Of a stretch of DNA of 64,000 nucleotides, positions 1-64,000 are shown piece by piece. Location: the NCBI GenBank assembly GCA_029834535.1, contig JAQMWT010000336.1:18902-82901 (forward strand). Reading direction: 5' to 3'. Position 1 is the first letter of the stretch. Every line of letters begins with the position of its first letter. The translations under genes and the position numbers were made by a program. Source of the DNA: Chrysophaeum taylorii. Its lineage: Eukaryota > Sar > Pelagophyceae > Pelagomonadales > Pelagomonadaceae. The notes below the pieces were generated by a model that worked only from the letters and a program-made list of their open reading frames with translations, had not been told where the DNA came from and did not search any database.

Positions 1-482
1 AGTTGCGCACAAACGACGTTTCGATAGCCTCGCCTCAGCCCTTAAAGTGGATGCGCGGGTTCATCTGCTGCCAGTTGCGACGTGATCGAATGAATTTTCA
101 AGCTCGACAGCGCCGATTTTTTCGCCGTCGACGGTGGTGGCGGGCCGGCTTGCATAACGGCGTCCCAGAGCTAGCCGCAAGCTTGCACGAACTGATCGAA
201 CACGCCCGCTGCGAGAAGCTGACCAAAGCGTCCATGAAAGCATCAATTGAGTACCTCGTTGAAGAGCGCCACAAAAATCACGTAGGCGACAGCGAGACAG
301 ACGGGTCCTCCACGTCGAAAGTCCTCGTCGGCGGCAACTTGCGATTTTAGTGTGCCTGCCGCATCTCGTTCTGAAAGCTTTCTCCAATTCGGTCTCGTGG
401 CGGCGGCGGAGTCGTTGCGCTGCGAGACGCCGCGGGCGCGAAGCCGTACTGCCTCTCGATTGCGCGGCCAACTCGCTGATGA

Positions 483-514
<32 letters not shown>

Positions 515-628
515 AAAGAGCCCCCGAGCTAAATAAATAAATAGCACAATCCGCATCAAGAAGAAGAAGAAGAATACAGCAGATTTTTCTTCCTCCGTCG
601 GGTTGAGAGTAATAAATAGCCTAGTATA
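1..628. other. Left-edge non-coding stretch with GAAA microsatellite
   Basis: No convincing gene is seen. Open frames here lack an ATG or are arginine/serine-rich shadows. A (GAAA)n tetranucleotide run lies at about 481-514 and a short GAA run at 558-572. The stretch is downstream of the AdoMet decarboxylase gene, so it probably holds that gene's 3' end. Confidence 0.5.
481..514. repeat. GAAA microsatellite
   Basis: About eight tandem GAAA units, seen directly. Confidence 0.95.
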
Positions 629-1777
629 TCAGGGGAGAGAGCCGACGTGGAGTTGGTTGGGGTTGGGCCCGCGCGGGAGCTTGTGGATTGGGTGGTTTTT
701 TGGGGCGCGGCGGCGGCGGTGGTTGGGAGGTTCGGCGTGGAGGTCATCATCTAGATAATCGTGATGGTCGGGGTCGAGGACGTAGTTGGCCATCATGCAG
801 ACCGCGTCGGTTTCGACGCAGAGGGAGGAAAGGTCGGCACGCGCGTAGGTAGCCTTGGGGAGGTCGATGTGATTGAGCTTGTCGAAGGTGGTGACGTGCT
901 TTAAGCCCGCGGCGTCGGCGAACAAGGTGACGACGATACGCTTGGGTTTGAAGACGCTGAGGACGTTTTTGAGGAGCGAGGTGTAGGACTTGAGGGGGGT
1001 GTTTGTCTCGAAGGAGGCGTAGGAGCACGATGGCTCGGGAGTGACGTGGACGGTCGTGTAGCTCCCGTAAACGAGGCTATTCATCGAATAGCCGCACGGC
1101 GCGAAGGCCCGCGCGTCGACTTTGGCCCCGACCAGATCCCCGAGGCCCGATCGCTGCGTCATGATATTCCCAGTCTCTTGATCGTCGATTTCGCCTGGTT
1201 TGAGGTAAAATTGTTCTCGAACTTCGTCGGCCAAGTCGAACATCATCACGTTGACCGTCCGCTCCGTCTCGAGCTCCGAGGGACGCTCGCACTGGTCCGA
1301 AATGAAGACGAACCAGTGGTCGCCCGTCATCGGACCGAGGACGTATCCGCTTCCGCAAATCGGGTGTGCCTTGAGGTACGAGAGCTCCTCGTGGAAGCTC
1401 GTGTGCGGCGACGTCTGATCGTCGGGAAAAACGAAATTTTTCCGCGAATATCCTACCCACTCGACCCGCATATCGAGGGTTCCCGTGTACTCGAGCAGCT
1501 TCCGGAGCGACCTGAGCAAAGTCGTCCGTCCGCACGTCTTGATCACCCACTTGTATTTGTAGACGAACAACGACGACTCGGACAGCACGTAAGCGTCGAG
1601 ATACTCGTTGGATATTTTCGAGAGGATCTCGCATCTCGCCTCGGCGAGAATCGCGTCGAGGGCACCGCGACCCAGGGCGCGACACCCCTCGCCACACGGC
1701 GCGAAGCACACTTCCAACGTCTTCTCGGGGCCCTCGAAGCTTGCAACTTCCGTCATCTTGAACTCCTCGAAGATCAT
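629..1777 (-). CDS. AMD1: S-adenosylmethionine decarboxylase proenzyme
   Basis: Decarboxylates S-adenosylmethionine to give the aminopropyl donor for spermidine and spermine synthesis, in the cytosol. The 382-residue product shows the family landmarks: FEGPEK near residue 14 with the two N-terminal glutamates (15 and 18), YVLSESS with the Glu67-Ser68 self-cleavage site that generates the pyruvoyl group, KTCG with Cys82, the CGYSMNS serine motif and the HVTPEPS histidine motif further on. The pyruvoyl Ser and Cys82 fall at the same numbers as in the animal enzyme. Start: ATG at 1777; Met8 is an alternative. The C-terminus runs about 40 residues past the conserved core and is Asp/His/Arg/Pro-rich. 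A short uORF ends 4 nt upstream. The gene is head-to-head with the aminotransferase fusion at 1999. Confidence 0.95.
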   Translation of the reverse strand: MIFEEFKMTEVASFEGPEKTLEVCFAPCGEGCRALGRGALDAILAEARCEILSKISNEYLDAYVLSESSLFVYKYKWVIKTCGRTTLLRSLRKLLEYTGTLDMRVEWVGYSRKNFVFPDDQTSPHTSFHEELSYLKAHPICGSGYVLGPMTGDHWFVFISDQCERPSELETERTVNVMMFDLADEVREQFYLKPGEIDDQETGNIMTQRSGLGDLVGAKVDARAFAPCGYSMNSLVYGSYTTVHVTPEPSCSYASFETNTPLKSYTSLLKNVLSVFKPKRIVVTLFADAAGLKHVTTFDKLNHIDLPKATYARADLSSLCVETDAVCMMANYVLDPDHHDYLDDDLHAEPPNHRRRRAPKNHPIHKLPRGPNPNQLHVGSLP

Positions 1778-1781
1778 CGTG

Positions 1782-1850
1782 TCAGCTGATCGCGTCGTTC
1801 ACGGAGAACACGTCCCCCCGCGCCGTCACCACTGAAGCCCACCAGGGCAT
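1782..1850 (-). promoter_or_regulatory. Short uORF directly upstream of AdoMet decarboxylase
   Basis: On the minus strand an ATG at 1850 opens a 22-codon frame (begins MPWWASVV, ends VNDAIS) whose TGA ends 4 nt before the AdoMet decarboxylase ATG. Eukaryotic AdoMet decarboxylase mRNAs are well known to be translationally repressed by polyamines through small uORFs, although this peptide does not match the animal hexapeptide or the plant uORF that I know. That it is a regulatory uORF is inference from position. Confidence 0.5.
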
Positions 1851-1998
1851 AAAGAAAGAGCAAGCCCGACAACAATCGTCGACGATCGACGATGTTAATA
1901 AAATTACACCACACACGAAGCCACTGGCGAACCAAACAACAACCCCTAGTAGTAAAGTAAAAGGGGTAGGCACCTTGAAACCCTCTTCTTCTGAAAGG
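1851..1998. promoter_or_regulatory. Shared intergenic promoter region, AdoMet decarboxylase / aminotransferase fusion
   Basis: Only 221 bp separate the two divergent ATGs (1777 and 1999), so the region must hold both promoters or one bidirectional promoter. No clear TATA box is recognised. Confidence 0.4.
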
Positions 1999-3669
1999 AT
2001 GACGACCACCACCAGTAGTGTGACTATCCACTGCTGGGCTACGCCTCGGTGCTGCTCGACGTCGCTGATGTACTCGTTCGGGAGCCGGTCGGACACGCAG
2101 TGTATCGACGAGCCGTTGTACGCGTCGTATCTCGCGAGACACCCCGAGGTCGAGCGCGCGTACCGGACCGAGGTCCTCGGGGCGCAGGACGCCGACGGAT
2201 CGCGCGTGATCGCGGGGCTCGTCGGGCGCGAGGGCGGCGTGACCTTCGTGAAGCACATGTCGAAGCACGCTGCGGGACTCGATTTGCGGCCGTTGTTTTC
2301 GGATCCCGGCGCGCGGCACGTCTTGCTGTTCCGCGAACCCGTCCGACAGATCGCGAGCTTCGCGGAAAACGAGGCGACGGGTCCCGTAACCCTCGAAGAG
2401 CTCGGGGTCTCGCAGCTCGTGAGCATATTGTCGTCCGTGCCGACGGCGCTGAGGGTCGACTCGGAGGACTTGATCGCGAACCCTCGTCGCGAATTGGAAC
2501 GCGTTTGCGACTTTTCCGGAATCCCGTTCGATTCCGCGATGCTTTCGTGGGAGGCGGGGCCCAAGCCCTTCGATGGTCTTTGGGCGCCCTACTGGTACGA
2601 GACGGTCCATCGCTCGACGGGGTTTTTGGCCGGGTCTCGAAAAAAAAAAAAGCGAAGGCCTTTGGCGCCGCCGCTCGTCGAGCTCGCCAAACTCGCGTGG
2701 CCTTTCTACGCGTGTCTGGCCCGCCGCGAACCCACGCAAAGTCTCCTCGGCCTGAACGACAACCTGCTGGTATGGGTCGGTCCCCCCGGAAAAGGCCGGC
2801 TCGTACCGCGAGACTACGCTTCGGCTTCCGTGTTCGACGGATGCGTCCAAGGCGGCGACGCGTGCTGGGAGGGCCTCCGGGTCTACCGCGGGCGCGTCTT
2901 CATGCTCAAAGCGCATCTCCGGCGCCTCCTGGACTCGGCAAAGGCCCTGTGCTTCGAAAACGCCCACTCCCGAGACGAAATCAGGGCGGCACTCTTCGAG
3001 ACCCTCGCCGCGAACAATTTCTTCGACGCCGCTCACGTCAGGCTCACGCTGACGCGGGGGGAGAAGCTGACGTCCTCGATGAACCCCAAGTTTAACATCT
3101 ACGGCACCACGCTCATCGTCCTCGCCGAGAAGAAACCGGTGGTGTCCCCTGCGACCTACGACAACGCGGAAGGCGTTTCGCTAATCACCGCTCCCCAACG
3201 CCGAAATCCCCCGCAGTGCTTGGACTCTAAGATCCATCACAACAACCTCCTCAACAACATCCTCGCAAAGCTCGCGGCCAATCAGTGCGGGGCGAGCGAC
3301 GCGATCATGTTGGACGTCGACGGCTTCGTCAGCGAGACCAACGCCACCAACTTGTTTATGGTCAAGGCTAACCGCGTCGCGACGCCCGCGCCCGACCACT
3401 GCCTCCCGGGCATCACGAGGGGTCTCGTCATCCAGCTCTGCGACGATTTGGGTATACCCTGCGAAATCCGCCGCTGCTCGCTCGCCGAGTTTCACGCGGC
3501 CGACGAAGTTTTCACCACCGGTACCATGGGCGAGCTCACGCCCGTCGTCCAGATCGACGCTCGGACGATCGGCAAAGGTGTCCCTGGTCCTGTCGTCGCC
3601 AACCTCCGCCACGCCTTCGACCTTCTCACGCACCGAGACGACCTCTCCGACCCTATTGACCTTCAATGA
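1999..3669 (+). CDS. Sulfotransferase-like / branched-chain aminotransferase-like fusion protein
   Basis: A 556-residue two-domain protein. Residues about 8-215 resemble the P-loop sulfotransferase-like fold: IHCWATPRCCSTSLMYSF carries the phosphosulfate-type P-loop, and a FREPVRQIASF segment follows. Residues about 250-550 are a fold-type IV PLP aminotransferase of the branched-chain/D-amino-acid class, with the Schiff-base lysine in SKIHHNN (Lys411) and the PLP-contacting Glu446 in SETNATN. The same domain order and length occur in plant 'branched-chain aminotransferase-like' proteins. The start is the ATG at 1999, because the frame upstream has only TTG. A homopolymer A run at about 2640-2651 encodes a Lys-rich linker between the domains. 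Substrate unknown; a role in transamination of branched-chain or methionine-salvage keto acids is possible. The missing classical sulfotransferase 3' motif was not checked. Confidence 0.88.
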   Translation: MTTTTSSVTIHCWATPRCCSTSLMYSFGSRSDTQCIDEPLYASYLARHPEVERAYRTEVLGAQDADGSRVIAGLVGREGGVTFVKHMSKHAAGLDLRPLFSDPGARHVLLFREPVRQIASFAENEATGPVTLEELGVSQLVSILSSVPTALRVDSEDLIANPRRELERVCDFSGIPFDSAMLSWEAGPKPFDGLWAPYWYETVHRSTGFLAGSRKKKKRRPLAPPLVELAKLAWPFYACLARREPTQSLLGLNDNLLVWVGPPGKGRLVPRDYASASVFDGCVQGGDACWEGLRVYRGRVFMLKAHLRRLLDSAKALCFENAHSRDEIRAALFETLAANNFFDAAHVRLTLTRGEKLTSSMNPKFNIYGTTLIVLAEKKPVVSPATYDNAEGVSLITAPQRRNPPQCLDSKIHHNNLLNNILAKLAANQCGASDAIMLDVDGFVSETNATNLFMVKANRVATPAPDHCLPGITRGLVIQLCDDLGIPCEIRRCSLAEFHAADEVFTTGTMGELTPVVQIDARTIGKGVPGPVVANLRHAFDLLTHRDDLSDPIDLQ

Positions 3670-3765
3670 TACTTTACGACCTCATTTCGACGTGGATCGG
3701 TGGATCTAACGCGCGTTGAGGTGAGGGCTGGTGCTTGCTCCCGTGCTTTTTTTCGGGAACCCACG

Positions 3766-3804
3766 CTGGCCTGGCCTGGCCTGGCCTGGCCTGGCCTGGC
3801 CTGG
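3766..3804. repeat. CCTGG pentanucleotide microsatellite
   Basis: Perfect tandem copies of CTGGC/CCTGG, about eight units, seen directly. Confidence 0.95.
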
Positions 3805-3921
3805 TCACCCCACCCCGGGGTTGAAGGGTCTGTCGTGTCGTGTGGCGGTTGCCTGGAGCCCCACCAGTTCTGTCCCAGGGCCGGTGCTGCAACCAGCGCA
3901 TCGTTCGAATCGCCTCGAACG

Positions 3922-3949
3922 CCCGCCCCGCCCCGCCCCGCCCCGCCCC
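3922..3949. repeat. CCCCG pentanucleotide microsatellite
   Basis: Five to six tandem CCCCG units seen directly. Confidence 0.9.
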
Positions 3950-5630
3950 TTCTTTAGGCCACCTTGGCCAATCAGAGGGGCGCGCCTGACGACGCAACGA
4001 CGACGACGACAAAGCCGTCGCGAGGATTTGGACAGACGGGCGGACGGACGGACGGGGGCTCGAATTTGGAACGGGGGGGCTCGACTCTGACGACGAGGGA
4101 TGGCACGGAGGGGAGCGCCACGAAAATAGAGCTATTTCCTGCTGAACCAGCACGCTAGGCGCATGTTGTGCGCGGAAGTCCGGTAGTCCGGACGACGATT
4201 TGTGGGATTTTTTTTGCGCGTCTCTTGAGTCTTCTCGAGTTGAGCGTGTAAAGCGACTCCCTGCCGCTCGCAGATGCTGCCAACAACCTTCATGGTCATG
4301 CATGGGACTCTTATCTTGTCGCATTTTCTTTCCCAGGAGCTCTGTCGGCACATCCGAGTCACTCTACGCGGCCCCGAGACACTTGGCGGCCCTTGATGAG
4401 ACTGTCGAGTATTCTTCGTCGTAATCTTCGCCGAGGTGCTCAGTGCCGCCCCGTCGTCGGAATCAGTGACTTCTTTGCTTCTCTTCACTTCCAACGTGGC
4501 CATATCTCGACGAAGGAACATCTGCCGTACGCGGGACACTTCAAGTTATCCGGGACGTTGCCGCCAACCCCCGTGTAACGCTCGAAGAAAAACTCGCCGG
4601 GCGCAATGAATCAATCAATCAACTTCACTGTCGAGGAGGCCCTCGCGTCGATGGGCATGAGAAATGCGCTAGTTGGCACTGACGGAACCACTGATTAAAA
4701 ACCGGGCGAGGCGGTGGGTACGAGGCAAAGCGGCAGGTACGGACGCATTGTCCGTTGCAGGTGCCAGAGCGGAGGTCAAGACTGTTAACAGGACGGTGCC
4801 GAGCCACGCGAGACGGGCCCGCTGCTACCGCCTCTGCGCGAGCTCTCGTTCTCGCCGGCGCTGTCGTCGTCGCCACTGACGTCGACGTGTTCGAATCCGT
4901 GCTTTTCAAGTTTCCGTCTCCAGACCCGACGTCACCACCGCGGCGGCAGCTCTGTTCCGCTCTCCACAACGCCGGTTAGCCTAAGCAACGGGCTGCACGT
5001 CGACTGGCGGTGCCGCGAGTCGGACTGGAACTTGCCGCGGAGAAAAGCTTGCTCTAGTCTCGGCGGCCGCCGGGTCCGTGGTGGCGGTCGAAGGTGGCGA
5101 TCCAGAATGAGCGTAGCTTGCGCACGACTCGCCGCATCTCGACGCGCGCCGATCGTAGTTTCCCGACGTGGCCCAAGATAAAACAGAGCGTGGTAGCTAG
5201 CCATGACAAAGACGCCAGGCCTGCTCGGGGTCGAGGTAGTTAGTTTCTAAAGGGATTCTGATGTTGTCGGCCCGTCGTGTGCGCGACGACTGAGGACTCG
5301 GCTATATCTCCTCGACGCGAGCAAGTTGATGGCGCCGGGCCGGAAAAGCGCAGGTGTCGTTGGCCAAGTCGGCGTACCCGCCAAAAAAAGACACCGCCAC
5401 GATGACGAGGCAGGAGGCCCCCGATTTTCTCCATGCTAAGCATGTCCATCAGCAGCCAGCCTATGCAGGCACGGTTTCGTTCCCTAAACTGTTGGAAAAA
5501 GTTAAAATTCCCCAATTATGAACAAAGGATTCCAGGTAAGATAATTAGCGGAATGACTGGGTTCCGTTTCGCAAGAGTGGAATAATTGATTGAATTTCTG
5601 TCTGTCAGCAGATGTGATCTAATAATAAGG

Positions 5631-6338
5631 ATGCCGCAGAGTAATGTCGATTCTATCGACGGAGCTTGCCGGACGATCGTCCAGGCGATTGAGCAGCACC
5701 ACGGGGTACTGCTCGAAGGGGAACGGCTGGTGTCGTTTTTGCTGTCGATGGCGACGAGAACGCTGTGCCGAGATATGAACGACTCCTCGACAGAACTCCT
5801 GGTGTACTCGGAGTTTATGGATGTGCTTGCGCGGGTGAAGGACGGAGGATTCGACCACGAGCCGTCTCCGCCGACTCTGAAACGGTCGCTCGCCCTCGAG
5901 AATTCGCCGGGGAAGAGGCGCGCCGTCGACACTCAATTCGAGCAAGACGGTCTCGACAGGCTTCTGCTCTCAGATTACGACATGTACGGAGTAGACGCGC
6001 CGAATTTGGAGACTCAAAGCGAGGTCGCGAGCACGGATTTCGCAAGCACGGCCTCGACGGCGACGACGACCGATTCGCTTAGGAGCAGTACGACCGACTG
6101 GTGTCGCGACGTCGTTCCGGATCTTTTTTCGCTTCACCCCGACAGCCTCGACGCGCCGCCGGCTTCTGCGTCGTGGTTCTTCACGCCTCCCGCGGCCGCA
6201 CCCCTCCGACCCGGCCCGCCCGAAGTCACCCCGCTCACTGTCCTTTCTCGCGACGAGGCGGCTGCCGCGAGCCGCCAGTCGTCCCGGACGGCCCGACGGC
6301 GGCACTGCTTCGACAAGCCCGCCTCCTCCGTCCAGTGA
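5631..6338 (+). CDS. Hypothetical protein, Ser/Thr/Asp-rich
   Basis: A 235-residue frame starting at the first in-frame ATG (upstream only TTG). I do not recognise the family. The N-terminal 80 residues look folded and helical (SIDGACRTIVQAIEQHHG, then a leucine-rich stretch). The middle has an acidic patch followed by a Ser/Thr-rich low-complexity segment, and the C-terminal third is Pro/Ala-rich ending in an Arg-rich stretch. There is no signal peptide or membrane segment. A basic SPGKRRA stretch might be a nuclear signal. It converges with the LON-domain gene 241 bp downstream. Coding status rests on length and on contrast with the low-complexity flanks only. Confidence 0.55.
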   Translation: MPQSNVDSIDGACRTIVQAIEQHHGVLLEGERLVSFLLSMATRTLCRDMNDSSTELLVYSEFMDVLARVKDGGFDHEPSPPTLKRSLALENSPGKRRAVDTQFEQDGLDRLLLSDYDMYGVDAPNLETQSEVASTDFASTASTATTTDSLRSSTTDWCRDVVPDLFSLHPDSLDAPPASASWFFTPPAAAPLRPGPPEVTPLTVLSRDEAAAASRQSSRTARRRHCFDKPASSVQ

Positions 6339-6579
6339 AAGAATCGAAGAAAAAAAATGTAAACCCCGCCGCCTTTCTTAGTTCCCTATCATCAAACCCA
6401 CCAAAAAACGCCGCGACTCTCTTCCCCGTGTTGTGAATACCGTACATATGACGATTCCGACGACGACCAGGACTTGGACGATGCAGGAGATACTAAAAAT
6501 TTCGTCGGAGACCCCCCGAGTCGAGTCTTGTGTCTTTACAAACAAAAAAAATCATATGGACAACTAGAAAGGCGACGCG

Positions 6580-7695
6580 TCAGAGAAGAAGGAATGCCGT
6601 GAGTCTGGCCGCGTGCTTGTCGAGGAGGCCGAGGACGAGAGTGAGCCTGTCTCTCGTAGATGTCGCGTCGAGGAGGTGCTGCCTGCCGGCGGCGCGGTCG
6701 CGGACGGCATCCCCGAGTTCGGCGAGGGCCACGAAGGGGGCCGCCTGGTCGAGGAACGAGGTGGAGAGGGCCGTCAAGGCGACGAAAGAGAAGCGCATCG
6801 CGCGGCGGTGGGCGGGGAGGGGACACCGGGGGGCTGGACCGAGGCTGTCGGCGCCGACGAGGAGCTTGGCGGCGACGTTGGGCGGCTGAAGGACGAGAAC
6901 GTTTTCTGGGAGCGATATTTCCGCGACGATGTTCTGTTTCTTGAGGCACTGAATCAAGAGGTGGTGGCAGCGGACGAGGGCGACCCAGACGCGGAGCTCC
7001 AGGTCTGCGAGGTCGCGGTCGACGTCGGCCTTCGGCGCCAAGACGTCCGCGGCGGGCGCGACCGGTGCCAATTCCGGCACGCGGAGCATGGGGATGTCGT
7101 CGCGGCACACGATGTCGCGCGAGGGGTACTCGATGTGGCGCCACCGCAGCGCGACGCCCGCAGCGTCGTCGCCGTGGATTCGCACCTCCTCGTCGTCCAG
7201 CACGAGCGACGCTTCGACCGCGAAATGCGGGACCGTTCGCGTGACGTTCGTGACACGGAACCGGCCGACCCCCTGGGCCACGAGACACAGCCGCCCGTCC
7301 CCCGCCCTCTTCGCCTCGACGAGCTCCATGAGGGTCCCCGTGAGCGCGGCCTTTGTTCCGGATCGCAGCGCGTACGCCTCGTTCCGGAGATTTGCCGACC
7401 CCCCGGGGAGATAAGAGTGCCCAAACAACCACGGTTTCTCGGACCGGAGGAGCTCCTCGAACATGTGCGTGTAGTGCGGGACGTGCACGTTGTAAACCTC
7501 TCGCCCACCGGGGATCGCATTCCACTGGACGCGCCATAGGGGCAAGTTACGGATCACGCCCCCGGGAGATATCGACGGACCCGTCCCTTCGTAGAACAAG
7601 TCGTTCAGCCTGTTCACGGTCGACCGGTCCACCATCCGCACGGGGACCCGGACCGACGCGGCAAAGACGACAAGCAAGAACAACCTCCACCACAT
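6580..7695 (-). CDS. LON N-terminal (substrate-binding) domain protein with signal peptide
   Basis: The 371-residue product starts at the ATG at 7695 (upstream frame begins with TTG) and opens with MWWRLFLLVVFAASV, a clear signal peptide or signal anchor. The body matches the LON N-terminal/PUA-like domain: IRNLPLWRVQWNAIPGG, then HMFEELL, a GTLMELVEAK segment and LCLVAQGVGRFRV. There is no AAA+ ATPase and no Ser-Lys protease domain, so this is a stand-alone LON-domain protein, as found in plastids and in the secretory route of algae. The C-terminal half is helical and Ala/Leu-rich. It could be plastid-targeted through a bipartite leader, but a canonical ASAF cleavage motif is not obvious. 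It is divergent from the histidine kinase at 8101. Confidence 0.8.
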   Translation of the reverse strand: MWWRLFLLVVFAASVRVPVRMVDRSTVNRLNDLFYEGTGPSISPGGVIRNLPLWRVQWNAIPGGREVYNVHVPHYTHMFEELLRSEKPWLFGHSYLPGGSANLRNEAYALRSGTKAALTGTLMELVEAKRAGDGRLCLVAQGVGRFRVTNVTRTVPHFAVEASLVLDDEEVRIHGDDAAGVALRWRHIEYPSRDIVCRDDIPMLRVPELAPVAPAADVLAPKADVDRDLADLELRVWVALVRCHHLLIQCLKKQNIVAEISLPENVLVLQPPNVAAKLLVGADSLGPAPRCPLPAHRRAMRFSFVALTALSTSFLDQAAPFVALAELGDAVRDRAAGRQHLLDATSTRDRLTLVLGLLDKHAARLTAFLLL

Positions 7696-8100
7696 GAGGG
7701 AGGGAGGGAGGGGGGGACGATGGATGTTCTTCTTCTTATCTCCAACGAACAATTTTGTGTCCGTTGAGACTCCTCTGTGAGGTCTGACTGGCCGACTGAC
7801 AGTGCGGTGGATGATTCGGGAGGGCAGCTTAAGGCCCTCGGTGGGCAGACGAAAACAACCGCTGGGAGGTGTCAATGAGTCACAGGAGCACCTTCTTTTG
7901 GGATTTGAAGCACAAACGTAAGGTTGGGACCTAAGGTTGGGTTGGTCCCAACAATTCGTTCTCCTGTTCTGCGATCATCTGGCGCTTCAACAAAAATGTC
8001 AGAGGATTACATGCACGGCTCTTGAGCCGCAACTCACCGACGACGTAATAGCTTCAAGGCCTTGAAGACCATCCTCCCAGAACGATCACACTTGCAGGGA

Positions 8101-9702
8101 ATGTGTCGTCGCCTCGCGGTCAACGATCGCCTTCCAGTCGCGCCGGCCGCAGCCTTTGCCTATTCGCCCGCGACACCCACCAACCGTCACCTCGCCGCCA
8201 TCGCCGTCGTGGTGCGCATCTTTTTTACTAGTCGTGTTTTTTATTCTGTTTTGTGGGAGGGATGTTTGACAAACGACTTATCTCGACGTCGCGACGACGT
8301 ATTGTTGTGGTCCTCGCAGGCCAAAATCGCGCTGGTGGTGACGCGGCGGCTCAACGCGCAGTGGGCCGTCGAGGCCATGCTGGTCGTCGCGGCGATCGTT
8401 TGCGTCGCGGTCGCCCGCGAAGCAAAACGCGAGCAACGCGAAGCGGACGCCAAGCTCGACGCGCAGCACAAGCTCGCCCGCCAGCAAGCCCACGAGTGCC
8501 GAAATCGCCTGTCCCCGGCCATATCGCTCATGGAGGCTCTCATGGAGCTGCCCGAAAACGACGACGCCGCCGTGATTGACCTCAAGCAGGACGCCTGGGC
8601 AGCCCTCTTCTTGGCGCGCGAAGTCGAAGACGCGCATCGCTCGAGCCTCGATTGCTGGAAGATATTCAAGGGCGAATACGAGGCAGCCTCCGACGTCTTC
8701 GACGCGGCCGCATTCTTTTTAGAGCGCGTCGAGGTCGAGCGCGCCATCGCCAAGGCCCAGGCCCCCGCGACGACCTCCGACGAATCGCGCGTCGAGTACC
8801 GCCTCGAACTCCCCGAGACGACCACGTCCGAGGAGCTCTATGTCTGCGCCGACCAGTATGTCTTGAGCCACGTCCTCTCCAACCTCCTCTCCAACGCGAG
8901 GAAGCACTGCCACCGCGGCCTCGTCACCGTCTCGCTCGCCGAGCGCGACGGGAAGCTCGTCGTTTCCGTCCGAGACACGGGCGTCGGCGTCCCAAAACAC
9001 ATTCGCACGCGGCTCTTCGACCAGGAGATAACGTCGAGGCACGACAAACGCGGCACGGGATTGGGCCTCGCGAGTTGTCGCCTCTTCTGCCAAGCCGCCG
9101 ACGGATGGATCCACCTCAGAGACACGCGCTGTCAGGACGACGCCGGCCAAGGCGGATTCGCCGTCTTCGAGTTCGCTATCGCCGGCGCCATCGTCGCAGG
9201 GCCTACCGCCCCGGAGGACGACGTCCCCGCTCTCTCGCCGACCGCGACTGCCGCCGACCTCGACGTCGCCGACGAAAACACCGTACTTCCCGACGACGTC
9301 CACGTCGTCGTCATCGACGACTCGGCCATCAACCGCAAGTGCCTCATCAGCAAGCTCAAAAAGATCTGTGCGGGGACCACCGGCTGGCGGGTCGATCAGT
9401 ACGAAACCGTCGAAGCCGCCCAGTCCATCCTCGCCGACCTCGCGTCCAACCCCAGAGTCCTCGTAACCTTCGACGAATGCCTATCCTCGTCTGGCGGTGT
9501 CCTCACGGGCTCCAAGGGAATTCGATGGCTCAAGCAAAACACCGACTTCAAGGGCGTCATCTGCAGCGCGTGCGCCGACATCGAGACGAGTATCGAGCAC
9601 CTCCGCATCGGTGCGAACATCGCCTGGGGCAAGCCGCTTCCCATTTCTCACCGAATGCACGCCGACCTCGCCGCCGAGTTTCAGCGGCGGGCCATTTCGT
9701 AG
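8101..9702 (+). CDS. Hybrid sensor histidine kinase with C-terminal receiver domain
   Basis: Two-component phosphorelay kinase. One membrane segment is visible (AMLVVAAIVCVAVA, about residues 93-107), followed by a basic coiled linker, the H-box QQAHECRNRL with His131, the N-box NLLSNARKH, G1 DTGVGVP, G2 GTGLGL, and a receiver domain with the acidic pair in VVVIDDSAINRK, phospho-acceptor Asp458 (VTFDECL), and the conserved Lys-Pro in WGKPL. The start is uncertain: ATG at 8101 is the first, but the N-terminal 90 residues look poorly conserved. An in-frame-length candidate intron (GT at 8212, CTCGCAG ending 8319; 108 nt) would remove part of it. Compared with the decayed paralogue at 46.0-48.1 kb it lacks the extracellular sensor and first membrane helix, so an upstream exon may be missing. 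Confidence 0.88.
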   Translation: MCRRLAVNDRLPVAPAAAFAYSPATPTNRHLAAIAVVVRIFFTSRVFYSVLWEGCLTNDLSRRRDDVLLWSSQAKIALVVTRRLNAQWAVEAMLVVAAIVCVAVAREAKREQREADAKLDAQHKLARQQAHECRNRLSPAISLMEALMELPENDDAAVIDLKQDAWAALFLAREVEDAHRSSLDCWKIFKGEYEAASDVFDAAAFFLERVEVERAIAKAQAPATTSDESRVEYRLELPETTTSEELYVCADQYVLSHVLSNLLSNARKHCHRGLVTVSLAERDGKLVVSVRDTGVGVPKHIRTRLFDQEITSRHDKRGTGLGLASCRLFCQAADGWIHLRDTRCQDDAGQGGFAVFEFAIAGAIVAGPTAPEDDVPALSPTATAADLDVADENTVLPDDVHVVVIDDSAINRKCLISKLKKICAGTTGWRVDQYETVEAAQSILADLASNPRVLVTFDECLSSSGGVLTGSKGIRWLKQNTDFKGVICSACADIETSIEHLRIGANIAWGKPLPISHRMHADLAAEFQRRAIS

Positions 9703-12355
9703 CCTCGAATTTCCCTACGCCAAAAGACTCGCCTTGATGATGATGATTATGATTTTGCCGACGCGCGACGACAACGAGCCTGAGCCATTGTACAATATAC
9801 GCACAAAACGGGACCAAAGGACGACGATCCTCTTATAAAAATCACGTGCGTCCTTTTGCACGTCCCGACGACCAACATCAACACCCGTCCGTCGTCGTCG
9901 CTCGTGCTTTGTATGCTTCTTACACATTCGCGCTTTGCATTCTCCATTCTGACCCCCTGGGGTATGGGAGACATGAATCTATCGCCCATATGAAATACGC
10001 GCCATGCCTCGGCCTTTCTCCGCCTATAATAATATGCCCATGACTATTTTCTTGAATCAGCGTTGCGCACTTCGAACGGCTCTGTGATTGTGGGTGTTGT
10101 GTGTCTTGCGTTGCGCATAGTGTGCCCACGCACGCGCGCAGCGGGATATATGAAAGCGAAAAGAGTGTCGTCTGCACAGGGCGGGCAGCGTCCGCACATG
10201 CACGACACAAAGTAGTAGGGAATCGATAATGTAACCACCATTTTGGAAAAATCAAAAAAAGCGGTGAGGATGTATTTGTGGACCACATCTGGTGTTTGTT
10301 TCTAGCTCTGCCTCGTGACGCGTACGTCGCTCGACGACACGCGCTTAAAATCAATCTCCAAGCACAATTGCTTTCACCTTCAACCTTTCACTTACAAGCA
10401 GTGGGCCTCGCGCGTGTTGGATCTGAGTACTACTACTCCTCGTTCAATTATTGAATACTATATTTTCGTCTTCGACGGAATCGCAAAGCGTCCAAAACGT
10501 TGTGTCACTCGCTGGCCCATAGCTTTGCGAGTCCACCTCCTTCCCGGGAGGCACCACCACCGCCTCAAACGATGATGCCGCGAGCGTGCGCTGCCACTTG
10601 GTTTTTCGAGCCGAAAAAACTACCAACAAGATAAGTATTATTTCGAAATTATGTTGACGAAGAAATATTTTGTTGACGTCATGTACGTTGGGATTTATGA
10701 ATGAGTGGTTCCGAAGATCTCATGACTCACGAGCTAGTGACGTGGAATGGAGATAAAATGGCGCCGTCGGGAAGCGCCCCTCGTTGACCTACACATTCAC
10801 CCAACCTCCGGAACTTGAGGACAGAGCGGCATCCGGGCGCGAATGTGAGCGACGTGCGGAACTCAGCGTCGGTTTCGCGAGTAACCTGCAGCGTTGGTGA
10901 TCGTCGCCAAGAAGGCTCATCGCCGAGAGTTGTTTTGCTCTTCCGGCACCACCGTGCTCGTGACGACGAGCCCGAGCGGAGGCGACGCCAGCCTCCACGT
11001 GCCTCGATCATCCACGCTCGAGCAGGCGAGACGTAGTAGAGATCTTTCCACGCGTTTTTTTTGTTCTAGTACGCGAGATACGACGCGACTCTCAGGAGGA
11101 CGCGCGATTGTCAGTCAACCTGGACACTATCCGTCTCTTCTGTGTTCGACTTTTTTGCGAGATTGGAGAACGAACGAACGAACGGACGTCTTCGAGAGAT
11201 GCCCGCGAGACGCACCTTTGTTTATTTTTTCACGAGGAGATGTGGCCGGCCGGAAGCATGGATACTGGTGCATATCAACCGTCGCTGAGCGAGTTCGGCA
11301 TAAGCAGGCCGGATATTCGCCGAATCCATACACCGAACGGAGGACCTCGGTTTTGATAGGCTCCCTGAGGACGAACTGTGCCCGACGATTATGAGCACGT
11401 GAGTTGGCAGCGGAGGACTTCCTCTCCCTACGAGCTCGAAATAGGATGGTGGTCTTTAGTTGACGGCACCACCACGGACGCGAAGTATCACCACCACCGG
11501 CAATGCTCTGGTGCGGGGGGAAGCTTATTAATCCCCTGGGTGAATGCGCTAGCGAGGCGCCTTGTCCACAGAAGAAAGCATGCACTGGCGGGGAATGATG
11601 GCCCAGGCAATTGTTTGGCTGCATTGAGAATCAATGAGGTCGAGACGTCGAAAATGCCTAACCGACCACAATCCCTTCGTCCTGACAACTAACTTACTGT
11701 TGTCCCGCTACAACTTGTTGGGTCTGAAGGAGTCAGGAGTGATTGCGTGTCAACCGGCGCGACGAGGTCTCGACGCTGTTCAACTCCTATGACGTACGAA
11801 TTTTAACTAACGCCCCGTTTCGTGCTACTAGCGACACTCAAGTCCGGAGGTATGGATAAGATGTGGGTCAAATATAAGAGCATCGAGACTGCAGTTTACC
11901 TTCAGTTTACGTGTGATTCAACGGTATTCGAAACTTTGCGATGATGATAACATGCTAAATATAAAAATAAAAATTAGAGAAGTCTATTATAACACAGAGC
12001 GAGCGAGCGAGCGAGCAGCCTGCACGGAGGATTCGTCCCCGCAGTGCTGAGGAGAATCTCCTCTCTAAAGCGCGTACAAAAAAAGAGCTTCCACCACCAC
12101 CACTCGAGCTTTCTCTCTTATTATTACAAGTCGGGTTCCCTCAACACCACCGCGCACGCAGAGGGGACGAGACGACACGACACGACACTGTAGGAGGTCA
12201 GAAGAACCCGTCGTGATAAGCGAAACAAAATAATCCAAAGCGACATGTGTGACAACACAAACAACGACATACGTGCCCGGCCGGCTGTGAATTCGCACAC
12301 TCGTTGTTTGACGACGACGTCGTGCCAACGAGATCCCGCCGCGGTAAAGAGATCA
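9703..12355. other. Intergenic region, no gene seen
   Basis: About 2.6 kb with lower GC than the genes and many stop codons in all frames. Frames of 80-166 codons show no recognisable domain and no codon bias. A GAGC tetranucleotide run occurs at about 11998-12017 and a GAAC run near 11169-11184. Confidence 0.5.
11998..12017. repeat. GAGC microsatellite
   Basis: Five tandem GAGC units, seen directly. Confidence 0.85.
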
Positions 12356-14089
12356 TCAGCACCGCAGGAGGTCATCGAACTTGTGGAGGTCGACGGTTGG
12401 CGACGAGGGGCGCTCCTTGTGAGGTTTGCGCTTGTGGTGGAGACCTCGGGAATGGTCGCCGACGGTGGCGTCGAGCTTGGTGGAGGCGCGGCGGCGGGCG
12501 TCGCCAAAGTTATTTAGCGTTTTGGCGCGATCGCGTCTCGCGGCGGCCGACTCGGCTATTTGGCGCTTACGGTCGACGTCGTGCTGTCGCTTGGTCGAGG
12601 CCCATCTGACGTAGGCCTCGAGGTCGTCCTCCCACTTGGAGACGACCGGGACGACGGCGGGCTTCGCGAACGGACGTTTTCTTCGCGTCGGCGACGGGCC
12701 GTCTCGTGGCGCGACCAAAGTGCTGCTTTGAACTTCCTGGCGCTCTTTCGCGGTTCGGGCTCTCCTTTCGATGTCGCGCGAGACGCGGTCGAGAAAGGCC
12801 CCGGCCTCCGCGTCGAGCTTGGCGCGAAGCGCGCGCTGGTAAGCGTTGCGGCCCGATCTCGTATTATCCGATGATTGATATTGTTCTTGGTCGCGCGCCG
12901 CTTGGAGCGCGTCGGCCTTTCGCCTTTGGCGCTCGGCCTGGGCGTCGAGCCAGTCGTCCAGAGCCTCGGGCGGGCGCGGTCGTCGGTAGGCCGCGCTGCA
13001 GTCCTGGCACTTGTAGCGCTTCTCCACGACCTCGTCGTAGGTCTGCGTCGCGCCGCACCGGGGGCACATCTTTTTGTCGAGCCTCGCGTCGTACTCTGCC
13101 TTGCCGCGCGCGTGCTCGAGCTTTTTTCGTCGCATTTTTTCGTTTCTCGAGAGCCTGTCGACGAAGGCGTCCGCGTCGTGCTCCTTGTCGACAAAGTCGT
13201 AGCCGCACTGCCGCATGATCTCGAGCGCCTTGCGGTTCCGCGTGCGCGGCGCAAACGTGCAGTTGCGATCGCTCGTGCTTTTGTTGGTTTTCTCGGGTCG
13301 GTTTGCGAGCTCGTCGACGCGATTCATCGAGATGCCCGGGCGCTGCTGGCGATCGAGCATAGCGTCGACGAGCGCCTCGACCGTCGCCCGCCCGGCGCAA
13401 GGTCCCGGAGGTTTGGAGGCTCGTGCGTCGCGCCTCGCGGCCTGGCGCTCGCGAAGCACTTCTTCGAACCGTCGCCGAAGCTCGTCGCGCCCTCCTACGC
13501 CCAGCAGCCGCATCTGCGCTTCGCTCAGTCCACCAAACCCCGTTTCCGACGACTCGGGACGCGCATCTCGTTCTTCTTCTAGCTCCGGGTGGTGTTGTTG
13601 TTGTTGCTCCGGGTGGTGTTGTTGTTCTTCTTGTTGTTGTTGCTGCGGGTGGTGTTGTTGTTCTTCTTGTTGTTGTTGCTGCGGGTGTTGTTGTTGTTGT
13701 TCTTCCTCTTCTTGCTTCGGGGGGTGGCGGCGTTCTTCTTCTTCTACCGCTCGCAGCGGGCGTCGTTGCTGGTCATCGACACCCCCAAAGACGAGGAGTT
13801 TATTGGCGGGCTTGGCGTTCATCGCTTGGAGGGTCGTCGAGACTTCGGCCGCGCAGACCGACGGAACGCGGCCCCTCCTCTGCTCTTCCGCCATGAAGGA
13901 GTTGGCCCTTGCGAGGACGCTGTTGTTGCGAAAGTTGCCGCGGCTGTCGATGGTCGAATCGCCATCGCTGAGGGAAAGGGCGTCGTCCTCGACCCCCCCC
14001 AGCACGGTGTCGGCGACCTGGCGGTCGAGGTCTCGCGGGGATATATCCTCCTCCCCCTCCTCCTCCGGGATGGCGGCGGGGATGTCCAT
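12356..14089 (-). CDS. Q/H-rich protein with C-terminal zinc ribbon and coiled coil
   Basis: A 577-residue protein with ATG at 14089, family not firmly recognised. Residues about 1-110 are acidic and disordered. About 125-185 is a repeated Gln/His/Glu tract produced by imperfect TTG/TGG-type triplet expansions. The middle carries CTFAPRTRNRKALEIM and FVDRLSRNEKMRRKK, a 'CTF-P ... basic helix' arrangement common in protist flagellar and cytoskeletal proteins. A CPRCG ... KCQDC four-cysteine zinc ribbon lies at about residues 341-364. The last 200 residues are charged, helical and Arg-rich. A nuclear or ciliary role is possible, but no function is assigned. It is divergent from the S-adenosylmethionine synthetase gene, 149 bp between ATGs. 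Confidence 0.75.
   Translation of the reverse strand: MDIPAAIPEEEGEEDISPRDLDRQVADTVLGGVEDDALSLSDGDSTIDSRGNFRNNSVLARANSFMAEEQRRGRVPSVCAAEVSTTLQAMNAKPANKLLVFGGVDDQQRRPLRAVEEEERRHPPKQEEEEQQQQHPQQQQQEEQQHHPQQQQQEEQQHHPEQQQQHHPELEEERDARPESSETGFGGLSEAQMRLLGVGGRDELRRRFEEVLRERQAARRDARASKPPGPCAGRATVEALVDAMLDRQQRPGISMNRVDELANRPEKTNKSTSDRNCTFAPRTRNRKALEIMRQCGYDFVDKEHDADAFVDRLSRNEKMRRKKLEHARGKAEYDARLDKKMCPRCGATQTYDEVVEKRYKCQDCSAAYRRPRPPEALDDWLDAQAERQRRKADALQAARDQEQYQSSDNTRSGRNAYQRALRAKLDAEAGAFLDRVSRDIERRARTAKERQEVQSSTLVAPRDGPSPTRRKRPFAKPAVVPVVSKWEDDLEAYVRWASTKRQHDVDRKRQIAESAAARRDRAKTLNNFGDARRRASTKLDATVGDHSRGLHHKRKPHKERPSSPTVDLHKFDDLLRC
13570..13730. repeat. Triplet/hexamer repeat tract inside CDS (poly-Q/H)
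   Basis: Repeated GTTGTTGTTGCT-type and GGGTGGTGTT blocks, several near-identical 36-39 bp units, encode QQQQ-EE-QQHHP repeats on the minus strand. Seen directly. Confidence 0.85.
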
Positions 14090-14238
14090 ATTCCGTTAAC
14101 CGAATCCTATCCGTTGTTGCACTTTTCCGTTTTTTGTGACGTCAGGTGTGTTGACCCAAGGCTTTGCGTCGCCAGAAACGTCAGAGTGAGTCGCCGATAC
14201 TTCTGTAAAAGCTGCTGCTGCAGGCCGCTTCTGCCGCC
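14090..14238. promoter_or_regulatory. Shared upstream region of zinc-ribbon protein and SAM synthetase genes
   Basis: 149 bp between divergent ATGs. A TGACGTCA-like CRE palindrome core (GTGACGTCAGG) is visible near 14138-14148. The SAM synthetase ATG has a strong Kozak-like context (GCCGCCATGG). Confidence 0.4.
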
Positions 14239-15690
14239 ATGGTGATGCCCAAGCTCGCGACCCCGCTCCTCAGGCACTCGATGCTGCGACAGTCTCTGCG
14301 GCGGGCCGCCTCGGGCAGCACGCAGTCGTCGTCGTCGAGCGCGCAGCGCATTGCCGTGGGCGCGGCCGCTGCCGCCGGCGCGACGGCGGCCGCCGTCGCG
14401 TATGCGACGTCGAGCGGCAGCGCCGAGTGCGCCCCGAGCAGCGTGCTCGCGCTCCTGACCGACATGAACGCCAAGCTGACGGCGATGCAGAGCGTGCTCG
14501 GGGTGCCCTCGGAAGAAACGACGGAGACGATTATGTTCACGTCAGAGTCGGTCAACGAGGGACACCCCGACAAGCTCGCCGACCAGGTGTCCGACTCGAT
14601 CGTGGACGCGTGCTTTGCCCAGGACCAGGACTCGCACGTCGCGTGCGAGACGTGCACGGGCACGGGCTTCGTGATGATCTTTGGCGAGATCACTACCAAC
14701 GCAAAGTTCGACTACGAGGCCGTCGTACGGGAGACCATCAAGGGCATCGGGTTCGACGACCCCGACAAGGGTCTGGACTACAAGACGTGCGCCGTGTACA
14801 ACAAGATTCACGCGCAGTCGGTGGAGATCGGGCAAGCCGTCAAGAAGTCCAAGACGATCAAGCCGGAGGAGATCGGCGCGGGCGACCAGGGCCACATGTT
14901 TGGGTACGCGACCGACGAGACCCCCGAGCTCATGCCGCTCACGCACTCCCTCGCGACGGGCCTCGGGTATCAGCTCACCAAGGTCCGGAAGAACGGGGTC
15001 CTCCCCCTGCTTCGGCCCGACGGCAAGACCCAGGTCACGGTCGAGTACGAGAAGAAGGGCGGGAAGCTCACGCCGAAGCGCGTGCACACGGTCGTCATCT
15101 CGACGCAGCACGACCCCAAGTACACCCAGGAGCAGCTCAAGAAGGACTTGATGGAAAACGTCATCAAGCCCCTCATTCCCGCCCACCTCCTCGACGACAA
15201 GACGATTTTCCACATCAACCCGTCCGGAATGTTCACTATCGGGGGCCCCGAGGGCGACGGTGGCCTCACCGGACGCAAGATCATCATCGACACCTACGGC
15301 GGCTGGGGCGCGCACGGTGGGGGCGCCTTCTCGGGCAAGGACCCCACCAAGGTCGACCGCTCGGCGGCCTACTACTGCCGCTGGATCGCAAAGTCCGTCG
15401 TCGCCGCCGGCCTCGCCAACCGGTGCATCGTCCAAGTCTCCTATGCGATTGGCGTCCCCGAGCCCCTCTCGGTCTTCGTCGATACCTACGGCACGGGGGC
15501 CAAGCCCGATCCCGAGATCCTCGAAATTGTCAAGAGCAATTTCGACCTGCGCGCGGGCATGCTCGTCCGCGAGCTCGACATGCTCAAGCCCAAGTACAAG
15601 AAGACGGCCGCCTACGGCCACTTCGGCAACTGCGCCCGCCCCTCCGACCCGGACTTCACCTGGGAGATCCCCAAGAAGCTCGTCTATTAA
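14239..15690 (+). CDS. MAT: S-adenosylmethionine synthetase with N-terminal targeting extension
   Basis: Makes S-adenosylmethionine from methionine and ATP. In the 483-residue product the enzyme core starts near residue 98 ([13 protein letters not shown] with His109), includes the ATP signature GAGDQG at 213-218 and the phosphate loop GGGAFSGKD at 360-368, and continues to the normal C-terminal end ([11 protein letters not shown]). Before it sits an extension of about 95 residues: an Arg/Ser amphipathic stretch ([17 protein letters not shown]) followed by an Ala-rich hydrophobic segment ([17 protein letters not shown]). That layout resembles a bipartite mitochondrial intermembrane-space or inner-membrane leader, unusual for an enzyme that is normally cytosolic. 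The start is the first ATG, in a very good Kozak context. Next in-frame Mets lie within the extension and could give a cytosolic form. Confidence 0.96.
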
Positions 15691-16270
15691 ACAGTCGCTG
15701 CTTGGTTGGCTGTCCGACGACGACGTGACAACACTTAATATAAGATGACGATGTCGACGACGACGTGACAACACCAGGTCTCCCTTCCGTCTTCCCCTTC
15801 TCCTTATTCTTGTTCTTCTTCGTTCGTCGTCGTCGTCGTCACAGAAGCACCGGACGACATCGCGCGGACTTGTGTTGTTGGCGTCGCCGGGTTGTTGGCG
15901 TATCACACCACGGCGCCGAGGTTTCCGGCTACTGGGGTTGGCTGCTTGCTGCTGTCCGCCAGGGCACCCAACCCACCTCGCCGCGATGGTGTGCCGCGCC
16001 TTCTCTTGCGACCCCCTCGTCCGTCTCCCGTCCCTTTCCGTCCCTTCCCTCGCGCGGGGCCCCCATGAATCAATCTATTAATCGCCTAGTTACACGCGCC
16101 GGGAGGGAGTAAGGCGCACCACCACCTCCAAGGCGGAGGTTGGGAATTTCGATCGATCTGTCGGGCAAGAAACCTGGCCTTCCGCCTTCTAGGGCAAGGC
16201 GACGCAATTGTGTGTGACTACATACAATGCCGCTTGCGCTAAGCGCCATATATTTATTTCCCGTAGTGGA
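15691..16270. other. Intergenic region, no gene seen
   Basis: 3' flank of the SAM synthetase gene. It contains imperfect GACGACGTGACAACAC duplications at about 15718-15775 and T/C-rich runs. No coding signal. Confidence 0.45.
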
Positions 16271-19125
16271 AGGAGCGGGCTATTGTTCAAATCCCGAAGA
16301 TCCCCGGTAATCCGGGCGTAGAGAGGCCGCGTCCGATCACGCTGTTGGACATCATCATGAACTTAGGCCTACTGGGCAGTGATCTACGGCCGCGTTACAC
16401 TTATCTGGGAACATTGCAAATTTCCCGATGCCGGGCAATACGGCTCACCGTCTGGTGGTGACGTTCAGACGCCTCTCGCAATCGCTGTGTCTTTGTCTGA
16501 ATTGGCCTATGCGGACCATATATATGCCCGTGCTTGCAAATGCCCAAGACATTTCGAAGGCCTACGATAGTGCCCCTGTTTGGTTAGGCAAGGAGATGAT
16601 GGCCTTACGTCGTCGCTTTGGATTGCCTGACTCTTTTATCGACTACTACCTACAACAGGATGTTGGTAATCGGCCACAGCGTACGGCACGTCCACATCCC
16701 GCTTGGAGGACGATGAGAGGCTCTTGTCTTTTGCCTGCAGTACTGCCTAAGGAGCGTCCGAATCCCCGAGTATCTCGTTAGCATTTTACTCTATACTGTC
16801 AGATATTCAAAAAAAAGACCCTCGTCACGGGGGTCGGGATTGCAGCGCCCTCCCGAGTTTGGTTCTACTTGTGTTCCCACTCTTGCCACCCATGACCTCA
16901 CACGCACCACGGCCGGTTTCTGCTTTGTTGATGATGATTTGTGGTATTCGATTGCGCGCCGCGGCTTAGAGCCACGAGTCAATGGTCGCAGCCTCTTTTT
17001 TGAGTTCTTCGCAATCCAATTTAGCATCACGAAAATCAAAGCGCTGGGCCTCGAGTGGTTCAAGGCCCCCCTCGATCTCGCGGCACAGAATTGGTGGCGG
17101 CCTTGGGCCTACGATACCGCCGTCTTTTTTCGCCATGGACGCTTACAGACAGACAGCTCGGTGTTGATGATCCGGGTCACATTCGGCCTTTATCGGCCAA
17201 AAAATGAGGTGAACTTTATGTTATTCCTTTTGACCACGGTGTGCGGTACTCGGGGATCCAGTGGTCTCCCGCAAGCGAGTATCTTGATGTTGCAGATTCA
17301 ATGCGCCACATTGTCGACGATTTTGTGGCAAAGCTCCGAACAGTTCCGGTATCCCCGGATAGCACACGCCGCCTTCTTGACCAAATCCTCTGGAGCAAGC
17401 TTGCCTATCGCTTTCGTTTTGAAGAACGTGCTTTCGAACAGCGCTTTGTGGACTCACTTCAACGTGAAGTGGAGTCTCTTTTGTTGAAGCGAGCAAAACG
17501 TTTGGGCGAACGAACCAATCGGTTGGTTTTTAAACGTCGACTGCTAAGAGCGGGGGGTTGCGTGTGGTTTTACAAACACCCGCAACCTTCGGAGGTGCCG
17601 GCTTACCATCCTGGGTTGACAAAATTCATGCGGATCATCTGGAGTGGATGGCACAATTGTTGCATCGGAGTGGCCTCGCGGCACGGCTGATTGAGGCGAT
17701 CATTCGTCAAGCTCAAATGCGTCTTGGCGCCAGTCCCCTTGTCTTCGAATCCAGCCATGCTGCAAATACCAAATGGATCACCTCTATTGCCACGGACCGC
17801 ACACGTTTTGGGTGGGTCGAGGGAACCATCGTATGGGCCAGCGCAAATGACGTGCAACAAACTGTGGGAGGTCCGCTCCCTGGCTCCGCTGCTCCATCTG
17901 ATCGAACTGTTGTAAGATCGTGCGCTCGCTGTTGGTTGCCTGGCCCCTGATATTATCAAGCTGCAGCTGGTGTGCCGCGAGAACGAGATCCGGTGGTCCA
18001 CCTCCTTCCTCGCGGCGGACGGATATACCTTCCATGACGCATGTATTCCTCTTTCAGCTGTGGACCGTGCTTGGTTCGACGCACGCTTGAAGACATTACT
18101 CCATGTGGATGCTGAAGTCATTGTTGGGCCCGAATTACGGGCCGATCGCGCCATGGCACGTATCATCCGTGGTGACGTTGCCTCGTGCATGCTTGACGGC
18201 CACCTGCGCATAGATGAGGTGCAAGACACGGATGGTGACAACGCGCTTGTTTTGTGAATTGGAATCCCGGGCTTACCACCGCGAGCTGCATCCAGGTAAA
18301 GCTGACGGTAAACTCGAAGGGGTTTGGTATGAGGGTCGTATCCACGGCGCCACGGGCCGCAGCAGACACACCCTCATCCATTTTTGCGCGGGTGGCGACC
18401 AGTAACCTTTGACTCCGAAGGCTGTTCGACCGTTTCGTGTTCTTCCCTATGATTTGTCTATTGACTGGGATCCTGCAGCATGGTTTGTCACAAAAGCCAC
18501 GGCCACAACGGCCTCTCGCGTCGGTATGCGTCGTCGCCTTCCCGTAAAACGCCGCCGCCCCGCTTTGCGAGTTTCATCGAGAACCTTTCTCTTTGCCGTT
18601 AAGTCCCGGTGCGATGCGTACGAAATTACTTGTTACCAGACCCGCCGCCGCACTTACAACCCTGCATCCCACGTCCTCCACTCTCCCCCGGACGACCTTG
18701 GTTCGGGCACTAACGCTGCGACTGTCGCCGCCCGGTCTTCTACGTGGGCCACGCCACGTTCTGCAGGTGATGGTTGTGGTGCTAGACCGCCCATCGAACA
18801 TCTCTACTTGGCCAGCGACGGATCCGTGTCCAAAGGTGAGGGCGGAGCTGCTGTGGCCATTTTCGATCCTGTCGCCCCACGCCTCTACACTTTCGCTTTG
18901 CGGGTCGCTCCCGGTCCTGAAACTCTATCTGCGTATCGTGCTGAGGTCAAGGGCACCTATCCAGCACAAGCTGCGCATTGGTACCTTCGTGATGTACTCC
19001 CTAGGTTCCTCGTGAAAGCTGTCCTTGATAACAAAGGCGCTGTGCTCGCACATTCTGGCCTCTCGCAGCGCGTGCCAGTCACATCCAGCCGTGCCAGTCA
19101 CATCGAGCGGTATTTGGGATGAGAT
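16271..19125 (+). mobile_element. Decayed LINE (non-LTR) retrotransposon: reverse transcriptase and RNase H
   Basis: Conceptual fragments in all three forward frames spell a LINE polymerase: IPKIPGNPG...RPRPITLLDIIMN (16285-16360), QDISKAYDSAP (16546-16580, motif A with Asp), GLPDSFIDYYLQ, and the FCFVDDDLW catalytic box (about 16918-16945). A thumb/connection region follows at 17240-17540. At about 18800-19120 an RNase H domain is visible, with catalytic positions in LASDGSVSKG, TLSAYRAEVKG and AVLDNKGAV. Stops and frameshifts separate the blocks, so the copy is dead. A short Tudor-like stretch (WYEGRIHG) lies near 18330. No poly-A tail was identified. Confidence 0.8.
18805..19122 (+). pseudogene. 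RNase H domain of the LINE
   Basis: This is the end of a 237-codon open frame (18409-19122). The segment after IEHLYLASDGSVSKGEGG matches RNase HI, with D, E and D catalytic residues in order. It is part of the decayed LINE; the frame upstream is low-complexity. No independent gene is proposed. Confidence 0.6.
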
Positions 19126-19129
19126 TGCG

Positions 19130-19850
19130 CACTTCACTTCGCGCATACTCCCACATTTTGGTTCATTTGATCTCGAGAACGCTGCGAAAGCAAAGTTGCG
19201 CGCTTGAATTAGGGGTGATATAATCTTAGCTGCAGCCGTGAACCAACCCGGTTCGTTGCGTCGGGTGCGGTTCAGCGCGGCAGAAGCAGTTGCTCGCGCC
19301 GATGTTTCCAACTTGGAGGACACAGAACCCGCGTCCGACGGTGTCGTTGCTAACGTGTGGTAGATCGCATGCACGGCGCGACAAAAACTGGCCGCTCCAG
19401 CGGTAGCTCTTGAACAGCGGAGAGTAGTCTCGGCGTGGGCGGGTTTTGCGTCCATTATTAGGCCGCGCGAGTCACATCTGAATTCGGACGATGCACTTAA
19501 GCGCTCTGTGATCAGAATCGGTAATGCTCTCAGTGACACCTACATCCAAAAAGCGGCGACCCAACTTGTGACGGTCCAGGACGACGAGGTCAAGTTTGTG
19601 GGTGATAAAAACGAACGAGGTGCGAAGAAGGTGCCAGCTGCTGCCAGTTCCAACGATCGATTCTCCGAGAGCCAAGTTTCCTGGTGGTATATTGCCGCAT
19701 AAAGACGTCGCCTCCGCATATCCGCCACCAACTCTTCCATGTATTCGCCTCGTTTTTGAGACCGCGGACATTTTGACTAACGAGCAATTTCGTCGTCAAC
19801 TTCCTTCTGCGGCCGTACCCCGTCCCGCTGCGAACGCCAACCGGCCCGTT
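19130..19850 (-). mobile_element. Inverted LINE fragment: APE-type endonuclease plus linker
   Basis: Read on the minus strand from about 19800 leftwards: SQNVRGLKNEANT, then MEELVADMRRR and YHQETWLSEN (the start of LINE apurinic endonucleases), then after a large internal deletion TESITDSDHRALKC (the SDH catalytic motif), then the typical linker RRNEPGWFTAAAKII and SPLIQARNFAFA. Several frame changes occur. It is oriented opposite to the reverse transcriptase fragment to its left and meets it near 19130. Confidence 0.65.
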
Positions 19851-20032
19851 CGGGAGGCGAGCAGGTTCCAACCTGCGCCAGGAGGACCGATGCCCTCGCA
19901 GCAAGACGCTGGTTTTTCAGAAAGCACCGTCCTCCACTGCGACCTCAGCAATTACTACATAGATATATATCACGGCAACGTCTCCGTAATTTCTCTCAAA
20001 AAGGGAGAGAGAGAGCCGTCCGTGTTCTGGTG

Positions 20033-20054
20033 GAATAAATAAATAAATAAATAA
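20033..20054. repeat. AATA microsatellite
   Basis: Tandem AATA units seen directly. The surrounding 19850-20248 stretch contains no other recognised feature apart from the putative leader at 20119. Confidence 0.9.
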
Positions 20055-20118
20055 CATGAAATGACCACAAGAGGTTTTTTTGCCTCACTCCACCCCAAAC
20101 CCCCAAACTCAATAGAGG

Positions 20119-20248
20119 ATGATGTTGTTGTCGTTCTTCTTCTTCTTCTTCTTCTTCTTCTTGGTGTTCGGCAGCACGATGGGTGTTGTGGATAATGACT
20201 GCCGGAACAGGAGCTGGACGCTCGACGGGGGCGACCTCGTGGTAATGA
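20119..20248 (+). other. Possible signal-peptide segment out of frame with the downstream fusion gene
   Basis: ATG at 20119 opens MMLLSFFFFFFFFFLVFG, a hydrophobic leader encoded largely by a TTC microsatellite (20136-20162). It is one frame off the gene that starts at 20249. Because the downstream protein has a Cys-rich linker typical of secreted proteins, this may be its lost or spliced leader, but I found no credible intron joining them. Confidence 0.3.
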
Positions 20249-21301
20249 ATGAGCTGGCACATCCACTACACGACGAACAGGTCGGACATGGCGCGGTTCT
20301 ACGGTGCGTTCGTGTCGCGGTTCTCGGACGTGATCGCTCCGGGGGTGGAATGTCCGTTCGGGCCGAACTACGGCGCCAACTCATACAAGTATGTATGCTC
20401 CCTCGAGTCGGCGATCCTCGAGGGGTCGCCGTGGACGACGGCGCAGCGCGCGTTTTTCGTGCCCTTAGAGTACGCGGAGGTCGCGTGGACGTACGCCAAG
20501 CAGATTCGGGGTTATCTGGATATCTTGCTGCACCCGAATACGGGGTGCATGCACGACGACCACTCGGTGCGGGCGCAGTGGGTCGTGGAGACGACCGTCC
20601 CGACGATCAATACCCTCGAGTTTCCGCGTAACGTTCCGAGAACGGGATGCAACGACTCGTCCTGGCCCGACATGGAGCCCGCGTGCGGGTGCGTCACGCC
20701 GGTGGCGAGCGACGCGCCTCAGGACTCGTGCGGAAACTGCAACGCGAGTCTGGATTTGGCATCTTTTCCGCTCGTGTCGCCGTCTACCGCGGGTTTCGAC
20801 TGCACCGATCCGCCTCTAAGCGTCGAGTATGCGATCGACGAGTACGCCTGGGGTCAGGTCCGGTGCGGCGGCTTGTTTTTGGACCGAGATGTGGGAGACG
20901 CCGCTCCAAAGGTCAGCTACGCGGCCGCGGACGTCGACCGGTCCTATCTTTTGATGCTCGTCGACCCCGACGCCGACGCGACGGCCGCCTGGCCGGACTC
21001 CCTCGAGCCCGGCTCCCGCGCTCCCGTGCGCCACTGGCTCGTCGGAAACATTCGGGGGACCGACCTCCGCGCAGCAGCCAATTTCTCGGCGGCGACTCTC
21101 CTAACCAAACACGTCCCACCTTCCCCATCCAAGGACTCGCACCGCTTTGGCTTCTTCGTCTTCGAGCAGCCCAAGGTTCGCATCGACTACTCATTTCCTG
21201 GCTCCGCGACCAACTGGGACCCCCGCGCCTTCCTAGGCGCCCACAACTTTCGCGGCCTCTTCCCCGTTTCAGCCAACTGGATGGTCGTCTTCCGTACTTG
21301 A
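20249..21301 (+). CDS. DOPA 4,5-dioxygenase-like / PEBP fusion protein
   Basis: A 350-residue two-domain protein. Residues 1-115 fit the DOPA 4,5-dioxygenase-like family: it opens with WHIHYTTNRSDM, has CPFGPNYG, WTTAQRAFFVPLEY and LLHPNTGCMHDDHSVRAQW, with metal-ligand-type histidines. A Cys-rich linker (about 130-160, six Cys) follows. Residues about 170-350 fit the phosphatidylethanolamine-binding protein family: LLMLVDPDADA, VRHWLVGNIRG, a Pro-rich PPSPSKDSHRFGF segment and the FEQPKVRIDY end. Extradiol ring cleavage of a catechol (betalamic-acid-type chemistry) is the family reaction for the first domain; PEBPs bind anionic ligands. The combination is not one I know. Stops immediately precede the ATG in frame. 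The stop codon lies only 13 bp before a Helitron-derived repeat unit. Confidence 0.8.
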   Translation: MSWHIHYTTNRSDMARFYGAFVSRFSDVIAPGVECPFGPNYGANSYKYVCSLESAILEGSPWTTAQRAFFVPLEYAEVAWTYAKQIRGYLDILLHPNTGCMHDDHSVRAQWVVETTVPTINTLEFPRNVPRTGCNDSSWPDMEPACGCVTPVASDAPQDSCGNCNASLDLASFPLVSPSTAGFDCTDPPLSVEYAIDEYAWGQVRCGGLFLDRDVGDAAPKVSYAAADVDRSYLLMLVDPDADATAAWPDSLEPGSRAPVRHWLVGNIRGTDLRAAANFSAATLLTKHVPPSPSKDSHRFGFFVFEQPKVRIDYSFPGSATNWDPRAFLGAHNFRGLFPVSANWMVVFRT

Positions 21302-21314
21302 TAATAACTAACCA

Positions 21315-22188
21315 ACAAGTGCAGGCCAGTAAGTTCACCTAGTCCCAATCTCTAACCCCAGTAAGTTCACCTGGTCCCAGTAAGTTTCATATAAGTTCAC
21401 CTGGTCAGTAAGTTCACCTAGCTCACACCAACTCCTTTGAGCTCGTCGCTCTCGCCTCCGCCAATCTAAGCTGCTTTGATCCGCACGCGCCGCCAACCTG
21501 TGAGGGGGCTTATCGGTATTGCGCAGCACGTGTGGGGTAGGGTGGAGTCGTCGACTCAGAAGAGGATATCCTCGGGGTTGCCGATCGACAGAGAGCCACG
21601 TAGAGCTGGACGTGGCAGAAGACGGGCTTCGGAAAGAGGACGCCGACCTCGCGGGGCGTCTGGCCCTGGCTCTTGGTGATCGTTTGGCGTCGGCGGGCCT
21701 TACGGGATACAGGTTGGAGGAGCCTCGGTGACAACGACACGATCGATCATGTATCTGGTACCGTTGCAGTGGCCGTGCGACGGGTCGAGGTTGCGAAGAC
21801 TTTAAGCTCGCGATCAAAGTCAGCATGCCGTTGGTTGTCAGGGAGTTCAAAACTCGACTCTTGAGAGCGAGGCGTCGTCTTCCGACCCAACCTAGTCGGC
21901 CGAAAAGAACTCCGACGCCTCGTCTCCGGGAAAAAAAGGCCGCGGTCATGCGCGCGTTGTCAGCATCGACAACATCGTTTCGACGGGGCGTGAGAATGGC
22001 GCGCTGAAAGAGCCGCCGCGGGTCGTGGAAATAGTCTGCGAGGTCGCCGTAGACGGCTTGGAGGATCACTGTCTGGCTCTCGCGACTACCTGATCCTTAC
22101 TCTCGCGCCTACCTTATCCTTACCCTAAATCGAGGGACAAACAAACAAACAAACAAACAAACAGACAAACATCTGTCGATTAGTAGTT
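21315..22188 (-). mobile_element. Helitron-end repeat unit 1 (isolated copy)
   Basis: Begins on the + strand with ACAAGTGCAGGCCAGTAAG, a short minisatellite, then a segment that on the minus strand encodes the C-terminal part of a PIF1-family helicase (AVYGDLADYF, RAILTPR, CNGT-type and KSQGQTPREVGV, PVFCHVQLYVALCR blocks across frames), then an AAAC run and ATCTGTCGATTAGTAGTT. Sits between the DOPA/PEBP gene (stop at 21301) and the hexosaminidase gene (ATG at 22221). Confidence 0.75.
22139..22165. repeat. AAAC tetranucleotide run of the Helitron units
   Basis: AAAC/AGAC tandem run just before the ATCTGTCGATTAGTAGTT terminus. The same run, with different copy numbers, is in every unit (for example 26752-26780, 27763-27799, 31522-31558, 32562-32605, 32938-32975). 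Confidence 0.9.
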
Positions 22189-22220
22189 CGGTCCAACCAA
22201 CTCTCACTTGAGATGTTGTG

Positions 22221-23741
22221 ATGCTTCTGCTAATCATCATAATCAAGTGCAGCCTGGCCGTGTGGCCGATCCCAGCAAGGTGGTGGTCGTCGGAAGGTCG
22301 GAACGCCACGGTGGTCGTCTCGCCGCAAGACTTTTCGTTCTCCGGCGGCGGTGGAAAATCGCGGGTGCTCGCCGCGGCCTTCGAGCGATACCGGGATATT
22401 TTCTTTCCCCACTCTACTACTACTACTACCGCCGATCCTGCGGGTGTTGTCGTGGAGGTCGCAGACCCCGACGCGGAGCTGGGCGACGGAGACGAAAGGT
22501 ATTCGTTGAGAATCGTCGGGGGATGGGCGCGGTTGCGGGCCGCGACGGTATGGGGCGCGCTTCGCGGCCTCGAGACGCTCTCGCAGCTGGTGGAATTCGA
22601 CTTTGGGACTGAACGCTACACGCTCCGCGATGCTTCGATTGTCGACGGGCCGCGCTTCGCGCACCGCGGACTCCTGATCGACTGCGGGCGGCACTTCGAA
22701 CCGCTTCCGTCGCTACGTCGGCTCGTGGACGCGATGGCCTACGCCAAGCTCAACGTCCTTCATTGGCACCTCACCGAAGACGAGAGCTTTCCGATGCCGT
22801 CGCGGGTGCACCCCGAGCTCCAGGGTAAGGGTGCGTGGTCCGCGGGCGAGAAGTACGCCGTATCCGAGATCCGGAAATTCGTGGAGTACGCGAAATACAG
22901 GGGTGTGAGGGTGATTCCAGAATTCGACGTTCCGGGCCACGCGACGTCCTGGCGAAATTCGCATCCCGAGATCTTCGCTTCGGGTTGCGGTTCGGATGCG
23001 AAAAGGGGGGCCTTGGACCCGGGGAAGAACGAGACTTGGGTGCTTCTGGGATCGCAACTCGCGGATTGGGCCGCTCTTTTTAGCGATAAGTTCCTTCATC
23101 TCGGCTCGGACGAGGTCCCTTCGTCGTGCTGGAACAACTCCTTCGATCTCGAGTTTATGAAATCTCAGAATTTTTCGACCTTCGAGGACCTCTACGACTA
23201 CTTCGTCAAGCGCGTCGTCGACCTCGTCCCTTCGAGGAATCACGTCATCCTGTGGGACGAGGCCTTCCAGGACGCGACGCCCGACCCCGCCCGCGTCGTC
23301 GTCCAGAACTGGCACGACGCCACCCTCCTGCGCGACATTATTGCTGCTGGCTACCGCGCCGTGGCTTCGCCCAACGCCTACTGGTATCTCGACCACCTCG
23401 CGACCTCCTGGGAGACGATGTATGCCTTCGACCCCGCGGACGGCTTGGACGGCTTGGACGACGACGACGGCGAGGACGCCCCTCTCCTCCTCGGGGGCGA
23501 GGGGTGCATGTGGGGCGAGACGGTCGACCCCTCCGACCTCGAGCCCACCGTCTGGCCCCGCCTCGCCGCGATCGCCGAACGGCTCTGGAGCCCGCGAAAT
23601 CTCACCGCCGATACCCAAATGGCCGAGCCGCGCCTCCGCGCCTTTCGCTGCCTCTTGCTGGCGCGCGGCGTCCGCGCAGGCCTCGTCAATTCCTCCCTCG
23701 CCCGTTCCCCCCCCCCAAACCCCGGCCGCTGCGACCAGTAG
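22221..23741 (+). CDS. Beta-N-acetylhexosaminidase (GH20)
   Basis: Removes terminal N-acetylglucosamine/galactosamine from glycans in lysosome-like vesicles or outside the cell. The 506-residue product starts at the ATG at 22221 (a GTG precedes it), with the signal peptide MLLLIIIIKCSLAVW. A short N-terminal alpha/beta domain contains ATVWGALRGLETLSQL, then the TIM barrel: FAHRGLLIDCGRHF, LHWHLTEDESFP, VIPEFDVPGHATSW, the catalytic pair HLGSDEV (Asp297, Glu298) and WGETVDP near the C-terminus, with the WPRLAAIAERLWS end motif. Length and order are normal. An Asp-rich insert (about residues 405-420) and a Thr run (near 64-70) are local oddities. Several N-x-S/T sites fit secretion. It is 33 bp from the end of Helitron unit 1. 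Confidence 0.95.
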   Translation: MLLLIIIIKCSLAVWPIPARWWSSEGRNATVVVSPQDFSFSGGGGKSRVLAAAFERYRDIFFPHSTTTTTADPAGVVVEVADPDAELGDGDERYSLRIVGGWARLRAATVWGALRGLETLSQLVEFDFGTERYTLRDASIVDGPRFAHRGLLIDCGRHFEPLPSLRRLVDAMAYAKLNVLHWHLTEDESFPMPSRVHPELQGKGAWSAGEKYAVSEIRKFVEYAKYRGVRVIPEFDVPGHATSWRNSHPEIFASGCGSDAKRGALDPGKNETWVLLGSQLADWAALFSDKFLHLGSDEVPSSCWNNSFDLEFMKSQNFSTFEDLYDYFVKRVVDLVPSRNHVILWDEAFQDATPDPARVVVQNWHDATLLRDIIAAGYRAVASPNAYWYLDHLATSWETMYAFDPADGLDGLDDDDGEDAPLLLGGEGCMWGETVDPSDLEPTVWPRLAAIAERLWSPRNLTADTQMAEPRLRAFRCLLLARGVRAGLVNSSLARSPPPNPGRCDQ

Positions 23742-24846
23742 TACTAGTACACGAAGCGTCGTCGAGTGCCAAGGTCTCAAGGCGGCGCGAGAGAGAAGTG
23801 GGGCCGACGCGCCGGTGTTCGTTCGCGAACTTTCACAAAGGAAAGCCCGTCCGCGAATTCGCTTCTTTGATTCTTCTTCGAAAGAGCACCGCTCGAGCCC
23901 GACGCTCGTGCCACGAACGAGGCGGCGCCTTGCCTTGGTCGCCGCGTTCCCTCGACGACGACTAAGCTGCTGCCATGCGACGGGGCCGCAAGAGCGAGAT
24001 AGTCAACTCTCGAGAGGATGCCTTCCTCCGAGGTGTTTGAAATGGTGCTTGCCGATCCTGCACAACGCGCGGATCGCTGAGCCGCGTGCTGTGTCGTCAT
24101 CCCTGAACTCGGGCTGCTGGCGTACGATCGTATCACGGTCAGCATTATCGTCGATTTGATTTGATTTGATTTGTGGGGCGAGTGAAGAGCACCATCTCTG
24201 AACTTTTCTGAACGCTTAATTCGTTCTCACAAATTGACACAAGAGCGCGCCAACCCGTTTTTGCAGCAAAAGACGATTCGGCCTTTTGACGCGCTCGATG
24301 CCAATCCCCGCAATCCCGGGAACGTACGGGTGTAGTCTGTCGTTGCTTTCGTGTTGGACGGTAGTCCGCCCGCTCCGCCCGGAATTTGGAAGCAGACAAT
24401 CGCGTTCAGCATGTTGTGGACGATGTTCGCCCATTTCAATCGTCGGAGAATCGCCGCTGCGAGTAAAATCCCACCTCCTTGTGAAGCACGCGCGTAAGCC
24501 AGATCGTGACATGCCCGCTGATCGAGCTCGCGTTCGACGGGGGAGACTCTTCTAATCCCGGCGACTCATCCGCCTCTAGTCTCATTTCGTTTTATTTTGT
24601 GGCTCCTCGCCGATTCTGGCGGTGATTACTCGTGTAGCTGGCGACACGAGAGGAGGTCGATGCGACGTCGAATAAGTGACGCATGTCGCCTGCGACGTGT
24701 TGTTTCTTCCCGCTGCTAGTGTGTGTGTGCCCCCGCGCCTTGTGTAGTAGTTGGGCTACACTTTGAAAGCCTAAACCCCTAGGGTATTATTTAATTGTTT
24801 TCGTTCCTCAAAGTAGTGTCAGGATTAGGGTTGTAATATTATTGCT
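23742..24846. other. Intergenic region, no gene seen
   Basis: No recognisable coding signal. It contains a GATTT tandem run at about 24153-24172. The right part is AT-richer and precedes the cupin gene. Confidence 0.45.
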
Positions 24847-25269
24847 ATGTTATTCTTCTTCTCGGTCCTCGCTGGCTTGAAGCAGCAGGCGAGGCCCAAG
24901 ACAGCGCTGCGATTTGAGCTCGTGGGCTTCCCCAGGGACGAACCTATCGATGTCGTGCGACAGCCGGAACAAGCATGGCTCGAGGAGAAGGGCGTCTTCG
25001 GCTGGGATACCTGGACCGCCGACAGCGACGAGAGCTGGGGCTACACCTCGGCGGAGCAGTGTTATGTGCTCGAAGGCGAAGCGACAATCGTCCCCGACGA
25101 CGACCGGGCGCCCGTCACTCTTACCAAGGGAGACTTTGCGAGACTTCCCGCGGGATTGCAGTGCACCTGGGAAGTCAAGGCGCCACTCAAGAAGCACGTC
25201 TTGTACGAGCTTCTCGACGACGGCTGGCCGACCACCTGGCAGCCTGAGGACGAGGACGACGACCACTAG
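24847..25269 (+). CDS. Small cupin (Cupin_3, ureidoglycine aminohydrolase-like) protein
   Basis: A 140-residue single-domain protein. After a short hydrophobic N-terminus (MLFFFSVLAGL) and a basic stretch it shows the Cupin_3 pattern: KGVFGWDTWTADSDES, AEQCYVLEGEATIVPDD, GDFARLPAGLQCTWEV. This family is found as small stand-alone proteins in plants and algae. The fold is a beta barrel; metal ligands are not evident beyond the Cys/Glu of the QCYVLEG strand, so the catalytic role is open. The C-terminus is acidic (DEDDDH). The protein could be secreted or plastid-directed. Its 3' end lies about 190 bp from the start of the Helitron array. Confidence 0.85.
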   Translation: MLFFFSVLAGLKQQARPKTALRFELVGFPRDEPIDVVRQPEQAWLEEKGVFGWDTWTADSDESWGYTSAEQCYVLEGEATIVPDDDRAPVTLTKGDFARLPAGLQCTWEVKAPLKKHVLYELLDDGWPTTWQPEDEDDDH

Positions 25270-25458
25270 AAATCTCGGGGTACTGCCATTCAGCTAAGTG
25301 TACTCTAGTTTTGGAGCCCGAGCTCAATGAACGGATGCTTGTAGAAGCGTTCGTGTAGCGAACAAGTGCTTGTGGATGCAGCCTTGCTGGTGTCAACGCC
25401 GACGGGCCTGCACACTGATTACAAGCACGTTCGACCATAAACCACAGCATAGTGCGCA

Positions 25459-26803
25459 ACAAGTTCAGGCCAGTAAGTTCACCTAGTCCCAATCTCTAAC
25501 CCCAGCATTTTCACCCCATTAAGTTCACCTAGTCCCAATCTCTAACCCCAGTAACAGGGTCGGATAAGAAAGTTCGTACGAGCCGTTAACTATGTTTCAG
25601 TTTGTACTAAGACATACTCAACGGATCGCTGAGCTATGTTCATTTGTACTCAAGCAGTATGTGCCCCCACGCCGCGAGATCGTCGCGATGGAACTAGTCC
25701 CCATAGTGAAGTCGGCATCCTTTCGTCCCCTCACGCAAAAAAAGGAAAAAGCCCACGCGTTGTAGGACCCGTCGTTGCGGCGCGGGCTAGTCTCGTTTTC
25801 TTATCCGACCCTACCAGTAAATTCGGCGTAAACCCAATCTCTATAGCTCGGAGTAAACCCACACCCACTCACCCCACTCTCCTTTGAGCTCGTCGCTCTC
25901 ACCCCCGCCAATCTAAGCTGCTTTGATCCGCACACGCCCCTAAGCTTTGAGTTTATTCTAAAAGCCCCAGTAAGTTTGCACTTGGTCTCAGTAAGTTCAC
26001 CTGGTCACTAAGTTCACCTAATCCCAATCTCTAACCCCAGTAAGTTCACCTGGTTCCAGTAAGTTCACCTGGTCCCAGTAAGTTCACCTACAGTGCGCGT
26101 GTAGACGCCGGGAGGGGGCTTATCGGTATTGCGCAGCACGTGTGGGGTAGTATGGAGTCGTCGACCCAGAAGAGCATATCCTCGGGGTTGCCGATCGACA
26201 GAGAGCCATGTAGAGCTAGCTGGACGTGGCAGAAGACGGGCTTCGCCAAGAGGACGCCGACCTCGCGGGGCGTCTGGCCCTGGCTCTTGGTGGTCGTTTG
26301 GCGTCGACGGGCCTTAAGGGATACAGGTTGGAGGAGCCTCGGTGACAACGACACGATCGATCATGTATCTGGTACCGTTGCAGTGGCCGTGCGACGGGTC
26401 GAGGTTGCGAAGACTTTAAGCTCGCGATCAAAGTCAGCATGCCGTTGGTTGTCAGGGAGTTGAAAACTCTACTGTAAAGAGCGAGGCGTCGTCTTCCGAC
26501 CCAGCCTAGTCAGCCAAAAAGAACTCCGACGCCTCGTCTCCGGGAAAAAAAGGCCGCGGTCATGCGCGCGTTGTCAGCATCGACAACATCGTTTCGACGG
26601 GGCGTGAGAATGGCGCGCTGAAAGAGCCGCCGCGGGTCGTGGAAATAGTCTGCGAGGTCGCCGTAGACGGCTTGGAGGATCACTGTCTGGCTCTCGCGCC
26701 TACCTGATCCTTACTCTCGCGCCTACCTGATCCTTACCCTAAATCGAGGGACAAACAAACAGACAAACAGACAGACAAACATCTGTCGATTAGTAGTTAG
26801 GAA
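25459..26803 (-). mobile_element. Helitron-end repeat unit 2 (interrupted by a MITE)
   Basis: The first unit of the main array. Left end with the CAGTAAGTTCACC minisatellite, helicase C-terminal segment on the minus strand (core about 26108-26700), AAAC/AGAC run and ATCTGTCGATTAGTAGTT end. A 257-bp inverted-repeat element (25556-25812) is inserted in the minisatellite. Without it the unit is about 1.09 kb. Confidence 0.8.
25556..25812. mobile_element. MITE-like element with 16-bp perfect terminal inverted repeats
   Basis: AGGGTCGGATAAGAAA at the left end is repeated as its exact reverse complement at the right end. The 257-bp interior has no coding capacity. Flanks are minisatellite DNA, so the insertion post-dates it. 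A target-site duplication could not be fixed with certainty because the flanks are themselves repetitive. Confidence 0.75.
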
Positions 26804-26804
26804 G

Positions 26805-27819
26805 ACAAGTGCAGGCCAGTAAGTTCACCTAGTCCCAATCTCTAACCCCAGTAAGTTCACCTGGTCCCAGTAAGTTCACCTAGTCCCAATCTCTAACCCC
26901 AGTAAGTTCGGCGTAAGCCAGTCGTGCTCACAGTGAGTCACACCCTCACCACTTCTAAGCTCGTCGCTCTCTTCGCAATCTAATGGGCTGATCCACACGC
27001 CGCTGGCCTTTGCGTTCACTCTAAAAACCCCAGTAAGTTCACCTGTCCCCAGTAAGTTCACCTGGTCACTAAGTTCACCTACCCAATCTCAAACCCCAGT
27101 GCAGTGCCAGTCACCTCAGTGCGCGTGTAGACGCCGGGAGGGCTTATCGGTATTGCGCAGCACGGGGTAGGGTGGAGTCGTCGACCCAGATGGGTATATC
27201 CACGGGGATGCCGATAGACAGAGAGCCACGTAGAGCTAGACGTGGCAGAAGACGGGCTTGGGCAAGAGGACGCAGACCTCGCGGGGCGTTTGGCCCTGGC
27301 TCTTGTTGATCGTTTGGCGTCGGCGGGCCTTGGGGATACAGGTTGGAGGAGCCTCGGTGACACGACACGATCGATCATGTATCTGGTACCGTTGCAGGGG
27401 CCGTGCGACGGGTCGAGGTTGCGAAGACTTTAAGCTCGCGATCAAAGTCAGCATGCCGTTGGTTGTCAGGGAGTTGAAAACTCTACTGTAAAGAGCGAGG
27501 CGTCGTCTTCCGACCCAGCCTAGTCAGCCGAAAAGAACTCCGACGCCTCGTCTCCGGGAAAAAAAGGCCGCGGTCATGCGCGCGTTGTCAGCATCGACAA
27601 CATCGTTTCGACGGGGCGTGAGAATGGCGCGCTGAAAGAGCCGCCGCGGGTCGTGGAAATAGTCTGCGAGGTCGCCGTAGACGGCTTGGAGGATCACTGT
27701 CTGGCTCTCGCGCCTACCTGATCCTTACTCTCGGGCCTACCTGATCCTTACCCTAAATCGAGGGACAAACAAACAAACAAACAAACAAACAGACAAACAT
27801 CTGTCGATTAGTAGTTAAG
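26805..27819 (-). mobile_element. Helitron-end repeat unit 3
   Basis: Same structure as unit 2, length about 1.01 kb. Core (GGGCTTATCGGTATTGCG) near 27138; terminal GTCGATTAGTAGTT near 27803-27816. Confidence 0.8.
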
Positions 27820-28831
27820 ACAAGTGCAGGCCAGTAAGTTCACCTATCTCTAACCCCAGTAAGTTCACCTGGTCCCAGTAAGTTCACCTGGTCAGTAAGT
27901 TCACCTAGTCCCAATCTCTAACCCCAGTAAGTTTGGCGTAAACCCACTCGTGCTCACACCCACTCTCCCAAGGGTGAAGTCGTCGCGCCACCTGCAACTT
28001 TGCATCCACACCCCGCTAACTTTGCGTTTACTAAAACCCCCAGTAAGTTCACACGGTCCAGTAAGTTCACCTGGTCACTATATTCACCTAGTCCCAATCT
28101 CAAACCCCAGTAAGTTCACCTGGTCCCGTAAGTTCACCCAGTGCGCGTGTAGACGCCGGGAGGGCTTATCGGTATTGCGCAGCACGTGTGGGGTAGGGTG
28201 GAGTCGTCGACTCAGAAGAGCATATCGGGTTGCCGATCGACAGAGAGCCACGTAGAGCTGGACGTGGCAGAAGACGGGCTTGGGCAAGAGGACGCCGACC
28301 TCGCGGGGCGTCTGGCCCTGGCTCTTGTTGATCGTTTGGCGTCGGCGGGCCTTAAGGGATACAGGTTGGAGGAGCCTCGGTGACAACGACACGATCGATC
28401 ATGTATCTGGTACCGTTGCAGTGGCCGTGCGACGGGTCGAGGTTGCGAAGACTTAAGCTCGCGATCAAAGTCAGCATGCCGTTGGTTGTCAGGGAGTTGA
28501 AAACTCGACTGTAAAGCGAGGCGTCGTCTTCCGACCCAGCCTAGTCAGCCGAAAAGAACTCCGACGCCTCGTCTCCGGAAAAAAAGGCCGCGGTCATGCG
28601 CGCGTTGTCAGCATCGACAACATCGTTTCGACGGGGCGTGAGAATGGCGCGCTGAAAGAGCCGCCGCGGGTCGTGGAAATAGTCTGCGAGGTCGCCTTAG
28701 ACGGCGAGGATCACTGTCTGGCTCTCGCGCCTACCTGATCCTTACTCTCGCGCCTACCTGATCCTTACCCTAAATCGAGGGACAAACAAACAAACAAACA
28801 GACAAACATCTGTCGATTAGTAGTTAGGAAG
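27820..28831 (-). mobile_element. Helitron-end repeat unit 4
   Basis: About 1.01 kb, core near 28162, same order of minisatellite, helicase C-terminal segment, short motif run and terminus. Small deletions relative to unit 3 (for example in the CTCGGGGTTGCC block). Confidence 0.8.
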
Positions 28832-29777
28832 ACAAGTGCAGGCCAGTAAGTTCGCCAGTTCACAGTCCCATCTCTAACCCCAGTAAGTTCGGCGTAGCCT
28901 CACAGTGGTCACACCGCCACCCTTCTCCTTGAGCTCGTCGCCTCCGCCGCCAATAGTGCTTTGATCCGCACGCCGCTGGCCGCGTTCACTCTAAAAACCC
29001 CAGTAAGTTCATGGTCCCAGTAAGTTCTTGGTACAGGTCACCTCCAATCTAAACCCGGCTGCGGTCCAGGCAGGTCTTTTGTAAGTGCGCGTGTAGACGC
29101 CGGAGGGCTTATCGGTATTGCGCAGCACGTGGGGTAGGGTGGAGTCGTCGACCAGATGGCGTATCTCGCGGTTGCCGATCGACAGAGAGCCACGTAGAGC
29201 TGGACATGGCAGAAGACGGGCTTGGGCAAGAGGACGCCGACCTCGCGGCCCTGGCTCTTGGTGATCGTTTGGCGTCGGCGGGCCTTGAGGGATACAGGTT
29301 GGAGGAGCCTCGGTGACAACGACACGATCGATCATGTATCTGGTACCGTTGCAGTGGCCGTGCGACGGGTCGAGGTTGCGAAGACTTTAAGCTCGCGATC
29401 AAAGTCAGCATGCCGTTGGTTGTCAGGGAGTTGAAAACTCTACTGTAAAGAGCGAGGCGTCGTCTTCCGACCCAGCCTAGTCAGCCAAAAAGAACTCCGA
29501 CGCCTCGTCTCCGGGAAAAAAAAGGCCGCGGTCATGCGCGCGTTGTCAGCATCGACAACATCGTTTCGACGGGGCGTGAGAATGGCGCGCTGAAAGAGCC
29601 GCCGCGGGTCGTGGAAATAGTCTGCGAGGTCGCCGTAGACGGCTTGGAGGATCACTGTCTGGCTCTCGCGCCTACCTGATCCTTACTCTCGCGCCTACCT
29701 GATCCTTACCCTAAATCGAGGGACAAACAAACAAACAAACAAACAAACAGACAAACATCTGTCGATTAGTAGTTAAG
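28832..29777 (-). mobile_element. Helitron-end repeat unit 5
   Basis: About 0.95 kb. The minisatellite is shortened and more diverged, and a small deletion removes part of the CGGGGCGTCTGG block. The right half is nearly identical to units 3 and 4. Confidence 0.8.
29440..29655 (-). pseudogene. Helitron PIF1-helicase C-terminal fragment (representative, unit 5)
   Basis: On the minus strand the frame reads MILQAVYGDLADYFHDP then RRLFQRAILTPR, matching the region just before the C-terminal motifs of PIF1-like Helitron helicases. Further along the same unit, in shifted frames, are the CNGTRYMI-type segment and KSQGQ, PVFCHVQLYVALCRS. Every unit carries the same piece with the same frameshift pattern, so all derive from one already broken end. 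Confidence 0.7.
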
Positions 29778-30544
29778 ACAAGTGCAGGCCAGTAAGTTCA
29801 CCTATCTCTAACCCCAGTAAGTTCACCTGGTCCCAGTAAGTTCACCTGGTCAGTAAGTTCACCTAGTCCCAATCTCTAACCCCAGTAAGTTCATCGGTAT
29901 TGCGCAGCACGTGGGGTAGGGTGGAGTCGTCGACTCAGAAGAGCATATCCTCGGGTGGCCGATCGACAGAGAGCCGTAGCTGGACGTGACAGAAGACGGG
30001 CTTGGGCAAGAGGACGCCGACCTCGCGGGGCGTCTGGCCCTGGCTCTTGTTGATCGTATGGCGTCGGCGGGCCTTAAGGATACAGGTTGGAGGAGCCTCG
30101 GTGACACGACACGATCGATCGTGCTGGTACCGTTGCAGTGGCCGTGCGACGGGTCGAGGTTGCGAAGACCTAAGCTCGCGCTCAAAGTCAGCATCCGTTG
30201 GTTGTCAGGGGTTGAAAGGAAACTGTAAAGCGAGGCGTCGTCTTCCGACCCAGCCTAGTCAGCCGAAAAGAACTCCGACGCCTCGTCTCCGGGAAAAAAA
30301 GGCCGCGGTCATGCGCGCGTTGTCAGCACAACATCGTTTCGACGGGGCGTGAGAATGGCGCGCTGAAAGAGCCGCCGCGGGTCGTGGAAATAGTCTGCGA
30401 GGTCGCCGTAGACGGCGTGGAGGATCACTTCGCGGCTCTCGCGCCTACCTGATCCTTATTCTTGCGCCTACCTGATCCTCCTAAATCGAGGGACAAACAA
30501 ACAGACAAACAGACAGACAAACAATGAATCGATTAGTTAGGAAG
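29778..30544 (-). mobile_element. Helitron-end repeat unit 6 (short)
   Basis: About 0.77 kb, with the middle part of the minisatellite deleted: the AGTAAGTTCA run joins directly to TCGGTATTGCG near 29893. The minus strand retains LRNLDPSHGHCNGT, the helicase motif that best identifies the family. Confidence 0.8.
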
Positions 30545-31577
30545 ACAGGGCAGGCCAGTAAGTTCGCCAGTAAGTTCACCTAGTCCAATCTCTGCCCAGT
30601 AAGTTCACCTGGCCCGTTAAGTTCACTAGTCCCAATCTCAACCCCAGTAAATTCGGTGTAAGCCCACAATCACATCCTCTTCTGAAAAGCTCGTCGCTCT
30701 CACCTCCGCCAATCTAAGCTGCTTTGATCCACGCGCCGCCAGCCTTTGCGTTCACTCTAAAAACCCCAGTAGCGTCACCTGGTCCCAGTTTCACCTGGTC
30801 ACTCAGTACCTATCCAATCTCAAACCCCAGTAAGTTCACGTGGTCCAGTAAGTTCACATAGTGCGTGTAGACGCCGGGAGGGCTTATCGGTATTGCGCAG
30901 CACGTGTGGGGTAGGGTGGAGTCGTCGACTCAGAAGAGCATATTTCGTGGTTGCCGATCGACAGAGAGCCGTAGAGCTGGACGTGGCAGAAGACGGGCGG
31001 GCAAGAGGACGCCGACCTCGCGGGGCGTCTGCCCTGGCTCTTGTTGATCGTTTCGTCGGTGGGGCTTGGGGATACAGGTTGGAGGAGCCTCGGTGACAAC
31101 GACACATCGATCATGTATCTGGTACCGTTGCAGTGGCCGTGCGACGGGTCGAGGTTGCAGACTTTAAGCTCGCGATCAAAGTCAGCATGCCGTTGGTTGT
31201 CAGGGTTGAAAACTCTACTGTAAAGAGCGAGGCGTCGTCTTCCGATCCCAGCCTAGTCGGCCGAAAAGAACTCCGACGCCTCGTCTCCGGGAAAAAAGGC
31301 CGCGGTCATGCGCGCGGCGTTGTCAGCATCGACAACATCGTTTCGACGGGGCGTGAGAATGGCGCGCTGAAAGAGCCGCCGCGGGTCGTGGAAATAGTCT
31401 GCGAGGTCGCCGTAGACGGCTTGGAGGATCACTGTCTGGCTCTCGCACCTACCTGATCCTTACTCTCGCGCCAACCTGATCCTTACTCTCGCGCCAACCT
31501 GATCCTTACCCTAAATCGAGGGACAAACAAACAGACAAACAGACAGACAGACAAACATCTGTCGATTAGTAGTTAGG
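30545..31577 (-). mobile_element. Helitron-end repeat unit 7
   Basis: About 1.03 kb with many small internal deletions. Carries three copies, instead of two, of the CCTGATCCTTACTCTCGCG block near 31450-31510. Confidence 0.8.
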
Positions 31578-32644
31578 ACAAGTGCAGGCCAGTAAGTTCA
31601 CCTACTCCCAATCTCTAACCCCAGTAAGTTCACCTGGTCCCAGTAAGTTTCATATAAGTTCACCTGGTCAGTAAGTTCACCTAGCTCACACCAACTCCTT
31701 TGAGCTCGTCGCTCTCGCCTCCGCCAATCTAAGCTGCTTTGATCCGCACGCGCCCCCAGCCTTTGAGTTTACTCTAAAAACCCTTTACTCTAAAAACCCC
31801 AGTATGTTCACCTGGTCCCAGTTTCACCTGGTCACTCAGTTCACCTAGTCCCAATCTCAAACCCCAGTAAGTCCACGTGGTCCCAGTAAGTTCACCTACA
31901 GTGCGCGTGTAGACGCCGGGAGGGGGCTTATCGGTATTGCGCAGCACGTGTGGGGTAGGGCGGAGTCGTCGACTCAGAAGAGCATATTCTCGGGGTTGCC
32001 GATCGACAGGGTGCCACGTAGAGCTGGACGTGGCAGAAGACGGGTTTGGGCAAAAGGACGCCGACCTCGCGGGGCGTCTGGCCCTGGCTCTTGGTGGTCG
32101 TTTGGCGTAGGCGGGCCTTAAGGGATACAGGTTGGAGGAGCCTCGGTGACAACGACACGATCGATCATGTATCTGGTACCGTTGCAGTGGCCGTGCGACG
32201 GGTCAAGGTTGCGAAGACTTTAAGCTCGCGATCAAAGTCAGCATGCCGTTGGTTGTCAGGGAGTTCAAAACTCTACTGTAAAGAGCGAGGCGTCGTCTTC
32301 CGACCCAGCCCAGTCAGCCGAAAAGAACTCCGACGCCTCGTCTCCGGAAAAAAAGGCCGCGGTCATGCGCGCGTTGTCAGCATCGACAACATCGTTTCGA
32401 CGGGGCGTGAGAATGGCGCGCCGGAAAGAGCCGCCGCGGGTCGTGGAAATAGTCTGCGAGGTCGCCGTAGACGGCTTGGAGGATCACTGTCTGGCTCGCG
32501 GGCTCTCGCGCCTACCTGATCCTTACTCTAGCGCCTACCTGATCCTTACCCTAAATCGAGGGACAAACAGACAAACAAACAAACAAACAGACAGACAGAC
32601 AAACATCTGTCGATTAGTAGTTAAAGATCTGTCGATTAGTAGTT
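31578..32644 (-). mobile_element. Helitron-end repeat unit 8
   Basis: About 1.07 kb, complete. Its terminal motif ATCTGTCGATTAGTAGTTA is present twice in tandem (about 32605-32643). The left minisatellite resembles that of unit 1, including the CACCAACTCCTTTGAGCTC stretch. Confidence 0.8.
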
Positions 32645-32998
32645 AGGAGAAAACTCTACTTTAAAGAGCGAGGCGTCGTCTTCCGACCCAGCCTAGTCAG
32701 CCGGAAAGAACTCCGACGCCTCGTCTCCGGGAAAAAAAGGCCGCGGTCATGCGCGCGTTGTCAGCATCGACAACATCGTTTCGACGGGGCGTGAGAATGG
32801 CGCGCTGAAAGAGCCGCCGCGGGTCGTGGAAATAGTCTGCGAGGTCGCCGTAGACGGCTTGGAGGATCACTGTCTGGCTCTCGCGCCTACCTGATCCTTA
32901 CTCTCGCGCCTACCTGATCCTTACCCTAAATCGAGGGACAGACAGACAGACAGACAGACAAACAAACAGACAAACATCTGTCGATTAGTAGTTAAGAT
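32645..32998 (-). mobile_element. Helitron-end repeat unit 9 (partial)
   Basis: Only the right third of a unit is present, starting at the GAAAACTCTACT position and ending with GTCGATTAGTAGTTA. The helicase QGQT/PVFCH segment and minisatellite are missing. Marks the right edge of the array. Confidence 0.8.
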
Positions 32999-33300
32999 AA
33001 GGGGTTAGGGAAGAAAACCAAAGGGTTTAGGAGTAAACTCAAAGGTTAGCAAACGCAAGAAAACCAAAGGGTTAGGGTTTACCGTGTTTCTTGATTTTCG
33101 CGTGGCGACAACGTAGTGGCGTTGGTGTTCCCGAATGGTAGCGCCTCGCTGAGGAGCTGCCGAGCAAGACAACAAGTGGGCTGCGCATACTGTGTGCGCA
33201 TGTACTGGAAGCTGGACACTCGTGCAATTGTTGATGCCTCCTCGGACGAAACGCGCTTCACACGAACGCGGCTCCTTAGGTTTTACCACTCAGGTGACAA
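32999..33300. other. Junction DNA right of the Helitron array
   Basis: Contains a few GGGTTAGGG/GGGTTTAGG-like blocks and a duplicated AGAAAACCAAAGGGTT motif (about 33011-33080). These are telomere-like only by base composition. No gene. Confidence 0.4.
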
Positions 33301-34230
33301 GCATGACAAGCTTAGCGACCAACGTGCCATATCACGACGTTTACGACGAAGAGGAGGAGGAGGACGACGACGATGTTGATCTCACGATCGATCCGAAACT
33401 TAAGCACCCCTTTGGAAAAGGTCTTCCTCTTTGAGAGCGGCGGCGGCGGCGGCGCGAAGTGGTTCCAGTCTCCGGCTCTCCAGACGCTCAAGATTGGCAA
33501 GCAGCACCAAGGCTACTGGGACTCGGACAATTTTTTTCTTCTTCTTCAGGTCGAGGACGTCCTCGATGTCATGGAGATTTCCTTGTCACCTGTTCCTAAT
33601 TGAGGTGGACCACTCGTCCAGACACGACAAGTTCAAACCCGACGGCCTCAATGTCAACAACATGTTCGCCGGCGTCAAGGCGCAGCGCCTCCTCCGAACA
33701 TCGACGTAACTCGATGCGGGCTGCATCGGGCCCCATCCTGCAATCGTCGAACTCAAGGTCTTCACCGGCAAGGGCAAGCGGCAGAAGGTGGTCGAGTCGT
33801 GGAACGTCGAGCTCGAGCCTGGCCAAGACCAGCACATGATATTCCAGCCGGGTGATGTGATCCGCCGCCATTCAAGCACCTACCGACTGGAAGCACGAGG
33901 CCTACGTTGGCAAAAAAGCTAAGGGCATCGACCAAGCCACCTTCGAGCTCGGTTGTTGTGATCCCGAGAAGCCGCTGTCGTATTACTCGCTCCGCGGACA
34001 GCTCGACAAGTTCGGCGACGTTGTTCCGGGGTCCTCAACCAAGGAATTCTTTGGGAATTTTTTGCCAGGACTTCAAGAACAAACTCAAACTCCTTCAGCA
34101 GCTCGTCCTTGACGCGGCCACATCCTACTCGCATCGTCGTAATGCCACGCAGAGCTCGCCGGCAATGGTGTTGAGTACGGCTGGGGCCAGCCAGTCAAAG
34201 CGGCAGTACCGCCGACATAACACCGAAACG
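33300..34230 (+). pseudogene. Decayed DDE-type transposase-like gene
   Basis: Blocks in changing forward frames give KIGKQHQGYWDSDNFF, QVEDVLDVME (33495-33585), VDHSSRHDKFKPDGLNVNN (33603-33660), WKHEAYVGKKAKGIDQ (33888-33935) and ELAGNGVEYGWG (34155-34190). The order GYW, D(H/N)SS-H, KG-Q and ELAG-G-EY-WG is that of a transposase-like family common in oomycetes, fungi and algae. Frameshifts and stops show it is dead. Family assignment is from remembered motif order. Confidence 0.5.
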
Positions 34231-34498
34231 AAAAGTGAGAAGATGGCGCGCCGACAACGCGAGCGTGTCTTTCTTCGACAGCAATGGCCCCAAAAACCAT
34301 CCGCGTCTCCGGATCGTGCGCACCTTTGTTCTCTCGCGTCGCCCGCGAGTAGTGTACAAAGTCGTGTACCGCTCCGAGGACGGGGGCACCGCCGAGTTCG
34401 AACACGCCAAAATCGAGCAAGCGACAAAGAGAGGCTGCGCGTCTCAAGCGCAAACACTCCTCCCACCGCGCGATCGACGCGTCAATTCTATCATTCTG

Positions 34499-34546
34499 GA
34501 GGATAACGTCGCTGTGACTAGCGAGGATAACGTCGCTGTGACTAGC
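34499..34546. repeat. 24-bp perfect tandem duplication
   Basis: Unit GAGGATAACGTCGCTGTGAC plus TAGC occurs twice in direct succession. Seen directly. Confidence 0.95.
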
Positions 34547-34777
34547 TATGCGCATGGCTCTCGCGATGACCTCGGCACTCGAGAGGCGTGGCGAGAGGAA
34601 AGGAGTTCCCGCGCGTATCGGGGTGCCGTCCGACTTGAGTCGCTTCTGGCTGCACGTAGGGCGTCGAGATTGGACATACAGTTGTTGCCAACTTCAGGCA
34701 ATGTGTATACAAACCATACAGGCTTCCAGAGAGCTACACTACTATGTGTGTGTGTGGTGCTTGAAGGATGTGGGGGG

Positions 34778-34814
34778 CATGAAGGATGTGGGTGGTTTTG
34801 TGGGGTAGGAGGGA
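34778..34814 (+). repeat. 37-bp dispersed repeat, copy A
   Basis: Identical to the reverse complement of 56323-56359. It begins CATGAAGGATGTGGGTGG and ends GGTAGGAGGGA. Could be the edge of a transposable element shared by the two loci. Confidence 0.8.
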
Positions 34815-35558
34815 AGTAGGAGGGAAATATTGTATTATGTGTGCGACACTGGAACATTTCACACCTATCTCTTCAAGAGGATTTTCTCTCCGTAATAGTA
34901 ATACGGCTTTCCCTCCTTCCTTCCTTACCCTACCGCAATTACTTATTCTTGTCAATTTCAATGAATCATGACTATGAAGAGCCCAGTCTGAAGTTCTTTT
35001 CCAAAATGGAGTAAGCCACCAGGTGCGTACCGTCAGGTACGGGGTTTTCTGTTTAATTAACAGAGGCTTCGTTCCTCGTTGTCAGTGTAAACGCTTCTAT
35101 GGGACCTAAGGCCCTTAAGGAGTTAGGGCTTAAATCCCTACCTTGTGTAGAAGAAGCATGTGACAAGCGGAATGGTCTGTACACGCCTAAGACTGCGCGC
35201 AGTCTCTACCATGTGCCCGGAGAGGGTCAAATTTCTCCAAGGCTCGCTCGCCCGGAGTTGTTATTTGTACCTTCACGGAAAGCAGCCCACCCAAGAGAAA
35301 GAGGGCACAATCGGCCGATTCCCCCCTCAACTCAACCCCCGCCCCCCCGCCCGCGGACTCGAGGTTCCCTCTTTCCCGCGAACTTGGGGTTTCCTGGAGT
35401 TGTTATTATTATTAGTTTGCCCCACTTTGAAGGTGATGACGTTGTTTGCGTGACAATCTTGGGTCTGAGGTGGCAAGGAGGAACAACAAGTTGTGTGGAC
35501 AGGGACGAGAGGCGAGCGAAGGAGGAGTGAGAAGGCGCCGATATCGTGGGAGTAGGGC

Positions 35559-36545
35559 ATGGACACGAGGACGCCCGTTACGATAGTGTGCGGGTTTTTG
35601 GGCGCGGGGAAGACGACGTGCCTGAATCACGTAATCCGATCTCTACCTAATATCAAGTTTGCTGTTGTCGAGAACGAGTTCGGCGAGGTGGCCGTTGACG
35701 ATGCGATCATCGAGAGCACGGTCTTGATAAAGACCGTGACGGGGTGTGCGTGCTGTACGGGGTACGCACAGCTCGTCGAGCAGCTCGATACGCTTCGAGC
35801 TGACGCGGTTCTGGTCGAGGCCTCTGGGTTATCGTCGCCGCTCGCCATAGCGCGAGCTCTTTGCGTCGAAAGAGGCCTCAGACAACGGTTTCGGCTCGAT
35901 TCCGTCGTCACACTCATCGATACGCTCTACTTTTCGCCCGAGTCACAAATTGACCAGATTATGCTAGCCGACAGAGTTGTGCTGAACAAAATCGATCTCG
36001 TGTCGGCGGAGCGCGTCCGCGAGGTCGAGGACTTTGTCAGGAGCTTGAACGAGACGGCGCTCGTGGTGCCCGCCGAACGAAGCCGCGTAGATCCCTATCT
36101 GTTGGTGAACGCGCGAAGTTTTAGCGTCGACAGAATTCTATACGAAGTCGATCCTAGTTTTCTCGACGATGATGTTTCGCTCGGCGGACCGCGCTGGCAC
36201 GACCCATCCTTGACCTCGGTTAGCTTCAAATTCCTCGGCGAAATGAACGTCACCATGTTGCATGCCTGGCTCGCGCAGATTTTGGGCATGTTCCCCGACA
36301 ACTTCCTCCGCTACAAGGGCGTCCTCGCCGTCCGGGACATGGGCTGTAAGTTCGTCCTCCAGGGGGTTCGGGGACGCTTCGACGGCGGCTTCGACGCCCA
36401 ACGCGTCTGGAAGCCCGACGAACCCCGCGAATGCCGATTCATTTTTATCGGCCGCCACCTCAACAAGGACGCCCTCGCCCGAGGCTTTCTCACCTGGAGC
36501 TCTGGTCCCTCGAACGACCAAGGTCCCGTCACCGTCGTCGCCTGA
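35559..36545 (+). CDS. CobW/COG0523-family GTPase (zinc metallochaperone type)
   Basis: G3E GTPase thought to deliver zinc or another metal to client enzymes. The 328-residue product has the Walker A loop GFLGAGKTT (12-20), a switch region ENEFGEVAVDD, the metal-binding CACC motif (Cys63, 65, 66), VEASGLSSP (Walker B/G3 position, varied from the usual ETTGL) and the base-specificity NKID (143-146). The C-terminal CobW domain is present (NFLRYKGVLAV, FIGRHLNKDAL). There is no long His-rich segment and no leader peptide, so cytosolic. It could be of the eukaryotic ZNG1/CBWD branch or of the bacterial-type YjiA branch; the CACC instead of CICC is within family range. Start at the first ATG. Confidence 0.92.
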   Translation: MDTRTPVTIVCGFLGAGKTTCLNHVIRSLPNIKFAVVENEFGEVAVDDAIIESTVLIKTVTGCACCTGYAQLVEQLDTLRADAVLVEASGLSSPLAIARALCVERGLRQRFRLDSVVTLIDTLYFSPESQIDQIMLADRVVLNKIDLVSAERVREVEDFVRSLNETALVVPAERSRVDPYLLVNARSFSVDRILYEVDPSFLDDDVSLGGPRWHDPSLTSVSFKFLGEMNVTMLHAWLAQILGMFPDNFLRYKGVLAVRDMGCKFVLQGVRGRFDGGFDAQRVWKPDEPRECRFIFIGRHLNKDALARGFLTWSSGPSNDQGPVTVVA

Positions 36546-39500
36546 ACGAACAGAACAGAACGGAACAAAACAAAATTGGGGGGGGATCTTACGGTTAGTT
36601 CATGCGCCCCCCCCCCCGCCTTTGGTTCCTTTCTATATTCGCGCGCTACTTTGATGATGAAATCTCCCCCAGTCTACTCGCGTGCCGGCAGCGTCTGCAC
36701 ACCCTCTTGTTCGTGAGCTCTCTTTATGAGACGCTCCGGCCTCCTCACCGGAACCCACCCGCATGCATTTAATTTCACCAAGTAAAGAAGAGCCAGTGCT
36801 ACTCCTCCCCTTCTTCCCTGCACAGCAGCGAACAAAACAGGGACTGCTGGAACGGACCAATTGGAGGATCGTCGGTTATCAGACTGATCTTATGGCAAAG
36901 GCAAGAAGCGGTTAGCCCCGGCGCGCGCCCGTTTGCGTGCAGCGCGGTACGTCGCGTTTCGAGAGCCAAGTCGCGTCGTAGAGAGTGCTGCGGGTGGAGG
37001 GCGCACCGTATGCGGGCGCTCGCGGAGGTCCTTAGAGTAAGTTACTCGGCCTCGCGGCCCTCGGACTTGGCATTGACTGCGGCGAACGGGTCGCATGAGG
37101 TCAAACTCGACACATCGGATCTTGAGCCGAGGTTGTTTTTTATGCTTCAGATGTCGACCTCGTCGTCGTGATTTTTGTTTTCCGCGACTTTGGCGCCGCG
37201 CGATGCGCCGTTATTCGACAAAAGGGGAGCAGAGCGATTTGCGCGAGTTGGGTCAAAGGGGTGCGGGCAGTGCGAACATACCGGGGGATGGCCTAATGCA
37301 CGATGCGCTGGACGGGGGCCGCGCGCGTGAGCCCGCGACTCCCGAGGAACCTAGAGTCGTTCGAAGTTCAGAACGAGAGTCGATATGAGCACAAACCGGA
37401 GGATCTAGTCACCGACGACGAGCTCGGTGAGGACGCCGCAAGTGCGAGCGGTGAGGAAGGGACATTGCGACGTCCACGATCGTACCAGGAAGCGCGCCTT
37501 TGGCGCGTTTCTCGCGGTGCCCGGACCGCGCGATCATCGCGCGGCGCTTGAGGCTATAGCCGGTGGAATCGGAGAAGAGTGCCGATGGGTTCGTGCTCCA
37601 CCGCGAAAGGTAGTCTTCCCCGCCCCAAATTTGTTTGAAGCGCCGCCGGACCAGGTGGTTCCAGAGTCTTGCAACTTGGCCGTCCATCGAGAAGGTGGTG
37701 GCGTAGAGGCTGGACTCGACACGATGCCGCCCCTCTCTCTTTTTCAGAGGGATATTGCGGACTCTCGCCTCGACTATAGCTTGTTCGTGGTCCTCGAGGT
37801 ACCTTTTCGGGTAATCGACCGCCTGCCCCGGATCCCAGTAGGTAGGCGACGTTAAGTTCCGCGATGTTCTTCCTCTGCCGCGCCAGCGTGCGCTCTTTTT
37901 GCTGCGTTGAATCCTATCCTGGGGGGTGGCAGCCGCGCCTCGGCAGCTAACTCCTCCGGCGATTCCGCCGTCGGAACCAGCCTTGCCCTTCTCAAATTCG
38001 CGCTCGTCCCGCTGCTCGCGACCGTCCACCGCAGAACGACACCACGCCCTCCTCGAGCACCTCCCCCTAGCTGAGTCCTCGTCGGTTGGACACACATCTT
38101 AATTTCTCATAACCTAATTACTCCAAGGATCGATGGTCGCTTCGAAGTACTCGACCACGAGCGGCACGACGCACGCCGATATCATGTGCCGCGTCAACGC
38201 GGGCCTTGAGGTGGTGGCCGTTGGCTCCGGTGACGTCGTGTTATTGGCGCGAGAGGGTTTTTTTTCGTGCCAATTTTTTGACCCGCTGCGGATCTGCTCC
38301 AAGTCGCGCTGGATGATGATGAACACGGCCTTCAAAACGCTGCTCGGCCTCGCAGCTCTTCCCGACTCGGAGCCACAAGCGGCGAGCAACGGCGGAGGCC
38401 CTTGCGGGACTTTGGCGCATTGCCGCCCGACTGATGACTGCAGGCTAAAAGGGCGCGCGGCCCTCTTCTCCCTTGGGTCGGAGATAAATCGAGGCCGTCG
38501 ACGGCGAGATGCCGCGCGGCGATCGACGCGTACAATGACGCGGGGGTCGGGACTGTCGGTTTCGAGGTCCGCGAGGACCATATTGTAGACCTGTAGTCAA
38601 AAGTGGCATCCCGTCAATACTGCAAACGCCAATACATCACCAGCGAGCACCGGGAGTGTGAAGATGATCTCGTACTTTGCTTTCGACGGCCGCCGCTGTC
38701 GTACCCCTCAAGCCAGCGCTCGTTCTCCGCCGCACGCCGTTCAAGTTGGTGGTTTGTTGCGCAGGGAATACGCGTCCATGACCGTCGCGTCGATAATGGA
38801 GCCCATCACCATAGCCATATTCCGGAACAAAACTCTTCAAAGAGAGAAATGGGAGTTAATAACAATATCCTGAATTGCTTGGACCGAAAACCACGTCACT
38901 CGATACTAGCCTTCGAGTTGCCGTTTTTATACTAGCCTTCAAGTTGCCGTTTTGCCCCTAATCCAGGGGTGGGTAAAATTACTTTTTCCTGCGCTTTCAT
39001 TTTAGTTTCTCTTGATGTTGCATGGTTGCATCTAATAATACCCTCTTTTTGGCACGCAGAGCTTATTCAGTAGCGAAGGTCAACGGCGGTCGACATCATA
39101 TCCCCACTGCTTGTCTCAACTGCGCCATTTTTGTTTCCGAAAGTATGAACTTCACTCCTGGCGACGAGAGTGTTCTCTTCCATTGTTTTCGTCCGCGCCC
39201 GTGTCGATCGATCGATCGATACACTCCGCGCTTGTGCGCACCGCGCATTACTTGGGGCCTTGTCCCGAATACCTGGAGCGAGCAGCCCAGCGCACGAGCC
39301 CCATGGCCCGCACATCTTGAAACGAGGAAACCTGACCGTCGTCGAAGTCGCCGAGCGGCCTAGCCTCCATCGGACGTATACCAGTTGTCGGAGATCTTGT
39401 GCATCGAGCTTCCGTTCGTCAAGTTACGGCGGTGTTTATGGGTCATCATGCACGTCGCGAATGCGCGCGATACGCATTGTAGACCCCACCACGCCGCCAT

Positions 39501-41046
39501 TCAAGCAGCAGGAAGCATCGAATGGCGCGCGGTCTGATTGCAGGTTTCTGGGGAACTACGAACGCAGTATTGCGGTGTCCACAAAAAAGGCTGCCGCTCG
39601 CCAGTACGGGACGAATCAGAAGTGGAAGGTGCTGGAGGGTGACTCTGTGTCGTCTCCCGAGCTACTGGCGAGTATGCGCGAGTTCACGAGGCACTCTGGC
39701 CATCGGCAGTTACTGTTAGGTTCTAAGCCGCGTCAGCGTGTCCGTCCCGAACGTCGAACGGGAAATACGGCGGTCCTCGCGCTTGCAAAAAAAACTTCAT
39801 TTGTTGTCGGTGAGTTCAAGGACCACGCGTACCGGACAACCGCGTTACGTTGGCGATAATACGCTGTTGAAGTCCGTCTTTGACGAAGAAGTCACACAAA
39901 AAAAAAAAAAATATGCGCCTGAGAACTCCTCTTCTTTAATTATGGCAAGGGATTTTTATATGGTAATGAGCCAGAAAGGATGACATAATCATAATTTTGG
40001 TTTGCAACTCCAAGGCTCAAAAGTGCTGGAATGGATGATCGCAGAGGGGGAGAGAGATAAAGAAAAGACCATATACTATTATTGTTAGAAACTCCCAGGC
40101 TCAAAAAGCCTGAATGGGTGATCGGTCTAGGGAAGATAAACACAAAAAGGAAGGAAGACCAAAGACGACCGCACAAAAAGAACGGCTATGGAGAAAGCAA
40201 GGGAGGCGAAGCAGACTGGGGGGGGGGGGCAGGGAGAGGCGGGAACGCAGAGAGAAGCATGGTGAGAAGCGCAAAGAACATAATGGGAGGGGAGGATGCG
40301 AACTTGGAGGTCGAGGAGAGAGAGGTTGGGATTTTGTTTCAGAGGTAGGGCTGCACAATCGCCACCGCTGTCGGCAATCCGCGGCCGCCGCCGCGTGCTC
40401 GAAGGCGGGAGAGCGATCCGGTTCAACGCGAGTTAGGCGAAAGCGAGAAAACAAACAAACACCAAGACAAGACAGAACTTGTGTGTGTAAGGGGAGAGAG
40501 GTGGTTCAGAGGCAGGGCCGCCGCAACCGGCTTCGCCGCCAATACTAAGTCCACCCAACGCACTGAAATAGATATGGAGATGGGGCAATCCAACGGCCGC
40601 CGTTTGTACGAGAAGGCGGGAGTGTAATCCCGCTCAGCGCACCTTGTTGTGTAATAAACGACAGAAAAGCGACCAGGCTCGGTCACTGACGGCCGCAGTG
40701 ACGCATGAATTCTAATGAGGGTAATCGTCATATTTTAAGTCTTAGCTAGAATGGTTTAAAGAGGGTAAGTGCCATAATTTAAGTCTTAGCTAGAGTGGCT
40801 CGCGACGGAAGATCGGCAAGTGCGGTCTTGAGCAGCGCGATCTCGGTCGGCGGCGGTCTCATTCAGCTCGCGCGCGAGATTGGTTGGTGTTGTCACGCGC
40901 GGGGACGGAGTTGTGTTGGCATCCATCCTCCTCCGTGGTTGTGTGATTGAGGAGGATCTCGGAGGGTGGTCGCTTTTGGATTGGAGGCTCATGTATTGAA
41001 AGGACTTGATGTGATGGCTCAGGGATTTGTTTGCTGGGAGCGATCG
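36546..41046. other. Gene-poor 4.5-kb stretch with uncertain open frames
   Basis: Several frames over 150 codons exist but none is recognised. A minus-strand frame at 37470-37860 (around RNLTSPTYWDPGQAVDY and FSMDGQVARLWNHLV) looks protein-like but has no ATG. A 155-codon ATG frame at 38114-38581 (-) overlaps a 151-codon ATG frame at 38133-38588 (+), so at most one is real. G-rich and A/G-rich tracts lie at 40140-40340. A direct repeat of the TTTAAGTCTTAGCTAGA type occurs at about 40734-40796. Confidence 0.35.
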
Positions 41047-41800
41047 TCAAATCACGAAGAGCGTCGTGTTCTCCGAGAGAGAGTAGTAGGAGGACTCTGA
41101 GGCGGATCGGCACGCGAGAGGAGCGGGTGGGTTGCATCGTTGTTGTTGTTGTTCGGGGAGATGGATGGCAGTAGAAAGGGTGTTGGCGACGCCACCACCC
41201 CCCAGAGAGAGAGAGAGAGGGCGAGGCAGGAGGTACGGTTGGGCTTGATTCATCGGTTGGTGGTACCAGCGGGGCGGGCCGCGCTTGGAGACGAGATTAC
41301 TGGAAATGACGAGGCCATTGTCGTCGACGCGAGACATTTGGTGCTGCCAGGGCCAGCGCGGGGGCCACTTTGTCCAATTTTGTGCTAGGAAGCTCTGGAC
41401 GTCGCGTATCCCGTCGCAATCGGGGATGCCCGAGACGATCCGTAAGGCATCTCTGTGAATGTGGGCATCGAAGAGGCGCTGGCTGTTGAGGCAAAAGGCG
41501 TACTTTTTGTCCTTCGCGAGTTCCTTGATCTTGCGGTGTACCAAGGTCTCGATCCGACTCATCTCCTCCCTAAACTCCCTCGAATACTCGCTCAGGTACT
41601 TTATTTTCGCTTCCTGGAGGGCAACGTCGTCGGCGCTCATCGACTTGGCCTTGCCCGCGATGAAACACTCGATCAGCGCAGAGGTCTTCCGCACGAGGCC
41701 GTGCCGGCGGAGCGCCTCATCCAACGCCTCGGTCCGCTGAGCAGCCGTGGTCGCCGTGGGTCGTCTCTTCCGTTTTGTAGTAGTAGTAGTAGCACCAGCC

Positions 41801-41835
<35 letters not shown>

Positions 41836-41925
41836 GCCCTCCTCGCGCTCGCGCTTCTTCGCGGAACGACGACGACGCTCGACGGCTTGCCCCACGCGCG
41901 ACGCCCCCCCCGCAGGTACAAACAT
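41047..41925 (-). CDS. Hypothetical protein with poly-Asn tract and coiled coil
   Basis: A 292-residue frame from the ATG at 41925; family not recognised. After a basic N-terminus comes an 11-residue Asn run encoded by a GTT/AAC triplet repeat (41795-41834), a Thr run and a basic KRKRRP stretch (possible nuclear signal). Residues about 65-165 look folded and helical, with a charged coiled-coil-like segment (KIKYLSEYSREFREEM, ETLVHRKIKELAKDKK). The C-terminal third is Ser/Pro/Gln-rich. It is divergent from the Prp4 gene, 160 bp between ATGs. Coding status is supported by the folded central segment. Confidence 0.6.
41795..41834. repeat. GTT trinucleotide microsatellite inside CDS
   Basis: Tandem GTT (AAC on the coding strand) giving a poly-Asn tract. 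Length polymorphism would be expected. Confidence 0.9.
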
Positions 41926-42085
41926 CTTCTTGTAATAATAAGTCGCAATCTAAAATCTCCCGAGCAACGAGATCTCACGTCTGTTCATTTAAAAATTATT
42001 ATGCCAAAGAGTTCACCGTCGGGACTCGGCCTTGCCCTGTTCTCCTCCCAAACCCTATACTACTACTACTACTACTACTAGTGAG

Positions 42086-43573
42086 ATGAGCGCTTCGTAT
42101 GGCGCGGCCGTCGCCGCCGCGATGCGCGCCGGGAACATGGTCGCCCCCACGATGGTCGGCGGCGTCCAGTACGGGGAGCTGTCCGAGACGTCCAAGGGCG
42201 AGCAGCTGCGGCACGCGGCCCTGCTGAAGCGCGTCGACGCCGAGAAGCGCGCGCGGCGCATCGTCGTGCCGACGGATGAGGTCGAGGTGAGGGGCATGCT
42301 CCGGAAGCTTGGGCACCCCGTGCGGCTCTTCGGGGAAACCCCCGCCGACGTCCGCGAGCGGCTCCGGGATATCCTCGCGCGCATCGAGGTCGAGGATAAC
42401 GAACGGGAGCTCGTCGCCGCGTTGCTGGCCGACCCGGCCGCGAAGAAGGACACCACCAGCACCAAGATGGCCGCCGACGCGAAGGACGAAGTGTACACGG
42501 CGGCGAGCCCTGCTTTGGTGGCCGCGCGGCGCGAGATTGCTCGTCTGAGCTTTGATAGCGCGGCACGGCGGCTCTCGTCGCAGCGCCGTCGGCGCGACGA
42601 CCAAGCGGCGAGCTTCGCGCGCGAGGAGTACGCCGCGCAGCTCTACTTCCGCCTCGCGAGGCTCTCGCTGAGCCAGTCCCAGTTCGCCGACGCCCGCCCC
42701 GTGTCGCGCGTCCGGGCGTGTCCGACGGCAGCCCTCCTCGCGACGGGATCTTGGTCTGGTCGCGTCGAGGTGTGGAACGCGCTCACGTGCGCGCGCGCCT
42801 CGAGCTTCGACGCCCCCTCGGACGACCGCGTCACGGGTCTCGCCTGGACCCCCGACGGCCGGCTCCTCGTTTCCGGCAGCGCAGACGCGGCGGCATACGT
42901 GTGGGCTCTCGACGACGCGACGCCCCGAATCGTTTTGAGAGGTCACGGCGACCGCCTCGCGAACGTCGCCGCGCACCCTCTTGGTTCCTACGTCGGCACC
43001 ACCTCCTTCGACCACACCTGGCGCTTGTGGGACATCGAGACGGCCGACCAGCTCCTGCTCCAAGACGGTCACGGCAAGGAGGTCTACGCGATATCTTTCC
43101 AGCGCGACGGCGCGATTCTCGCCACGGGAGATTTTGCGGGCGTCGTCCACTGCTGGGACCTCCGGAGCGGCAGGCGCGTCCACACCTGCCTCGGCCACGG
43201 CAAGAAAATCCTCGCCTCGGACTTTTCCCCCGACGGCTACCAGCTCGCCACCGCCTCGGACGACAACACCGTCAGAATCTGGGACCTCCGCCGCAAGGCC
43301 TGCGACTACGTCCTTCCCGCGCATTCGAGCCTCATCAGCGACTGCCGCTTTTCGCCCACCACCGGCGAGGCCCTCGCCACCGCCTGCTTCGACGGTTCGG
43401 TCGCCCTCTGGGCCACGCGCGACTGGTCCAACCTTCTTCGGGTACCCGCGCACGACGGCAAGACGATGAGCCTCGACTTCGTCGACGAGACCGCCCTCGT
43501 CACCGCGGGCTTCGACCGCACGTTCAAGCTCTGGACCCTTCCCGACAACGCCAAAATGGATCTTCAGGACTAG
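42086..43573 (+). CDS. PRPF4: U4/U6 small nuclear ribonucleoprotein Prp4
   Basis: Spliceosomal tri-snRNP component that, with Prp3, holds the U4/U6 duplex in the nucleus. The start is the ATG at 42086, just after a TAC microsatellite; the upstream frame has only TTG. In the 495-residue product the SFM/Prp4-like helical motif is seen at about residues 55-100 (VPTDEVEVRGMLRKLGHP and LFGETPADVRERLRDIL), a basic helical linker follows, and the last 300 residues form seven WD40 repeats (GSWSGRVEVWNAL, GSADAAAYVWAL, TSFDHTWRLWDI, GDFAGVVHCWDL, ASDDNTVRIWDL, ACFDGSVALW, AGFDRTFKLWTL). Order and length match the family. A functional Prp4 implies that the organism still splices introns even though most genes here look intronless. 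Confidence 0.93.
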   Translation: MSASYGAAVAAAMRAGNMVAPTMVGGVQYGELSETSKGEQLRHAALLKRVDAEKRARRIVVPTDEVEVRGMLRKLGHPVRLFGETPADVRERLRDILARIEVEDNERELVAALLADPAAKKDTTSTKMAADAKDEVYTAASPALVAARREIARLSFDSAARRLSSQRRRRDDQAASFAREEYAAQLYFRLARLSLSQSQFADARPVSRVRACPTAALLATGSWSGRVEVWNALTCARASSFDAPSDDRVTGLAWTPDGRLLVSGSADAAAYVWALDDATPRIVLRGHGDRLANVAAHPLGSYVGTTSFDHTWRLWDIETADQLLLQDGHGKEVYAISFQRDGAILATGDFAGVVHCWDLRSGRRVHTCLGHGKKILASDFSPDGYQLATASDDNTVRIWDLRRKACDYVLPAHSSLISDCRFSPTTGEALATACFDGSVALWATRDWSNLLRVPAHDGKTMSLDFVDETALVTAGFDRTFKLWTLPDNAKMDLQD

Positions 43574-43579
43574 CTCTAC

Positions 43580-43650
43580 TACGGCCGGCCGGCGCGGGCG
43601 CGGGCCGCGGGCCGCGGGCCGCGGGCCGCGGGCGCGGGCCGGCCGGCCGC
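43580..43650. repeat. GC-rich CGGGC minisatellite / hairpin, 3' of Prp4
   Basis: Tandem GCCGCGG-type units flanked by GGCCGGCC-type palindromes at both sides. It can fold as a strong hairpin between the convergent Prp4 and flavin reductase-like genes. Confidence 0.8.
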
Positions 43651-43746
43651 CCTGTGCTTATAATAAGCGTCGTGAGGACCACCGCCGACAAACCGCCGTC
43701 CGTCCGTTTTTTTTTTGTATGTCCATCGAGTCGAGTCGAAGACGGA

Positions 43747-44553
43747 TTAGGAGGAGATGACTTTGGGTCGCGCGATATCGAAGATGTCGCCGATGGTGCT
43801 GTAGGTGTTGCCGCCGAGGCGCGCCATCGGGCGGAGCTTTTCGGGCAGGACGACACCCTTGTCGGCATCAAAGGCGGGCTCGTGGACGTGGATTAGGACG
43901 ACGCGGCCGACGACCATCGTCGCGGTGACGGCGCCAGTGTCGTTGTGCATAGGGATGATGTGGTCGACGCGGCACTCCATCGCCAGGGCCGCTTCGGCCG
44001 CGCGCGGCGGTTTCACTTTTGTGCTTGAAATCATCCTCAAGCCGGCGCTTTCGAACTCGTTGACGTCGGGCGCGAAATTCCCACAAGTATGGTTCGCCGC
44101 CTCGACGTACCACTCGCTCACGACGTGCACCACGAACTCGCGCGTTGCCTTGACGTTTTTGAGCGTGTCGCCGCCTCCTTTCCTCTTGTCGACGCAAGAG
44201 AAGACGATCGTCCCGGGATCGTGGTTGACGATACCCGAGTAACTGAATGGAGCGATGTTGATGAGGCCGTCGTAGGAGATGCTCGAGACGAGGGCGATCG
44301 GCCGCGGCACGTAGGCGCTGATGAAGAAGTTGTACTTGCTCTTGAGATCCTCGGGGGCTAATGTGAGGCTAGCCGGAGGGACCACCTCCTGCTGCTGCGT
44401 ATCGCCCGGCGACCAGGTGGGGACGAACGACGTCGCGACACGACGGATCCGCTGCCGCCGCCGCCGCATCGACAAGTACATGGCGAGGCTGGAGGCGAGG
44501 GCCCCGCCGGCTGCGGCGAGACCCAGCTCCCACCCCCGCGTTGATGACGTCAT
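43747..44553 (-). CDS. Membrane-anchored flavin reductase-like (FMN-binding split barrel) protein
   Basis: A 268-residue protein from the ATG at 44553. Residues about 8-28 form a membrane anchor or leader (LGLAAAGGALASSLAMYL) followed by MRRRRQRIRR, which suggests an N-in anchor or organelle signal. The body fits the flavin reductase-like domain: SAYVPRPIALVSSIS, NIAPFSYSGIVNHDPGTIVF, KNVKATREFVVHVVSEW, then a domain end with RVVLIHVHEPAF and MARLGGNTYSTIGD. Such proteins bind FMN and reduce it or act as oxidoreductases of uncertain substrate. It converges with Prp4 and lies 246 bp from the next minus-strand gene. Confidence 0.88.
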   Translation of the reverse strand: MTSSTRGWELGLAAAGGALASSLAMYLSMRRRRQRIRRVATSFVPTWSPGDTQQQEVVPPASLTLAPEDLKSKYNFFISAYVPRPIALVSSISYDGLINIAPFSYSGIVNHDPGTIVFSCVDKRKGGGDTLKNVKATREFVVHVVSEWYVEAANHTCGNFAPDVNEFESAGLRMISSTKVKPPRAAEAALAMECRVDHIIPMHNDTGAVTATMVVGRVVLIHVHEPAFDADKGVVLPEKLRPMARLGGNTYSTIGDIFDIARPKVISS

Positions 44554-44799
44554 TTTAGCTTATTATACTTGCCCCGTAGTGAAGAAGAGAGTGGAACAAT
44601 GACCTTCCTTTTTACCTTCGTCTTGCGGTTGAAACACCACTCTCCAAAAACAAACAAAGAAAAAAAGAAGCAACCAGTCCGTCCGTTTGTCCGGCGACAT
44701 GGTAACACCGTAATAAAAGTCCTCCACTGCGAGTAATTTTTTGTAGTCAAATGATAAACCGACCGACTCACTCACTCACTCACTCAGTCAGTCACTCCC

Positions 44800-45810
44800 T
44801 CACGGCCGGGGTGAGAAGTCGAATGGAGTACCCGGGTGCCCGTCGGGTCGGAGGGCTGCGGCGGACCAGGGAGCCACGTCAGTGGCCGTGATTCGAATCG
44901 CCGCCTTGGCCCAATCCCTGCCAACGCGACCCGAGAGGATCTCGTCTCGCCAGACCCGTCGACTGTCGGCGAGGACAGAATCGAGGGCGTCGGGACCGTA
45001 CGGCCCCCCCGCGTTGGCGTAGATTGTGGCCAGGGGGTCGCCAGATGCCGCGGCCGCCTTACCTCTTCGCATTTCGTCGCGCATCCTCTGGTCGACGGAC
45101 CGCTTCGCAAAGGAAACGTCATTAATGTCGAAATAGACGACTAGCTTGCGATAGGTATCGTCGAAGAGCGAATCAACGTACTCAAACATGCCTACATCGC
45201 GGCCGCTCGTCTCGAACATGACGTTTTTTTGCGCTCTTTTGGCAGCCTCGAGGAGCACGATCCCTACCATCTCGGCGGCCGTTCTATACTCGGCAAAAAT
45301 TCGGGCCTTGCGGCGCGCGTAAGACTCGACATCTTCTTCCTCAGAATACATTGCCGCAAACTCGTCGTTGGCGATGGTCGCCATGATGAAATCTAGCTGC
45401 CGGAAGAAGCTCGTGGTGCCGACGGGAGGATCCGAGATGCCAGCCTCCCGCAACGCGTCGGCCATCCAAGGCTCGTACATCGCGGTCGTTTTCCTGATCC
45501 CGTTCAGACCCGCGACAAGGACGACCCACTTATCGGGCTCGGAGGCCTCCCACCCGCCCTCCTTGAGGACGCGCTCGAACATGCGTCCAAACGCGGGGGT
45601 TTCGACATCGGGCAAGGCGCCGCCGAGACGGCCTGCGTACGCCTTGGTCTTCTCCCAGTCCTTGTGCGACGCGTACGCGCCCTCGGCAAGGATCGATCGT
45701 ACGCTCGACCAGTCGGTGCAGGACGCCTCGAGCCGCGACAGCGACTCGCAGACGACGTCCTCGATGCAACGATATGCGCCCGTCATCGCCAGAAGAAGAA
45801 TATGATGCAT
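44800..45810 (-). CDS. P-loop kinase-like protein of unknown function
   Basis: A 336-residue protein if the ATG at 45810 is used; the ATG at 45786 (MTGAYRC) is equally possible. A P-loop stands at VVLVAGLNGIRKTT, a Walker A variant with Arg before the Lys, in the position seen in small-molecule kinases of the zeta-type/polynucleotide-kinase group. Further conserved-looking blocks are NVMFETSGRDVGMFEYVD, KLVVYFDINDVS, RSVDQRMRDEM and NAGGPYGPDALD. I recall similar uncharacterised proteins in algal genomes but cannot name a substrate. No leader or membrane segment. It is divergent from the decayed histidine kinase at 46024. Confidence 0.7.
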   Translation of the reverse strand: MHHILLLAMTGAYRCIEDVVCESLSRLEASCTDWSSVRSILAEGAYASHKDWEKTKAYAGRLGGALPDVETPAFGRMFERVLKEGGWEASEPDKWVVLVAGLNGIRKTTAMYEPWMADALREAGISDPPVGTTSFFRQLDFIMATIANDEFAAMYSEEEDVESYARRKARIFAEYRTAAEMVGIVLLEAAKRAQKNVMFETSGRDVGMFEYVDSLFDDTYRKLVVYFDINDVSFAKRSVDQRMRDEMRRGKAAAASGDPLATIYANAGGPYGPDALDSVLADSRRVWRDEILSGRVGRDWAKAAIRITATDVAPWSAAALRPDGHPGTPFDFSPRP

Positions 45811-45973
45811 CAGATCAGATCGGATCACATCACTCACTCAACGGACCTGATACTCGTAGCACTTCTTCTTCGTCGTCACTCACACTAGCACTGCTGGTGC
45901 TGCGAATAATAATTAGTTTGAGTACGTCAGCAGAAGGTCAAAAGGCCAGGAAACAGAAAAGCCGAACCTCCTG

Positions 45974-46012
45974 TTTGTTTGTTTGTTTGTTTGTTTGTTT
46001 GTTTGTTTGTTC
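45974..46012. repeat. TTTG microsatellite
   Basis: About nine tandem TTTG units in the 5' flank of the histidine kinase pseudogene. Seen directly. Confidence 0.95.
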
Positions 46013-46023
46013 CATAAAGTTGA

Positions 46024-48170
46024 ATGGAGGTGCAGCAGCACCAAGAGAAGCAGCAGCAGCAGCAGAGGAGGGTGAAGTACTCTCGGAAGGTGATGGTCTG
46101 CGTCGACAACCGGCGGCGGGGGGTCGTGGTTTTGACGTTGGGAGTGATCGTCGTGGCCTCGGCCATGTGCATCGCCGTGACCATCGACTCGGTCCACACC
46201 GACAAGAACGCGCAGAGCGTGGGTGTCAAATTCCACAAGTTCTACGCCGACTACATCCAGAGAATAGCCGACGTCCGCGTCGACGTGGCCCAGGCCCAGC
46301 TCGTCTCGTCGGACGCGGCAGTCGTCCAGACGACGATCGACTCGGTCGGGAGAACGACAAAGGATCTCTACGAAAGCTTTACAAGGTTCGAAAAGAAATT
46401 CCGTCGCTTTAAACGGAGGACGCCCGCGCTCCGCGAGACAAAAAGCGCGCGGCGGACTTACCGGAACCTCCAGGAGCGCCACGTTCGAGAGAGCTCTCTC
46501 TACGAGATGCTCGTCTTCGTGAACGGCACGGTCGACTACGATTTGTTCCTCGCGGCGTACGACGAGTTCGACGCCTACTTCCAGGACATGCGAAGCACCG
46601 AGAGGCCATGCTCGACCTGACGAGATCCATCAATTCGGTTTCGGACGGTTCGAGGCATTCGGCCAACGTCGCGAGCTTGGCCAGCCTCGCGTTCACGCTC
46701 GTCGTCGTCTTCGTCCTCGTTGTCGTCTTGCAACGCGTGTGCCTGGTCCTCGTTGTCGTCTTGCAACGCGTGTGCCTGGAAACCAAGACCACGCTCGATG
46801 CCCAGCACAAGCTCGCGAGGCAACAAGCCCGTGGAAATGCGAAACAAATTCGCTCTCGCGATTCACGTGATTGCGGAATTCGTTCACAGACCCCGGCGAC
46901 TGCTGGCGCCTCAAGGCCGAAATGCGCACGGCGCTTTCGCTCCTCGTCCAAGTGAGAAGCAACAACACCATTAAAGCGTTTGGACTGCTACAAGATCATG
47001 CGGGGTACAAAACTACCGCGTCAATCTCGACACCATAGACCTCGCGACCTTCATGCGCGACCGCGTTCGGGCCGAGCGCGCGATCGCCATCGCCCGCAAC
47101 GGCGGCGATCCCGTGGCCGTCGCGTTCAAGACGCACGGACCCGACCACTGCGACGTCCGCACGCTACATATCCTCAACCACGCGAGTTTTTTTTTTTTTC
47201 CTCTCGTCGTCGTCCGTTCCGTTCTCCGTTTTCCGTTCTCCGCTCTGAGGCTTTTTTCGCACAGGTCGCGACGAATTGCCTGTCGAACAGGAGGAAGCAC
47301 ACGTGTGATGTCGTGCTGTCGTTCGAGCCCGAACGATCCGGGTTGCTCGTGTTCAGGGTTGCCGAGACGGGATGCGATCTCGTCTGTTCCGGACCGAGGT
47401 GACGACCGGCGACACAGTCGCCCGGCACGGGACTCGGGTTGCCGTCGTGCGCTTTGTTTTGCAATACTGCCGGGGGATACGTCAAACTCGTCGACTCGCG
47501 CGCCCAGGACGAGGAGGGCAACGGCGGATACAGCGTCTTCGAATTCGCCGTCTCGGGCGACGAGCTCGAAGCCGCACGACGATTCGGCCGATGAGGTCGA
47601 AGCCGCCGTCGAGACCCCGAGGACGGCGCTCCCCGCGAGGGTCCACGTCGCCATCGTCGACGACAGCGCGATTAATCGGAAGTGCGTGGAGCGGTCTCTC
47701 GCCAAGAAGACCGCGACGCTCGCCGGCGTCGTTTCGGCGTAGCGATTTTCACACTTCGAGACCGCGGAGGCCGCCCAGCCACTCCTCTGCGACATGATGA
47801 ACCGCCGCGAGGCCGACACCATCGTGACGCTCGACCAGAACATGGAAAGCCGCGGCGGCATCATGGACGGCACGACGGCGATTAAGTGGCTCCGGTCGCA
47901 CGATTTTACGGGCGTCATAATTAGCGTCTCGGGAGACGCGGAGATCGGCGCCGTCCACCTCAACCTCGGCGCGCACTTCGCCTGGGGTCGGTTTGCTTTT
48001 TTTTTCTTCTTGGCGCGGCGCAAGACAATGTTTTCGTGTTTTTTTTAGCAGCAAGCCCATACCCGCCCGCGAGCACCATCCGTCCCGAGCTCGAGACCTA
48101 CTTCTGGCAGACCCGCGATGTCGAAGCCTCCCCCGCGCAGAAGCTTCCGTCGCTTATGATATTTTTTCGA
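46024..48170 (+). pseudogene. Decayed hybrid histidine kinase (paralogue of the 8.1-kb gene)
   Basis: Starts well (ATG 46024, basic Q-rich N-terminus, membrane helix VVVLTLGVIVVASAMC, a sensor region of about 130 residues, a second membrane helix after 46660). It then aligns piece by piece with the intact kinase but in different frames: LDAQHKLARQQA; RNKFALAIHV where the H-box His should be (replaced by Val after a 1-nt shift); CLSNRRKH (N-box); GTGLGLPSCALFCN (G2); VHVAIVDDSAINRK (receiver). An in-frame TAG at 47740-47742 interrupts the receiver before VTLDQNMES. Frame changes occur near 46.60, 46.83, 47.0, 47.2, 47.4 and 47.6 kb. T-rich stretches at 47189-47264 and 47987-48053 look like introns or intron remnants. 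Confidence 0.8.
46714..46779 (+). repeat. 33-bp in-frame tandem duplication in pseudogene membrane helix
   Basis: The 33-bp unit encoding VLVVVLQRVCL occurs twice in tandem, lengthening the second membrane helix of the decayed kinase. Confidence 0.9.
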
Positions 48171-48286
48171 TGTGTTACGGGAAAAAGACAACTGGGTTGA
48201 TGATGAACGGAGAGCGCCTCCTCAAAAAAGGCGCCCGCGACATCGTAATAGATCATCATCATCATCATCATCATCGTAAATGAGAT

Positions 48287-49384
48287 TCACCATGCTGGTT
48301 TGAGTTTTTTCATGTCGTTGAGGTCTTTGAGGGGAAGCTCGTCTTGGGGGCGGCGTTTGGAGGGGCGGAGGCGGGCCTCTCGAAGGATGAGGTCGCGCTG
48401 GCGGGCGTCGAGGTCCTTCTCGCGGGCGTCGAGCTTTTTTTCGCGGTCGTCGAGCTTTTTTTCGCGTTCATCCAAGAGCTTGGCGCGGTCTGGGGTGGGG
48501 TCCTTTCTCGCGTGTTGCTGCGACGACTTGGGATGCTGTTCGTTCGTCGCGGGCTCGGCCGCGTCGGACCACGGCGCGAGAGACGGGCGCCTCAGCAACC
48601 TCGCCGCCGTCGCGCGGTCTTGCGGTCTGAGGCGCAGGAGATCGTCGACCAAACTCCGAAAGTCCGCGGAGTAGGACTTGGAAATGGGTTTGTTCCGAAC
48701 GCCCGCGGTGATGGCCGCGCTCAGGGACTCTTGGTCGCGGGCGTCGAACGGCGGCTCGAGGGTCGCCGCCTCGTGCAAAATACAGCCGAGCGACCACATG
48801 TCGGCGGGCGGGCCGTAGGGCTTGCGTTTCACGAGCTCGGGGGCCATGTAGAGTGGGGTTCCGAGGTTAGTTTTGGCGAGGTCGTCCGAAGAAAGCTCTT
48901 TCGCGAGGCCAAAATCCGCCAGCTTGCAGCTCCCAAACTCGTCGAAGAGGATGTTGGCGGGCTTCAAATCGCGGTGTAAGATGACTCCGCCCAGATGACC
49001 CCCGTGGCAGTCGCGGAGCGCCGTTGCGGCTTCTCCTGCGAGGCGTAACACTCGAAACTCTGGCAACGATTGCCGCTTGCGGCGGCACGATGCCAACAAC
49101 GAGGCGAGGTCGCCGCCGCTACACAGTTCCATGATGATGTGGAGGGTCCCCGTGCTGCGGTCGATCGACCGGTCGACGTACCGGACGATGTGTTTTTGGT
49201 TCAACTCGCGCATGATGTTCACCTCGGCGACGAGCTGCTTCTTGTGCGCCTGCGACATTCCCGCGTACACGACGCTCTTGCACGCGAAGGCCGCGCCGTC
49301 CGTTTTGCGTCGGACGCGGCACACGCGTCCGAACGCCCCGCGACCGAGGGGTCCCTCGACGCCGTAGTTCTCGAGGCTGATCAT
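48287..49384 (-). CDS. NEK-like serine/threonine protein kinase
   Basis: A 365-residue kinase, probably NIMA-related and acting at centrosome, basal body or cilium. The start is taken at the ATG at 49384 (MISLENYGVEG), directly before the glycine loop GRGAFGRV; an upstream in-frame ATG at 49492 would add a Phe-rich unlikely leader. Catalytic landmarks: CKSV lysine, LHIIMELCSGGDL hinge as in NEK2, HRDLKPAN, ADFGLAKEL (DFG), the activation segment GTPLYMAPEL, and DMWSLGCILHE. After the domain comes a Ser/His/Pro-rich linker and a heptad-like coiled coil (repeats of LDDREKKLDAREKDL) with a basic tail, fitting NEK architecture. Divergent from the acyl-CoA dehydrogenase gene. Confidence 0.9.
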   Translation of the reverse strand: MISLENYGVEGPLGRGAFGRVCRVRRKTDGAAFACKSVVYAGMSQAHKKQLVAEVNIMRELNQKHIVRYVDRSIDRSTGTLHIIMELCSGGDLASLLASCRRKRQSLPEFRVLRLAGEAATALRDCHGGHLGGVILHRDLKPANILFDEFGSCKLADFGLAKELSSDDLAKTNLGTPLYMAPELVKRKPYGPPADMWSLGCILHEAATLEPPFDARDQESLSAAITAGVRNKPISKSYSADFRSLVDDLLRLRPQDRATAARLLRRPSLAPWSDAAEPATNEQHPKSSQQHARKDPTPDRAKLLDEREKKLDDREKKLDAREKDLDARQRDLILREARLRPSKRRPQDELPLKDLNDMKKLKPAW

Positions 49385-49907
49385 GCCCAACGGCCACGCC
49401 CGTTCAACAACACAATAGGGTCTTTGGAAAAAAAAATAAAAATAAAAAAAAACGGGGGGGGGGCGGTACAGTTGTAGTTTTATAGGGGCCATACATATAT
49501 GCTCCGTACCCCCCCAACACCGCTACGCGCCGGTGGGGCCGTCCGCGACCGTCTACTACTACTGTCCCATCGTAATGTCTCGCGCGCTCGATTGCGGCGG
49601 CGAGTCGCCCGAATGATGAATGAATGAATGAATGAATGAATGAATGAATGAATGAATGATTGATTGATTCAAGCCACACGTATGGCTTCCATTCACGTAA
49701 GTAGCAGTAGAGCTCGCTCGTAACAAAAAATTGGAGAAAGTTAGTTAGTTGTCTCGAGGAGGTCGCTCGCTCCTCCACTCGCATTGGCGATGCGTGTACA
49801 CAGGTATATATATTTTAGCCTCGTTCTCGGTTTCGCCGAAATTCTCTCTCTCGACTAAAAGAATAAGAAAACTACTTCCTGGCAGCAGCCAGAAAAGCCA
49901 CGTCACG
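49385..49907. promoter_or_regulatory. Intergenic region between NEK-like kinase and acyl-CoA dehydrogenase
   Basis: 523 bp between divergent ATGs. Contains an AATG tetranucleotide array (about 49617-49660), A-rich and G-rich runs near 49430-49462 and a TATATATA stretch at 49804-49813 upstream of the dehydrogenase. Confidence 0.5.
49617..49660. repeat. AATG microsatellite
   Basis: About eleven tandem AATG units, seen directly. Confidence 0.95.
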
Positions 49908-51791
49908 ATGATCCGAAGTGCGGGTCGGCTGTCGACGCAGGCCGCGCCGGCAGTCGGGAGGAGCGTCGCGAGCAAGCTCGTGCACCCCCGCGAGCTGGAG
50001 TTTTTGTTGCGCGAGTTCTTGAATGTGGAGGCGTTGATCGCGCGATGCCCCGCGCGGTTCGGCCACGTCGACGCGACGACGGCGCTGGAGATGATCCGCG
50101 CGGGCCACGAGCTCGCCGAGAAGGAGTTCGAGCCCGTGAACCGGCTCGGGGACCGCATGGAGCCCTACATTACCGAAGAGGGCACCGTGTGGCACCCCGA
50201 AGAAGTCGTGGCGGCGCAGAAGGCGTACACGGACTCGGGCTACCTGGGAATGACGCTCGCCGAGGAACCGTGGGGCGGGCTTCAGCTGCCGTTCTGCGTT
50301 TCGGCCCTCGTGAACGTGCCGTTTTCGTGCGCGAGCGCGGGGTTGATGTCGTACCACGGCCTCACGGCGGGCGTCATCAAGCTCTTGCTCGCGCACGGGA
50401 GCGAACAACAACGCGCCGACTGGATCCCAAAGTTGGCCAGCGGCGAGTGCTACGGAACTATGTGTTTGTCCGAGTCGCACGCGGGCTCCTCGCTCACCGA
50501 CATCCGCACGAGGGCGACCCCCCGGCCAGACGGCGCGTTCGACCTGCGAGGGTCTAAGATGTGGATTACGGGCGGCGACCAGTCGATGTCCGAGTCGATC
50601 GCGCACCTCGTCTTGGCCAAGCTCCCCGACGCCCCGGAGGGCGTCAAGGGGATCTCGCTGTTTCTAGTTCCCAAACATCTCGACGACGGGCCAAACGACG
50701 TCAAGCTCACGGGACTCAACCACAAGATGGGCCAGACGGCGTCGACGAACGCCGGCGAACTCGTCTTTGGCGACGACGCGGGCGCCGCAACGGGCTGGCT
50801 GGTCGGGAAGGAACACGAGGGCCTCGCGGCTATGTTCGTCATGATGAACGAGCTCCGGATCACGGTCGGCATGGGCGCGGCGGCCACGGCGGTTGCCGGC
50901 TATTCGGCCGCGCTCCGGTACGCGCGCGACCGGCCCCAGGGCCGCGACCCCGAGGCCCCCAAGTCGTCCCCGATGGTCCCCATCATCGAGCACAGCGACG
51001 TCAAGCGGATGCTCCTGGCGGCGCGCAGCTACGCCGAAGGTGGTCTCGCGCTCTGCCTGACGGGGGCCGAGATCGTCGATCAGATTCAACACGCGGAAGA
51101 CGTCTCGCCGTCGGAGCGCCGCCAACTCGAGCTCGTCCTAGACCTCCTCATCCCCATCATCAAGAGCTGGCCGAGCGACTGGGGCCTCGAGGCCAACAAG
51201 CTTGCCATCCAGGTCCACGGCGGCGCCGGCTATACGCGCGACTACATAGTCGAGCAGCTCTACCGAGACGCGCGCGTCAACATGATTTACGAGGGGACGA
51301 ACGGCATCCAGAGCCTCGATCTGCTGGGCCGCAAGGTCCCCGCCGAGAATGGCGCGGCCCTCGAGGCCCTCGCCAACCAGATCGGCGCCACCATCGCCGA
51401 CGCACACAAAAGGGGCGGCGACTGCGAGGACTTTGCCGCCAGACTCCGGGACAAGCTCGACCTCGTCTCGGACACCACCAAGACCCTCCTCCGCTGCGCC
51501 TTCCTCGGCGACACCACGCGCTATCTCGCCAACTCCCACGACTACATGCAGCTCCTCGGCCACGTCGTCGTCGCCTGGATGTGGTTGAAGCAGGCCGTCA
51601 TCGCCGCCGACGCCCTGAATAGCGGAGTTCCGAACGGTGACGGCGGCGATGAGGAGGCGTTTTATCTCGGCAAGCTCCACACGGCCCGATACTTCTTTAA
51701 CCACGAACTCCCCAAGATCGACGCCCTCGCCCACCTCTGCGCCTCCCTCGACGACACGAACCCCACCATGCGCAACGAGTGGTTTTTTTGA
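49908..51791 (+). CDS. Mitochondrial acyl-CoA dehydrogenase, long DmdC-like type
   Basis: FAD enzyme that makes the 2,3-double bond in an acyl-CoA. The start is the ATG at 49908 (upstream only TTG), with an Arg/Ser mitochondrial presequence (MIRSAGRLSTQAAP). The 627-residue product has the usual order: N-terminal helices with EEPWGGLQLPF, the middle beta domain with MCLSESHAGSSL and KMWITGGDQ, then the C-terminal helical domain with the catalytic base Glu462 in IYEGTNGIQSLDLLGRK, and an extra helical domain of about 150 residues. That extra C-terminal domain and the length match the subgroup containing 3-methylmercaptopropionyl-CoA dehydrogenase (DmdC), rather than short-chain or AidB types. 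Substrate is inferred only; a branched or aromatic acyl-CoA is possible too. Confidence 0.93.
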   Translation: MIRSAGRLSTQAAPAVGRSVASKLVHPRELEFLLREFLNVEALIARCPARFGHVDATTALEMIRAGHELAEKEFEPVNRLGDRMEPYITEEGTVWHPEEVVAAQKAYTDSGYLGMTLAEEPWGGLQLPFCVSALVNVPFSCASAGLMSYHGLTAGVIKLLLAHGSEQQRADWIPKLASGECYGTMCLSESHAGSSLTDIRTRATPRPDGAFDLRGSKMWITGGDQSMSESIAHLVLAKLPDAPEGVKGISLFLVPKHLDDGPNDVKLTGLNHKMGQTASTNAGELVFGDDAGAATGWLVGKEHEGLAAMFVMMNELRITVGMGAAATAVAGYSAALRYARDRPQGRDPEAPKSSPMVPIIEHSDVKRMLLAARSYAEGGLALCLTGAEIVDQIQHAEDVSPSERRQLELVLDLLIPIIKSWPSDWGLEANKLAIQVHGGAGYTRDYIVEQLYRDARVNMIYEGTNGIQSLDLLGRKVPAENGAALEALANQIGATIADAHKRGGDCEDFAARLRDKLDLVSDTTKTLLRCAFLGDTTRYLANSHDYMQLLGHVVVAWMWLKQAVIAADALNSGVPNGDGGDEEAFYLGKLHTARYFFNHELPKIDALAHLCASLDDTNPTMRNEWFF

Positions 51792-53190
51792 CTGACTGAC
51801 TGACTGACTCTCGAGTAATGATGACTCTGAAACTTCTTCTTCTTCTTCTTATTGCCCGAGCATATTTAGGATGCCCGTCCCATCGCAGACTCCACTCGAG
51901 ATGGTGGCAGCTACGATGCGCACTTTTTAGAGCTCTGCTGGTTCTCTGCGGACTTTGTAAAAAGCTCCGTTAGCTGATAAATAAATAAATAAGGCTCCAA
52001 CCTCATACCAATAACCTCCGAAATTCTATCTCTTACAACTCCTTCTCCAAGCTGCCATCACGCCGTACCTACCAGGGGCGGCGTAAGGGAAGCGGGAATG
52101 AAAGAGAAGGAAGATATGACCGCAGTGGAGGTCTACGGCCAAGAAAGAAGCGAGAAAGCGAAAGGGGAGGGGCGGCAGAAGCGGGGTACCAATCGAGAAA
52201 ATGGAGATGAACGAAGATGAGAAAGGATGAGGATAGCAAGGAAAGAATACTTACTATTATTATTATTATTATTAAGTGGGGAAAAAAAGAGAGAAAAAGG
52301 CAAGAGAAGGCGCAAGCAGAAGAGGCGCCTCAAGAAGAGCTCCACAGAGGTCGGCGGAAGAACAGAAGGATGAAGGAATGTAGGAGAGAAGAGAGACACG
52401 ACTTTATTCAACTGGATCTACAGTACATGCTGCAGTTCGATAGGGAGGTTGCTTTTCCCTACGTCTCTCCATGGTCGTCTCCAGCCGCTTGTCGTCCTCT
52501 TGTTTTTTTTTACTTCCATAAATACCGTACTGACACTTGCTTTTTCGACCAGCAACGCGGCCAGCACCGGCGCGACCGAAATGTGATTCCCAGTCATACC
52601 ACCTGACAACTTCGCGGTGCCTTCGCGACCCGCAGTGTGTCGTTGTGAGCACGAGCTCGAGTTGATTTGCGACTAGCGCCGATGCTTTCATCATGAGTGC
52701 GGGCGCATTCTGAACAAAGCGCCAGCGAAATCAACGACCAGATGGCAGTACGGTGCAATTTCTACGAATCGGCGGATGCTGTCGGCCCCGGGGACGGCAC
52801 GTCGCTCTTTTCCGCGCGAACGCTGACGTTTCTCCGAAGGTCAGGGTGTGCCGGTCATTCTGCTGCGCAACTTCGACCCTCAGTAGTGGACGCTGCACGC
52901 GGCACATTGTGCAGCGGATGCTACTCGGCAGATCGGCGGCAACGCGAGGACGAGCACCTCACATCGTCTTCTCCTTCGCCGAGCAGTAAACATACCTACC
53001 CGAGCGTCGACACCAAAAACGTCGTCCACAGAGATTTGTGGCTCGAAGAAGAAGAAGAAGAAGAAACGTGTTGTTGTTGGGAAGTTTGGGGGTTTCGCAG
53101 TAGAGGGACCAAAGCTTTTCGCCGTAGCAGGATGATATTTTGTGAACTAAAAAGTATCCTTTTCGGTATCTTTTAGGAGTAGTCGTTGTT
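51792..53190. other. Intergenic region, no gene seen
   Basis: Contains a GACT run directly at the dehydrogenase stop (51791-51809), a TTC run (51833-51850), an AATA run (51976-51991), a TTA run (52256-52275) and purine-rich stretches. A GAAGAA run lies at 53046-53065. No coding signal. Confidence 0.5.
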
Positions 53191-54249
53191 ATGCGAGTCC
53201 TAAAAGCGACGAATCCCGCGCTGTTAGACAAGTTTTTCGACGCTCCGCGGGAGCCAACAGAAAGGCCCGGCGCGGCATACGCCCCGCAACGATCCTGGGC
53301 CGGGCAATCGACCGATCCCGAGCCGTTCTCGCGGTTGGACACGACCTCCCACGCCTTGGGGCTGCAGACGCGGTCGTCGGGGCTCGCCGGAAAGCGAGTT
53401 GTCGAGCTCGAGGACGCGCCGGCCGGAGGGGTGCTGTCCTTCGGAAGGGCGGCGCGGGACGCGGCGCGCGTGCCGCTGACCGAGGCGCAGGAGGTGGCCG
53501 CGGGCACCGACGGGCACTGCTGCGCCCTCATCGATGCCGCGCGATTCGAAAATCTCCACGTCGTACCCGAGCGCCTCGTCCCGACGGCCGGGGACGTCTA
53601 CGAGAAGAGGATAGCTCTCGCCGAGTCGGGTCGCCTCACGACGCCCGCCGAGCGTCGGGAAACGCTCGATATCGAGGTCAAAAAGCTGCGCGCCGACGGG
53701 ATTCGTCGCAAGGCAGCGGGGGAGGCGAAGCGGCTAGGTGATTTGATGCGATGGCGCCACCCCGACGGCGTATTGGGGGTCGACAGCACGGCCAACCAAA
53801 AGTCGGCCGTTTACGAGCCGGCGGCGACGCGACTGATTGCCAAGGCCGACCGCTCGCGCGAAATCGCCTGCGCGCGACGCGAGCACCTCGCCAAAAAAAC
53901 CGTCGCGAAGGATCGCCTCGGCTACGACCCCTTCCACCACGACGCCACCAAGCGCGATGAGGAGAGTACTTTTCTTCAGAGACGCGCGGCCCATCCTCCG
54001 TACGCCGACACGCACCTCCGCGTCTTCCAGAAGCACGAGGTTGTCTTCAACCCGCGCCGCGCTCAGCAGCTCCGCGATTACGACCTCAACGGTAAGCACT
54101 ACGACATTGTCACGCACACTGTTCACGAGGTCCTCCCGCCGTCCACGGAAGAGCGCGTCAACAAGCGCCTCGCCCACCCTTCCCAAAACTCCCTCGAACG
54201 CGGACGCAACCTCCAGGGAAGCTTCCTCCCGCGCGGTGCCATATTTTGA
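53191..54249 (+). CDS. Conserved-looking hypothetical protein, charged
   Basis: A 352-residue frame from a proper ATG with strong coding-like composition. Family not recognised with certainty. The N-terminal half is Ala/Arg/Pro-rich with little structure; the C-terminal half has helical, charged segments and a conserved-looking stretch around NPRRAQQLRDYDLNGKHYDI, then HEVLPPSTEERVNK, AHPSQNSLERGRNLQG. No signal peptide or membrane helix. Such protist-specific basic proteins are often flagellar, but no motif proves it. It converges with the small zinc-motif gene (stop to stop 252 bp). Confidence 0.65.
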   Translation: MRVLKATNPALLDKFFDAPREPTERPGAAYAPQRSWAGQSTDPEPFSRLDTTSHALGLQTRSSGLAGKRVVELEDAPAGGVLSFGRAARDAARVPLTEAQEVAAGTDGHCCALIDAARFENLHVVPERLVPTAGDVYEKRIALAESGRLTTPAERRETLDIEVKKLRADGIRRKAAGEAKRLGDLMRWRHPDGVLGVDSTANQKSAVYEPAATRLIAKADRSREIACARREHLAKKTVAKDRLGYDPFHHDATKRDEESTFLQRRAAHPPYADTHLRVFQKHEVVFNPRRAQQLRDYDLNGKHYDIVTHTVHEVLPPSTEERVNKRLAHPSQNSLERGRNLQGSFLPRGAIF

Positions 54250-54501
54250 CCGTACCGATAACAACAGAAAATAATGATAATGAGTTGCCAAAGAAAAGAA
54301 AGGAGAGAGGAGGAGGAACGCGGCGATGAACATGAATAGGTGCGTTCGTTCGTTCAGGAGGAGGAGGAGGAGGCTGTGGGCGACACGTGCGACGCGAAAG
54401 AACCGTCGTCCGAGAGAGGTAGGTAGGAGACTTCTCGAGAGTTTTATCTTTTTCATTCATTCTTCGAAAAGGAGAATGATGTGAGGTCTTGCAAAAGAAA
54501 C

Positions 54502-54873
54502 TCAAACGTGGAAAAGTTTGCCATTTTTGACGCGGGGAAAATGGCGCTCGTTGTAGGCGTTTGGCATCTTCTTTCCTTCGGGGAGGGGAAAGCCCTTGAT
54601 GTAGAACTCGGGGGGGACCGTGCACCGATCGTGGAGGGGACTCGCCGAGTTGAGGTTGTGCTTGCCCTCCTTGGTGGGCCGCAGGACGTGCCACTTTTTG
54701 TAAGTCCTGTCGCCTGGCAAGCCACACCGACGACACCGGCGTCCTCTGCGCTGAGCCTTTGCGAGGACGAAGCGGCCGCGCTTTGGTTGGAAGTGGAGGG
54801 CGAACCACGTCGAGATGTCCACGTCGAACTGCAGCGGGTCTTCGGCGCTCGGCTGGCTGTCCGTCTCAGACAT
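54502..54873 (-). CDS. Small hypothetical protein with possible zinc-binding CxxC
   Basis: A 123-residue frame from the ATG at 54873 (an in-frame GTG precedes). Not recognised. It has an acidic N-terminus, a RRCRRCGLPGDRTYKKW segment with a CxxC pair, and a later SPLHDRCTVPPEFY with His and Cys, which together could bind zinc. The C-terminal part is basic and aromatic (FPRVKNGKLFHV). It is short, and it could be a fragment of a mobile element; its composition is less repetitive than the flanking shadows. Confidence 0.5.
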   Translation of the reverse strand: MSETDSQPSAEDPLQFDVDISTWFALHFQPKRGRFVLAKAQRRGRRCRRCGLPGDRTYKKWHVLRPTKEGKHNLNSASPLHDRCTVPPEFYIKGFPLPEGKKMPNAYNERHFPRVKNGKLFHV

Positions 54874-55061
54874 CACCGAGAACCGTTCTCCTCAGGCGCT
54901 TTGCAAAATGCGATGTTGAACCAGTACCTGGAGTGTAGAGATTTCTGCTATCTTTCCGTTGGAACGCATACGACATAACCATGTGGGATAGCGCGCTATT
55001 TATACGCGGTTGCAATTTGAACCAAGAGAGGAAGGAAGGGGTTGTTTCGTTTTTTCACTTC

Positions 55062-55961
55062 TTATTTTTTTTGGGGGGGGGGCAGATTGCGGAGGCGGAT
55101 CTGGAGGTTGCGGAGGTTGGCCTCGGCCTTTTCGAGGGCGCGGGCCTTGGTGAGGGCGAGGGCCTCGGCGCGCTCGAGACGGGCCTGGAGTTTCTGGATC
55201 GTGGCCGCCTGGACCTCGATCGTCGAGGAGGGGATTCCTTGTTTATTATAAAGGAGTCGTCCCGGTTGTGGCGGCGGTGTGACGACGACATTGCCATCGG
55301 GGAGGTCGTCGTCCGGTTTTTTTTTTTTGGATGGGGTCTGGTGCTTGAGGAGACGCTCCTTGAGGCGGTCCTTCTCCTTGATGAGCGTGAGGATGTGCCT
55401 TTCCTTCTGGGACTTTGAATGGAGGAGGACGTCTCTCGCTCGCGTCTCTCCCTCCAAGCGGCGCTCGGCGCGCGCCACCTTTGCCTTGAGCGCGACGTTC
55501 GCCTGCGTCAGCTCCAAAATCTCGGCGTCGGCCGCGTTGAGCCTAGCCTCGCACCGCCCCAGGGACACCCGAGCGGCCGCGAGCTGTTCGACGGCGTCAT
55601 CTCGCTCCTTGCCAGTTCGGATCGTCCGGTCGGCTCGGCCCGCGACGTCTTCGGCGCTCATCGCCGCGCTTTCGGCTAGCCCCCGCGCGAGCTCCGCGAG
55701 GCCTGCGGAACGGGCCTCGGCCTCGCGCACGTGCGCGGCGCGTTCGGCCTCGACCGCTTTCCATGCGGCGGCCTCCGCGAGTTCCCGCCGCCGCCCAGCC
55801 TTGAGCGAGTCGACTGTTTCGCGCGCGAGACGCACTTCCCGCTCGAGCCGCACCTTGCTTTCCTCGAGGGCTCGGTGCTTCGCCTCTTGCGCTTGCCAGG
55901 ACCCCCCGAGCCGCACCTTTGGGGCCGACGCCGTCAGCTTGCGGGTCACGACGTGGACCAT
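55062..55961 (-). CDS. Coiled-coil protein, Ala/Arg/Glu-rich
   Basis: A 299-residue frame using the ATG at 55961 (upstream only TTG). It is almost entirely a charged helix: EAKHRALEESKVRLEREVRL, ERDDAVEQLAAARVSLGRCEA, ELTQANVALKAKVARAERRL, then after a Pro-rich hinge (VTPPPQPG) a second coil ATIQKLQARLERAEALAL. No catalytic domain. It probably has a cytoskeletal or scaffold role, but this is only from shape. A homopolymer T run (55318-55328) encodes the KKKK stretch. A G run near the stop (55071-55082) follows the PPPQKK end. Confidence 0.65.
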   Translation of the reverse strand: MVHVVTRKLTASAPKVRLGGSWQAQEAKHRALEESKVRLEREVRLARETVDSLKAGRRRELAEAAAWKAVEAERAAHVREAEARSAGLAELARGLAESAAMSAEDVAGRADRTIRTGKERDDAVEQLAAARVSLGRCEARLNAADAEILELTQANVALKAKVARAERRLEGETRARDVLLHSKSQKERHILTLIKEKDRLKERLLKHQTPSKKKKPDDDLPDGNVVVTPPPQPGRLLYNKQGIPSSTIEVQAATIQKLQARLERAEALALTKARALEKAEANLRNLQIRLRNLPPPQKK

Positions 55962-56322
55962 GATTTGTTTTCCAACGACGATCGTCGCAAAGGGTTTCAA
56001 TTCATCAATTACGAGTAGTGTGGCGGTGCCTTTCCCTACCTTCCTAGTGACATCACTCGCCGCATCTACCGTGAGTGGGGGATCGCCAGCGCATTAGGCC
56101 GGGCTCGCTCTGCCCTCACCGCCCTCACCCATGTCGCCGCCTCGGGGAACCCCACCCAGGCCGCCCGATCCCAGCAGGACGTCACCCTTCGTCGCACATA
56201 CGCCCGGCGGCAGCATGCGTACGACCTCTGGGCGGGGCCCGTCCTCTCTTCGCCTGCCCCACGACTCGGCGATGACCCCGACTAGGTCCCGCATACCTAC
56301 CTATCTCCGCCCGTCAGGCTAA

Positions 56323-56359
56323 TCCCTCCTACCCCACAAAACCACCCACATCCTTCATG
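56323..56359 (-). repeat. 37-bp dispersed repeat, copy B
   Basis: Exact reverse complement of 34778-34814. On this strand it begins TCCCTCCTACCCCACAAA. Lies inside the LTR candidate region. Confidence 0.8.
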
Positions 56360-56389
56360 TACCACACGCGCACCCCCCTCGTCGTAACA

Positions 56390-56480
56390 GTCGACGTTTA
56401 AAGACACCATACCTCTCACATCTTTCATGACCCCCACACCCCTCTTAGCAGTCGACCTTTAAAGACACCATCATGCCTCT
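56390..56480. repeat. Imperfect direct repeat with CAGTCGAC-TTTAAAGACACCAT
   Basis: The motif occurs at about 56390-56412 and again at 56450-56472 with one mismatch, followed by related CTCTC stretches. Seen directly. Confidence 0.8.
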
Positions 56481-57125
56481 CTCTCTTGTGAGAAGCAATT
56501 TTGTAGCATTCTTGCTATCGTATACCATCTCTCCATCTTGCTGAGAGGCTTGGTGAGCGTGAGCAAGGTGTGTGGATGGCATATCCGACCCCGAGTCCGT
56601 CTTTTCCTCGTTCAGTGAGGTCTAGGACGAGTCGGTGAGCGCCCCCTTTGTCACCAGGGGGTCGGGAGTGGTTTTTCTGTGCCGCCATACGTGGTGGAGT
56701 ACACGAGATCGTGCGACTACACCGGTCGCCGACGAACGAGTGCTGCCGTACGTATTGTATTACGTGGTCCGGATTTGCACGTGTGCCCTGATCAAGCACG
56801 CGGAGTTCCAGTGGACCGGTTTGCGTTGAGATATACGCGGACTTTATTGTGCTCGTGCGTTCCGAGAGACGACGAATACGCGTGCGAGTTGGAAATCGCA
56901 GCGCATTCTCCCGGGAATTGATTTTGGTAGAGCTGAACGGCGGAAGCTGTTAGCGAGTGGGATCGCTACCCACGGGCATTTTGGGGCATTTTGGATTGCC
57001 AGCGGATTGGAATTCCGTGAGTGCTGTTTTTACAGCGACAGATAGCGTTGTTGGGATCAACGTGCATTACTTCGAGTGGTCGGATCCGGACGTGTTTCGA
57101 GATTCGCATCGACATTTGATATAGT

Positions 57126-58991
57126 ATGGATACAGACGCAGACGTGCGTGAGGAAGAATCTCCTCCAGTTCTTCCCGCCGCCCCTGAGATAGGCCGCGAG
57201 GAAGGTGAATTAAGAGAGGCCGAGGCAGTCGACGTTGCTGACTTGCCCCCTGACGTGCCTCCGGATACTGCCATTTTTTCGCCGTTGAGTCCAACGACCC
57301 CGGACCGTGGCGAGCGTGTTACGATTGAGCGCGGATCTGCGCAGCCCGAAGTCGACTTCGTGAAGACCTCGAGCGGAGACGTCGCGAAAATGAACGATTA
57401 GCTGAGCGTTTTGCCCGTGAAAGGGCTGAAGCGAAAGAGGAAGCGGCTCGACGGGAAGTTGACATGCTCAATGATGCATTGCAGCAAGAGATTGAGACAT
57501 CGAAGACCCTACGTGAAGAGGTTGAACGATTTCGTCGTGAACGAGATGAATTGTTAGCCGAACGTACGCGTCGTGAGAGTAGCCGCGAACGACCCGTGAG
57601 TCGACCCGAATCGGAAACGCCCGTGAGGCCGCCTGAACCGGAAAGGAACAAGGAAACGGGGAATGAACCTCCGCCCCGAGTCGATACGGAGACTGAGGGT
57701 AGGGCGGAAGCTGAGGATGAAGGTACGAAAATTTTACGGGGATTATCGCGGGGAATAACGCAGACGGTTGCGGACGCCTTCGAAAAGGCCAACTTGAGCC
57801 GATCCCGTCGCCCCACTTCCAGTTTGAAGCCTGACAACTTCAAACTCGTCATCGACGGCCGGGATTGACGGCAACTCAATTTGGATTCGGCAGCGGTGAT
57901 GCATACTTTAGCGGATGACCATTACTCGGTCGAGAAATTACATTACTTATTACCGGTGCATCTACGGGACACCGTTGCACCAATTTTTGAGGAACACTTG
58001 CAGAAATACGGGGAGCTCTGCGATGAGCTACCGCACGGTCCGTCGTTTTACTTGAAATTGGATGCTGACGATGAAGAGCATGGAGCCTCGGTTCGTCGCA
58101 TCCGTCGTCTTAATCAGACGTATTGCGATAAAATTCTGGATTACTTTAGATCGACTTGCCGACCTCCGAGCACGCAGCAGGAGCTGCTCGACAAGCTGCG
58201 GAAGGTCACCCAGGCTGAAGAAGTCTGGGGAGCGGCACGTGCAGACGTATTGTACCAAATTTCAATCGGAAGCCTTGGCTTTTTGTTCCGTGTCCAGCCG
58301 CACGATGGATGATGTCGATATCCTCGACCAGCTTATCAGTGGGTTGACATCCAAGGAGTTGAGGACCCGTGTGCGGACTATGAGGAGCGGACATCCTGAT
58401 AGTTACTTGACTTTTAAGTCGATGGTGGCGCTTATTACGCGGCTCGAGAACGACATGCGAAAGTTGATGGAGGAGGAGAAGGACCAAGGCCCTCCTAATC
58501 CGAAATCGAATAAACCGCCGCGAGGGCGGGGAGGTCGAGCTATGGCCTCCGATCAACAAGCCAAGCAAGATGCGGATAAACCGTCTGGGAATACGGATCC
58601 GCTGATTTTACGAGATCCTTCTTGGTGGTGCAAGAAGACGCGCAAGGACTGCGAATTCTTCTGGACCATCCATGATGAAGATGAACACGGAAATCGCGTG
58701 GTTTGCAACCGCGATCCGGACCGTTATTACTGTGCGATGTGGAAGCGCATTCGAAAGCAGAAGAAGCAACCCATATCGCGTTCCGATTGGGAGAAGCGTG
58801 ATGATGCATCTCATGCGAACGCCACGCGCGGATCGGAGCCTTCTAATGAAATTCAAACGGCCCTCACCGAGCTTGGAACCACAATGGCGACCATGGTGAG
58901 CGAGGTCAGAGGCATCAAAGATATCAAATCGCCTTCTACTCGACAGCGAGACGGACGATCACCTTCTAGACGATCGTCGCGCCGACATTGA
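57126..58991 (+). pseudogene. Retroelement gag-like region (interrupted)
   Basis: ATG at 57126 (MDTDADVREEESPPVL). After a +1 shift near 57370 the frame carries a coiled coil (RERAEAKEEAARREVDML, REEVERFRRERDEL); an in-frame TGA follows near 57866; then DSAAVMHTLADDHYSVEKL and, after another shift near 58200, VQTYCTKFQSEALAF and DILDQLISGLTSKELRTRV, typical of the retrotransposon gag capsid region. A Cys/His cluster (WWCKKTRKDC ... DPDRYYCAMW, 58624-58740) stands where nucleocapsid zinc knuckles are expected, though spacing is unlike CCHC. Ends at 58991. Confidence 0.7.
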
Positions 58992-59529
58992 AGCAAGAGC
59001 CCTGATCGAAAGGCCAATACTCCTCAAACCAGCCCGAGTCCCCGCCGTCGCCGCCATAGCCGGAGCTCTAGTCGCAATTCGCGCCGGCACAGACGTCATC
59101 GACAACGCGATGACGAATATGACGGAGGCCGATATCAGGATAGTTCGGGACATTCGAGCGCAACTTTCGCGTTCCAATCTTTATGCGACGCGCCGCCATC
59201 GTCGAGAGTTGTCCTTTACCCGACGGCGCGCCCCGCCCGAGTCTCCGATGATGTTGCCGATGCCGCTGTGACGAGCAGCCATCGCTTGCAACAGGAGCAA
59301 AATACCACCAACGCTCGGATCGTTCGGTGGCCTTCTACATCGTATGTGGAAGCAATATCAGATGCCACTTTGGATTCTCCGCACTACTGGGAAGACTCAG
59401 ATTCGGAGACCGACGAACCCATGCCGCAGGTTCCAGTGTCCCCCCATTCGTCAATGTGCATGTCTTGCATGGCAGTTCACGATGATGACGTTAGACCTTT
59501 TTGAGTTGACGTCGGGGACGATATCTTCT

Positions 59530-59615
59530 TTTCCTACGCCTCCCCCCCCGAGACCGTTTTAGCCGAGACCGTTTTAGCCGATGTTGAGACCGTTTTAGCC
59601 GATGTTTTAGCCGAC
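59530..59615 (+). repeat. Short tandem repeat GAGACCGTTTTAGCC
   Basis: The block GAGACCGTTTTAGCCGA recurs three times with spacing 15-24 bp, and shorter TTTTAGCCGA copies follow. It sits at the gag/protease junction. Seen directly. Confidence 0.85.
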
Positions 59616-59639
59616 ACAGTTTTGGTCGCAGCAGAGCAG

Positions 59640-60398
59640 ACTACAGCGGCGCCGATGGAGGAGAAGTTGACGGGGATGTCCGATTTGATGGACGAGAAAC
59701 GACGATTGCCAGAAGAGATAAAGGAGGAAATATATGTGCCTCCGATTGATAAGTGTCAGAATTTGTTGTCAGCGAAACTGGGGAATGAGGAAGCAGCCGA
59801 AGCGGCGAGCGCCAATATAGATTCAGAGGCGAGATGCGGAACGCCAGATATGGCAGCGGTGACGATGCAGATGCCGGGCGATGCGAAACCGGAGATACGA
59901 TGTCATCACACTGCACTTTCGCCGAGCGATGGGGAAAAGATCGAGCAAGACCTCATCACCATCGGTTCTTTGGACCCTGGTACACTTACGTTTATAGTTG
60001 GTCATATTTACAGACGACGAGACGGGCCGAAGTTCGCAACGACTTTACGCGTGGGTGGAATGGCTGAAGTCTCCTATATTTGTCGTGGGATGGTCGAAAA
60101 ACTGGCAAAGGATAGTATCATCCTTGACCGGGGCGATCTTCCAGTCGAGCGCACCCTGTATGGGTCAGGATTGAATAAGACGACTATCCGCAAATGGGTC
60201 GCATTGCGAATTGCGCTCGCGGGCGACGTGGCCGTTCCAGTTGTTGCCATTGTGGCCGATTCTAATCATCTATTTTTGCAGGGAGCGCGCGATATTCGGG
60301 TGTTGGGAGCCATAGCGGACTACCCGCGAAATCGCATTGCGCTTCTCCGCACACAAGTCGCCTATGGGCGCAAGAAGTTAAAGGTACAGGATCGATGA
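59640..60398 (+). pseudogene. Retroelement protease-like domain with altered active site
   Basis: The frame (first codon TTG at 59622, no ATG needed within a polyprotein) is Glu-rich then ends with a domain like gypsy aspartic proteases: AEVSYICRGMVEKLAKD, LNKTTIRKWVALRIALAG, VAVPVVAIVAD, LFLQGARDIRVLGAI. The residues before AEVSYI read RVGGM, whereas aspartic proteases need a D-T/S-G triad there, so the catalytic Asp is missing in this copy, either by mutation or local frame damage. Confidence 0.6.
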
Positions 60399-60697
60399 GT
60401 CGATTCTCCGATTTTGACGTTCAGAACAACTTAATGACGAGCGCAATCCCGTGGTAGTTCAGGTTTATGGGCAACAGCACCATGCGATGCAAAAGAGCCT
60501 GAGCACAGTTGAGAACCGAGTCTACGCTCGCTTGTGCAAGATGAAGACCTCCAGCGTCCACCGCCGAAACGAGCGGGAGCTTCGACGACCTGGGGAGTCC
60601 CTCCAGTTACGCCTTCTCGAAGTTCGAACAGCGATGCCTATGAAGTGATAGCCTATGCTGCGCGCACGAGAAGGTCGACCCTGGGCGCACCTACTGC

Positions 60698-62080
60698 GTG
60701 CCAGTCGCTCTTTCAGAGCTCATGGAAACCGGGCTAGTTTTCGTTGCTACGTCTTCTGGGTACGAGCAACTCGGGGTAGTCGATGGAATGTGTTCTTCTC
60801 CTGAGGATCATGATAAGTTCGCAGATCGAGTGGCGATATCCTCTATCCAGGATGTGCCGACCGTGATTACTCAAGGTGAAGTTCTCGCTTAGGGCGATAT
60901 TGTTTGTTTTGATGACGAGCTGAATGCTGAGACTGTCGACGATTTAACGAAGGATGGTGAAGCCGAATCTAACAAGGCTAACCTATCATTCACTGTTTCG
61001 GTCGCAAGCCACCTGACTCAAGGCGATGCGGCTCCCGAACCGATGCTTTTGAGCTCGGTGCAGAAGGCGTCTCCTTCTGCCGATAAGAAGAAGAATTCTC
61101 GTCAAGAATCGCTCGGTAACGACGATTTCAACCGACGAACTGACGAGGAGGAAAAGAAAAGCCGAGAAGTTACAGAAGGCGAGATTCGCCGAAGGTTTGA
61201 AAAGGTCCACTGGGTGCCGATCACGTATCGCAAGGTTGTGATGCTCTTTAGCGGCACCGGAGGAAGTACTTTAGGACTGCAACGAGCGAGTGAGTTGTGC
61301 GGGACGTCGTTTCGAGTCGTCCTTGCTCTTGACTCTTCAACAGCTGCCAACAAGGTTCATCAGAAGAATTTTCCGAAGATACCTGTGGTTCAGCACACGC
61401 TCCGCGGACGATATGACTCGACCCTCCGATTGATCAAGGCTTATTTGCCTGAAGCAGAATGGTCATCGTCGATGTGTATAGCGTCTCCACCCTGCGTTTA
61501 TTCCGCACTCTGCAACTTGACATCCAGAGATGTTGGCAGGGGTGTTACGGCCACTAACTGGACGATGAAGCTGTGTAAAATGGCTGGCTTCATGATGTGG
61601 CTGATTGAACAGGAGGCGTCCCCATTATTTCTTATATAGCGCGTTTACACCCTTACGTGTACGTCGTCAATTTTCATGATATCACGCCCACTCTGATGAG
61701 CTCTCGCGTGCGATTGTTGGTTTCCAGTCACCTACTGCACTTGCAAGAGGCTCCGAAGACATGCGTGAATATGCAACAAAAATTTGCTGCAGCTTTAGGT
61801 TACGCTCATGAACGCCACCTGCTCCAGCTGAATAATCTCGGCTCGTCGAGAGAAGCAACAGATACGGCTTACACCGATACGCGAGTTCCTCTTCGTTTGG
61901 GACCGCATCGCTCGGACACTCAGCCTTTGACTCTCGAGATGACGGCCGAGTTGCTCACGATGCCGGTGGACCATGATTGGGCTAGCTTGTCTAAGACAGA
62001 TTCGTTCAAACATTTAGCGCCTGTCGTCCCTCCAGACACTCTTGCGATTTTAGCAGTCGATCTGCACAGTTATTTGCGAA
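60698..62080 (+). pseudogene. C5 cytosine DNA methyltransferase domain inside the retroelement
   Basis: The domain transfers a methyl group from S-adenosylmethionine to cytosine C5. Frame 60698-61639 (one in-frame TAG at 60890-60892): a Lys/Glu-rich leader, then motif I LFSGTGGSTLGLQ (61244-61282), VVLALDSSTAANKVHQKNFP (motif II region), and catalytic motif IV ASPPCVYSALC with Cys codon at 61493-61495. A frame change near 61637-61660 leads to MSSRVRLLVSS (motif VIII, 61694-61726), TAELLTMPVDHDW (motif IX region, 61942-61980) and LAPVVPPDTLA (motif X, about 62013-62045). Motif order is normal (I, IV, VIII, IX, X); target-recognition region is very short. It lies between the protease-like and reverse transcriptase segments of a gypsy element. 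Not a host gene: no own promoter, same strand and same style as the flanking pol. Confidence 0.8.
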
Positions 62081-63500
62081 TCTCCGACACCACCTTTCGT
62101 CACGTACAGACTCCGCTGTTAAATACGCGTACTCGTGTCGTTAAGTTGGTGTCAAAAGATGATCTCCAGGATCCCACTAAATGGGAACCGCCAGAAGCCC
62201 CTATGCTTCCGCTTCCAACAGATGCGCCGGGGACGGCTCATGCTTTTTCTGCTGCCCCCCCCCGACAATCAAAAGTGGACGTTCCGCCGGATCCTGAACC
62301 TGAACAGGAGCCGAAAGTAAGGAGCGAGCCGAATGTGCGCGTCAAAGGTGAAAAGATCAATAAGAGCCACCCTGAGGTGAGGTTCAAATACGAAGAAAAG
62401 TTCGATGTGCCATGGAAGGATGCGCCGCGTGATGCGGACGGTGTACCGTTACCGCAGACTCCGGAGCACGTCAAGGACAATGAGGCGATGAAAGTCGTAA
62501 TTCCGACGAAGGAAGAAGTCGAAAAGGTTGTTCGAGAACTGGGAATTCCCGACAACCCGCATCTGGATGATGATGCGAAGATGATGTTGAGCCACTGCGT
62601 GCAATACGCGTGGGCTTTTTTTGATCCGATTATGAGACCCGTGGACTCGCCACCGGTTTCTCTACGATTTAAAGACGCAAACCCACGACCGATCAAGATG
62701 ACGCCTTATAGGTTGACGCCAGCAAAGCTCGAGTGTCTCAGAAAGCAGATCACTGAGTGGTGTCGCGATGGAGTCATCCGACCGGCGAACTCTCCGTGGG
62801 GATTCCCTGTACTGATGCTGCCTAAGAAGGGAGCAGAGGCCGGGACGTCGAATGCTTTTCGTGCTGCAGTTGACTTGCGTCAGCTCAATGATCAGCTGGT
62901 CAATGACAGTTGGCCGAATATTCGTCAAGATGATGGCTTTTTTTGCCATGCGCCGTTGGCGGACGTGCATTGATATTCGATGGGGTTATCATAACCTACG
63001 TTTGGACGCCGCTGCTCAGGGCGCCGTTACGATGGTTAGTCCACTTGGAGCCCCATAGTTTCTTGCGCTTGCGCTCTAACTAGAAAAACAGCAGGAGCTC
63101 TCTTTTGTAAGCAGATTGAGCTAGCGATTTGTCCACATGGATGTATAAGGACTTGGTCGCGTTTGTCGACGATATTATGATGGGATCGGATGAACTCCAC
63201 CGACATTTACAAGTTTGATTGAAGTGAGTTGTGCCATTTAGCACAGCGAGGATATAGTGGACGAACTTCGAAGTTCCACCTCCTCAAGGATGAAATCGAG
63301 TTTTTGGGACATATTTCGACTCCGGAAGGCTTGAAGCCGAATCCCAAGACGTTTAGAAGCGCTGCAGCAGATGCCGATTCCCGGTACGTTGCCTAACACG
63401 TCCCCGAAGACCCAGATTCGATCTTTCATCGGCATGAGCAACTATTGCCGCCGATATGTGAAGAATTATTCGAAGATTGTGGAGCCGCTTAGGCGATTGT
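62081..63500 (+). pseudogene. Ty3/gypsy reverse transcriptase
   Basis: Continues in frame from the methyltransferase (438-codon frame 61657-62973). After a charged linker (62090-62490) come RPIKMTPYRLTPAKLECL, ITEWCRDGVIRPANSPWGF, PVLMLPKKG and FRAAVDLRQLNDQLV (the Asp of motif A region), then in shifted frames IRWGYHNLRLDAA (62970-63010), the catalytic FVDDIMMGSDE box (63160-63192), LLKDEIEFLGH and SFIGMSNYCRRYVKNYS (thumb). At least three frame changes occur. Fingers-palm-thumb order is that of gypsy elements. Confidence 0.8.
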
Positions 63501-64000
63501 GTCTTGAAGGCGTTAAGTTTGAGTGGACGCCTGAGTGCCAAAAGGCATGGGACACGATCATCGAAGCTTGGTGGACTCTCGCGGAGTTTATCATCCTGAC
63601 TACGATCTTCCTTTTCAGATCCGCTCGGATGCTTCCAAGGATGGTCGGGCGCGTATCTTTTTCAGCTCGTGGAAGTCAAGGACGAAACCGGCAAGGTGAC
63701 ACGAGAGGAACGAGTAATTGAGTATTGGAGCCGAGCTGTGCCGAAAGAGATGCGGAACTATGAGCCTCGCCGGCTAGAGCTACTGGCAGTTCTTTCGCTC
63801 TTGAGCATTTCCGCTCTTATATCGAAGGTCAAAGACGATCCTTGAAACGGATCATCGCAACTTGACGTTTTTACGAAAGGCGAAGCACTCGTCTGGGCAG
63901 TTGGCTCGATGGGCGATGCGGCTCGCCAATTTTGATCCTGAATTGGGCTACAAACCAGGAAAGTCGCCGGGAATGAGTATACCTGACTGTCCTCTCTCGC
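63501..64000 (+). pseudogene. Ty3/gypsy RNase H, truncated by window end
   Basis: KAWDTIIEAW, then IRSDASKDGRARIFF with the catalytic Asp (about 63618-63660), RVIEYWSRAVPKEMRNYEP, and LETDHRNLTFLRKAKHSS, GQLARWAMRLANFDPELG (about 63836-63955). Frame changes near 63610 and 63835. The element continues past the window. Confidence 0.8.

What the first reader, a model, noticed from the sequence alone, without database searches (positions are those of the whole stretch)
60698..62080. Cytosine DNA methyltransferase domain embedded in a Ty3/gypsy retroelement
Seen: motif I (LFSGTGG), motif IV catalytic ASPPC, motif VIII (SSRVRLLV), and IX/X-like blocks (TAELLTMP, APVVPP) on the same strand between a protease-like segment and a gypsy reverse transcriptase, sharing a reading frame with the latter. 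Known: retrotransposon-encoded DNMTs have been described in dinoflagellates and charophyte algae, in distinct retroelement classes, with evidence that they can methylate CG sites de novo. Inference: this is another, probably independent, acquisition in a different algal lineage. A retroelement that brings its own methyltransferase could mark its own copies, which is a paradoxical or camouflage strategy against the host.
Basis: partly seen in the sequence, partly recalled or inferred. Interest (0 to 1): 0.95.

Follow-up and report, generated by a model that had tools for sequence, protein, structure and literature searches.

The report
Algal retrotransposon carrying a DNA methyltransferase
A jumping gene with many copies in an alga carries its own DNA-methylating-enzyme domain, kept by selection, and a second, unrelated jumping-gene family in the same genome carries a different one, so mobile elements might be a source of DNA methylation there.

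Summary
The motifs are real, but this copy is decayed: motifs I–VI and VIII–X lie in different frames, its 5' LTR is truncated and its contig ends at window base 64000. The domain belongs to a family: at least 150 places in the window's own genome. One relative has identical 336-bp LTRs around a single 3067-aa frame with the methyltransferase upstream of Ty3-type RT, RNase H and integrase. All 14 open copies scanned match Pfam DNA_methylase; the catalytic Cys is present in 52 of 52 fetched loci; dN/dS between subfamilies is about 0.07. Homology is statistically firm only for the SAM-binding half. Structure prediction failed. No CpG-deamination footprint was found, so self-marking is unsupported. 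Unexpected: a Ty1/copia-type element in the same genome carries a different C5-methyltransferase after its protease-like segment, and the only ordinary host DNMTs found were Dnmt2- and Dnmt5-like. A gypsy DNMT is already known (KnitGypsy-Dnmt3). New variant of a known kind.

The parts
56469..56689 (+). Remnant of the 5' LTR; about the first 90 bases of the LTR are missing or replaced in this copy
   Evidence: Aligns to L047 only from L047 base 289, while the LTR (TGTGGCG...) starts at L047 base 196; 3' end placed by eye at ...GCCGCCATA
56692..56709 (+). Primer-binding-site-like stretch (TGGTGGAG...) just after the LTR; tRNA not identified
   Evidence: Position after the LTR and similarity to the stretch after the 5' LTR of the C5 copy; by eye
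57126..59000 (+). gag-like region, frame-broken here (limits approximate)
   Evidence: MDTDADV at 57126; open in one frame in L033; no Pfam hit passes its curated cut-off
60000..60398 (+). Protease-like segment (resembles a retropepsin by eye only; active-site stretch atypical)
   Evidence: Position between gag and DNMT; no protease hit in Pfam; 64% identical between subfamilies
61151..61639 (+). DNA cytosine-C5-methyltransferase domain, first part: motif I (61244-61264), acidic motif (61322-61342), IV ASPPC (61481-61495), VI-like WLIEQE (61598-61615); then the frame breaks
   Evidence: PF00145 E=2.3e-4; hhalign motif assignment; coordinates; domain start placed by similarity to open copies
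61609..62165 (+). Methyltransferase domain, second part in another frame: VIII-like (61699-61719), IX-like (61921-61944), X-like (62011-62034)
   Evidence: ORF 61609-62973; motif assignment by profile alignment; coordinates; end placed by similarity to open copies
62255..62263 (+). Run of nine C between DNMT and RT; its length and the relative frame of the two domains vary between copies
   Evidence: sequence
62640..64000 (+). Ty3/gypsy reverse transcriptase / RNase H region, frame-broken; cut by the contig end (start approximate)
   Evidence: ORF tail of 61609-62973 and ORF 63335-63721; the corresponding region of L031 matches RVT_1 and RT_RNaseH and Ty3 RT in the PDB

Best explanation
This is a decayed copy of a high-copy Ty3/gypsy LTR retrotransposon family, with at least one recent insertion, whose polyprotein carries, between a protease-like segment and the reverse transcriptase, a divergent ('orphan') cytosine-C5 DNA methyltransferase domain that selection preserves. 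Most likely mechanism (inferred): the domain is made as part of the Gag-Pol-type polyprotein, is released in or near the virus-like particle, and methylates the element's own newly made DNA around reverse transcription or integration. The host's Dnmt5-type enzyme could then perpetuate the mark. Shown: domain, order, copy number, LTRs, purifying selection. Inferred: catalytic activity, the DNA target, and benefit to the element.
For: PF00145 on 14 of 14 open copies at E<=1 and on the L031 piece above cut-off (23.7 bits vs 22). RT, RNase H and integrase of the same frame match RVT_1, RT_RNaseH, Integrase_H2C2 and rve; nearest PDB chain Ty3 RT, E=1.5e-47. Copy number: 150 of 150 scored places match, of 878 candidates; 124 of the 150 rows (the window copy among them) have no stop in the matched part, which ends before motif VIII. 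LTRs of the C5 copy identical over 336 bp; among 40 scored LTR matches of 484 candidates, further pairs by position at C5:544105/554044, C122 and C565. Constraint: dN/dS 0.067 over 266 A-B pairs, 0.028 and 0.038 around motifs IV and VI-VIII. For one copy pair, DNMT 0.051 against RT 0.017, RNase H 0.093, protease-like 0.136. In 52 fetched loci, open or broken: catalytic Cys 52/52, motif VI Glu 51/52, motif VIII Arg 50/52 and 51/52. hhalign over 311 columns puts IV, VI, VIII, IX and X in register.
Against: Motif VI is EQE, not ENV; motif X lacks GN; in motif IV the Ser is displaced (motif definitions recalled). The catalytic half alone is not significant (84-305: 4 of 100 shuffles reach it; 84-363: 52 of 100); with the N part fixed, 1 of 100 reaches the full score. 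Two AlphaFold models failed (pLDDT 32.8 and 39.2); the fold search gave no match at E<=0.001, and no C5-methyltransferase among the 50 rows shown. No CpG footprint. A-B dS is near saturation, only open-frame copies entered dN/dS (biasing it down), and the loci are the best-scoring ones.
Confidence: 0.55

Rival explanations
1. The domain keeps the methyltransferase fold and SAM binding but no longer methylates DNA; it acts as a structural or RNA-binding part of the polyprotein, or methylates RNA (for example the genomic RNA or the primer tRNA).
For: Diverged motifs VI and X. Homology statistics are confined to the SAM-binding half. The only methyltransferases among the weak PDB matches are Dnmt2-type (in 114 GGA1 chains rank higher), and the host Dnmt2 is the best of ten known MTases at only 5.2 bits, the next at 4.2. 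No CpG footprint.
Against: Lowest dN/dS falls on motif IV and VI-VIII; catalytic Cys 52/52 and Glu 51/52.
Confidence: 0.25
2. The enzyme is active but serves to damp the element (self-silencing that limits harm to the host), not to protect its cDNA.
For: Suggested in the literature (PMC5890265 Discussion, read); persistence over the A-B split.
Against: Many open copies with low within-subfamily dS (0.05 and 0.08) and one copy with identical LTRs; no footprint of old CpG methylation.
Confidence: 0.12
3. Passenger domain without function, or a one-off insertion.
For: The window copy itself is frame-broken.
Against: Present in both subfamilies and under purifying selection within the range of the other pol enzymes.
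Confidence: 0.05

Closest known systems
KnitGypsy-Dnmt3 of Klebsormidium nitens (PMC5890265; abstract, part 1 of Results, the charophyte section and the Discussion read)
   Same: DNMT domain inside the Pol polyprotein of a Gypsy element, more than one copy, purifying selection (Ka/Ks < 0.2 reported there)
   Different: There the DNMT is Dnmt3-related and the repeat arrangement is described as that of a DIRS element; here one copy read shows ordinary direct LTRs, the DNMT class is unresolved and the host has a red-lineage-type rbcL. Sequences not compared (not available).
SymbioDIRS-Dnmt3 and SymbioLINE-Dnmt of Symbiodinium (PMC5890265)
   Same: Very many retroelement-borne DNMTs under selection; SymbioDIRS DNMTs reported there to methylate CG de novo
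   Different: DIRS elements use a tyrosine recombinase and LINEs have no LTR; this element has an rve integrase and LTRs
Sola1-1_Ec32 DNA transposon with ParB-like domain plus N4C/N6A methyltransferase in Ectocarpus (PMC12477816, passage read)
   Same: Transposon-borne DNA methyltransferase in a brown alga
   Different: DNA transposon, different methyltransferase class, separate gene
DIRS and other retrotransposons with Dam-like adenine methyltransferase (PMC5890265; PMC6338049, passages read)
   Same: Retroelement with a DNA methyltransferase; PMC6338049 says DAM- and DCM-encoding retrotransposons occur also in Stramenopiles, without separating the two kinds
   Different: Dam-like enzymes are adenine methyltransferases, structurally unrelated to DNMTs

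Membership tests
Ty3/gypsy LTR retrotransposon | Two direct LTRs flanking the element | tested here: met
   C5 copy: 336-bp LTRs, 100% identical, TGTGGCG...CGCCACA; the window copy has only a 5' remnant
Ty3/gypsy LTR retrotransposon | Ty3-type RT and RNase H followed by an rve integrase | tested here: met
   L031 pieces: RVT_1 1.3e-12, RT_RNaseH 8e-26, H2C2 1.5e-18, rve 6.8e-12 in that order; PDB Ty3 4ol8 1.5e-47
Ty3/gypsy LTR retrotransposon | Retropepsin | tested here: inconclusive
   Protease-like by eye only; no protease hit in Pfam
Ty3/gypsy LTR retrotransposon | Target-site duplication | tested here: inconclusive
   None seen at the one copy read
C5 cytosine methyltransferase (PF00145) | Profile match incl. 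motif I SAM-binding site | tested here: met
   14 of 14 at E<=1, best 5.5e-6; 23.7 and 26.4 bits vs cut-off 22 for two copies whose bits were shown; 21.2 for the window copy. NCBIfam dcm only 18 bits, far under its cut-off
C5 cytosine methyltransferase (PF00145) | Motif IV Pro-Cys nucleophile | tested here: met
   52 of 52 fetched loci; aligned with known PC
C5 cytosine methyltransferase (PF00145) | Motif VI ENV | tested here: inconclusive
   Glu kept in 51 of 52, but the motif reads EQE
C5 cytosine methyltransferase (PF00145) | Motif VIII R-x-R | tested here: met
   50 and 51 of 52 for the two Arg
C5 cytosine methyltransferase (PF00145) | Motif X Gly-Asn (usual in the family as recalled; not a condition of the Pfam match) | tested here: not met
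   Reads Ala-Ser at the aligned place
C5 cytosine methyltransferase (PF00145) | Methylation activity | not testable with these tools
   Needs an assay
KnitGypsy-Dnmt3 family | DNMT domain groups with Dnmt3 | tested here: inconclusive
   No Dnmt3 chain among the seven PDB matches up to E=10; no KnitGypsy sequence held; no tree built
SymbioDIRS-Dnmt3 (DIRS) | Tyrosine recombinase and split repeats | tested here: not met
   rve integrase and direct LTRs

The most novel reading that the evidence does not exclude
In this alga the host's own DNA-directed DNMT is only a Dnmt5-type enzyme (maintenance-type in Cryptococcus), so retroelements supply the genome's de novo cytosine methylation. Two unrelated LTR elements, gypsy and copia, each captured a different C5-methyltransferase at the same polyprotein position (after the protease), imprint methylation on their own DNA, and the host maintains it.
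Probability: 0.12. Interest if true: 0.92.

Novelty: new variant of a known kind. Interest (0 to 1): 0.66.

Why it matters
Retroelements that encode a cytosine methyltransferase, the kind of enzyme used to silence them, are described in the papers I saw from dinoflagellates and a charophyte (PMC5890265). Searches of an open-licence library listed no paper whose title or abstract start reports a DNMT-bearing LTR element in an alga of this kind, although PMC6338049 names Stramenopiles among hosts of DAM- or DCM-encoding retrotransposons without detail. A further lineage, with two LTR superfamilies carrying different enzymes in one genome, would mean the capture is recurrent and useful to the element. 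If the host really has only Dnmt5 and Dnmt2, it would also make a standing question testable: where new methylation comes from in genomes that seem to lack a de novo enzyme.

Tried and rejected
Rejected: a one-off insertion; chance motifs; a DIRS or LINE element.

Led nowhere: three protein searches over the large protein set found nothing for the gypsy DNMT (at E<=1e-3, at E<=1) or the copia DNMT; this says little about eukaryotes, since this genome's own copies were not listed either. A viral contig scan found no relative. AlphaFold twice gave unusable models, and the Foldseek matches to the second are not interpretable. The DNMT class stayed unresolved. Host naming by 18S failed because the Rfam search did not complete. 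Paper searches by assembly size gave nothing usable. One search's count for subfamily B was spoilt by one row (L071) on the wrong strand; one search replaces it.

Rows left out of dN/dS: of the 30 loci L001-L030, 16 fitted the open-domain pattern; L011 and L017 were dropped for indels, leaving 14; L033 was left out as the same copy as L023; L002 and L004 are near-duplicates. B used 19 of 22 (L069 indel, L070 two stops, L071 missed by a filter that looked for KKC at the start or SPPC; 16 of the 19 start with KKC). Because that filter could favour the catalytic motif, the residue counts in this report are the unfiltered ones (52 loci: L001-L032 and L052-L071; L033 left out as a duplicate). Copia dN/dS used 9 of 11 loci over about 185 codons (L042 and L044 dropped).

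Full report
The observation. The five named motifs are present on the + strand between 61244 and 62034. In this copy the first ORF (60893-61639) carries motif I, the acidic motif, IV and the VI-like stretch, and the second ORF (61609-62973), in another frame, carries VIII, IX, X and the start of the RT region. PF00145 is hit at E=2.3e-4, 21.2 bits, just under the cut-off of 22. The copy is a real but frame-broken example. It has a 5' LTR remnant lacking about its first 90 bases, and it ends where its contig ends (window = C336:18902-82901 of a contig of 82901).

The family. A search of the window's own genome (70.8 Mb, 697 contigs) with the 248-aa ORF scored 150 of 878 candidates and all 150 match; 124 of the 150 rows, the window copy among them, have no stop in the matched part (the query ends before motif VIII). 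Two subfamilies appear: A (most rows above about 80% identity) and B (about 70% to the window ORF). A search with the B domain scored 112 of 1084. All counts are lower bounds. One B copy (C5:520043-530330, minus strand) has two identical 336-bp LTRs with TGTGGCG...CGCCACA ends and one open frame of 3067 aa. Its pieces match, in order, DNA_methylase, RVT_1, RT_RNaseH, Integrase_H2C2 and rve. The RT region is nearest to Ty3 in the PDB (1.5e-47). No target-site duplication is visible at that one copy. A second copy on C5 with a 3063-aa frame also lies between LTR matches. The segment upstream of the DNMT looks like a retropepsin by eye, but no profile confirms it.

Is it a C5-methyltransferase? 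All 14 open copies of A1 match PF00145 at E<=1 (best 5.5e-6). Two PHROG DNA-methyltransferase families match at 1e-6 to 1e-8; NCBIfam dcm matches only at E about 0.0016, far under its cut-off. These hits cover only motif I to the acidic motif. hhalign of 33 copies against ten C5-methyltransferases (eight virus-encoded proteins annotated or matching as such, plus the host Dnmt2 and Dnmt5 domains) gives probability 95 over 311 columns. It pairs PPC with PC, LIEQEAS with LMENVPA, SSRVRLL with the QxRxR stretch, LTLEMTAELLTMP with motif IX and HLASVVPP with motif X. Against column shuffles the full profile and the N part are beyond 100 of 100. The C part alone is not significant (4 of 100 for 84-305; 52 of 100 for 84-363). 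With the N part fixed and the C part shuffled, 1 of 100 reaches the real score. So the SAM-binding half is secure, and the catalytic half is likely but diverged: motif VI reads EQE and motif X lacks GN. Structure prediction failed twice and the fold search was uninformative. The class is unresolved: the only methyltransferases among weak PDB matches are Dnmt2-type (E about 0.2 to 0.4), below GGA1 chains; the host Dnmt2 leads ten known enzymes at only 5.2 bits; no Dnmt3 chain appears up to E=10.

Selection. Between 14 A and 19 B open copies, dN/dS is 0.067 (266 pairs). It is 0.028 around motif IV and 0.038 across VI-VIII, and 0.14 to 0.19 towards the C end; in the TRD-like stretch dS is saturated. 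Overall dS is about 1.9, so near saturation. Within A it is 0.26 and within B 0.22. Only open copies were used, which biases the values down. For one A-B pair the DNMT (0.051) lies between RT (0.017) and RNase H (0.093), below the protease-like segment (0.136); for integrase dS was saturated. Protein identity of that pair is 82% in the DNMT, 96% in RT, 85% in RNase H, about 83% in integrase, 64% in the protease-like part; the region just upstream aligns at only 28.5% and gag not at E<=1e-5. The domain has thus been in the element since before the A-B split and behaves like the other pol enzymes. In 52 fetched loci, open or broken, the catalytic Cys is present in 52, the motif VI Glu in 51 and the two motif VIII Arg in 50 and 51; these loci are the best-scoring ones.

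Does the element mark itself? CpG is not depleted (observed/expected 1.17 in A copies and 1.30 in the L031 stretch, against 1.27 in window bases 1-56000; the copia stretch L051 is lower, 1.05). Singleton C>T changes are not significantly enriched at CpG in A (34 of 254 sites against 54 of 558, Fisher p=0.14) or in B (10 of 163 against 26 of 309). This speaks against long-lasting CG methylation with deamination. It does not exclude short-lived, non-CG or well-repaired methylation.

A second case in the same genome. A PF00145 search scored 123 of 474 candidates and found 57 matches. Two are host-type: a Dnmt2 (PDB 1g55, 3.9e-39) and an enzyme matching PDB 7r76 at 3e-143, listed there as 'DNA repair protein Rad8' and known to me as Cryptococcus Dnmt5. 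Of the other 55, ten were cut out (L036-L045) and nine of the ten carry the same open methyltransferase with TLPC and VEN motifs. One longer stretch, around another of the 55 (L051), shows the context: a protease-like LIDGGAS segment by eye, the methyltransferase (2e-8), a weak rve match (0.002, under cut-off) and a Ty1/copia-type RT, RVT_2 5.1e-39. dN/dS among nine copies is 0.135 (36 pairs). The gypsy and copia enzyme profiles do not align to each other significantly (E=0.47). So two LTR superfamilies here carry different C5-methyltransferases, both placed after the protease-like part. The copia architecture was read in one copy only, and no direct repeats of 60 bases or more were found in the stretch held. 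No copia or Dnmt5 fragment lies in the window at E<=1e-4.

Host. The plastid contig carries an rbcL that I read as form ID; its best PDB matches are, by my recollection of those entries, diatom Rubiscos. I read this as a red-lineage plastid, probably an ochrophyte; the species is not identified. The six-frame DNMT search can miss multi-exon genes, and 45 of its 57 matches were not cut out by it (one of these was later read as L051), so 'only Dnmt2 and Dnmt5' is provisional. Passages of PMC9998398 report DNMT6 as widespread in stramenopiles and DNMT3 as absent from most; no DNMT6 was recognised here, which may be a miss.

Comparison. KnitGypsy-Dnmt3 is the closest described system: a DNMT in the Pol frame of a Gypsy element, with Ka/Ks below 0.2, but Dnmt3-related and with a DIRS-like repeat arrangement (PMC5890265; abstract, part 1 of Results, sections 9 and 11 read). 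Dinoflagellate cases are DIRS and LINE. A 2025 survey mentions retrotransposon DNMT3 members in 'LTR Copia and DIRS', citing the same paper (PMC12344493, section 5 read). In an Ectocarpus DNA transposon a different methyltransferase class was noted (PMC12477816, passage). [quoted passage not shown]). Searches listed no paper whose title or abstract start reports a DNMT-bearing LTR element in an ochrophyte. Dnmt5 is called a maintenance enzyme, and Cryptococcus is said to lack de novo activity, in passages of PMC10538959; loss of diatom DNMT5a correlates with global loss of methylation (PMC9998398, abstract passage).

Mechanism. Shown: a conserved methyltransferase-like domain within an LTR element's polyprotein, in frame with RT in L031, high copy number, a recent insertion, purifying selection. 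Inferred: release with pol products and action on the element's own nucleic acid. Speculative: that such enzymes seed methylation that the host Dnmt5 maintains.

Noticed in passing
L051:1597-7452 (G000:C96:61500-71400) and loci L036-L045: A second family, Ty1/copia-type (RVT_2 in L051), carries a different C5-methyltransferase between a protease-like segment and a weak integrase match; nine of ten further loci cut out carry the same enzyme open.
   Followed up: partly
L034:1498-2577 and L035:1006-3537: Host DNMTs found: one Dnmt2-like and one Dnmt5-like; no other ordinary host DNMT among the 12 loci cut out of the 57 matches.
   Followed up: partly
window 62255-62263; L001-L033: A C run between DNMT and RT is 5 to 11 bases long in most copies read (none of 5 or more found in L010 and L022), and the relative frame of the two domains differs between copies. 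It could be decay, assembly error or a slippage site.
   Followed up: partly
window 60000-60398; L031, L033: The protease-like segment has an unusual active-site stretch (DGM where DTG/DSG is usual, as recalled); no protease profile matches.
   Followed up: no
G000:C5:520043-530330: LTRs are identical but no 5-bp target-site duplication is visible at the flanks.
   Followed up: no
window 1762-3669: One open frame joins a sulfotransferase (PF19798) and a class IV aminotransferase (PF01063), a fusion not familiar to me.
   Followed up: no
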